This document shows positions 1 to 30,092 of a stretch of DNA of 30,092 bases, piece after piece. The stretch is taken from positions 1 through 30,092 of the IMG/VR virus record IMGVR_UViG_3300008261_000100; one strand, 5' to 3'. The notes beneath the pieces were generated by a model. The model was not told where the DNA came from, did no database searches, and saw only the letters and a list, made by a program, of their open reading frames with translations. The stretch is from a virus. A program made the position numbers and the translations under genes. Within the stretch, counting starts at the first letter, position 1. Each line of letters begins with the position of its first letter.

Positions 1-367
1 CATCTGTTTGTAACTGAAATGTTCCTAAGTATTCAAACTTCCTACGACCCCATTCATTTGGTGAAATGATTGATAAGAACTTTTCATTATCATCATTTAA
101 ATACAAATAATAATTTTGTCCCACAGTTGGTTGAAAGGTATACTTCGCTTGGTATATCGTTTCATTTATCTGAATATCCTCCATAAGTTTATTATATTCT
201 TTTTTTAACTCATCAAATTTCGATACGTAATAATGTTTTAAATTATTAGTTTTGTCAAGTTTAAATAGTTCAATCTCGTCAGGCCGAAAAGGTTGTGAAC
301 CTATCTCGGTTGGATATGTTTTACTGTATCTATCAACAACAAAACTATCGGGTAGTTTATCACTCAT
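1..367 (-). CDS. DUF2452-like protein, 3' part cut by window edge
   Basis: The reading frame opens at ATG 367-365 and runs off the left edge of the window, so the C-terminus is missing. About 122 residues are visible. The N-terminal part is basic and charged. The segment from about residue 85 (a VGQNYYLYLNDDNEKFLS stretch followed by SPNEW) resembles the conserved core of the DUF2452 family (C1orf50-like), in which a YYLY...FLSLISP.EW pattern recurs. The family has no established biochemical role. The start overlaps the stop of the upstream 50-residue gene (ATGAGTGA), so translation is probably coupled. The family assignment is from memory of the motif. Confidence 0.55.
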   Translation of the reverse strand, partial: MSDKLPDSFVVDRYSKTYPTEIGSQPFRPDEIELFKLDKTNNLKHYYVSKFDELKKEYNKLMEDIQINETIYQAKYTFQPTVGQNYYLYLNDDNEKFLSIISPNEWGRRKFEYLGTFQLQTD

Positions 368-512
368 CGGTCTTTTCTTTTAACCTTTTTTCTTGTTCGT
401 AAATCGCTTCAAAATATTCTTCATCAGTCATTCCCATAGACCAAATGAATATACCGAAAGCCACCGCACCAATGCGTAACTTTAATTTGTTCCAAATACT
501 TAATTCGCTCAT
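360..512 (-). CDS. Small protein with hydrophobic N-terminal segment, 50 aa
   Basis: This short frame starts at ATG 512-510, overlapping the stop of the upstream gene by ATGA, and ends by overlapping the next start. Residues about 12-27 (IGAVAFGIFIWSMGM) could form one membrane segment, followed by an acidic/basic tail (EEYFEAIYEQEKRLKEK). The double overlap and the sensible amino-acid composition make it a likely real gene. I recognise no family. Confidence 0.6.
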   Translation of the reverse strand: MSELSIWNKLKLRIGAVAFGIFIWSMGMTDEEYFEAIYEQEKRLKEKTDE

Positions 513-997
513 AATACCTGTATTAATTTATGTATGTGATACCCATATTCACCTTGACCTGAATACCTTTCCATTGTGTAGATGTATTTGGTGTAAGCTG
601 CGTCGGTAAAAGTATCTTTAAAATCACTTTTTATACCATACGTACAGAACATTTCCCACAATAAATCTAAAACGTTAGATTCACAAGCAATGTAACCTTT
701 CCTAAGACCGTTACGATATAAATCACTTCTGTGACCATCAAGACGTTCCAACCATTCCTCAATCTTATCTTCAGCAGGTCTACGTGTTTTAACATCGTGA
801 GAACCAGCATCTCGTATTAATCCAGACACGTATGTGTATAATTTATCAACTCTTCGTCGTCTCATATGACCAACAAACCCATCAAAATCTGTCTTTAATT
901 TCGCATATTCTTCCCATTCAGGAGTTTGCATCATCGCTTCAGTTTTTTTATTTAACTCCTCAATATGTTTTTTGAGGTTATCTAAATCTATTGACAT
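509..997 (-). CDS. Hypothetical phage protein, 162 aa
   Basis: The protein is soluble and highly charged. Its N-terminal 30 residues look like a short coiled coil (LDNLKKHIEELNKKTEAM), followed by an arginine-rich patch (MRRRRVDK) and a C-terminal half with several aromatic residues. No catalytic motif or known family is recognised. It sits in the minus-strand run of small genes, with a 4-nt gap from the upstream membrane-protein gene and an ATGA overlap to the downstream one. Confidence 0.75.
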   Translation of the reverse strand: MSIDLDNLKKHIEELNKKTEAMMQTPEWEEYAKLKTDFDGFVGHMRRRRVDKLYTYVSGLIRDAGSHDVKTRRPAEDKIEEWLERLDGHRSDLYRNGLRKGYIACESNVLDLLWEMFCTYGIKSDFKDTFTDAAYTKYIYTMERYSGQGEYGYHIHKLIQVL

Positions 998-1001
998 AAT
1001 C

Positions 1002-1367
1002 TTATTTTTTTAAACGTTCTTCTTTAATTTCTATTATCACATCTATCACCATTTCTAATTCGGGAACAACATCATTAATCAATTTTTGAGTACTTTTCTT
1101 ACCAGCAAATATCCAATATATCATATGTGAAATAACAAAAGTGAAGATAGTTGGTAAATCAAATTTAATGGCTCCAAATAAATAAAATATCCCCCAAATA
1201 ATTAAGAAGGGTATGAAACTAACAACCCATAATATTTTTTCAGAGAAGATTTTTTTAGCCAATATCAATAGTTTAATATACCTATCAAAATCTTTGTCAT
1301 CATACTTCTCAACAACTTTCAATTCACGTTCCTTAATCTCGTGATATGTTAATTTTTTTTCTCCCAT
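1002..1367 (-). CDS. Two-helix membrane protein, 121 aa
   Basis: Two hydrophobic segments are clear at about residues 46-66 (ILWVVSFIPFLIIWGIFYLF) and 73-89 (PTIFTFVISHMIYWIFA), flanked by long charged ends. This predicts a hairpin in the inner membrane with both termini on the same side, probably cytoplasmic because of the lysines. No family is recognised. It belongs to the minus-strand run and is followed 4 nt later by the 162-residue gene. Confidence 0.75.
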   Translation of the reverse strand: MGEKKLTYHEIKERELKVVEKYDDKDFDRYIKLLILAKKIFSEKILWVVSFIPFLIIWGIFYLFGAIKFDLPTIFTFVISHMIYWIFAGKKSTQKLINDVVPELEMVIDVIIEIKEERLKK

Positions 1368-1386
1368 ATTGTAAAATTAATAAAAA

Positions 1387-1581
1387 TTATGGATGAGTTC
1401 CATTTGATAATGAAATTCCGTGTTTTAAACCTGTAATAAAATCATCAAACTGTTCATCAGTTATTGTTTTACCCAACACATATCCAATCTCATTACCAAT
1501 ATCAGAGTAATCACCATATTCGTATGCGACATTGTTTAGATTCTCACTAATCTCTTTTAATATTTTTTTAAAGTCTTCCAT
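1387..1581 (-). CDS. Small acidic hypothetical protein, 64 aa
   Basis: The open frame extends to a GTG at 1599, but ATG 1581-1579 (MEDFKKILKE) is the better start because it follows an A/T-rich leader and avoids most of the overlap with the 28-residue frame upstream. The protein is acidic and probably helical, ending in a TDEQFDDFITGLKHGIS pattern of a kind seen in small phage proteins. Function unknown. Confidence 0.65.
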   Translation of the reverse strand: MEDFKKILKEISENLNNVAYEYGDYSDIGNEIGYVLGKTITDEQFDDFITGLKHGISLSNGTHP

Positions 1582-1586
1582 ATTAT

Positions 1587-1673
1587 TTAAAGTTCCCACA
1601 CACTTTTTCGTTTACGTTTAGGTAATTTGTAATGTAACCACAACGCAACTTTTAAAATCAATTTCTTTATCAT
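1587..1673 (-). CDS. Very small basic peptide, 28 aa
   Basis: This frame starts at ATG 1673-1671 overlapping the TGA of the upstream gene (ATGA), the arrangement used repeatedly in this window. It encodes a hydrophobic-then-basic peptide (MIKKLILKVALWLHYKLPKR..., ending KRKRKSVWEL). It fills an otherwise unexplained 70-nt gap. Its size keeps confidence low; it might be a membrane-active peptide or just a chance frame. Confidence 0.4.
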   Translation of the reverse strand: MIKKLILKVALWLHYKLPKRKRKSVWEL

Positions 1674-1945
1674 CTATGTAACCTCGGAGGTTTTTGTCCG
1701 TTTAACTGTGCGTAGATGTGGGGATTAACAACAATGTTATTTATCGTTAATGGATTTCCACTTCTTTCAGGTGTCAAATATTCGTGTATCAATTGATTAA
1801 CCGCAATGTTATCAGTATCACAATCAGTATAATGAAGGTGTTCAAACGCCTCCTCCAATTCTTTCTTGTCTTCTTCAGTTGCAACAACTATCTTGTATTT
1901 GACAAATTCAATTTCCTCAATTGGTCTATCTTCGTATCTTCTCAT
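1670..1945 (-). CDS. Hypothetical protein, 91 aa
   Basis: The N-terminal half is acidic and helical (TEEDKKELEEAFEHL) and the C-terminal half carries a LTINNIVVNPHIYAQLNG stretch. No family is recognised. It lies 3 nt from the upstream gene and overlaps the following 28-residue frame, consistent with operon membership. Confidence 0.7.
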   Translation of the reverse strand: MRRYEDRPIEEIEFVKYKIVVATEEDKKELEEAFEHLHYTDCDTDNIAVNQLIHEYLTPERSGNPLTINNIVVNPHIYAQLNGQKPPRLHR

Positions 1946-1948
1946 AAG

Positions 1949-2332
1949 TTAGTGAATATAATAATTGAAGTAATAATTAACCTTCCCCATATAAGGTCCG
2001 TCTTCAACCTCGGCTAATATAAAAAATCTAATCTTATATAAATCAGAATCGACCATCTTTTTTAATACCGCACGATACAATTTAATTGATTCATACGCAC
2101 CATTCAAATAAGATTCACCAAATTGTGTTGTCTTAATCTGTAAATCATATGGTAATGAATATCTATCAGTCTTAACTGTTGCGTGAATCCCCATTTTTTT
2201 GAAAACCTCAATCATATCTTTCTCAATCTTCTTCTCAAGATTAATCATTGCGTCCTCATACTTTTCAGGTGTCCTATCATCATCCATAAAGAACAATAAT
2301 TGGTTCTTCATATCAGGTATATTTCTTTTCAT
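1949..2332 (-). CDS. Hypothetical phage protein, 127 aa
   Basis: This soluble alpha/beta-looking protein has a charged helical N-terminal half (YEDAMINLEKKIEKDMIEVFKK) and a C-terminal part with alternating hydrophobic strands (YKIRFFILAEVEDG). Its ATG overlaps the stop of the Sir2 gene, so the two are translationally coupled. No motif gives a function; the coupling suggests that it is made in proportion to the Sir2 protein. Confidence 0.7.
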   Translation of the reverse strand: MKRNIPDMKNQLLFFMDDDRTPEKYEDAMINLEKKIEKDMIEVFKKMGIHATVKTDRYSLPYDLQIKTTQFGESYLNGAYESIKLYRAVLKKMVDSDLYKIRFFILAEVEDGPYMGKVNYYFNYYIH

Positions 2333-3042
2333 AACAATTCATTTAAAATTAATTCAACACCTTCAGTCGCAGGTTTCTCAATGTAATTTACATTTTTACC
2401 ATACTTGTCTAAATATCTACTAGGTTGGGGGTCAATGTAATAAATCTTACACTCATCACTAACACTTGATAATAGATTTAATGTATAACCAATCATCAAA
2501 CTAGTTCCAATTATGATTAACACATCCGATTCAGTTATGGATTCATAACTTTCCTCAACGTTGAATGGCATCTCTTCAAACCAAACAATATGGGGTCTTA
2601 ACTGTGACCCTGTTATCTCACACTTATCCCCAATGTTAATATCATTATAACCAATCTCCACAATATTATCCAATGGACTTGTCTTATGACTATACATCGC
2701 ACCTCTGGCTTTAGTCAACTCACCGTGTAAATGTAATATCTTAGATGAACCAGCTCTTTCGTGTAGGTCATCAACATTTTGGGTAACGATTGTTACGTCA
2801 TATTTCTCTTCTAACTTAACCAAACCTGTGTGGGCTGAGTTAGGTTCAACCGTAGGTAATTGTCTTCGTCTATCGTTATAAAAATTCAAAACCTTCTCAC
2901 GGTCTTTCTTCCATCCTGACGGTGTACAAACATCATCAATACTATGATTCTCCCATAACCCATCCACACTATCTCTAAATGTCAAGACACCACTTTCTCT
3001 TGAAACACCAGCACCTGTGAATACAACAATTTTCTTTTTCAT
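2329..3042 (-). CDS. Sir2-family NAD-dependent protein deacylase
   Basis: Sirtuins remove acyl groups from lysine using NAD+. The Rossmann-type NAD site is seen as GAGVSRESG (residues 10-18) followed by TFRD, then TQNVDDLHERAG (87-98), the catalytic histidine in HLHGE (104-108, H106) and a late IGTSLMIGY. The Y55-x-x-R58 pair matches the class III (SIRT5/CobB) desuccinylase/demalonylase signature. The usual four zinc cysteines are missing: between the catalytic His and the IVWFEEMP segment only one Cys is present, so the zinc ribbon appears lost. At 237 residues it is of CobB length. Location is predicted to be cytoplasmic. It might modify host proteins or affect NAD-based defence; that part is inference. 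Confidence 0.9.
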   Translation of the reverse strand: MKKKIVVFTGAGVSRESGVLTFRDSVDGLWENHSIDDVCTPSGWKKDREKVLNFYNDRRRQLPTVEPNSAHTGLVKLEEKYDVTIVTQNVDDLHERAGSSKILHLHGELTKARGAMYSHKTSPLDNIVEIGYNDINIGDKCEITGSQLRPHIVWFEEMPFNVEESYESITESDVLIIIGTSLMIGYTLNLLSSVSDECKIYYIDPQPSRYLDKYGKNVNYIEKPATEGVELILNELL

Positions 3043-3046
3043 TTTA

Positions 3047-3583
3047 CTAATATAATATTAATGATTTAAAAAAACAACTAACATCGTCAGGTGTTCTAAC
3101 GTTTTGTTCTCTCATCAGGTTTCTATAATTTACAATCCTTTGTTTAAAAAGTTTTGGGTCGACCTTTTTATGAATCTGTATTGGTGTAAAATCTTTACTA
3201 ATTAAACCTTTCTTTTGTAATTGACGTATTTTCAGTGATGCCAATCTATCAGCAACGATTTCTTGTTTTAAAATGAATTCACTAACCTCATCATCACTCA
3301 CATCATTTAAATAAAGATACATCTTGTCAACACCATATTTATTAAATTGTAATTGGTGTGTTAATTCGTGTAGTATTATGAAAATACATAACGATAATGG
3401 ATATTTTAATAACGTATCATTTAGTATTATACCATCGTGTAATGAAACACCAAACAAACCATTATTAAATTCTAAAAATTCAATGTTAGAACAACCTGAT
3501 TTATTAATATTATCTTGAATGTAATCTTTAAACTCATCCGACAAGGAAAATTGTTTAACCAATATATCACTTACTTTGTCCAT
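3047..3583 (-). CDS. HExxH zinc metallopeptidase-like protein
   Basis: A gluzincin-type metal site is visible: HELTHQ at residues 72-77 (counting from ATG 3583) within a hydrophobic helix (CIFIILHELTHQ) and a downstream EIVAD with a candidate third ligand (about E108). The frame continues upstream to a TTG, but ATG 3583 is preferred. It overlaps the 3' end of the cytidylyltransferase gene by 17 nt. Similar short domains occur in ImmA/IrrE- and SprT-like peptidases; the exact family is not clear. The substrate is unknown. No signal peptide is seen, so it should act inside the cell. Confidence 0.75.
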   Translation of the reverse strand: MDKVSDILVKQFSLSDEFKDYIQDNINKSGCSNIEFLEFNNGLFGVSLHDGIILNDTLLKYPLSLCIFIILHELTHQLQFNKYGVDKMYLYLNDVSDDEVSEFILKQEIVADRLASLKIRQLQKKGLISKDFTPIQIHKKVDPKLFKQRIVNYRNLMREQNVRTPDDVSCFFKSLILY

Positions 3584-3989
3584 TTGATAATTCAATTACT
3601 CGTTTTCTTAATTCAGTTGTTGAAAATGAATGTCGTCTTTTGTTATAGTAGATTTGAATATGGTCCAAATTTTTTCCTGTAAAATTCACATCAGCATATT
3701 CTTCACCAACTACCCTAACATTAATTGGATACGATAACAATACGTCCATTAAATCTTTTTCTGTCGCATACACCACAATCTCATCAACATACTTACAAGC
3801 ATCCAATTGAATAAATCTTTCAACTATACTTTGAACCGGTTTATTCTTCTCAGGTCTGTCTAACGTGGGGTCACTCTGTAAACCAACTATTAAGTAATCA
3901 CAAACACTTTTAGCTTCTTTAAGCATCATAATATGCCCTGCGTGAAATAAATCAAAACAGGAACACGTAAATCCAATCTTTTTATCCAT
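3567..3989 (-). CDS. Cytidylyltransferase-like nucleotidyltransferase (TagD/RfaE type)
   Basis: The HxGH nucleotide-binding signature is present as FDLFHAGH (residues 12-19) and the second signature as FSTTELRKR near the C-terminus (STTEL matching the family's [ST]-[ST]-[TS]-x-[IL]-x-x-R). The length of 140 residues fits glycerol-3-phosphate cytidylyltransferase and related ADP-heptose/CDP-activating domains. The enzyme couples a phosphorylated small molecule to a nucleotide. Substrate cannot be told from the sequence. In a phage it could serve surface-sugar or phospholipid-headgroup chemistry, and it might work with the RmlC gene at 23817. Confidence 0.88.
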   Translation of the reverse strand: MDKKIGFTCSCFDLFHAGHIMMLKEAKSVCDYLIVGLQSDPTLDRPEKNKPVQSIVERFIQLDACKYVDEIVVYATEKDLMDVLLSYPINVRVVGEEYADVNFTGKNLDHIQIYYNKRRHSFSTTELRKRVIELSNGQSK

Positions 3990-3992
3990 TCA

Positions 3993-4187
3993 TTATTTGA
4001 AATGTTTTTTTATCTCATATGATGAGTTCAATATGTTAGTTAACAATCCCATATCATTCCTACCTCTTAAATGTTTTGACAGATGGAAATGAGCAATTGA
4101 TAAATGTTCCAAACAACTATCCAAATTGTTCTTATGTATTAACTTACTACCCTGTTTGTTAACAATGTTTATTCTATGTTTATTCAT
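3993..4187 (-). CDS. Small helical protein, 64 aa, paralogue of the gene at 12253
   Basis: The central part (CLEHLSIAHFHLSKHLRG, then LL...L and KK) lines up with residues of the 72-aa protein encoded at 12253-12471 (ALDHLNMGFVHLFRHLNG). Both show the HL-x5-HL-x2-HL spacing. They look like diverged copies of a histidine-bearing helical protein. Function unknown. It overlaps the upstream 66-aa gene by 8 nt. Confidence 0.65.
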   Translation of the reverse strand: MNKHRINIVNKQGSKLIHKNNLDSCLEHLSIAHFHLSKHLRGRNDMGLLTNILNSSYEIKKHFK

Positions 4188-4380
4188 AATCGTTAGTATT
4201 TAATCTAAAATAACTTATATCCACATTGTAGATTTCACAAATAGTTTCGGTTGACATTTGACTAAACATATCAACACTTAACCCGTGTTTACCGATACCA
4301 TCAATAAACCAAAAACATCTTTGTTTTGCTTCATACAAAGACGACTCCAAATCGAACTTTGCTATAACATTTATTGTCAT
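4180..4380 (-). CDS. Small hypothetical protein, 66 aa
   Basis: The frame starts at ATG and overlaps the next gene by 8 nt. The protein is soluble, with two cysteines and a YEAKQRCFWFIDGIGKHG stretch. No family is recognised. It appears to be the first gene of the run that continues through the cytidylyltransferase and Sir2 genes, but no promoter with both boxes is obvious in the 36-nt gap before it. Confidence 0.6.
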   Translation of the reverse strand: MTINVIAKFDLESSLYEAKQRCFWFIDGIGKHGLSVDMFSQMSTETICEIYNVDISYFRLNTNDYE

Positions 4381-4416
4381 ATCTTTTTATGACTAAAGTT
4401 ATGGATAATTTACGAT

Positions 4417-4893
4417 TTAGTCTATAAAATAAACGATTTTTTTTCCTATTTTAACTGAACGATAATGTTCTAACGATTCTTTGATAACGGTCTCACCGTC
4501 TTTAGTTACGATAACACGTCTTGTTTTGAATTTATCGTTGAATAATTGTTTTGGATGTTTGATTGATGTGTTAATCTTTAACTCTAACTTGTTAGTCTTC
4601 ATTGTTACCCAAAGTTGGTAATCAAACCCCATTGAATAATCACTAACTAATAAACCACATCTTCTTTCACAAGTATCTAATACCACCAATCCTTGTGTCA
4701 CTATAATCTCAATGATATCTCTCATTGATTCTAATATTTCTTCTTTGGGAACTCTACCGAATGTTGTGTTATCCATTACCGCAACATCAGATTCACGAGT
4801 GCTGGTTACATCAACAACAAGACCGTTGACAACAAATCTGTCAAATAACCTACTCTCAGTAATTAATGTCGATAATAATTTTAATAACTTCAT
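4417..4893 (-). CDS. Hypothetical protein with N-terminal LITE tag, 158 aa
   Basis: The N-terminus MKLLKLLSTLITESRLFDRF contains L-I-T-E-S at residues 10-14, the same short peptide found at the start of six other proteins of this window. The remainder (from about residue 20) is mixed alpha/beta with no recognised motif and looks unrelated to the other tagged proteins. The ATG overlaps the stop of the next tagged gene upstream (ATTTAAATTATG context), so the pair is one transcription unit. If the tag is a packaging signal, this would be a head-internal protein. Confidence 0.75.
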   Translation of the reverse strand: MKLLKLLSTLITESRLFDRFVVNGLVVDVTSTRESDVAVMDNTTFGRVPKEEILESMRDIIEIIVTQGLVVLDTCERRCGLLVSDYSMGFDYQLWVTMKTNKLELKINTSIKHPKQLFNDKFKTRRVIVTKDGETVIKESLEHYRSVKIGKKIVYFID

Positions 4894-5360
4894 AATTTAA
4901 ATGCCCCCCAAAGTTGCCCAAATATTTTACTTAAAAACCTAGTATCTAATCTATTTAAAGGTATGTCACCATAATCGTAAGTTTCGTCAAACATTTCACC
5001 TTCCTCATCATATTCCCACACTTCATAATGTGCAACATCAGTACTAATAGACATTATTCTAGATTCATACTGAAAATCTCTACCAGCATCTTCATTATAA
5101 TCACTCCAAGATTGATATAAGATATCTTCCCAATAGTCGTGAAGATAAATATTTGTTTCATTATCTCTTTTATAATTAACCTCAACACATTCATTTAAGA
5201 AATTAATAACACGTTCTCTATTTATTGAACCTTCAGAATAAAAATAATCAGGGTATATTTTATCAAAATTTTTATACCCACCAATATTTCTAATGGTTTT
5301 AAATACACCGTATTTTTCAATTAATGCGTCTAACTTATTCTCAGTTAATATAATTTTCAT
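4890..5360 (-). CDS. Hypothetical protein with N-terminal ILTE tag, 156 aa
   Basis: The open frame runs up to 5543, but the first 61 codons read through the terminator hairpin and the ncRNA repeat, so the true start is ATG 5360-5358 (MKIILTENKLDALIEKYG). L-T-E at residues 5-7 matches the shared tag. The body is acidic and tyrosine-rich with no recognised fold. An ATATTTATT element (5364-5373) ends only 4 nt before the ATG, which would give an almost leaderless transcript if it is a promoter. Confidence 0.78.
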   Translation of the reverse strand: MKIILTENKLDALIEKYGVFKTIRNIGGYKNFDKIYPDYFYSEGSINRERVINFLNECVEVNYKRDNETNIYLHDYWEDILYQSWSDYNEDAGRDFQYESRIMSISTDVAHYEVWEYDEEGEMFDETYDYGDIPLNRLDTRFLSKIFGQLWGAFKL

Positions 5361-5363
5361 ATC

Positions 5364-5373
5364 AATAAATATT
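5364..5373 (-). promoter_or_regulatory. ATATTTATT-type start-proximal element
   Basis: The minus strand reads AATATTTATT, followed by GAT and ATG 5360. It has the same sequence and 4-nt TATTTAT-to-ATG spacing as at 7449-7458, 21804-21813, 10990-10999 and 28521-28530. It is a candidate phage-specific promoter. Confidence 0.5.
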
Positions 5374-5385
5374 AGATAAAATAAA

Positions 5386-5411
5386 AAACCCCCAAGGTTA
5401 CTTGGGGGTTT
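5386..5411 (-). terminator. Intrinsic terminator of the ncRNA unit
   Basis: There is a perfect 11-bp stem (AAACCCCCAAG / CTTGGGGGTTT) with a GTTA loop. On the minus strand it is followed by TTTTTTATTTTA. It ends transcription coming from the structured RNA upstream and separates it from the tagged gene at 4890-5360. Confidence 0.85.
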
Positions 5412-5444
5412 AAATTTCATCCTTTGGATTGAGGTGTTTAACCC

Positions 5445-5501
5445 GAACCGCCTCACCCGATTCTTAGTGGTCAGATTGTGAACTAGGAGTTCTGACATCC
5501 T
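5445..5501 (-). repeat. ncRNA repeat unit, promoter-distal copy
   Basis: This copy holds H1 (5470-5475 with 5491-5496) and H2 (5445-5450 with 5458-5463, including one G-U pair). The H1 stem and much of its loop (CTCCTA) are identical to the other copy, while the H2 stem has changed with pairing kept. Confidence 0.8.
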
Positions 5502-5536
5502 GATGGTTTCACTTATTAAGTTGGGGTAATCAACCC

Positions 5537-5593
5537 GTATCATCTCACCTGATACTTAATGGTCAGATTGTAAGTTAGGAGTTCTGACATCCT
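5537..5593 (-). repeat. ncRNA repeat unit, promoter-proximal copy
   Basis: This copy holds H1 (5562-5567 with 5583-5588) and H2 (5537-5542 with 5550-5555). The segment matching the second copy includes GGTCAGATTG and GTTCTGACATCCT on the plus strand, offset by 92 nt. Confidence 0.8.
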
Positions 5594-5612
5594 GTGTGAC
5601 ACTCACACACTA

Positions 5613-5642
5613 CAAATATAACTATCTTTTGGATATGCACAA
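5613..5642 (-). promoter_or_regulatory. Bacteroidota-type promoter of the ncRNA
   Basis: The minus strand reads TTG (5642-5640), a 19-nt spacer, then TATATTTG (5620-5613), matching the Bacteroidota housekeeping consensus TTG / TAnnTTTG. Transcription should start near 5607, at the foot of the 5' hairpin of the ncRNA. Confidence 0.75.
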
Positions 5643-5655
5643 CACCTGAGATAAA

Positions 5656-5859
5656 TTATTTTCCAAATTCTATATCATAATCACTATCAAAGTCCAAAAA
5701 CTCTTGTTCAGTTACTTTAACTAACGTTACATCATTATCTAACGCCCAATTTACGATATCTGCTTCGTTTTCTGAACCAACTTCCATTGCAGCAACTGCA
5801 ACAACATCACCTTCAATAGTAATTAGTTTAGCATAATTATATTCCCCCTCGACTAACAT
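5656..5859 (-). CDS. Small acidic hypothetical protein, 67 aa
   Basis: The protein is acidic, with alternating hydrophobic strands (YAKLITIEGDVVAVAAMEVG) followed by a helix and strand, suggesting a compact alpha/beta fold. No family is recognised. The ATG lies immediately after the Nudix gene stop, so the two are co-transcribed. Transcription beyond its stop would enter the ncRNA promoter region. Confidence 0.7.
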   Translation of the reverse strand: MLVEGEYNYAKLITIEGDVVAVAAMEVGSENEADIVNWALDNDVTLVKVTEQEFLDFDSDYDIEFGK

Positions 5860-5860
5860 A

Positions 5861-6247
5861 TTAGATATAATTTATAAATTTCAAATGTTCCTCCAACATT
5901 GTATTGTATTCTGAGAACGCCCCGTGTTTCAATTCTTCAAATGTAACCCATTTAACGACACCGACCTCTTCTGTATATATATCACCTGAATATTCACTAA
6001 TTAAATAAACCACGGTCACATATACACCATCCTCTCTGAAATAGATTGGGACCGCCTTTATAACATCCAATCCTGTTTCTTCTTTTAATTCTCTAACCAA
6101 TGCTTCATACATTGTTTCACCTTCATCAACTTTACCACCAGGTAAACCAAACTTAGTCTTATCATCCTTACGTGATACACCTAACACCATTGATTTATCT
6201 TCATTGAAGATTAAACCCGTTGACGCAATCAAATTAACTCTACTCAT
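5861..6247 (-). CDS. Nudix hydrolase
   Basis: Nudix enzymes hydrolyse nucleoside diphosphates linked to another moiety. The complete Nudix box Gx5Ex7REUxEExGU is present at residues 38-60: G38, E44, R52-E53, E56-E57 and G59 are all in place, so the protein should bind Mg2+ and be active. At 128 residues it is a single-domain MutT-like member. Possible substrates are oxidised nucleotides, NADH or sugar nucleotides; the sequence does not say which. Confidence 0.92.
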   Translation of the reverse strand: MSRVNLIASTGLIFNEDKSMVLGVSRKDDKTKFGLPGGKVDEGETMYEALVRELKEETGLDVIKAVPIYFREDGVYVTVVYLISEYSGDIYTEEVGVVKWVTFEELKHGAFSEYNTMLEEHLKFINYI

Positions 6248-6342
6248 ATCTCTAATTATAGTAATTTATTTCGGAAATTAAAAGACCCCCAAATTTTAAA
6301 TATTAACTATCTTCGTATTCGTAACCAATAAACTTAAAAACT

Positions 6343-6864
6343 ATGAATCTTAAAGAGCTTTTCAAATCGAGTGTTATTTTAGTGTTAGGTATGTATTACC
6401 ATTCCTATGTAGTCTATATGATGAACTTAGCCAAGGAATTAAATGAGAAACACAAAACAGAAACTGTGTCAAAGGTTGAGAAACCAAAATCATTTGAAGT
6501 GACAGTCCAATTCAAGACGTTGAAGAAATCTAAAAAGGTTTTAAAACATCTTACGGCAACAATGTATTATCCTGTTGTTAAACAATGTGATAAAGACCCA
6601 CTAATAACTGCGGGAATGTATAAGATAAACCCAAGAAAAGCTAGTCAACATAAATGGATTGCTATGAGTCGTAACTTATTAAAAAGATGGGGTGGTCAAT
6701 TTGATTATGGTGATGAGGTTTTGATTACTAATGCAGGTAAAAAATCAGGTGTGTATAAAGTAACCGACACAATGAATAAACGATATGTTAATAGAATTGA
6801 CATCCTTGAAACAGAAGGTACACCTCAATATAAATTCAACGACATTCTTTTGTGTAAACTATAA
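6343..6864 (+). CDS. 3D/double-psi beta-barrel peptidoglycan-active protein
   Basis: Residues about 9-27 form a hydrophobic segment (VILVLGMYYHSYVVYMMNLA) that is either a membrane anchor or an uncleaved signal. The C-terminal 100 residues resemble the 3D/double-psi barrel domain found in MltA-type and Bacteroidota phage proteins: LTATMYYP, KWIAMSRNLLKRWG, FDYGDEVLI, SGVYKVTDTMN, and a late RIDIL. The aspartates of the 3D motif (D in YGD, TD in VTD, ID) are present. The likely role is cell-wall cleavage or binding at lysis or entry. It is a lone plus-strand gene ending in a shared terminator. Confidence 0.65.
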   Translation: MNLKELFKSSVILVLGMYYHSYVVYMMNLAKELNEKHKTETVSKVEKPKSFEVTVQFKTLKKSKKVLKHLTATMYYPVVKQCDKDPLITAGMYKINPRKASQHKWIAMSRNLLKRWGGQFDYGDEVLITNAGKKSGVYKVTDTMNKRYVNRIDILETEGTPQYKFNDILLCKL

Positions 6865-6870
6865 ATAAAA

Positions 6871-6892
6871 AAACCCCCAATTAAGGGGGTTT
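6871..6892. terminator. Bidirectional intrinsic terminator
   Basis: The stem AAACCCCC / GGGGGTTT has an AATTAA loop. T-rich tails lie on both sides (TTTATTTTTT on plus, TTTTTTTATTT on minus). It lies between the convergent genes 6343-6864 and 6898-7446. Confidence 0.85.
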
Positions 6893-6897
6893 ATTTT

Positions 6898-7446
6898 TTA
6901 TCCATCAATTACTGAGAATGATTCAACATTAATTGGTACACCCGTATATCGTGTTATCAAATCAAAAAATTGACCATTAATATCTGAAACAAAAGTATCT
7001 TTTACTTCCCAACCTTCAGTCATATCCAACTCCGAATACCAATCATATAATGTAGTATCAATATAATCGTAATCTCCATTATCATCATTCCATACAGGAG
7101 CACCATTAACATCACCATAACAATCTATAAACACAGGTAAATAACCATCATATGGGTTAATCTCACTACCTACATCATAGATTGAATAATAAAACTCACC
7201 CTCAAATTGTGCGTCATTTATTTTAATCCTATCAGGTAATTCTTTTAACATTTTTTTAGCAACCTCAGTAGCACCGTCTCTACCACCAAGGTAATCAAAT
7301 AAGTAATCCAACAAAGTGTCTTCATCACTTTTAAATAATTTATACAGTCTACTACTTACATAAGGTTGTTGACCTTTACTTTTCTGATTATCAAAATATC
7401 TGAATATCGCATCTTTTAAATTAGATTCCGTAATTATAACTTTCAT
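6898..7446 (-). CDS. Hypothetical protein with N-terminal IITE tag, 182 aa
   Basis: The N-terminus MKVIITESNLKDAIFRYF carries I-T-E-S at residues 5-8, nearly identical to the starts of the genes at 17026 and 4890. The body is acidic, rich in Asp and Tyr (YDGYLPVFIDCYGD, NDDNGDYDYID), and not similar to the other tagged proteins as far as I can see by eye. An ATATTTATT element ends 4 nt before the ATG. It is a candidate head-packaged protein by analogy with the T4 internal proteins; function otherwise unknown. Confidence 0.78.
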   Translation of the reverse strand: MKVIITESNLKDAIFRYFDNQKSKGQQPYVSSRLYKLFKSDEDTLLDYLFDYLGGRDGATEVAKKMLKELPDRIKINDAQFEGEFYYSIYDVGSEINPYDGYLPVFIDCYGDVNGAPVWNDDNGDYDYIDTTLYDWYSELDMTEGWEVKDTFVSDINGQFFDLITRYTGVPINVESFSVIDG

Positions 7447-7448
7447 AT

Positions 7449-7458
7449 AAATAAATAT
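7449..7458 (-). promoter_or_regulatory. ATATTTATT-type start-proximal element
   Basis: The minus strand reads ATATTTATTT then AT and ATG 7446. The TATTTAT-to-ATG distance is 4 nt, as for the gene at 5360. It directly follows the hairpin at 7457-7476. Confidence 0.5.
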
Positions 7459-7476
7459 CCCCTAACATTAATTAGG
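7457..7476 (-). terminator. Weak hairpin at end of the T5orf172 gene
   Basis: A 7-bp stem (CCCCTAA / TTAGGGG) with a 6-nt loop overlaps the stop codon of the gene at 7468-7953. No T-run follows on the minus strand, so termination is uncertain. The start-proximal element of the next gene follows at once. Confidence 0.4.
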
Positions 7477-7953
7477 GGACTTTAAACCGATAACATTTAT
7501 AAATTTGGGATATTCTTCGTCGTATACCCTAATCATTTCATCATAGAAAACGATATCATAGAACTCACCTTTACCAGGTAGTGTTAAATCTGTTGTGACC
7601 TTGAAGTCTTTAAACTTTTCTTTAAGTGATTTCTCGAACTCAATAGCACCTTTGGCTTGTAACTTTCCTTCTCGAATTTTCTCAATAATCTCCAAACTAT
7701 CTCTACCGGCATATCTATGTTCTCCAAATCTACCATCAACTGAATTCTTGGTATAACCTATCTTCAACATATCTTCACCGTTAATCCTCATATTAACCAA
7801 GTAAACAATGTGAGTCCCATAACAGGAATCAATCTTGGTTTCAATATAATCCATTAACTTAGGATTTTGTCTGATGATGTCGTTCATCACCTCAATTCTA
7901 TCTTCAACTGAACCTGATGATTTAGTATTAAGATATGTTTCGTATAAGTTCAT
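7468..7953 (-). CDS. T5orf172 / GIY-YIG superfamily protein, 161 aa
   Basis: A GIY-YIG-like core is seen in the middle of the protein: HIVYLVNM...MLKIGYTKN, then GRFGEHRYAG, where the YLV...KIG pair and the following Arg fit the T5orf172/MUG113 group. A glutamate (AIEFEKSLKEKF) could be the metal-binding residue. The N-terminal 45 residues are helical and extra to the domain. Members may be DNA-cleaving or DNA-binding; activity is not established here. A second, shorter member lies at 11508. Confidence 0.75.
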   Translation of the reverse strand: MNLYETYLNTKSSGSVEDRIEVMNDIIRQNPKLMDYIETKIDSCYGTHIVYLVNMRINGEDMLKIGYTKNSVDGRFGEHRYAGRDSLEIIEKIREGKLQAKGAIEFEKSLKEKFKDFKVTTDLTLPGKGEFYDIVFYDEMIRVYDEEYPKFINVIGLKSPN

Positions 7954-7956
7954 AAT

Positions 7957-8220
7957 TTATTTTGTTTCGTGAATGTAATATGTTCCTTCAACAACACCCC
8001 AACCTGATTCTTCTTGGAATCTGTAAACCTCAGCGTCTTCATCTTTACGAAATGGTCTTGACAAATACCAAATCTGTTCACCCTTCCAAGTAGCATTAAC
8101 CAACTTTTGACCTTTTGGTAAATTGATATCACCTGTTCCACCAAATGTTTTAACTCTTGAATTCTCAGTACAAGAAATTAATCCAACACCAACTACCAAT
8201 CCTAACAATAATTTTTTCAT
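7957..8220 (-). CDS. Small lipoprotein, 87 aa
   Basis: A classical lipoprotein signal is seen: MKK, a hydrophobic stretch, then LISC with the lipobox cysteine at residue 17. The mature part contains LPKGQKLVNATWKGEQIWYL and resembles small lipoproteins that I recall from many phages, whose role is not known. After lipid attachment it would sit in the host envelope, possibly in superinfection exclusion or lysis. It follows the 73-aa gene with an overlapping stop/start. Confidence 0.8.
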   Translation of the reverse strand: MKKLLLGLVVGVGLISCTENSRVKTFGGTGDINLPKGQKLVNATWKGEQIWYLSRPFRKDEDAEVYRFQEESGWGVVEGTYYIHETK

Positions 8221-8438
8221 AATTTATTTAATTTTTTAACTAACGCTTTAATTGCATCCAACTCACCTCTTGTTAATGAGATATGTTTATCATTTAATGT
8301 GATATCATAACCATCAAGATTGGACCAATCAGTAACTTCAATGAAGTCGTGAGGTTTTGCCAAATAACAGAAATCATTTAAGTCTGCGTTAACTGACTTA
8401 CGTTCTTTTGTATTGAATTTGAAATCTTTTTTCTTCAT
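8217..8438 (-). CDS. Conserved-looking small phage protein, 73 aa
   Basis: The protein begins with a lysine-rich segment. Its C-terminal part (FIEVTDWSNLDGYDITLN followed by a SLTRGELDAIKALVKKL helix) resembles small phage proteins of unknown role with an EVT.WSN.EGYD pattern. It overlaps the lipoprotein start by 4 nt and is preceded 4 nt away by the 89-aa gene, so it belongs to the same operon. Confidence 0.7.
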   Translation of the reverse strand: MKKKDFKFNTKERKSVNADLNDFCYLAKPHDFIEVTDWSNLDGYDITLNDKHISLTRGELDAIKALVKKLNKL

Positions 8439-8442
8439 AACA

Positions 8443-8712
8443 CTAATACTTTTTTACAATATTACGAATTATTTCCATATCCTCATCACTCATACGATAA
8501 AATAATCCACCTAACTTTGAAATCATCCTTAAATGTTGTTCCTGTTCAAACGTTGCGTCCAATGGTATTTGTAAACTAACACCTTCATTAATAGGTGTTT
8601 TTTCCTCAGTTAAATAACCATCATCACGAAGGAAACTAACCATTTCTTTTTTATCCCAAGAATCCATTTGGTCGTAAACCTCATCTAAATCAACGTGAAT
8701 TGAAATACCCAT
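8443..8712 (-). CDS. Hypothetical protein, 89 aa
   Basis: The N-terminus (MGISIHVDLDEVYDQMDSWD) is followed by a KKEMVSFLRDDGYL helix and a C-terminal acidic helix ending in KKY. No known family is recognised. Spacing to both neighbours is under 7 nt, so it is part of the same train of small genes. Confidence 0.7.
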   Translation of the reverse strand: MGISIHVDLDEVYDQMDSWDKKEMVSFLRDDGYLTEEKTPINEGVSLQIPLDATFEQEQHLRMISKLGGLFYRMSDEDMEIIRNIVKKY

Positions 8713-8718
8713 ACTTTT

Positions 8719-8868
8719 TTATTTTAAAACATCAATTGAATATACTGTTTCTTCATCATTAATTTCGTGGACTTTAACCACTAATCCATAATTTTCCAAT
8801 GTTTGCGATATTAGTTTAATCGCAGTCGCTTTATCAGCGTTATGACTTATTTTTACGAGTTCTAACAT
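8719..8868 (-). CDS. Small alpha/beta protein, 49 aa
   Basis: ATG 8868-8866 opens a 50-codon frame ending TAA at 8719. The product (MLELVKISHNADKATAIKLI... ending VYSIDVLK) shows a plausible strand-helix-strand pattern and fills the 160-nt gap between two clear genes with 4- to 6-nt spacing. The family is unknown. Confidence 0.6.
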   Translation of the reverse strand: MLELVKISHNADKATAIKLISQTLENYGLVVKVHEINDEETVYSIDVLK

Positions 8869-8872
8869 AATA

Positions 8873-9133
8873 TCAATTTTGATTAATTAAACAATTATCA
8901 AAACACCAAATTGGTGTCTTATCCCCAACATAAGAACCGCTAACATTAAAATAAAAATATTCGTTAGCTTCTTCATATGTCATATTATCTTTCATTAAAA
9001 TTTCGATAGACTTTGAAACCGAATAAATGACTCTCATTGTAGATTCATCAACACCTATAATAGCATCGTCAAATCCGTCAGCAACTAAGAAATCTTCACC
9101 TTCAAAATTATCAACCAAGTAATCTATTTTCAT
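8873..9133 (-). CDS. Conserved-looking phage protein, 86 aa
   Basis: The pattern MKID-LV..FEGEDFLVADGFDDAIIGV, a SIEILMKD..MTYEEANEYF helix, then FNVSGSYVGDKTPIW matches a small family that I recall from many large phages and that has no assigned function. It overlaps the next gene's frame slightly and is in operon with its neighbours. Confidence 0.75.
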   Translation of the reverse strand: MKIDYLVDNFEGEDFLVADGFDDAIIGVDESTMRVIYSVSKSIEILMKDNMTYEEANEYFYFNVSGSYVGDKTPIWCFDNCLINQN

Positions 9134-9318
9134 ACTTTTGATTTTGTATGTTCCAAACTTTGGATTAGTTTATCGTCACTATTATTCAATGATACGGTGA
9201 TACTACCATCACCATTGTAATCCCATCGAACAACGAACTCTTTTAATACAACAGCACCTGACTTAGGTCCATCAGTACATTCAAACTGATTATAACTAGG
9301 AAATTCAAATTCACTCAT
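9130..9318 (-). CDS. Small hypothetical protein, 62 aa
   Basis: The frame extends to a TTG at 9327, but ATG 9318-9316 (MSEFEFPSYNQFECTDG) is preferred because it follows TTGATT and gives less overlap. The central EFVVRWDYNGDGSITVSL looks like beta strands. No family is recognised. Confidence 0.65.
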   Translation of the reverse strand: MSEFEFPSYNQFECTDGPKSGAVVLKEFVVRWDYNGDGSITVSLNNSDDKLIQSLEHTKSKV

Positions 9319-9320
9319 AA

Positions 9321-9557
9321 TCAACAACGTAATATTTCTTTATCAGGGTTTGAAAATGTTGACGGCCATTTACTTGGGGTATGAATTTCATTCAACACTT
9401 GTTGGTGTTTTTCATCACCCATTGCCGGGTCAATCTCGTGTTTGAAAACAAGATTTAAATGTCTCTTAATCATTTCAGTTTCTTTTGAACCGATAGAAAT
9501 TGGGTTTGCAACTTCAAAGAATCCTTGCAACCAAAACGCAAAATCTCTACTTGTCAT
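9321..9557 (-). CDS. Conserved-looking small phage protein, 78 aa
   Basis: The start MTSRDFAFWLQGFFEVANP resembles the M(T)-x-R-[ED]-F-x-x-WLQGFFE opening of a common small phage family of unknown function. A helix with KRHLNLVFKHEIDP follows. It is closely packed with both neighbours in the operon. Confidence 0.75.
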   Translation of the reverse strand: MTSRDFAFWLQGFFEVANPISIGSKETEMIKRHLNLVFKHEIDPAMGDEKHQQVLNEIHTPSKWPSTFSNPDKEILRC

Positions 9558-9558
9558 A

Positions 9559-9924
9559 TTATTTTCTATTTAAATATTTATCCACCAATGATGTTAATAA
9601 TAATGAAACACCACAAAATCCAAGACCACCAGCAACCCATAATGGATTGTCGTAGATTACACCCGTCATACCTGATAATGCAACAACGGCAAGTAATAAT
9701 AAAGCAAAACTTGGTGCCATTATTTTTGATTTGGTTACTTTATCAACCCTTTCATTCCATAACAATCTTTCGATTGCATCTTGCATATCTTTACCATAAG
9801 CAGGAACTACGTGTTCCATCCCATCTTTTTCCCTGATGGTAATGTTATACCTGAAATAACCTGGGTTATCTCTACTTTCTCTAATTAACTCAGCGTGGAC
9901 CGCTCTACGTCTGTTTTTTTTCAT
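9559..9924 (-). CDS. Two-helix membrane protein, 121 aa
   Basis: A basic N-terminus (MKKNRRRAVHAELIRE) and a small beta-like domain (GYFRYNITIREKDG) of about 65 residues precede two membrane segments at about 70-88 (APSFALLLLAVVALSGMTG) and 93-112. The soluble domain is predicted to be cytoplasmic because of the flanking positive charge. No family is recognised. The stop abuts the downstream gene and the start overlaps the HAD gene stop by 4 nt. Confidence 0.75.
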   Translation of the reverse strand: MKKNRRRAVHAELIRESRDNPGYFRYNITIREKDGMEHVVPAYGKDMQDAIERLLWNERVDKVTKSKIMAPSFALLLLAVVALSGMTGVIYDNPLWVAGGLGFCGVSLLLTSLVDKYLNRK

Positions 9925-10325
9925 ATTTTATGTTTTTCTAATTCTTCTAAACAATTTCTTTTCCAATCTGAGTGACCAACATTCAATGGCATACAACCAT
10001 CTTTGGATTCCATAATCGCGGTTAACTCATACAAATCATCATCTAAATGAAAAATATAATTCTTTCCTTTCAAAAATTCAATCTTATCCACAAAACTTGT
10101 GAATACAACTTTACTTTTAGGTATACCCACATTTAAACAAGTGTCCCACAAATCACGATTCCAATCAGGTGATTTCCAAGGTTGGAATGACTTATCTAAA
10201 TTGTCATCACCCACTCTTGAAGTGACCACCCAAACATCATATCCTTGGTCCACTAACTCCTTAGCAAACTCCTCAACGTGAGGTAATGCTAATGTTCCAT
10301 CATAATCAAAACTAACCTTTTTCAT
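9921..10325 (-). CDS. HAD-superfamily phosphatase-like protein
   Basis: HAD motif I is FDYDGTL with the nucleophile D7 and acid/base D9. Motif II is VTSR (34-37), and an acidic motif IV is HLDDD near residue 95. The 134-residue size without a large cap is typical of phage 5'-nucleotidase/polynucleotide-phosphatase-like HADs. The probable reaction is hydrolysis of a small phosphate ester or nucleotide; substrate unknown. A second HAD of different subtype is encoded at 18575. Confidence 0.82.
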   Translation of the reverse strand: MKKVSFDYDGTLALPHVEEFAKELVDQGYDVWVVTSRVGDDNLDKSFQPWKSPDWNRDLWDTCLNVGIPKSKVVFTSFVDKIEFLKGKNYIFHLDDDLYELTAIMESKDGCMPLNVGHSDWKRNCLEELEKHKI

Positions 10326-10703
10326 TCAATTATCTCCTTCTCTTTTGTGTAATTCACATAGGGTTAAATACCATCCGTTATTTCTAACTTGACCTGGTTC
10401 CCCACATACCTCACATATTTTATAACTATCTTTTTCAGCCTTGAATACCCTTTCGTGTAATTCATCATTATCAATACTTGAATTGATATAAAATCTCAAC
10501 CCACCAAACTTCTCTTTAACTTGAACTACCTGTTTATCCCACCCCATTTTGTTTAGGTCAACAATCAAGTCTTTAATTAATTGAAACCAACCTTCTTTTA
10601 CACCAAAAAAATGTGGGTCAGTAATTGGGGGTTGGTCAGTAAAAAACCCATTTTCAAGCCCACCAATGGACTCCAAAAACTCTTTCATTTCATCGTATGT
10701 CAT
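10326..10703 (-). CDS. Zinc-finger-like conserved phage protein, 125 aa
   Basis: The central VKEKFGGLRFYINSS and the C-terminal CEVCGEPGQVRNNGW...TLCELH form a pattern I recall in many phage and bacterial proteins of unknown role. The two CxxC cysteines with the later C-x-x-H would make a zinc site. The N-terminal 60 residues are helical, with a GWFQLIKDLIVDL stretch. It overlaps the upstream gene by 4 nt and abuts the HAD gene. Confidence 0.78.
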   Translation of the reverse strand: MTYDEMKEFLESIGGLENGFFTDQPPITDPHFFGVKEGWFQLIKDLIVDLNKMGWDKQVVQVKEKFGGLRFYINSSIDNDELHERVFKAEKDSYKICEVCGEPGQVRNNGWYLTLCELHKREGDN

Positions 10704-10939
10704 TTTTTTTCCAATTTTCTGTTAGTAAAATAATATCTACTGTAATAACCTAATGTTCCTGTGTCAGAATCTTCGTTATTAATAAACATAAACCCTGAAT
10801 AGTTACCTGTTAAGTGTAATATGTGTTCAATCATAACACTAATACCTACCTTAAAGTCTTTAGTTGCAAACTCATCAGTTCTAGCCAATTGCATATTTGC
10901 GTATTCTAACATTTCAACTACATTACACGTCTTTCTCAT
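10700..10939 (-). CDS. Conserved-looking small phage protein, 79 aa
   Basis: The open frame extends to 10987, but that part covers the promoter. ATG 10939-10937 (MRKTCNVVEMLEYANMQLAR) follows the TATCTTTG box by about 20 nt and is the better start. The pattern EYAN.QLARTDEFAT..FK...S..IEH.LH...Y.GF.F and a late GYYSRYYF resembles a small family known from Bacteroidota phages; its role is unknown. It is the first gene of the train running down to 7468. Confidence 0.75.
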   Translation of the reverse strand: MRKTCNVVEMLEYANMQLARTDEFATKDFKVGISVMIEHILHLTGNYSGFMFINNEDSDTGTLGYYSRYYFTNRKLEKK

Positions 10940-10958
10940 AAGTGATATATTTATAGAA

Positions 10959-10987
10959 CAAAGATAACTTTTTAATTTTAAAAACAA
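10959..10987 (-). promoter_or_regulatory. Bacteroidota-type promoter of the 10939-to-7468 gene train
   Basis: The minus strand shows TTG (10987-10985, in TTTTG), an 18-nt spacer and TATCTTTG (10966-10959). The divergent plus-strand gene has its own ATATTTATT-like element at 10990-10999, directly beside the -33 box. Confidence 0.7.
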
Positions 10988-10989
10988 AA

Positions 10990-10999
10990 CTATTTATTT
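10990..10999 (+). promoter_or_regulatory. ATATTTATT-type start-proximal element
   Basis: The plus strand reads CTATTTATTT, then GT and ATG 11002. The TATTTAT-to-ATG distance is 4 nt. Confidence 0.45.
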
Positions 11000-11001
11000 G
11001 T

Positions 11002-11472
11002 ATGTTCGATATTTTTAGAGATGAACCAACCGAAAACCAATTAAAAGGTATTGATATGTTACTTAAAACAGTTCATAAAAAATACCCGTATATTGTTGGT
11101 TGGGAATTTACCGATAATAAACCTAATAGATATTCAACAATAGTTGGTATTGATATTATAGTTGATGTTGATAAATTATCTGATTATTTTAAAGTACCTG
11201 TAATTAGCTATTTTAGTGAATATGAATTTATGAGGACAGGTTATTCTTTATGTGCACCACTACAATACTCATCAATGGATGGTTTTGAAGATAGACCTTG
11301 TTTTAAAGACTATTTTGAGTTAAAAAAACAGCTTAACAAGTATCACAAATATTTACCAAAAGAATATAAATTCTACACAAAAATGAACTATAATGGTGAA
11401 TTAGACCCTGAATATATGGGTAGAGTTGATATTGATGTTAATAAAATAAAATTCATAAGAAAGGAAGAATAA
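11002..11472 (+). CDS. Hypothetical protein, 156 aa
   Basis: A lysine- and tyrosine-rich soluble protein. The N-terminal part (MFDIFRDEPTENQLKGIDML) is helical. The middle has alternating strands (YSTIVGIDIIVDVDKLSDYF), and the C-terminus ends in a strand-rich VDIDVNKIKFI. No family is recognised. It lacks the [IL]xE tag and any signal peptide. It is the first of two plus-strand genes and is probably co-transcribed with the T5orf172 gene 35 nt downstream. Confidence 0.75.
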   Translation: MFDIFRDEPTENQLKGIDMLLKTVHKKYPYIVGWEFTDNKPNRYSTIVGIDIIVDVDKLSDYFKVPVISYFSEYEFMRTGYSLCAPLQYSSMDGFEDRPCFKDYFELKKQLNKYHKYLPKEYKFYTKMNYNGELDPEYMGRVDIDVNKIKFIRKEE

Positions 11473-11507
11473 TTTACTTAAAATCCCCTTGATTTACATT
11501 TAACCAT

Positions 11508-11837
11508 ATGGATTATGGTTATGTATATCTAATAGTTGAATGGGGTTCCGAACCTGAACGATATAAAATCGGTATCTCAAAAAATGACCCCAAGTTAAGA
11601 CTAAAAACCCATCAAACTTCTAATCCCCACGAGTTAGTCTTACTACGTAAACACCAATCAGAATACTATACAAAAATTGAAACGGTAATGAAACGAGATT
11701 ACTTTAAGTATTTGTTGGAAGGGGGAACTGAATGGTTCCAATTACCCCCTGAGATTGCATCTAACTTCATTAAAGAATGTAAACGTATCGAAGATATGTT
11801 TATAAATTTAAAAGAGTTTGGTAATCCTTATATTTAG
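11508..11837 (+). CDS. T5orf172 / GIY-YIG superfamily protein, 109 aa
   Basis: The opening GYVYLIVEWG...RYKIGISKNDPKLRLKTHQT contains the YLI...YKIGIS core and the Arg of the T5orf172/MUG113 subgroup of GIY-YIG nucleases. A glutamate (KIETVMKRDYF) follows at the expected place for the metal ligand. It is a minimal domain without DNA-binding additions. The stop overlaps the convergent gene at 11834. Nuclease activity is an inference from the family. Confidence 0.75.
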   Translation: MDYGYVYLIVEWGSEPERYKIGISKNDPKLRLKTHQTSNPHELVLLRKHQSEYYTKIETVMKRDYFKYLLEGGTEWFQLPPEIASNFIKECKRIEDMFINLKEFGNPYI

Positions 11838-12088
11838 AAATACCATTTTACTAAATCCATTCCATTTTTATTGAAATTAACTTTTGTCATTCTAATGAAT
11901 GGTATTTTTTTAATTAGTGTCATCGGCATTTTCAAATTACTATAACCGGTAAACCCTTCTTGTTTCAAAGTTCTACCATCACCCGCTATAAACTGATAAC
12001 AAGCACCATTATATAAAATATAATCACCACTCTTAACAGGATATACTGTTCTACCTATCTTCACCTCACTCATTGTAATTGCTGCCAT
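11834..12088 (-). CDS. Hypothetical protein, 84 aa
   Basis: The sequence SGDYILYNGACYQFIAGDGRTL followed by GFTGYSNLKMP suggests a small beta-rich fold, and a cationic C-terminus follows. An internal ATG (MSEVKIG, residue 6) is an alternative start. No function can be assigned. It is the last gene of its minus-strand run and converges with the plus-strand T5orf172 gene without a terminator between them. Confidence 0.65.
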   Translation of the reverse strand: MAAITMSEVKIGRTVYPVKSGDYILYNGACYQFIAGDGRTLKQEGFTGYSNLKMPMTLIKKIPFIRMTKVNFNKNGMDLVKWYF

Positions 12089-12092
12089 AATC

Positions 12093-12272
12093 TTAAAGTA
12101 TAATTTGACTGATTCCTAATAATAACATTTCTACGAATAACAAATATACTAAAAAATTAATATACTTTTTATTATCAAACCCAAAACTTTTTAATCGTAG
12201 AAAATAATTCACCATTAATATCACAGTGAAAAAAATCATAAAACTTCCGATACTAAATACTATCTCCTTCAT
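12093..12272 (-). CDS. Small two-helix membrane protein, 59 aa
   Basis: ATG 12272-12270 lies inside the 3' end of the upstream gene (20-nt overlap) and opens a 60-codon frame. The product has two strong hydrophobic stretches (SIGSFMIFFTVILMVNYF, and FLVYLLFVEMLLLGISQIIL) separated by a short basic loop (LRLKSFGFDNKK). The orderly two-helix layout makes a real gene likely. It may be a holin-like or inhibitor peptide; this is not supported further. Confidence 0.6.
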   Translation of the reverse strand: MKEIVFSIGSFMIFFTVILMVNYFLRLKSFGFDNKKYINFLVYLLFVEMLLLGISQIIL

Positions 12273-12471
12273 CCACTAATATCTTTTTTAGTTTTTCATT
12301 ATACTCCTGTAAATCTATTAAGAGATTTTGTTTATCATTACCATTTAAATGTCTAAACAGATGAACAAACCCCATATTAAGATGGTCTAAAGCAGCTTCT
12401 AATCCTGAACCATATTTTTTAGCGTCTTCAATTAAACGCTCCAACATTTCATCATAAGTCTCGTTTTCCAT
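12253..12471 (-). CDS. Small helical protein, 72 aa, paralogue of the gene at 3993
   Basis: Acidic N-terminus followed by ALDHLNMGFVHLFRHLNGND and a LLIDLQEYNEKLKK helix. The HL-x5-HL-x2-HL spacing and the following LL and KK match the protein at 3993-4187. Function unknown. Overlaps both neighbouring small genes. Confidence 0.7.
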   Translation of the reverse strand: MENETYDEMLERLIEDAKKYGSGLEAALDHLNMGFVHLFRHLNGNDKQNLLIDLQEYNEKLKKILVDEGDSI

Positions 12472-12619
12472 TTTCTAACCATTTATAAAATTTATCCATA
12501 AAAACCTTATCAAAGTACTTTTTCATTTGTTTCTTTTTCTTTCGTGGTAAACTACCTATGTTAGCAATCTCAGGTATTACCTTGACCGCAGCATCAATGG
12601 GGATTTTAACTCTTCTCAT
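12452..12619 (-). CDS. Small basic protein, 55 aa
   Basis: ATG 12619-12617 overlaps the TGA of the upstream gene (ATGA). The product has a hydrophobic N-terminal half (KIPIDAAVKVIPEIANIGSL) and a strongly basic middle (PRKKKKQMKKYF), so it could bind nucleic acid. Its 3' end overlaps the 72-aa gene by 20 nt. No family is recognised. Confidence 0.6.
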   Translation of the reverse strand: MRRVKIPIDAAVKVIPEIANIGSLPRKKKKQMKKYFDKVFMDKFYKWLENGKRDL

Positions 12620-13011
12620 TTCTCAGGTTTAAAATAAATTTCGTTAATATCATAAGTCTTATCGTCTTCACTAACCACATACACAAACAATTTATACCCT
12701 GTATAATCATTCGGTATCGGTAATTCGTGCATAGCAACAAACTTGTTTTTATCTTCAACATATGTTTTACGTTCCTCATCGTATACTACATCAGTGTTGA
12801 ACTTTACTTCGGTGATTGTTTTAGTAATTAAGTTGTCACCTTCGTAACACATAAATTTAGTACCGACCAATGACTTATATAACTTACCCAACTTATAGAA
12901 GAAATTCTCATTAAGATAATCTTCATAACTCTTCAGTTTTAAGTCAGCATTAAAATCTATCTTGATGTCAGTCTTTCTATTTAAAAACTCATCCCTATTT
13001 ATCCAAGTCAT
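12616..13011 (-). CDS. Hypothetical protein, 131 aa
   Basis: Soluble protein with a helical, lysine-rich N-terminal third (LKLKSYEDYLNENFFYKLGK) and a strand-rich remainder (NLITKTITEVKFNTDVVYD, GYKLFVYVVSEDD). No motif is recognised. It overlaps the upstream gene by 17 nt and the downstream by 4 nt. Confidence 0.7.
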   Translation of the reverse strand: MTWINRDEFLNRKTDIKIDFNADLKLKSYEDYLNENFFYKLGKLYKSLVGTKFMCYEGDNLITKTITEVKFNTDVVYDEERKTYVEDKNKFVAMHELPIPNDYTGYKLFVYVVSEDDKTYDINEIYFKPEK

Positions 13012-13261
13012 CGTCTTCCTTAATTAATTCGTAATCACTATTCTTAGTCCTAAATTTAATATAATTTTCTGAACTTTCCAATAGTTCTGTAACCTCAGTT
13101 GTCATCCAAGTATAAAACATATTGAATGGTGACATAATTAAACTTAAACCAACATCAGGTTTTTCGTGCATTTCTTTACCACTACCTTCTTCGTTAAACT
13201 CAATCCACCTAACATCTTCGGACCTTTTAACTAAACCATCACTTCTTTTTAATGTATACAT
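12995..13261 (-). CDS. Conserved-looking phage protein, 88 aa
   Basis: The pattern MYTLKRSDG, RWIEFNEEGSGKE, then VGLSLIMSPFNMFYTWMTTEVTEL and a late IKFRTKNSDYEL resembles a small beta-rich family that I recall from Bacteroidota phages, with no known role. Overlaps with both neighbours (13-17 nt) show tight operon packing. Confidence 0.75.
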   Translation of the reverse strand: MYTLKRSDGLVKRSEDVRWIEFNEEGSGKEMHEKPDVGLSLIMSPFNMFYTWMTTEVTELLESSENYIKFRTKNSDYELIKEDDDLDK

Positions 13262-13563
13262 AACTTATGATTTTTTTCTAAATATTGAAATAACTCCTCA
13301 TATGATTGACAGATTAGTCCACTCTCATCGGTCGCCTCCATTCCACCTTCACCATACTTATTTTCAAATATGAACCATTCCACCCAATCTAACCCTTCAT
13401 CACCATAGACAAAACGTATTGAGTGTTGTAATTGTTCGTATAAGATATCAGATAATTTATATCTACCTTCCATCAAATCAAACCCGAAATCGTAAAGGTC
13501 TGATATCATTTCAGACCCTCTCTTGTAACTATCAAGTATATTAAAAAAATTTTCAAATGTCAT
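13249..13563 (-). CDS. Conserved-looking phage protein, 104 aa
   Basis: The segment LYDFGFDLMEGRYKLSD, then GLDWVEWFIFENKYG and a C-terminal CQSYEELFQYLEKNHK matches the layout of a common phage family of unknown function (GFDFFEGKY, W..WFVYEN, SYE.L..YLE). It is mostly helical and acidic. Member of the 14593-to-11834 run. Confidence 0.75.
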   Translation of the reverse strand: MTFENFFNILDSYKRGSEMISDLYDFGFDLMEGRYKLSDILYEQLQHSIRFVYGDEGLDWVEWFIFENKYGEGGMEATDESGLICQSYEELFQYLEKNHKLCIH

Positions 13564-13564
13564 C

Positions 13565-13897
13565 TTATTTCGTATATGGTGATTTAATTGTTAAATACAT
13601 TTGTTTTAAATATTCTACATCCTCATCAGTTACAATATCTTCCACTGAATTTTGAACTAATTCATCAAGGTCAACATCTAACTGTTTCAAATTTAATTTC
13701 AACTTTGAATAATCAATTTCTTTACCTAAAAATTTAACGTTTAAGTAGTCGGTTAATTCAACATCAACATATAATTCACCATCACTATCCTGATGAGTAT
13801 ACGTTTGATGTAATACAGTCATTGTAATCGCTCCGTTATGTAATGTGATATCATTCTCAATATCAATCATCAATGTTTTTGAAGTTATATTTATCAT
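13565..13897 (-). CDS. Hypothetical protein, 110 aa
   Basis: The N-terminal half is beta-rich with many Thr and His (ITMTVLHQTYTHQD) and the C-terminal half is an acidic helix (DVDLDELVQNSVEDIVTDED). No family is recognised. It lies one base from the downstream gene and 5 nt from the upstream one. Confidence 0.7.
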   Translation of the reverse strand: MINITSKTLMIDIENDITLHNGAITMTVLHQTYTHQDSDGELYVDVELTDYLNVKFLGKEIDYSKLKLNLKQLDVDLDELVQNSVEDIVTDEDVEYLKQMYLTIKSPYTK

Positions 13898-13902
13898 TTC
13901 TA

Positions 13903-14439
13903 TTATTTTAATTTAATTAATACTGTCAATCTGTGATAACCTTTCCAACTGTTTCTAACTATATCAACTTTGAAATCTAATTCTGTCATCGGTATAAAGG
14001 TATCAATTATTTGTACACCTTCAACATCTTTGGTTAATTTGTGAATAACTCTTTCAAATAAACCTGTGTTCTTATAATGTTCGTAGTAATCCTCAACAAA
14101 TTTATTGTAAGTATCAACACTTATTTGACTTGCGGTGTGTCTTGACGCTATCTTGAAGAATGCTTCAGAATATAAAGACCAACTGTTTAACCCCTCCTTG
14201 GTGTATTTTTTAACTTCACGTTTTTTACCTGTGATTGTGTTGTAGATATCATACTTAGACATTCGTGATTCCTCATCCAAAATAAATAACTCAGGATTAA
14301 AATTAATTGATTTAATTTTGTCTATAATTGAACGACCATTACCTGACCATCTAAACTTCGGTGAAGTTGATTGTCTTACCCAACCATCACCTTGGAATGA
14401 ATTTTCAAAGACAACACCACTTACCGCTCTCTTTTGCAT
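13903..14439 (-). CDS. Hypothetical protein, 178 aa
   Basis: A basic, soluble protein with a Gly/Ser/Trp-rich N-terminal part (VFENSFQGDGWVRQSTSPKF), a Lys/Arg-rich middle (ITGKKREVKKYTKEG) and a strand-rich end. No motif or family is recognised. It follows the 50-aa gene at once and is probably driven by the same promoter near 14611. Confidence 0.7.
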   Translation of the reverse strand: MQKRAVSGVVFENSFQGDGWVRQSTSPKFRWSGNGRSIIDKIKSINFNPELFILDEESRMSKYDIYNTITGKKREVKKYTKEGLNSWSLYSEAFFKIASRHTASQISVDTYNKFVEDYYEHYKNTGLFERVIHKLTKDVEGVQIIDTFIPMTELDFKVDIVRNSWKGYHRLTVLIKLK

Positions 14440-14440
14440 A

Positions 14441-14593
14441 TTATTTCAATACCATATATTTAACACCATCTACTATCTTCACAACATAGTTACCCTTCTT
14501 CTCAACTTTCTTAGTTGACTTGGCAGTTTTAGTGTTTTTCTCAGTTTCACCGTATTTCTCCTTTAACACTTCTCTCATTGAAAATCTTTCCAT
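14441..14593 (-). CDS. Small basic protein, 50 aa
   Basis: ATG 14593-14591 lies 17 nt below a TATATTTG box and opens a 51-codon frame. The product is very lysine-rich (EKNTKTAKSTKKVEKKG) with a strand-like end (NYVVKIVDGVKYMVLK). Likely a nucleic-acid-contacting or early regulatory peptide, though this is only suggested by charge and by its first position in the run. Confidence 0.65.
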   Translation of the reverse strand: MERFSMREVLKEKYGETEKNTKTAKSTKKVEKKGNYVVKIVDGVKYMVLK

Positions 14594-14610
14594 AACTCTT
14601 ATCGTTTTTA

Positions 14611-14642
14611 CAAATATAATACAACTTCAAACATCCACCAAA
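14611..14642 (-). promoter_or_regulatory. Bacteroidota-type promoter of the 14593-to-11834 gene run
   Basis: The minus strand shows TTTG (14642-14639), a 20-nt spacer and TATATTTG (14618-14611), then a short leader to ATG 14593. It sits directly behind the terminator of the 555-aa gene. Confidence 0.7.
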
Positions 14643-14646
14643 TAAA

Positions 14647-14672
14647 AAACCCCCAATTTTACCTGGGGGTTT
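14647..14672 (-). terminator. Intrinsic terminator of the 555-aa gene
   Basis: The stem AAACCCCCA / TGGGGGTTT has an 8-nt loop and on the minus strand is followed by TTTTTTATTT. It lies 4 nt past the stop codon at 14676. Confidence 0.85.
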
Positions 14673-14675
14673 AAA

Positions 14676-16343
14676 TTATTTTACATTATATTCACTTCTT
14701 ACATCGTAGAGATAATCGGATAACATTTCATTATAGTTATTTTTATCAACACTTGGATACCATCTATCATCAGGGTCCCACTTTGGTTTTTCAATTTCAC
14801 CTTCAGATACAAGTTCCTTAAAAGTACATTCAATTTCATCATCACATCGTTCAAAATAGTCATCAAGATAATCAGGATTAACATCGTCAAAATATCGTTC
14901 AGTGTCTAAGTGTAAGATAACACCCTCATCATTCATTTTCTCAATTGTCCCATATTCTTGTAACGCATCTTTTAATAATCCATATAAATAATTAGAGTAA
15001 TCATCCGCTTCAGCGTTACTTTGAGCATTACCTAACGCACTTTGTATACTATGATTATCATCATATTTTTCAATAATATCCTCAATATCCATTTCGTCAA
15101 AATCTTCAGCAATGAATTCATCATCATCACGTTCAGCAACTTTTCTTAAAATTTCTCTAATTTCTTGCTCATTCTTATCATCTACGTAATAGTTAAGACA
15201 ATCTCTCCAATCCGTATAGTCATTATAATATAAATCCCAGGTTTCTCCCGCTAATATTAATTCAAACATTGTAACTTCAACAGTTCTTTCATATTCATTA
15301 CCCGCAGGTGTTGTAACCTTTTTCTTATATCTTCTATAAACGTAATCACCATCAACATATCTTCCAACATCATCAGGGTCTATATTAAGTGTTATATTAT
15401 AGTTAACATTAGGAGCATCAATTATACCCATATCGGCCAATTTTCTCATCATCGCTCTACCTTCAAACAATTCAGGTCTATTTTGATATAAGTCTCTGAT
15501 AACTTCATCAGGTAAATCACTTAATTTGAAATCTTGGTCTGAAGCGTATTCACTACCAAACCCTCTAATTAGATAATCATCTTCTTCTCCTTCACCACCT
15601 AAAACATAAAACAATGGTAAAATTAAATTATGATATTCTTCTTTTGGTTTATAGTTTTTAGGTCCTTTTAATTGATACATAATACCATCAGTACCAATAG
15701 CCGCAGTTAAATGACTTTTATTTATTTTAAATTTATCATTGATTGGTCTTGTTTCTCTTAATGAATAGATATATCCATATCTTGAGCGTCCACAGTGCCC
15801 CATTCTTTCTTTTTCTTCTTCCGAATCCATAGTATTTAAATCAGCCCAATAAAACCCATTACCATTTTCATCACGGAAGTCTTTAATTATATCATTTTTC
15901 TCAACATAATTAATATCACCGTTACCTACCCCTAATGAATCGTGCCATTCTTTTGACTTTTTAACTAATTCATCTAATTCTAAGTTTTTAAATGGTTTTA
16001 CATTACCATTTAAACCAACACGTACCCAATCCATAATACCAACAATTGATTGACGGTATCTGTTGACATAACTTTTATTATTAATCACATTTATGATGGT
16101 TTTATTAATTTCCTCACCTTCACCCGAATCTCTAAAATTGACATCCTTTAAATATTTTTTAATACGACCTAACATCCAAACTGCAAGACTCCCACATAAT
16201 TCATCAAGTAATTCCGCTTGGTCTTGGTCTAAACCTTCTTTGTCTGTTAATATTTTTAATTTCGAAGCTTCAAGTAGTAAGTCATCTTGAATACCCATCA
16301 TAGATTGCATCTTACTAATTTGTTCGGCTAATATATTTCTCAT
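14676..16343 (-). CDS. Large acidic protein with N-terminal ILAE tag, 555 aa
   Basis: The longest complete gene of the window. The N-terminus MRNILAEQISKMQSMMGIQ has L-A-E at residues 5-7, close to the F-I-A-E cleavage site of T4 internal-protein leaders; a second LLLEA follows near residue 24. A central stretch (about 180-200) reads ERMGHCGRSRYGYIYSLRE, recalling the HC..SLR pattern of PcfJ-like domains, followed by INKSHLTAAIG and YQLKGPKN. The C-terminal 200 residues are extremely acidic and Tyr-rich. I recall related proteins only from uncultured phages. No enzymatic role can be assigned. It is monocistronic: AATATTTATT element upstream, terminator downstream. A head-packaged protein is the best guess. 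Confidence 0.8.
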   Translation of the reverse strand: MRNILAEQISKMQSMMGIQDDLLLEASKLKILTDKEGLDQDQAELLDELCGSLAVWMLGRIKKYLKDVNFRDSGEGEEINKTIINVINNKSYVNRYRQSIVGIMDWVRVGLNGNVKPFKNLELDELVKKSKEWHDSLGVGNGDINYVEKNDIIKDFRDENGNGFYWADLNTMDSEEEKERMGHCGRSRYGYIYSLRETRPINDKFKINKSHLTAAIGTDGIMYQLKGPKNYKPKEEYHNLILPLFYVLGGEGEEDDYLIRGFGSEYASDQDFKLSDLPDEVIRDLYQNRPELFEGRAMMRKLADMGIIDAPNVNYNITLNIDPDDVGRYVDGDYVYRRYKKKVTTPAGNEYERTVEVTMFELILAGETWDLYYNDYTDWRDCLNYYVDDKNEQEIREILRKVAERDDDEFIAEDFDEMDIEDIIEKYDDNHSIQSALGNAQSNAEADDYSNYLYGLLKDALQEYGTIEKMNDEGVILHLDTERYFDDVNPDYLDDYFERCDDEIECTFKELVSEGEIEKPKWDPDDRWYPSVDKNNYNEMLSDYLYDVRSEYNVK

Positions 16344-16357
16344 TCTAAAAGTTTATT

Positions 16358-16367
16358 AATAAATATT
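16358..16367 (-). promoter_or_regulatory. ATATTTATT-type element before the 555-aa gene
   Basis: The minus strand reads AATATTTATT, inside GAATATTTATTAATAAA, which is the same 17-mer context as in front of the OmpA-like tagged gene at 18159. TATTTAT lies 15 nt from the ATG. Confidence 0.55.
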
Positions 16368-16427
16368 CAAGAAATTGTTTGAGTAAAGAATAATTATTGT
16401 ATTTTTATAAGACAAACACATCATACT

Positions 16428-16994
16428 ATGAAAACATTAATCTTGATATTGACAATCTTAGTAACGTTAAACGTTAACTCTCAAGGGGTAACTAAATACA
16501 AGTTATACTCTAAAATTTGGGAATTTGAAGGTAATTCAAGAAAAACTGTACCAAAAAATGGGGGTAATTATGACCTTTGGAAAACTGATTCTTTAATCTC
16601 TGTTATGGATACAGTTAAAATCAAAAATTACTTATACTCTTCATTCAACGAATTTAGAAAAGACTATGGTAAACCAACAGTTAAATTTTCAGACTCTTTA
16701 TCTAATGTGTGTGAAAAATTTTCAAGAACATTAACCAAAAAATACGCACACTCAGATAACATCGGTTACTATACAATGGAATGTATTAACTTATTACCAG
16801 TATTATTTATAACATCAACTAAAAAAGTTGATGGTGATATTAATAAAATAATCGCAGAAACAATATTTGATAGTTTTGTTTGTTCTGACACACATATGGA
16901 TTTATTACTATCTGAAAAATGTATAAAATTTGGAATAGGAGTGACATTATCAGGTTACACATTCAATATCGTTGTTAGAGGTATGACAAAATAA
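16428..16994 (+). CDS. Secreted CAP/SCP-domain protein
   Basis: A cleavable signal peptide is clear (MKTLILILTILVTLNVNSQG). The remainder follows the CAP (SCP/PR-1) layout: a helix with FRKDYGKPTVKFSDSLSNVC, the metal-site histidine in KYAHSDN, a TIFDSFVCSDTHMDLLL segment matching the family's W..S..H...L, then KFGIGVTLSGYTFNIVV matching the GvG....g..y.v strand. Bacterial CAP proteins act outside the cytoplasm; their substrates are mostly unknown. Three cysteines could pair. It is a monocistronic plus-strand gene between two tagged minus-strand genes. Its upstream element TATTTTTATA is a weaker match to the phage motif. Confidence 0.7.
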   Translation: MKTLILILTILVTLNVNSQGVTKYKLYSKIWEFEGNSRKTVPKNGGNYDLWKTDSLISVMDTVKIKNYLYSSFNEFRKDYGKPTVKFSDSLSNVCEKFSRTLTKKYAHSDNIGYYTMECINLLPVLFITSTKKVDGDINKIIAETIFDSFVCSDTHMDLLLSEKCIKFGIGVTLSGYTFNIVVRGMTK

Positions 16995-17023
16995 AAAAAG
17001 GGGTATGTAATATACCCCTTTTT
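16995..17023. terminator. Bidirectional intrinsic terminator
   Basis: The stem AAAAAGGGGTAT / ATACCCCTTTTT with a 5-nt loop lies between the convergent CAP gene and the OmpA-like gene. T-runs are present in both directions. Confidence 0.85.
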
Positions 17024-17025
17024 CT

Positions 17026-18159
17026 TTATTTATCAAAATAACTACAAGCCAAACTTCTACTACCTTTCCATCCTTTATTCTTACCGAATTTGATACGAAA
17101 TGGCGGTATCGTAATGTTAAACCCACCTTTATATTTGGTCATTCTAACATCATAATCAACATTTCCTATTACAGTTGGTGGTGTTTTAACAGGAATAGGT
17201 TCAGGAGTTGGTTTATATGTGTTAAATACTAAATCAAGATTTACCTTAGCATATTTATACTGTTCATAATCAGGTCTTAATTTATCTTTTTCAGCTTTAG
17301 ATAATGATGAATTCCAAGTTGGTCCTGAAGTCCCAAGTAAATTACCTGTATTAGAACCGTTAGGATTTTGAGTAATAACAGTATTATCATCTATCCCCAC
17401 ATTTAATTGTTTTAATCTATCAATTATGTATTGTTTAGCCGCGTTATTTCTTTCAGTTGATAACTGAACGAATGTTATCCCCTTAGAATATTTTCCTGCA
17501 CCTGGACTACTTTTAGGAACCCCGTTAGGTAATGTCGAACAAGACGTATCAATACTTAAACTTTTTAAATACACATTAGTTCTGTCTTTCGCCTCAGGAA
17601 TTTGTTGGATGATTCTAGCAACATTAGTGTTAATTACACTAACAATGTCCGTTTCAACCATTTGTTTAAACACATCAGTTAAAATCCACTCATTATTAAC
17701 AAAGAAATCTGAGTTAGGTGGGACTGATGCCGGCAAACTAAATGACTCAGCAGGATATTTTTTACTATCATCAGTTTTTTCAGGTTCTGTAACCACTTCA
17801 CCTTTTTTAGTAATTCGAATACTAGTATAATCACCTTTAATAAACGCCTCTAATATACCAACTGCAAATCTTTTATCACTTGCTTTAATTTCACCCCAAT
17901 TGGTTATACTTTGTTTAGAACCATTTTTCTTAAAAATTGAGATTATTTCGTTTTCATTTTTAGTAATATACGCATCCCACTGATTTTCAGGTATTGTTAC
18001 AGTATATTTACCACCACTTTGACTAAACTCATTTTTTTTAAGTTGTCTATTACCAAAATGAAGTGTTTTTTTGCCCCAACCAATACTATTTGTCTGTTCT
18101 TTTAAACTTTCTAACAGAGCTTCATATTGAGATTCTGTTATAATAATCTTATTTTTCAT
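17026..18159 (-). CDS. Tagged protein with OmpA-like C-terminal domain, 377 aa
   Basis: The N-terminus MKNKIIITESQYEALLESLK is the clearest example of the shared tag (I-T-E at 7-9). The middle holds KYTVTIPENQWDAYITKNEN. From about residue 190 the sequence resembles an OmpA-type peptidoglycan-binding fold: LKSLSIDTSCST, a LSTERNNAAKQYIIDRLKQL helix region like the L..R...V...L of OmpA, NPNGSNTGNLLGTSGPT, and YAKVNLDLVF like the RRV.l.f strand. No signal peptide is present, so the protein is not exported in the ordinary way. Packaged or ejected virion protein is a plausible inference. AATATTTATT motif upstream. Confidence 0.75.
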   Translation of the reverse strand: MKNKIIITESQYEALLESLKEQTNSIGWGKKTLHFGNRQLKKNEFSQSGGKYTVTIPENQWDAYITKNENEIISIFKKNGSKQSITNWGEIKASDKRFAVGILEAFIKGDYTSIRITKKGEVVTEPEKTDDSKKYPAESFSLPASVPPNSDFFVNNEWILTDVFKQMVETDIVSVINTNVARIIQQIPEAKDRTNVYLKSLSIDTSCSTLPNGVPKSSPGAGKYSKGITFVQLSTERNNAAKQYIIDRLKQLNVGIDDNTVITQNPNGSNTGNLLGTSGPTWNSSLSKAEKDKLRPDYEQYKYAKVNLDLVFNTYKPTPEPIPVKTPPTVIGNVDYDVRMTKYKGGFNITIPPFRIKFGKNKGWKGSRSLACSYFDK

Positions 18160-18173
18160 ATTTCAATTTTATT

Positions 18174-18183
18174 AATAAATATT
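18174..18183 (-). promoter_or_regulatory. ATATTTATT-type element before the OmpA-like gene
   Basis: The minus strand reads AATATTTATT in GAATATTTATTAATAAA, identical over 17 nt to the element before the 555-aa gene and again 15 nt from the ATG. Confidence 0.55.
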
Positions 18184-18212
18184 CAAATCTTTCCTTTTGT
18201 CAAGATTATACG

Positions 18213-18222
18213 TATATTTATA
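18213..18222 (+). promoter_or_regulatory. ATATTTATA-type element before the RlpA-like gene
   Basis: The plus strand reads TATATTTATA, then TCCT and ATG 18227. It is divergent to, and about 30 nt from, the element at 18174-18183. Confidence 0.5.
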
Positions 18223-18226
18223 TCCT

Positions 18227-18565
18227 ATGAGAGTATTAGTTCTTTTTTTATGGCTGTCTTTAATCTCAATTACTAATAGTCCTGATGTTCACACCGCAAC
18301 TTGGTATGACACCACAGGACATCCTAAAGTTCATAGAGAACATTCAACGGCAGCTTACAATCACTTACCTTTACACACTAAAGTTATCGTTATTAACTTA
18401 TCAAACAACAAATCAGATACTGTTGAGATTACCGATAGAATGGGTAATAAATCATACAACAGAATTGATTTAAGTAAAAAATCATTTGGCAAGTTAGATA
18501 ATCATAAGGTAGGACGTATAAAGGTTAAAATAATTCCTTTATTAAATGAAAAGGGGTCGAATTAG
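18227..18565 (+). CDS. RlpA-like double-psi beta-barrel exported protein
   Basis: A frame from TTG 18197 exists, but it runs through the upstream element. ATG 18227 gives a proper signal peptide (MRVLVLFLWLSLISITNSPD). The mature part is an RlpA-type double-psi barrel: HTATWYDTTGHPKVHREHST with the following TAAYNHLPLHTKVIVINL, then VEITDRMG, the family's RIDLSKKSFGKL and a final VKI strand. RlpA proteins cleave or bind denuded peptidoglycan glycan strands. The catalytic aspartate region (TDR) is present. The likely role is envelope weakening at lysis. At 112 residues it has no SPOR domain. Confidence 0.85.
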   Translation: MRVLVLFLWLSLISITNSPDVHTATWYDTTGHPKVHREHSTAAYNHLPLHTKVIVINLSNNKSDTVEITDRMGNKSYNRIDLSKKSFGKLDNHKVGRIKVKIIPLLNEKGSN

Positions 18566-18574
18566 ACCCCTTTT
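18549..18574. terminator. Bidirectional intrinsic terminator
   Basis: The stem AAAAGGGGTC / GACCCCTTTT with a 6-nt loop contains the stop codon of the RlpA-like gene. It is followed by a T-run on plus and a shorter one on minus, and serves the convergent HAD gene as well. Confidence 0.85.
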
Positions 18575-18961
18575 TTATTTCTTAAACATTAACATTGATT
18601 TGACCTCATCACAGAATAATTGTTTCTCAATGATTGGAGACCACTTTCCTTTGTAAGTTATTCCCCTGATTGGAATGTTATCAATCCAAACATACTCCTG
18701 AGCATCTTTGATTCTTGGTTTATCAGTGATTAATCCGTGATACTTGAACCCATTATCGTTCAACCACTTTTCCGTAACCTCACGGTCTTTACTTTCTCTG
18801 GCGGTGAAGAATGTAATTATATTACCTTCATCATACAACTTATTTAATTCGTCTAAAGCACCATCATATACTTTAGCATCAGGATACAAATGACTTTCTT
18901 CATTCTTAATATCATCACAGATGGTCCCATCTATATCAACCAAATAAACTCTTTTCTTCAT
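18575..18961 (-). CDS. HAD-superfamily phosphatase-like protein
   Basis: HAD motif I is VDIDGTIC (D9, D11). Motif II is FFTAR (51-55), and a conserved basic region (DKPRIKDAQEYVWIDN) provides the lysine and acidic motif IV (D95). This form, with the LDELNKLYDEGN.I.FFTARE..DR...EKWL pattern, is the LNS2/BT0820-like type found in phages and in sugar clusters. It is probably a small-molecule phosphatase in the cytoplasm, and it is different from the HAD at 9921. The stop follows a shared terminator; the start overlaps the upstream gene by 4 nt. Confidence 0.85.
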   Translation of the reverse strand: MKKRVYLVDIDGTICDDIKNEESHLYPDAKVYDGALDELNKLYDEGNIITFFTARESKDREVTEKWLNDNGFKYHGLITDKPRIKDAQEYVWIDNIPIRGITYKGKWSPIIEKQLFCDEVKSMLMFKK

Positions 18962-19269
18962 AAAATAATTTTGTTAATTAAACACATTTCGGCAAGGAAC
19001 TTTTTCAAATTCATCATAGCTTCTTTAAAATCAACTCTTGGTGTTTCATTGAATCTGATTGATTCCTCGTCGTCTTTTAATGTGTCGTCAATTCCCGTTC
19101 TAATGTCCTTTAACATACTACGTAGAACGTGTTCCTTATCGTAATTATCATCAATCTTTCTATCCATAACTTGCCCCTCCAATTCACGGCAATATTCTAT
19201 TAACTCCTGAACTTCAGGTTCATCCATTAATTCTCTGTTACTTCTAAAAATTTGACCGATTGATTTCAT
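18958..19269 (-). CDS. Helical hypothetical phage protein, 103 aa
   Basis: A strongly charged, helical protein (EPEVQELIEYCRELEGQVMD, then EHVLRSMLKDIRTGI) with a hydrophobic C-terminal end. The opening resembles small early proteins of several phages with no assigned function. It overlaps the HAD gene by 4 nt and the upstream gene by one base, which shows coupling. Confidence 0.7.
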   Translation of the reverse strand: MKSIGQIFRSNRELMDEPEVQELIEYCRELEGQVMDRKIDDNYDKEHVLRSMLKDIRTGIDDTLKDDEESIRFNETPRVDFKEAMMNLKKFLAEMCLINKIIL

Positions 19270-19484
19270 TACTCTTTAATAAACATATTGGTGTTAGCGA
19301 TTGGAACTCTTAATACAGGTAATTGTTTTTCTAATGCGTCTCTTTGCATTACTTGGTAATACCCATCATCCAAAACTTTCACAGTTGGAACGTCAGTGTA
19401 GTGAGCGATTAGGGTTGTACTTTCCGCAATCCCTTCATAAAGTTTCGCAGTTTTTGTTGTTGTGTTAAATACTAATGTTTGCAT
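19269..19484 (-). CDS. Conserved-looking small phage protein, 71 aa
   Basis: The opening MQTLVFNTTTKTAKLYEG, a central VPTVKVLDDGYYQVMQ and the ending RVPIANTNMFIKE fit a beta-rich small family that I recall as common in phages of several hosts and of unknown function. It is the first gene of the three-gene set ending with the HAD gene. Confidence 0.78.
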   Translation of the reverse strand: MQTLVFNTTTKTAKLYEGIAESTTLIAHYTDVPTVKVLDDGYYQVMQRDALEKQLPVLRVPIANTNMFIKE

Positions 19485-19531
19485 ATAATTTTCTTTTTAA
19501 TAAAGGTAACTAAATTTATTATACAACTCAA

Positions 19532-19541
19532 CTATTTATAC
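19532..19541 (+). promoter_or_regulatory. ATATTTATA-type element before the 165-aa gene
   Basis: The plus strand reads CTATTTATAC, with TATTTAT 18 nt from ATG 19558. The intergenic region is divergent to the gene at 19484. Confidence 0.4.
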
Positions 19542-19557
19542 ATATAAATTTAACATT

Positions 19558-20055
19558 ATGAGATTAGGAGAACAACCTGAAAAATTAAGACACACGATTG
19601 TTAAACGTTTTTATAAAACCACAGATTTACTTGAAAATATCTTAGACCGTGAGTTTGATTATATTGAATATGGTGATATATTAAACCAAGTTAGTAAATT
19701 ACTTAAATTATTTGGTATTAAATCTGATGATTTAAGACTTGACACATCATACATTGTTAATTTTATTAAATTAAACGACGATAGTTTAGCAAACGAAGAT
19801 TACGATAATTTAATTGAACCTCAATTTAATACTTATCAAATACCTTATTGGGTTGTTGAGTCTAATATTGTTAGAACTGAATACATGGAAGAAGTTGAGT
19901 CGTATGGTGATAGTTCCGACGCTATTAATCTATTTAAGGAATTAGAATATGACGGTGCGATAGATTTATATAGTGGTAAAGAAATAAGTCAGGACCATTT
20001 AGATGGTTCAATGGATGATTGGGGTATTCGCGAACGTTATGTTAAACCAATTTAA
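19558..20055 (+). CDS. Hypothetical protein, 165 aa
   Basis: An acidic soluble protein with a helical N-terminal half (LRHTIVKRFYKTTDLLENIL, LNQVSKLLKLFGIKSDDLRL) and an acidic second half ending in WGIRERYVKPI. No family is recognised and no signal peptide or tag is present. It is monocistronic on the plus strand; the stop overlaps that of the convergent 33-aa frame. Confidence 0.75.
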   Translation: MRLGEQPEKLRHTIVKRFYKTTDLLENILDREFDYIEYGDILNQVSKLLKLFGIKSDDLRLDTSYIVNFIKLNDDSLANEDYDNLIEPQFNTYQIPYWVVESNIVRTEYMEEVESYGDSSDAINLFKELEYDGAIDLYSGKEISQDHLDGSMDDWGIRERYVKPI

Positions 20056-20153
20056 TTCCCCTTCACTTTACTAACAATCAATTGTGTGATTACAACTAAA
20101 ATAACAACAGAACCTAATGTTGTTTGTAATATGGCTTCGGTATTGTGTATCAT
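20052..20153 (-). CDS. Single-helix membrane peptide, 33 aa
   Basis: ATG 20153-20151 opens a 34-codon frame. Residues about 8-27 (ILQTTLGSVVILVVITQLIV) form one strong membrane segment followed by SKVKGN. It is separated by 10 nt from the broken gene upstream. Small size keeps the call tentative. Comparable single-helix peptides are common in phages. Confidence 0.5.
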   Translation of the reverse strand: MIHNTEAILQTTLGSVVILVVITQLIVSKVKGN

Positions 20154-20163
20154 AATATAAGTT

Positions 20164-20407
20164 TTACTTATCATCATCAATAACCATACCAGAACTCAAC
20201 CTTTTTTTCAATTTCTTTAAATCTTTTATGATTTTATCATAATCAATTTGAGATGAATACTCGCCACACCGCGGCGAGTTTAATTGTTTATCAATTATCT
20301 TCTTAATCAATTTTCCAATAGTTTCATCCATACCATTCACATTAAAATGTGCAGATAACGTGGTCTCCAAACTCATCGTCGTCATAGTCAAAAATTGTCT
20401 CGTTCAT
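20164..20407 (-). pseudogene. Small gene split by a +1 shift at TTT TAA
   Basis: ATG 20407-20405 follows the TATATTTATA element and opens a 21-codon acidic frame (MNETIFDYDDDEFGDHVICT) that stops at TAA 20344-20342. The last sense codon is TTT within TTTTAA. A +1 slip (TTT onto TTT) moves into the frame NVNGMDETIGKLIKKIIDKQ, which runs on to 20164 and gives a coherent product of about 80 residues. The alternative is to start the second frame at MTMTTMSLET (20391) or MDETIG (20331). The first looks like noise. Three readings are possible: programmed frameshift, a true one-base mutation, or a homopolymer error in the sequence. Function unknown. Confidence 0.55.
20259..20279. repeat. GC-rich inverted repeat inside the split gene
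   Basis: A 7-bp perfect inverted repeat (ACTCGCC / GGCGAGT) surrounds a 7-nt ACACCGC loop. It is the most GC-rich 21 bases of the local sequence and lies in the coding frame (residues SPRCGEYSS). Confidence 0.55.
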
Positions 20408-20427
20408 ATCTTTTCGGGGGTTAAACT

Positions 20428-20437
20428 TATAAATATA
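20428..20437 (-). promoter_or_regulatory. ATATTTATA-type element before the split gene
   Basis: The minus strand reads TATATTTATA. It forms a divergent pair with the plus-strand element at 20447-20456, the two TATTTAT cores being 12 nt apart. Confidence 0.5.
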
Positions 20438-20446
20438 CCCCACCAC

Positions 20447-20456
20447 ATATTTATAA
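20447..20456 (+). promoter_or_regulatory. ATATTTATA-type element before the L,D-transpeptidase-like gene
   Basis: The plus strand reads ATATTTATAA, about 29 nt before ATG 20484, with an A-rich leader. It is divergent to the element at 20428-20437. Confidence 0.5.
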
Positions 20457-20483
20457 TTAAAATAAACAAAAAAAATTTAAATT

Positions 20484-21092
20484 ATGTCTTATACAAGAGA
20501 ACAGATTGAATCAGCGTTAAAGGCTAAAGGTTATGTGTGGTTTGAGGACAAATCAAATAAAAGTTATGATGTTAATATCGTTGGTGTTAGAAACAACTCA
20601 CCATCAGTTGCTAAAAAAGTAACTAACGTATTTGATGACCATATCACAATTTCATTTAAAGATGAGAAAGGTGTTTGGCAATTCTATTGTTGGAACGCAA
20701 CCTGTGACCCAGGTAAAAAAGGAGTTCAACAATTCCACAATAAAAAAGGTGTTGCTAGATTAGTTCCAAATCAATATAGAACTACTTGGGCGGTTGATTT
20801 ACATCAAGGAAAATACGAAGCTCTTTGTCAAAGATTGGCAAAAGTAAAAGTATGGAGAGACGCTAATAAAGATTTAATATTCGAAGAGACTTTAATTGAT
20901 GAAGGTATGTTTGGTATTAACATTCACAAAGCAGGAACAGATTCGACTTGGGTTGAAAATTGGTCTGAAGGATGTCAGGTATTCAAAAGAGTTAAAGACT
21001 TTAACGAGTTTATGAAAATCTGTAAAAGAGCAGCTAAAATCCACGGTAACAAATTTAGTTACACATTATTAGAATCAACTGATATCAAATAA
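20484..21092 (+). CDS. L,D-transpeptidase-like / endolysin-type phage protein, 202 aa
   Basis: The protein resembles a family frequent in Bacteroidota phages and prophages. The diagnostic part is FGINIHKAG (about residues 144-152) followed after a short gap by WSEGCQVF. This H...S-x-GC arrangement matches the active-site layout of YkuD L,D-transpeptidases, with the Cys as nucleophile. Earlier segments are KGYVWFEDKSNKSYDVNIVG, WNATCDPG and LVPNQYRTTWAVDLHQGKYE. The likely action is on peptide cross-links of the cell wall at lysis. No signal peptide is present, so it would need a holin or another exit route. Monocistronic with its own terminator. Confidence 0.7.
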   Translation: MSYTREQIESALKAKGYVWFEDKSNKSYDVNIVGVRNNSPSVAKKVTNVFDDHITISFKDEKGVWQFYCWNATCDPGKKGVQQFHNKKGVARLVPNQYRTTWAVDLHQGKYEALCQRLAKVKVWRDANKDLIFEETLIDEGMFGINIHKAGTDSTWVENWSEGCQVFKRVKDFNEFMKICKRAAKIHGNKFSYTLLESTDIK

Positions 21093-21093
21093 T

Positions 21094-21119
21094 AAAAACC
21101 CCCTATTTTGGGGGTTTTT
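21094..21119. terminator. Bidirectional intrinsic terminator
   Basis: The stem AAAAACCCCC / GGGGGTTTTT with a TATTTT loop lies between the convergent genes 20484-21092 and 21120-21800. T-runs occur in both directions. Confidence 0.88.
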
Positions 21120-21800
21120 TTATAAAAAATCGGTATAGACATAAGTTGATTGGAATTCTCCATCCATAAACCTTTTAGGAAAATCAAGGTAATCCATCTT
21201 AGTATAATTCAATTCAGTTTCCTCATACGAACCACTAAAACCTTCCTGATACACATATTCAGCATCTTCAAGGTCAAGTTCACCAACAGGTTGTCTTGAG
21301 TTAACCCCAACAACATAAGCTTTAATTGGTCTTACTTTATTTACAAATCTAATAAAGTCACCATCCATTTCATATTTAAATGAAATGTGTTTAACCATAA
21401 ACACATCTACCACTTCTTGACCATAATCAGTTGAGTAATATTTGTGTGTTTTTAATTTTGTAGTATTCTCAAACACACCACTAATTAATTCCCCCACATT
21501 ATCACCTTTACCAATGTAAACTCCATCAGCATTTTCAATTTCAATTTCATCAAAACCAAAATTCCCCAAACTAAATAACCTGTTAAACTTTAGAACTTTA
21601 TCCCGAATTAATTCAACTAACGAAACTTCAGTATAAGATAAATCATCGTCATTTGACATTCTAAACACCAATTGTTCGTTGATTAATTGGTTTTCAACAC
21701 CAGGGTTATTGATACCTATCAACGTAAATTTGATACCTTCAATATCAACCGCGTTTTTAGAGTATTTGTTAAAGATTTCTATATATTTTTTGTCTTCCAT
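21120..21800 (-). CDS. Hypothetical protein, 226 aa
   Basis: The frame runs to 21890, but that extension reads through a terminator. ATG 21800-21798 (MEDKKYIEIFNKYSKNAVDI) is placed 4 nt below an AATATTTATT element, as for the tagged genes, yet no [IL]xE tag is present. The protein is beta-rich and acidic with a tyrosine-rich C-terminus (YVYQEGFSGSYEETELNY). No family is recognised. Monocistronic between two terminators, so it may belong with the packaged-protein set by regulation only. Confidence 0.75.
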   Translation of the reverse strand: MEDKKYIEIFNKYSKNAVDIEGIKFTLIGINNPGVENQLINEQLVFRMSNDDDLSYTEVSLVELIRDKVLKFNRLFSLGNFGFDEIEIENADGVYIGKGDNVGELISGVFENTTKLKTHKYYSTDYGQEVVDVFMVKHISFKYEMDGDFIRFVNKVRPIKAYVVGVNSRQPVGELDLEDAEYVYQEGFSGSYEETELNYTKMDYLDFPKRFMDGEFQSTYVYTDFL

Positions 21801-21803
21801 ATC

Positions 21804-21813
21804 AATAAATATT
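21804..21813 (-). promoter_or_regulatory. ATATTTATT-type start-proximal element
   Basis: The minus strand reads AATATTTATT, then GAT and ATG 21800; sequence and spacing are identical to the element at 5364-5373. A TATATTTG box also lies at 21829-21822, so two promoter types may be stacked here. Confidence 0.5.
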
Positions 21814-21837
21814 ACTAAAAACAAATATAATAAAAAA

Positions 21838-21860
21838 CCCCCACCTTTAACAGATGGGGG
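21838..21860 (-). terminator. Intrinsic terminator downstream of the 22464 gene
   Basis: The stem CCCCCA / TGGGGG has an 11-nt loop and on the minus strand is followed by TTTTTTATTATA. It ends the transcript of the coiled-coil gene and of the short frame after it. Confidence 0.75.
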
Positions 21861-21915
21861 GAAATATAATCTTATTGTGTTGAAAAACAAATCCCAGGTA
21901 GACGAGTTTTAATTT

Positions 21916-22026
21916 TTAATTGGTGAACCTTGAATAAATTTGATGGTTGAACTTTGAGTCGGTATCACGGTCATAAACATCGAACATCTCTGAAGAATAT
22001 AGTAATGATTTATTAGTCAACAACAA
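21916..22026 (-). CDS. Short frame after the coiled-coil gene, TTG start or readthrough tail
   Basis: The codons from 22032 down to 21916 are open and in the same frame as the upstream gene, whose TAA (22035-22033) they follow directly. The sequence (LLLTNKSLLYSSEMFDVYDR and on to a FNHQIYSRFTN end) looks protein-like. It could be a separate peptide starting at TTG 22026 or ATG 21987, or a C-terminal extension reached by readthrough. Nothing else is seen in the 170 bases between the upstream stop and the terminator. Confidence 0.3.
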   Translation of the reverse strand: MLLTNKSLLYSSEMFDVYDRDTDSKFNHQIYSRFTN

Positions 22027-22032
22027 GTCCGA

Positions 22033-22464
22033 TTATATTGATGTGGTTGCGTTGTGAGTATCTAACTCTTCTTGCAATAACTCAATTTCTTCTTCAATCA
22101 TTTTAACTCGTGAGTCTCTATCAACAACTGACACTTCAGCAGTTTTAACTGACGGCTCCGTTCTTGAGTATCTGTCAGTTACTTTACCTTCATCACAATT
22201 AATTTGGGTTAATCTTTTCGCCAAAGATTTCAACTCAGACAATCTGAAAATCTTATTGTAAACACCCATATTTGCTCTATGGATTTTTGTTTTGATGTCG
22301 ATTAGACCTTCTTCCAAAGTCATTATGTTTTCCAATGCCGTAACCGTTGAGTATGGTCTAACATTACCCTCATCTATTGAGTTGTATGAGTACACTTTTT
22401 TGAACTCATCCTCGATTGCTTTAATCAATCGGTTCTTCTCCTTTAACGCCTGTTTGATTGTCAT
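22033..22464 (-). CDS. Coiled-coil protein, possibly DUF6847-like, 143 aa
   Basis: ATG 22464 (MTIKQALKEKNRLIKAIEDE) is preferred over the TTG at 22491. The order of segments, an opening TIKQALKEKN...I, a YNSIDEG spacer, a LEEGLIDIKTKIHRAN helix, RLSELKSLAKRLTQIN and a terminal VKMIEEEIELLQEELD heptad repeat, resembles DUF6847-type proteins of Bacteroidota and their phages. The fold is a long helical hairpin. Role unknown. Confidence 0.65.
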   Translation of the reverse strand: MTIKQALKEKNRLIKAIEDEFKKVYSYNSIDEGNVRPYSTVTALENIMTLEEGLIDIKTKIHRANMGVYNKIFRLSELKSLAKRLTQINCDEGKVTDRYSRTEPSVKTAEVSVVDRDSRVKMIEEEIELLQEELDTHNATTSI

Positions 22465-22507
22465 ATTATTATCTTTTTTCTTATATAACAATCATATAGA
22501 TTTTATT

Positions 22508-22834
22508 TTAATGTGTCAATAGATATCCTCGTAAATTTTTAATTCTTTCTTCAAATATATCAAGATATAATTCACGAATCTCGTTTATTATTGATTCATC
22601 TTTAATTTTGAATAAAGTTTCTAAGTAAGTGATTAAGTGATAATTGGGTGGCATTCCAAAATTCCAAGAATTTTTTTCCAACTGAAGTTTTAAATAGTAA
22701 TCCTTACAAACACCACCTTTTAAAAATGGAAATTCAATTCTGAATTGGATGAAGTTAATCCCTTCGTAATTTACGGCTAATTTTGTCTTATCAACAAGTA
22801 ATTCGGCTAACTTATGTTTTACTTTCTCATCCAT
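22508..22834 (-). CDS. Hypothetical protein, 108 aa
   Basis: Soluble protein with a helical N-terminus (KVKHKLAELLVDKTKLAV), a central strand region (FIQFRIEFPFLKGG) and a C-terminal helix (DIFEERIKNLRGYLL). No family is recognised. A TATATTTG box at 22846-22839 lies only 4 nt before the ATG, implying a nearly leaderless message if used; its -33 box would fall within the preceding terminator. Confidence 0.7.
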   Translation of the reverse strand: MDEKVKHKLAELLVDKTKLAVNYEGINFIQFRIEFPFLKGGVCKDYYLKLQLEKNSWNFGMPPNYHLITYLETLFKIKDESIINEIRELYLDIFEERIKNLRGYLLTH

Positions 22835-22853
22835 AAAACAAATATAATAAAAA

Positions 22854-22877
22854 ACCCCAACTAATTAAAATTGGGGT
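22854..22877 (-). terminator. Intrinsic terminator of the DUF5856-like gene
   Basis: The stem ACCCCAA / TTGGGGT has a 10-nt loop and on the minus strand is followed by TTTTTATTATA. It lies 27 nt past the stop codon at 22905. Confidence 0.75.
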
Positions 22878-22904
22878 AAAAATTAAAATACTATGAAAAG
22901 TATA

Positions 22905-23366
22905 TCATTCCAAGAATTTCAACTTATAAATAGTTGAATAGATTAATTCCTGAACTGTATCTATCTGATTTTGAATAAAACTTTCTTTGACTGACTTTCT
23001 TGAACCTTCAATTGTCTTATCCAATTTCTGTAAGTATTCGATAGCACTATTAACACTAGTGTAGTTATCATAACCATCACACTTGTAGTCCTCAACAATT
23101 CCGTGTTTACCTTGATATGATTCAACCAAACCGTCAAACAAATCAACAACACCATCATAATAATCATTTAAGGCTTTATGAACCGCAAACGATTTAGTTT
23201 GTAAATGATATATATGTATTTGAGTTCTTGAATGTAAAATTCCTGATACGATATCAACAAATGACCCACTTACTTTACCCTCAGATTTTTCAACGTCATT
23301 ATTCTCTTCTTCTTGTTCCATTAATCTACGAGATAATATATCTTGTTTACTTATTTTCATATTCAT
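22905..23366 (-). CDS. Ferritin-like DUF5856-type protein with N-terminal LME tag, 153 aa
   Basis: The N-terminal 22 residues (MNMKISKQDILSRRLMEQEE) end in L-M-E, an [IL]-x-E site like those of the other tagged proteins, followed by an acidic linker. From about residue 35 a four-helix layout resembles the Dps/ferritin-like DUF5856 family known from phages: VSGILHSRTQIHIYHLQTKS, FAVHKALNDYYDGVVDLFDG and LVESYQG, with the H...H...D...E residues spaced as in ferritin-like helices. Metal oxidation has not been shown for this family. ATG 23360 (third residue) is an alternative start. Element TATATTTATA upstream and terminator downstream make it monocistronic. Confidence 0.72.
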   Translation of the reverse strand: MNMKISKQDILSRRLMEQEEENNDVEKSEGKVSGSFVDIVSGILHSRTQIHIYHLQTKSFAVHKALNDYYDGVVDLFDGLVESYQGKHGIVEDYKCDGYDNYTSVNSAIEYLQKLDKTIEGSRKSVKESFIQNQIDTVQELIYSTIYKLKFLE

Positions 23367-23376
23367 ATGTTTTTAT

Positions 23377-23386
23377 TATAAATATA
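23377..23386 (-). promoter_or_regulatory. ATATTTATA-type element before the DUF5856-like gene
   Basis: The minus strand reads TATATTTATA, with TATTTAT 11 nt from ATG 23366 and 17 nt from ATG 23360. Confidence 0.5.
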
Positions 23387-23396
23387 CCGATTATCC

Positions 23397-23606
23397 TTAT
23401 TTACCGTACTTAGCGTTTAATATTTTACCATCCGAATCAAGTTCAGTAACAGTAACAATATATGTCTCAGGTAATTCCTTACTTAATATTGACTTATCAC
23501 TTATTTGTAACACATACCCTTCACTAATACAAGCAATTTTTGCTTGGTTCAAAGTCATACCTTTAATGCCTTCAGGTATATCAATTTTAAATCGTTTCGC
23601 TTTCAT
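23397..23606 (-). CDS. Small beta-rich hypothetical protein, 69 aa
   Basis: Basic N-terminus (MKAKRFKIDIPEGIKGMTLN), then QAKIACISEGYVLQISDKS and two strands. The GMTL..AK..A...GY.LQ.SD order recalls small inhibitor-like beta proteins, but I cannot assign a family. It overlaps the upstream gene by 20 nt. Confidence 0.65.
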   Translation of the reverse strand: MKAKRFKIDIPEGIKGMTLNQAKIACISEGYVLQISDKSILSKELPETYIVTVTELDSDGKILNAKYGK

Positions 23607-23805
23607 TTAAATTTCTATAATAACTTCTCACTAGTTTACCTAAATCCATATCGTTTGGAGTTTCTTTCACCATCTGTTTGAACTTCTTACGTTCTTCAAT
23701 AACGTAACTTAGTATTTTTTTTAACTCAAGGTCTTTCTCTTCATCAATTAGATACTTACCTTCAAAATACACGTCTAATTTTTTAATTTCGTTCTCGTAT
23801 AACAT
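23587..23805 (-). CDS. Small helical hypothetical protein, 72 aa
   Basis: Charged helical protein (LKKILSYVIEERKKFKQMVK) with a C-terminal LGKLVRSYYRNLNES. No family is recognised. It follows the rmlC-like gene by 11 nt and overlaps the next gene, so the three share a transcript. Confidence 0.65.
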   Translation of the reverse strand: MLYENEIKKLDVYFEGKYLIDEEKDLELKKILSYVIEERKKFKQMVKETPNDMDLGKLVRSYYRNLNESETI

Positions 23806-23816
23806 ATTTGTTCTGT

Positions 23817-24338
23817 TTATTTGTTTAGTTTAAAATTTTTAGTTATATAGTCTTTATCCGACATTATAATGTCTTCATCTTCTAATTCTTTAAAGTATGA
23901 CGCAAAATTCAAAACATCGTACAACCCTTCAATCTCTTTCCAATAAATAGACCCTTCCGATTCGGGTGAATAAACATTGTCAACTAAATACTGTACTACC
24001 GTATTTGGTTGCGTTGTCATAAACCCGTGAGCAAAACCCCTCGGTACTAGTAATTCAGCACCCGACACCATATTATAATGATACAATTTCATATATTCAG
24101 GTGAATCCTCACGAATATCAACTATGAAATCAACAATAGACCCACTAATGACTTTAATTAGTTTGGACTGAGCCTTATCCCCAACTTGGAAATGTAAACC
24201 TCTTAGAGTAAACATTTGGGGGTTAATACTAATGTTACTTTGTAACCATTCCTTATCGTAGGAATTTAAAGATAGTGGAGCGAATGTTCCTCGGTGGTCC
24301 ACAAACACCTGATTGAAATTAACTTGGGGATGTTCCAT
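23817..24338 (-). CDS. rmlC: dTDP-4-dehydrorhamnose 3,5-epimerase-like protein
   Basis: RmlC-type cupins epimerise C3 and C5 of dTDP-4-keto-6-deoxyglucose in dTDP-rhamnose synthesis. The family landmarks are in order: VDHRGTFAP (13-21), the catalytic His in TLRGLHFQ (44-51), KLIKVISGSIVDFIVDIRED (59-78), LLVPRGFAHGF (96-106), VVQYLVDNVYSPESEG. At 173 residues it has family length. The phage carries no visible RmlA, B or D here, so it would use the host's pathway or act on another sugar nucleotide. Its ATG comes only 6 nt after the terminator stem of the upstream gene. Confidence 0.88.
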   Translation of the reverse strand: MEHPQVNFNQVFVDHRGTFAPLSLNSYDKEWLQSNISINPQMFTLRGLHFQVGDKAQSKLIKVISGSIVDFIVDIREDSPEYMKLYHYNMVSGAELLVPRGFAHGFMTTQPNTVVQYLVDNVYSPESEGSIYWKEIEGLYDVLNFASYFKELEDEDIIMSDKDYITKNFKLNK

Positions 24339-24343
24339 AAAAA

Positions 24344-24372
24344 AACCTTTATCTAATTATAAGATAAAGGTT
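24344..24372 (-). terminator. Intrinsic terminator between the tagged acidic gene and rmlC
   Basis: A perfect 11-bp stem (AACCTTTATCT / AGATAAAGGTT) with a 7-nt loop is followed on the minus strand by TTTTTTT and at once by the ATG of the rmlC-like gene. Confidence 0.8.
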
Positions 24373-24395
24373 CTTTAATATCAAATACTTTTTAT

Positions 24396-24755
24396 TTAAA
24401 AATCATCACCAAACTCATAACCATCATCATCTAATTCCTCATCTTCATCATCTTCATAGTCTTCATCATCCTCACCTTCACCTTTAGTCTCATTCATTAA
24501 GAAATCAAACACTTGGTCCATATTGTTTTTCGCTTCAGCAATATGGTCCTGAGCCCAATCGTGACCGTTTTCTAATATCTCATTAATTGTTGTTTCATCC
24601 ATATCCAATAACATTTCACATTGTCTCTTCATTTGTTCCAAATTACTAAAGAACATATAACGAGAGTTATCGTGATTACCACCTTCATTAATATTATCTT
24701 TTAACCTATTAACTAAGGTTTCTAATTGTTTTTCATTTATAATAATTGTTCCCAT
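24396..24755 (-). CDS. Acidic-tail protein with N-terminal IINE tag, 119 aa
   Basis: The N-terminus MGTIIINEKQLETLVNRLKD carries I-N-E at residues 6-8, parallel to the ITE tags. The body has a conserved-looking helical part (RYMFFSNLEQMKRQCEMLLD, then NGHDWAQDHIAEAKNNMDQ) that I recall in other phage proteins of unknown role. The last 30 residues are almost only Asp, Glu, Gly and Tyr. The acidic tail could bind a basic partner or DNA-mimic surface. It has its own TATATTTATA element and terminator. Confidence 0.75.
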   Translation of the reverse strand: MGTIIINEKQLETLVNRLKDNINEGGNHDNSRYMFFSNLEQMKRQCEMLLDMDETTINEILENGHDWAQDHIAEAKNNMDQVFDFLMNETKGEGEDDEDYEDDEDEELDDDGYEFGDDF

Positions 24756-24768
24756 AACACCTTTTAGT

Positions 24769-24778
24769 TATAAATATA
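24769..24778 (-). promoter_or_regulatory. ATATTTATA-type element before the acidic-tail gene
   Basis: The minus strand reads TATATTTATA, with TATTTAT 14 nt from ATG 24755. It directly follows the terminator at 24790-24813. Confidence 0.5.
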
Positions 24779-24784
24779 TCTAAA

Positions 24785-24862
24785 TAAAAAAAGGGAGACC
24801 GAAATCTCCCTTTGGGGCCGTAAAGGCACATCCACCACTTTGTTATACGACACAAAGAAACG
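24785..24862 (-). ncRNA. Structured 3' UTR of the 25102 gene
   Basis: Beyond the stop at 24863 the minus-strand transcript can form three hairpins in 70 nt: CTTTGT/ACAAAG (24838-24857), GCC-TTTAC-GGC (24817-24827) and the terminator stem. Two hairpins before a terminator are more than termination needs, so a stable 3'-end RNA or processing site is possible. This is inference from folding by eye. Confidence 0.35.
24790..24813 (-). terminator. Intrinsic terminator
   Basis: The 9-bp stem AAAGGGAGA / TCTCCCTTT with a 6-nt loop is followed on the minus strand by a T-run (TTTTTTTATTTA). Confidence 0.88.
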
Positions 24863-25102
24863 TTATTCGTTTATATATGTTGGGGTCGATTGTTTGACTG
24901 TTTCCCCAACTACTTGTTCTATTTTTTGTTTACCCTCAACTGAACCGTTGAAATATTTTTTTAATGAAAAATATGTGTAAACCACACAAAAACATATCAC
25001 ACCTAACACAAGTTTTAGTGCTGTCTTCCAAAACTTAAAGATAATATATCCTGATGTTCCAATCAATAATAACGTTGCCATAGTTTCTGAGTTCATATCC
25101 AT
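24863..25102 (-). CDS. Two-helix membrane protein, 79 aa
   Basis: ATG 25102 (MDMNSETMATLL) or ATG 25096 is preferred over the upstream frame start, because a TATATTTG box lies at 25124-25117. Two hydrophobic segments (ATLLLIGTSGYIIFKFW and ALKLVLGVICFCVVYTYFSL) are followed by a polar tail (EGKQKIEQVVGETVKQ). No family is recognised. Confidence 0.7.
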   Translation of the reverse strand: MDMNSETMATLLLIGTSGYIIFKFWKTALKLVLGVICFCVVYTYFSLKKYFNGSVEGKQKIEQVVGETVKQSTPTYINE

Positions 25103-25137
25103 TTGTTTTATATATACAAATATAAACAAATTTTCAA

Positions 25138-25653
25138 TTACTCAGCATCTTCATACTGAAAATAATTTGTTGGAAGTTCAAAATCCATTGGAAGGTTTTT
25201 TATATCTTCCTTCAGTTCATCAACCATTTCCTGAGTGTAGTATGTTCTAAAATGAGAACGTCGTTGATTATAAGGTTTCTCTTGGTCCTCAGCATCATCA
25301 CGTAATTCTTGTTCTATCCTTTGGAGGTGATTAGTTAATACCTCGTGTTTATTCCACTTCTCATAATCCTCAAGTGATTTTATAACTTTAGTATCACCAT
25401 AGTTATAAAAACCTTCACCTAAGTCAGTATTTGTCGTGTAGATGTCAACAATCCCGTTTTCACCATCATAGTCATAACATAGGTCTCTCAATCTACTTAT
25501 ATTAGTAATACCCTTTTCTTCCCAATTACGACCATAAGACCTAACCTTACAGATGTAGATGTGACCATCTTTATATTCCCAAATCATTCCATTGATTTTA
25601 TCTCTAAGTTCAACTAAATCGTTTAATAATAAATTTGACACATCTAATTTCAT
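25138..25653 (-). CDS. Hypothetical protein, 171 aa
   Basis: The frame extends to 25788, inside the SPFH gene, but ATG 25653 (MKLDVSNLLLNDLVELRDKI) starts a coherent helical N-terminus. The protein has an alpha/beta first half (GMIWEYKDGHIYICKVRSYG) and a charged helical second half (NHLQRIEQELRDDAEDQEKP). No family is recognised. A perfect 12-bp hairpin lies in its 5' leader. Confidence 0.7.
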   Translation of the reverse strand: MKLDVSNLLLNDLVELRDKINGMIWEYKDGHIYICKVRSYGRNWEEKGITNISRLRDLCYDYDGENGIVDIYTTNTDLGEGFYNYGDTKVIKSLEDYEKWNKHEVLTNHLQRIEQELRDDAEDQEKPYNQRRSHFRTYYTQEMVDELKEDIKNLPMDFELPTNYFQYEDAE

Positions 25654-25681
25654 CTCTATAAGTTTTGGTTGTTGGTTATTA

Positions 25682-25709
25682 ATGGTAACGACACCATTGT
25701 CGTTACCAT
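25682..25709 (-). promoter_or_regulatory. Perfect 12-bp hairpin in the leader between the SPFH gene and the 25653 gene
   Basis: The inverted repeat ATGGTAACGACA / TGTCGTTACCAT surrounds a 4-nt CCAT loop. No T-run follows on either strand, so it is not an ordinary terminator. It may be an RNA-processing or stabilising hairpin, or a protein-binding site. Confidence 0.6.
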
Positions 25710-25724
25710 ATTGTATTATGTTTC

Positions 25725-26627
25725 TTATTTTATATTCAAGAATGTTCCTGAACCACCCGCCATTGTAGTCGGCAACTGCCCATCCCATTTCTCAATTTTC
25801 TTGTATTCAACATACAAAGGTGTTAACTTTTGTTGTGTTAAATCCATCGCTCTTGCCTTAGCGGATGCGTTGATGACAGTTTCAGCGGAGTCAGCCTTCG
25901 CAACTGCGATTTTACGTTGACCGTCAGCCTGAGCAGCAATTGCTTGTTGTTTAGACGCTTCAGCTTGTTGGATAGCTCTTGTTTTTGCGATAATTGATTC
26001 TTGTAATGCCTCAGGAGGTGTAATATTAGTTCTCAACTGAGATACGTCAAACCATTTAATCAATCGTTTATTACATTCGACTACAATATTAGACTCGAAG
26101 TTTTCACGGTGGTTAAAGATACTATCGACAGACCAAGTATTCGCCACGTCATTCACCGCACCAACGATTGCGTTTTTCAACCATCCTTGTTCAACCTCTT
26201 TAATCGGTAATCTCAAGTTTTGGAACATATCCCCAACCGTACTCGATTTCAATTTGTAGTTAAACGTAGGGTTAATAGTTGTGGTAAATCCACCCTTAGT
26301 AATTACCATTTGGTCACCATACTCAATGTGTTGTTGGAACACAGGGAACTCATACATTGTTTCAGTCCAAGAGTTATAAACCACCCAACCTGTTTTGTAC
26401 TCATACTTCGATACACCACGAGCATCACCTGTTAAATTAACTTTGATACCAACGTTACCTGTATCAACTCTTTCTGTTGAGAATGGTTGAATTAATGAGA
26501 TAATAATCCCCAATACACCAACGATAATCCCGTTCCTTAAACTCACAGTGTCATCATTCGCAACACCTCTAAAAATCATTACACCCGCAACAACCAATGA
26601 CAATACTAATAAAATAATTGTAATCAT
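25725..26627 (-). CDS. SPFH/prohibitin (band 7) family membrane protein
   Basis: Two hydrophobic helices (residues 3-20 and 33-50) anchor the protein. The SPFH domain follows with STERVDTGNVGIKVNLTGD, a WTETMYEFPVFQ segment and QMVITKGGFTTTINPTFNYK. After it comes the typical Ala/Gln-rich coiled coil (QQAEASKQQAIAAQADGQRK). The 300-residue length fits prohibitin-like proteins, which form large ring or cage assemblies in membranes and in bacteria modulate FtsH-type proteases (HflKC) or membrane domains. In a phage this is unusual. The 81-aa membrane protein just upstream overlaps by 4 nt and may be a partner. Confidence 0.88.
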   Translation of the reverse strand: MITIILLVLSLVVAGVMIFRGVANDDTVSLRNGIIVGVLGIIISLIQPFSTERVDTGNVGIKVNLTGDARGVSKYEYKTGWVVYNSWTETMYEFPVFQQHIEYGDQMVITKGGFTTTINPTFNYKLKSSTVGDMFQNLRLPIKEVEQGWLKNAIVGAVNDVANTWSVDSIFNHRENFESNIVVECNKRLIKWFDVSQLRTNITPPEALQESIIAKTRAIQQAEASKQQAIAAQADGQRKIAVAKADSAETVINASAKARAMDLTQQKLTPLYVEYKKIEKWDGQLPTTMAGGSGTFLNIK

Positions 26628-26869
26628 ACTTCTTCTTCTTTTTCTTTAAAATTAAATAAATTTATAACATATCGGGCAATTGTTTTTAATTGGAATACAG
26701 TGTAAAATAACCCAAAAAACACTGATATCATTTGTAAGAACATCGGAAATTCTCTACTAATGACATATTCAAATATCATTGTAAGGACACTGATGTAGAC
26801 AATCGTAGAGGCCAATACCAACCAACCATTACTACTTAAATTTAACCAACTTTTCATTTCATAACTCAT
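26624..26869 (-). CDS. Small two-helix membrane protein, likely SPFH partner, 81 aa
   Basis: Two or three hydrophobic segments (NGWLVLASTIVYISVLTMIF and PMFLQMISVFFGLFYTVFQL) are followed by a basic then acidic tail (NFKEKEEEV). The stop overlaps the SPFH start (ATGA type), so the two are made together. No family is recognised. Confidence 0.72.
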   Translation of the reverse strand: MSYEMKSWLNLSSNGWLVLASTIVYISVLTMIFEYVISREFPMFLQMISVFFGLFYTVFQLKTIARYVINLFNFKEKEEEV

Positions 26870-26917
26870 AGATTTTTAATTGTTAACAAACTTACACATA
26901 ATATTTCAAACTATCAA

Positions 26918-27367
26918 TCAGATTTTACTCATCCAAAGAAAATAATTTGTTTGATTACTCGAACCTGGCGTTATATCAATGAACTTTAAACCTTCAATCT
27001 TACCACTCTTTAAATTGTATTCGTAGATTGTCCCACTTAAATTACCCCAAGACGTTCCGTTAATCGTCATATTAAAACCACCACCGGTATAATACAATGA
27101 ATATTTTGAGACATACCCATTGTATTTATAACTTGTGTTAGATGTAAACTGTAACGTATCACTAACATTCACAGGATTTCCTATTCCCCCAATTCTAATT
27201 CCCGTTAATACCCAAGTCGTACCTTTCAATGTTGGTATTGAATCTGTAACTGTGTCTGTCACATATGGATATGTGATGATAGGTTTACTCTCTTTTGGTT
27301 GGGGGTCTTCTTTATAACAAGAACTCACCCCCAACACCACCAACAATATGTAAATTAGTTTCATCAT
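26918..27367 (-). CDS. Lipoprotein with lipocalin-like beta domain, 149 aa
   Basis: Signal MMKLIYILLVVLGVSSCYKE has a lipobox with Cys 17. A proline-rich linker follows, then a beta-rich domain: GTTWVLTGIRIGG, DTLQFTSNTSYKYNGYVSKY, GFNMTINGTSWGNLSGTI, and a FIDITPG...YFLWMSKI end. This layout resembles small lipocalin-like lipoproteins of Bacteroidota and their phages. It is exported to the envelope. Role unknown; superinfection exclusion is possible. The start overlaps the upstream gene stop (ATGATG). Confidence 0.8.
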   Translation of the reverse strand: MMKLIYILLVVLGVSSCYKEDPQPKESKPIITYPYVTDTVTDSIPTLKGTTWVLTGIRIGGIGNPVNVSDTLQFTSNTSYKYNGYVSKYSLYYTGGGFNMTINGTSWGNLSGTIYEYNLKSGKIEGLKFIDITPGSSNQTNYFLWMSKI

Positions 27368-27642
27368 TTTGTTACCAATGCTTCGATTTTACTTTTAACG
27401 TGGTCTGATGAGGTATACTCAGTCTTACCTGTTTTGATAATTGAATCAACCAAATGTTTAAATGGAACGTGAACTAAGAAGTCAGTTCCGTTGAAGAATG
27501 TTAAATCTTCTTTCTCAACTAAACACCCGTGAATCGCTTTAAGGAATAGTTTGAATTGTGTTCCATCAATGAATGTCTCATCTAATACAAGTCCAAACTT
27601 CTCGTGTTCTATTTTAATGTTATGAAAACTATTAATCACCAT
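27364..27642 (-). CDS. Hypothetical protein, 92 aa
   Basis: Soluble protein with strand-like first half (FGLVLDETFIDGTQFKLFLK) and a VPFKHLVDSIIKTGKTEYT segment. I have no firm family. A TATATTTG box (27672-27665) sits upstream of its ATG, lacking a clear -33 box, so it may be read from the better promoter near 27805. Confidence 0.7.
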   Translation of the reverse strand: MVINSFHNIKIEHEKFGLVLDETFIDGTQFKLFLKAIHGCLVEKEDLTFFNGTDFLVHVPFKHLVDSIIKTGKTEYTSSDHVKSKIEALVTK

Positions 27643-27672
27643 ATCTCAAATTTTAAATGTTTTACAAATATA

Positions 27673-27786
27673 CTAAATTTCTGAATTCTTGTGCTTACTC
27701 TTTCTGTAATATTTTTTCTTATTACGATAGATGTTAGGTCTTGTTGCCATTCTTAATTCTTGTGGTGTTATCTCTATTGTTTTCAT
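27673..27786 (-). CDS. Small basic protein, 37 aa
   Basis: ATG 27786-27784 lies 18 nt below a strong host-type promoter. The product (MKTIEITPQELRMATRPNIY followed by RNKKKYYRKSKHKN) is extremely basic in its C-terminal half. It is probably a nucleic-acid-binding early peptide, but charge is the only evidence. Confidence 0.6.
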   Translation of the reverse strand: MKTIEITPQELRMATRPNIYRNKKKYYRKSKHKNSEI

Positions 27787-27804
27787 ATCCTTTAATTATT
27801 TCAA

Positions 27805-27835
27805 CAAATATAATACTATTTTACAATTTCACAAA
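27805..27835 (-). promoter_or_regulatory. Bacteroidota-type promoter before the 37-aa gene
   Basis: The minus strand shows TTTTG (TTTG at 27835-27832), a 19-nt spacer and TATATTTG (27812-27805). It overlaps the 3' end of the gene at 27816-28055. Confidence 0.75.
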
Positions 27836-28055
27836 ATTTAAATGAACCTCCGTTATCAATATATAATTCCATTACAAATTCAACCTCATCACCCTCTTTT
27901 AAATTATGCTCAGTGAATGGGTCAAGAATGTCGTAACTGTAAAATACTTTTTCAACACTACTACCTCTTAACTCACCAAATATTTTCTTTGGGGAATGTT
28001 CAACCATTAGTTCACCACCTTGGTGGACAATTTTACCTTTTAATACCTTTGTCAT
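27816..28055 (-). CDS. Small beta-rich hypothetical protein, 79 aa
   Basis: The sequence MTKVLKGKIVHQGGELMVEH ... LKEGDEVEFVMELYIDNGG is a pattern of short strands that suggests an OB- or cold-shock-like barrel, though no RNP motif is seen. Its ATG overlaps the smpB stop (ATGA), so the two are translationally coupled; it may assist or accompany SmpB. Confidence 0.65.
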   Translation of the reverse strand: MTKVLKGKIVHQGGELMVEHSPKKIFGELRGSSVEKVFYSYDILDPFTEHNLKEGDEVEFVMELYIDNGGSFKFCEIVK

Positions 28056-28486
28056 AAACCTCGTTTTAATTCTCTATTTATATCTCGTTCTTTAATCGAA
28101 TCTCTCTTATCCCATAACTTCTTACCTTTAGCCAACACAATCTCCATCTTAATCAATCCGGTCTCATTACGATACAATTTATACGGAATAATCGTTAACC
28201 CATTAATTAATTCGTTCTCAAGTTTACGTAATTCTTTCTTCTTCATTAACAATTTACGTTCCCTCATAGGTTCGTGAGCGTATGACACATTAGAACTAGC
28301 AATGTTTAATCCTTTAACATATAACTCACCATTCTTAAAGTAACAATACGTGTCAGTCATTGAAACTTTTGAATCACTGATTGATTTAACTTCAGAACCC
28401 TGTAGTTTAATCCCAACGACAAATGTCTCAACGAAAAAGTATTCGAACTTAACTTTCTTGTTAACTATATTCACTCTCGATTTCAT
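28052..28486 (-). CDS. smpB: SsrA-binding protein SmpB
   Basis: SmpB binds tmRNA and is needed for ribosome rescue by trans-translation. The family landmarks are all here: FEYFFVETFVVGIKLQGSEV followed by KS, SMTDTYCYFKNGELYVKGLN, YAHEPMRERKLLMKKKEL, LTIIPYKLYRNETGLIKMEI, and LAKGKKLWDKRDSIKERD. The 144-residue length is near normal, with a slightly short C-terminal tail. It is complete and apparently functional. No tmRNA gene is visible in the window. It has its own host-type promoter at 28492-28522. Confidence 0.95.
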   Translation of the reverse strand: MKSRVNIVNKKVKFEYFFVETFVVGIKLQGSEVKSISDSKVSMTDTYCYFKNGELYVKGLNIASSNVSYAHEPMRERKLLMKKKELRKLENELINGLTIIPYKLYRNETGLIKMEIVLAKGKKLWDKRDSIKERDINRELKRGL

Positions 28487-28491
28487 AGAAA

Positions 28492-28522
28492 CAAATATAG
28501 TTAATTTTATTTAACCTCACAA
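28492..28522 (-). promoter_or_regulatory. Bacteroidota-type promoter of smpB
   Basis: The minus strand shows TTG (28522-28520), a 20-nt spacer and TATATTTG (28499-28492), then a 6-nt leader to ATG 28486. The -33 box overlaps the divergent plus-strand element at 28521-28530. Confidence 0.72.
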
Positions 28523-28530
28523 TATTTATA
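28521..28530 (+). promoter_or_regulatory. ATATTTATA-type start-proximal element
   Basis: The plus strand reads AATATTTATA, then GAT and ATG 28534, with 4-nt TATTTAT-to-ATG spacing. It overlaps the smpB -33 box by two bases. Confidence 0.5.
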
Positions 28531-28533
28531 GAT

Positions 28534-28875
28534 ATGAATATTCGAATTAATAATAACAAGTTTGTAGTAAAAACTATGATTACCCCCAAGGATAAATCAA
28601 CCGGTATGATGGGGAAAAAGTTCACATCACCTAATCAAGGTATGTTATTTTTAATGGACGATACCGACCATTGTTTTTGGATGAAAAATTGTGTAATTCC
28701 TTTGGATATTATCTTTATTAAAGATGGTGTGATATCAAACATCCACCACAATTGTCCCCCTTGTAAATCAAAAGATTGTGGAAACTATTGTGGTGAAGGT
28801 GATATGATTTTAGAAGTTAAAGGTGGTACGTGCAAACGTTTAGGAATTAAACTTGACGACCGAATAGAATTTTAA
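28534..28875 (+). CDS. DUF192 family protein
   Basis: The DUF192 core is recognisable: KSTGMMGKKFTSPNQGMLFL, then HCFWMKNCVIPLDIIFIKDG and VISNIHHNCPPC, ending with LEVKGGTCKRLGIKLDD. At 113 residues it is a single domain. The family has no settled function; archaeal and bacterial members are small beta-barrels. Here it lacks the signal peptide that many bacterial members have, so it should stay in the cytoplasm. Five extra cysteines in the middle (CPPCKSKDCGNYC, plus one later) could bind a metal. It is a monocistronic plus-strand gene, and its stop overlaps that of the convergent gene. Confidence 0.85.
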   Translation: MNIRINNNKFVVKTMITPKDKSTGMMGKKFTSPNQGMLFLMDDTDHCFWMKNCVIPLDIIFIKDGVISNIHHNCPPCKSKDCGNYCGEGDMILEVKGGTCKRLGIKLDDRIEF

Positions 28876-30092
28876 CCTTCTTGTATTTTTTGTTGTAAGA
28901 CTCTTACAAATTCATTTTGAATCATCTTGGTGAATTTAACAGATGGTGAATCTTCTTCACTTTTTTGATAACTACCACCACCTGAAAATTTCTGAGGGTT
29001 TTTACCTAAATAACTAAGTCCTGATATATTCGTAATACATTTGTGACCTCCACTGTTTGCCATAATAATATCCCAAGCACTAACAGTTACTTTCTCCATT
29101 ATGGATTTTTGTTTATCACTTAAACTATTATATGGTTTTTGCATTATATCATTAATAATGCCCAGTAATTGAGGTCCGTTATTAATCTTACTAAATTTTT
29201 CACCATACAATGCTTCAAAATCTTTAAACGTAAAACCAACAGACTCAGTGTTCAATTTGTTCTCAGAGACCCATTTAATTGTTGATAACGGAACTTCTTT
29301 TTGTTTCAATTGAGATTCCCATTTACTTAACACCTCATCTTTAATCTCACCTAAATTAACACCTTTCAATGCTCTTTCCTTTTTGAATGGATTACAAGAT
29401 GCTTGAACTAAACCTAACGGCCAAGCAATAACTATAAAGTCAGCTTCAGGATTGTTTTTAAATGGTGTGTATCTATCATAAGAACCTGGTTTCATCATAT
29501 TACCACCACCGTATTGTACGATGATATTATCCATAACTTTAACGTTAGGATGATTTTTCATTGATTGAACGTAAGTATCTCTATTTTGTTGTAAAACGTC
29601 AACAGATGCGAACCCCTTCTCTTTCATAATCCTCTTAATGTTAGTTAAGATATTAAGTAAAGATGGTGTTGATTCCATAACCAATTCTTCTAAGAACCCA
29701 GGTTTGTTTTTAAACGCCAATAATAATTTATTAATCGTTAAACCAAGTGCCATTTTGTTTTTTGGAACTGATTTTTCTTTATCTAAGTTGAAGATGTAGT
29801 TATTTACCTCATCAACTGTAATATCGTTTGGTGCGAAATTCGCCGAATCAACTGTTGAAATTAATAACAAGTCATCGTTTGGAAATAATTCTTTCGGTGA
29901 TATTGATTGTGATATAGTTTCAACATTAGACCTTGACGACCTAAAGTTTGTTGCGGTCCCTGATTCAACCCCCGCTTGAGTATCGTGGTGGTCAGTGTGA
30001 ATAACAAACATTGGTTTACCGTGAGCAAAGTCAACCAATACCGGCATAACATCACCACTACCTTCAGGTTTTTTAATCGACCATTCTTTATC
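28872..30092 (-). CDS. DHH-like phosphoesterase family protein, 5' part cut by window edge
   Basis: The frame continues to the right edge of the window (codons before residue MPVLVD read through SIKKPEGSGDV), so the N-terminus is missing. About 406 residues are visible. FVIHTDHHDTQAG near the start is a DHH motif of the NrnA/RecJ-like phosphoesterase superfamily, where the histidines and aspartates bind Mn2+. The following part has DLLLISTVDSANF, an INKLLLAFKN region and, further on, IIVQYGGGNMMKPGSYDRY and NSGGHKCITNISGL, the latter like the GG-H of DHHA1. It is probably an exonuclease or nanoRNase; substrate unknown. Confidence 0.75.
   Translation of the reverse strand, partial: DKEWSIKKPEGSGDVMPVLVDFAHGKPMFVIHTDHHDTQAGVESGTATNFRSSRSNVETISQSISPKELFPNDDLLLISTVDSANFAPNDITVDEVNNYIFNLDKEKSVPKNKMALGLTINKLLLAFKNKPGFLEELVMESTPSLLNILTNIKRIMKEKGFASVDVLQQNRDTYVQSMKNHPNVKVMDNIIVQYGGGNMMKPGSYDRYTPFKNNPEADFIVIAWPLGLVQASCNPFKKERALKGVNLGEIKDEVLSKWESQLKQKEVPLSTIKWVSENKLNTESVGFTFKDFEALYGEKFSKINNGPQLLGIINDIMQKPYNSLSDKQKSIMEKVTVSAWDIIMANSGGHKCITNISGLSYLGKNPQKFSGGGSYQKSEEDSPSVKFTKMIQNEFVRVLQQKIQEG

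Follow-up and report, generated by a model that had tools for sequence, protein, structure and literature searches.

A two-unit RNA gene on the minus strand

The window analysed here, i.e., the whole 30,092-nt stretch of viral DNA (IMG/VR record IMGVR_UViG_3300008261_000100), carries in this order a Nudix gene, a small ORF, an RNA gene, and the genes of the MKIILTEN and MKLL proteins. The RNA gene, at 5642-5386 on the minus strand, was confirmed as complete, comprising a promoter, a 5' hairpin, two repeat units and a terminator; as read from the sequence, the RNA has a size of ~225 nt, with its own promoter and its own terminator. A previous description of this locus (hereafter, the sequence-only reading) had proposed a self-contained minus-strand ncRNA gene with tandem units and compensatory changes, all of which stand, whereas the form it gave to the first stem (H1) and a kissing contact do not, and several helices had been missed. 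The promoter TTG-N19-TATATTTG, the 5' hairpin and the 11-bp terminator that it had listed are all present on the minus strand, and the two repeat units, of 87 nt each, are spaced by exactly the 92 nt that it had given. The features are as follows:

5613-5642 (-): predicted Bacteroidetes-type promoter, TTG 5642-5640, N19 spacer, TATATTTG 5620-5613
5594-5608 (-): 5' hairpin GUGUGA-GUG-UCACAC, from the minimum-energy fold
5507-5593 (-): RNA unit 1, from a covariance model match of 109.1 bits (unit in the training set) and pair counts
5593-5590/5580-5577 (-): unit 1, pseudoknot stem S1, AGGA/UCCU
5588-5583/5567-5562 (-): unit 1, pseudoknot stem S2, GUCAGA/UCUGAC
5561-5558 (-): unit 1, CAUU
5555-5550/5542-5537 (-): unit 1, H2, with loop GGUG 5549-5546
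5536-5533/5527-5524 (-): unit 1, H3
5521-5518/5514-5511 (-): unit 1, H4, then GAAA
5415-5501 (-): RNA unit 2, layout as unit 1, from a covariance model match of 103.1 bits (unit in the training set) and pair counts
5501-5498/5488-5485 (-): unit 2, S1
5496-5491/5475-5470 (-): unit 2, S2
5469-5466 (-): unit 2, CACU
5463-5458/5450-5445 (-): unit 2, H2, with GGUG 5457-5454
5444-5441/5435-5432 (-): unit 2, H3
5429-5426/5422-5419 (-): unit 2, H4, then GAAA
5386-5411 (-): intrinsic terminator, from the fold, with an 11-bp stem, a UAAC loop and then a T-rich run
4417-4893 (-): MKLL gene (MKLLKLLSTLITES..., 158 aa), second gene downstream of the RNA and a possible protein partner

Following the published Bacteroidetes promoter consensus (PMC7366714), the window RNA is probably transcribed from a promoter of this type. 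In the window, the TTG-N19-TAnnTTTG pattern has a background of 0.05 per kb on each strand, and a TTG-like box, 18-20 nt and TAnnTTTG lie immediately upstream of the RNA in 17 of 21 loci of this RNA type (type 1); in four type 1 loci the RNA follows an ORF stop without a promoter of its own. The leader sequence, i.e., the 5' hairpin region, varies among relatives, and there is no room for it where the RNA abuts the ORF stop. The terminator segment (5379-5416) has a second, 92% identical copy at 14640-14677.

This RNA is real and appears to be new. As the sequence-only reading had anticipated, it is neither a tRNA (ARAGORN reported 0 genes, tRNA or tmRNA) nor a member of a known RNA family: no Rfam release 15 model reached its gathering threshold in the window, and the sub-threshold matches near the RNA were far under that score and mostly over the terminator. 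Related RNAs were likewise not found in the open-licence papers searched.

Fold of the unit and its comparative support

The folding energy of the minus strand (z = -1.66, with 13 of 200 shuffles equal or better) was less pronounced against its own shuffles than that of the plus strand (z = -2.81). Folding energy is by itself weak evidence, and therefore the comparison of relatives had to decide; this comparative evidence is decisive. Homologues with covarying stems, the check that the sequence-only reading had suggested, were recovered by pattern and covariance searches. Each unit is better read as an H-type pseudoknot followed by H2 (with its GGUG loop), H3, H4 and GAAA, where the pseudoknot consists of S1 (AGGA/UCCU), a 1-nt L1, S2 (GUCAGA/UCUGAC) and an A-rich L3 mostly ending in AYAA. 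In alignment A6, of 20 distinct units, 95.1% of the cells were paired, pseudoknot included, versus 32-46% when the strands were slid, with two-sided changes in 13 of 28 pairs (50 cells) and a covariation score of 0.349 versus 0.209 for shuffled alignments, exceeding all 500 shuffles; because A6 had been fitted to the nested helices of the covariance model, its counts lean towards the model structure. A plain MAFFT alignment (A1) gave 94.3% of cells paired versus 32-45% slid.

H2 is the strongest helix, with two-sided changes in all six pairs, followed by H4; the window itself displays the changed yet paired H2 stems described earlier, GUAUCA/UGAUAC and GAAUCG/CGGUUC around GGUGAGR. Since AGGA/UCCU is nearly invariant within type 1, support for S1 comes from outside the main type 1 set, namely GGGA/UCCC in the second unit of locus L030 and GGGU/ACCC in a second RNA type, where it appears with its flanks as UGGGU/ACCCA and AGGGU/ACCCU. 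S2 is replaced entirely, by GUUGGGU/ACCCAAC in L411, a relative from a bacterial genome bin, whose unguided predicted fold contains S2, H2, H3 and H4, and by CCGAG/CUCGG in type 2. The H1 of the sequence-only reading was sound as to GUCAGA/UCUGAC, present in both copies, and is better taken as one stem of the pseudoknot; S1 and the whole-stem replacement of S2 favour the pseudoknot over a plain hairpin. Not listed in that reading were S1, the hairpins H3 and H4, and the pairing of CRYY with GGUG, which is a possible one. CRYY pairs with the H2-loop GGUG in 100% of the cells, and equally in 100% with the 5' GG.UG (slide -2), which makes either a second pseudoknot or an extended H1 possible. The pair counts contain 54 G-U versus 1 A-C cells, which places the RNA on the minus strand, as had been proposed. 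The kissing contact GUGAG/CUUAC does pair in both window copies, but it is not kept by covariation in relatives: of the five pairs, two are broken in 8-10 of the 19 sequences, and 144 of 500 shuffles pair equally well.

Weak matches of the covariance model R1 led to loci of the second type in some type 1-bearing phages, and a model built from two such loci (R2) found six. Type 2, located in six of the same phages, has the layout of type 1 with a different sequence: a pseudoknot, H2, H3, a 7-bp H4, UGAAA and then a terminator-like hairpin, with an L3 ending in AYAA as in most of type 1. Its pair counts gave 96.7% paired versus 35-53% slid, with two-sided changes in seven pairs. The H3-H4 tail pattern alone matched only RNA loci, with one match in the reversed control. 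This second type, with its shared layout, is independent support for the structure.

A short peptide gene beginning ATG TCA GAA CTC CTA (MSELL...) in each unit was considered as well. Its frame is open over 11-28 codons in many members and the 57-nt tandem is in frame, but the ATG is missing from the L317, L328 and L340 types, which also carry a 1-nt deletion, a 1-nt insertion is present in L148, stop positions differ, and the variation tracks base pairing. The short ORF of the unit is not conserved, and a conserved ORF across homologues, which the sequence-only reading had named as counter-evidence, was not found, its ATG frame being lost or shifted in these members; we regard the peptide reading as very improbable.

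Distribution and gene neighbourhoods

Pattern scans of IMG/VR, two loose ones of which gave mostly unrelated matches among the matches listed, located one or two units in at least 27 other phage contigs of 10.3 to 304 kb. R1, built from 17 units (alignment A1), found the RNA in 28/28 records with one strong-scoring locus each, a count that is no measure of RNA frequency, the records having been picked for carrying the pattern; several are near-duplicates, corresponding to roughly 14 distinct forms. Units are single or in tandem, with duplication spacings of 57 or 92 nt; since many relatives carry only one, the second unit is dispensable.

Relatives of one window gene, with 37-41% identity, occur in the genomes of two uncultured phages, 634 and 642 kb in size. 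For all genomes above 634 kb in a study of huge phages, Bacteroidetes are the predicted hosts (PMC7162821), and judging by their size these two genomes probably belong to that set; the RNA carriers appear to be very large viruses with kinship to the megaphages that infect Bacteroidetes-type bacteria. R1 and R2 gave no convincing match on three megaphages of 634-642 kb, nor did BLAST against INPHARED phages. In samples of ~395 Bacteroidota genomes each for R1, R2 and R3, the only match was to genome bin G236, with R1; R3 would be expected to find G236, which was probably absent from its sample. This relative (L411/L404) is on a 3-kb contig of the bin (C244), where a radical SAM gene of the HxsC type lies upstream of it. 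Weak covariance model matches in G002, G004, G007 and one place of G015 look coding or unrelated.

Type 1 RNAs occur in at least four gene contexts, the commonest being a Dam-like methylase on the other strand, the RNA, MKLL, a small CxxC protein and a DnaJ-like protein (names assigned by eye). A cis-acting 5' leader or riboswitch-like attenuator governing the downstream gene would agree with a terminator preceding that gene and with the nearest called downstream ORF being on the same strand in all 21 type 1 loci listed. We nevertheless consider it unlikely: the downstream genes vary with context, no alternative antiterminator pairing between the units and the terminator was seen by eye, the four promoterless loci of type 1 come after the stop of an ORF, and type 2, of the same layout, sits in other neighbourhoods, three of its loci directly after a sigma-factor-like ORF (ORF end read by eye). 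An element that blocks exonucleases in a 3'-UTR or at a 5' end, leaving a stable RNA after mRNA decay, is similarly unlikely. A pseudoknot on the 5' side of every unit suits this idea, as does its start only a few nucleotides from the stop of an ORF in L034, L266 and L113/L128 (type 1) and in several type 2 loci; however, with a promoter right before the RNA in 17/21 type 1 loci an upstream mRNA is unneeded, and H2-H4 are conserved as well.

The MKLL family was found in 9 of the 18 records searched, adjoining the RNA in 9/9, and is absent from six RNA-bearing records, though these may be fragments. The MKLL protein had no Pfam or PADLOC match and no informative PHROG match. Its AlphaFold model (pLDDT 79) matched nothing in the PDB at E < 0.1, and no ToxN, among the best 50 matches listed, in which RelE appeared at low rank; among viral folds an unnamed protein gave the one match below 0.001, and there was a weak match to a site-specific RNA endonuclease of a phage (E 0.086, TM 0.48-0.54), which is only a lead from a predicted model.

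Regarding other genes of the window, MKIILTEN relatives lie upstream of the RNA at L377 and L381 (G007 and G011), and in the window downstream of it. Four minus-strand genes, at 4417-4893, 4890-5357, 6898-7446 and 17026-18159, begin with a brief hydrophobic run that ends in ITE or LTE (MKLLKLLSTLITES, MKIILTEN, MKVIITES and MKNKIIITES, respectively). Such starts resemble T4-type capsid targeting sequences, which are cleaved after LxE/IxE; a loose motif was counted in only 14/48 versus 7.9 expected. A Sir2-family protein is encoded at 2329-3042 (-).

Possible role and comparison with known systems

The occurrence of the same fold in several gene neighbourhoods points to a role in trans. Our preferred reading, tentative and drawn from sequence comparison, is a standalone phage small RNA that is most likely trans-acting and protein-binding, to which we assign a probability of roughly 0.4. 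The RNA would act as a compact scaffold binding a protein, with tandem units supplying more than one binding site; its likeliest role would be that of an antitoxin-like or decoy RNA occupying a protein of the host or the phage in the manner of type III antitoxins, or else that of a partner of the linked MKLL protein. Against multivalent binding, many members have a single unit, and against the MKLL partnership, the gene is missing in six RNA-carrying records. A more specific version, in which the RNA silences or guides MKLL as a RegB/RelE-like RNase, or soaks up a host defence protein, the two RNA types having different partners, is considerably less probable. A regulatory sRNA that base-pairs with host or phage mRNAs would fit the promoter, the terminator and a size typical of sRNAs, but the best-conserved stretches are in helices or knot loops and no long conserved single-stranded seed is evident; its probability is low, if marginally above that of the other alternatives.

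To our knowledge, megaphages have yielded few descriptions of functional RNAs besides tRNAs. A pseudoknotted family present across phage contigs of up to 304 kb, with a diverged second type, is evidently under selection; it offers a handle on the way in which megaphages deal with proteins of the host or the phage, and with the covariance models the RNA could be sought elsewhere.

Among known phage RNAs, Racr RNA anti-CRISPRs mimic the CRISPR repeat (PMC10651486). The RNA described here is likewise small, non-coding and phage-borne, and might bind a protein of the host, but its unit is a pseudoknot with three hairpins. The vrRNAs of VIPR, also phage-encoded, contain 9-16 YNNGG repeats and a tail in which a pseudoknot can occur (PMC13142463), whereas the longest YNNGG run in the present RNA is two, with a single such run.

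The type III antitoxins ToxI, AntiQ and CptI have H-type pseudoknot units in tandem and a terminator before the next gene. In the phage RNA the pseudoknot has comparative support and the terminator is the 11-bp stem at 5411-5386; the window has two units in tandem, and many relatives a single one. The antitoxin RNA CptI, which binds protein, combines an L1 of a single base with an A-rich L2 (PMC5086642), and a single-base L1 and an A-rich loop are also found in the phage RNA. The ToxI family differs in its repeats of 34-36 nt, versus phage units of 57 or 87 nt that have extra hairpins and are often single. A true type III toxin-antitoxin locus, with the RNA as antitoxin and MKLL as toxic RNase, would account for the order promoter, pseudoknot units, terminator and gene, for the constant adjacency of MKLL where it is found, and for the weak RNA endonuclease and low-ranking RelE fold matches. 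Nonetheless, no recognisable ToxN/CptN/TenpN-like toxin lies downstream of the RNA and no type III toxin was matched in Pfam, PHROGs or PADLOC, nor did the PDB fold comparison yield one among the 50 matches listed; the RNA also occurs without the MKLL gene, and often with one unit only. It does not qualify as a member, no such toxin having been found and some records with the RNA lacking the linked gene, and we judge this reading improbable, more so than the base-pairing, cis-acting and exonuclease-blocking ones. By analogy, type III antitoxins are the nearest thing that this phage RNA may work like.
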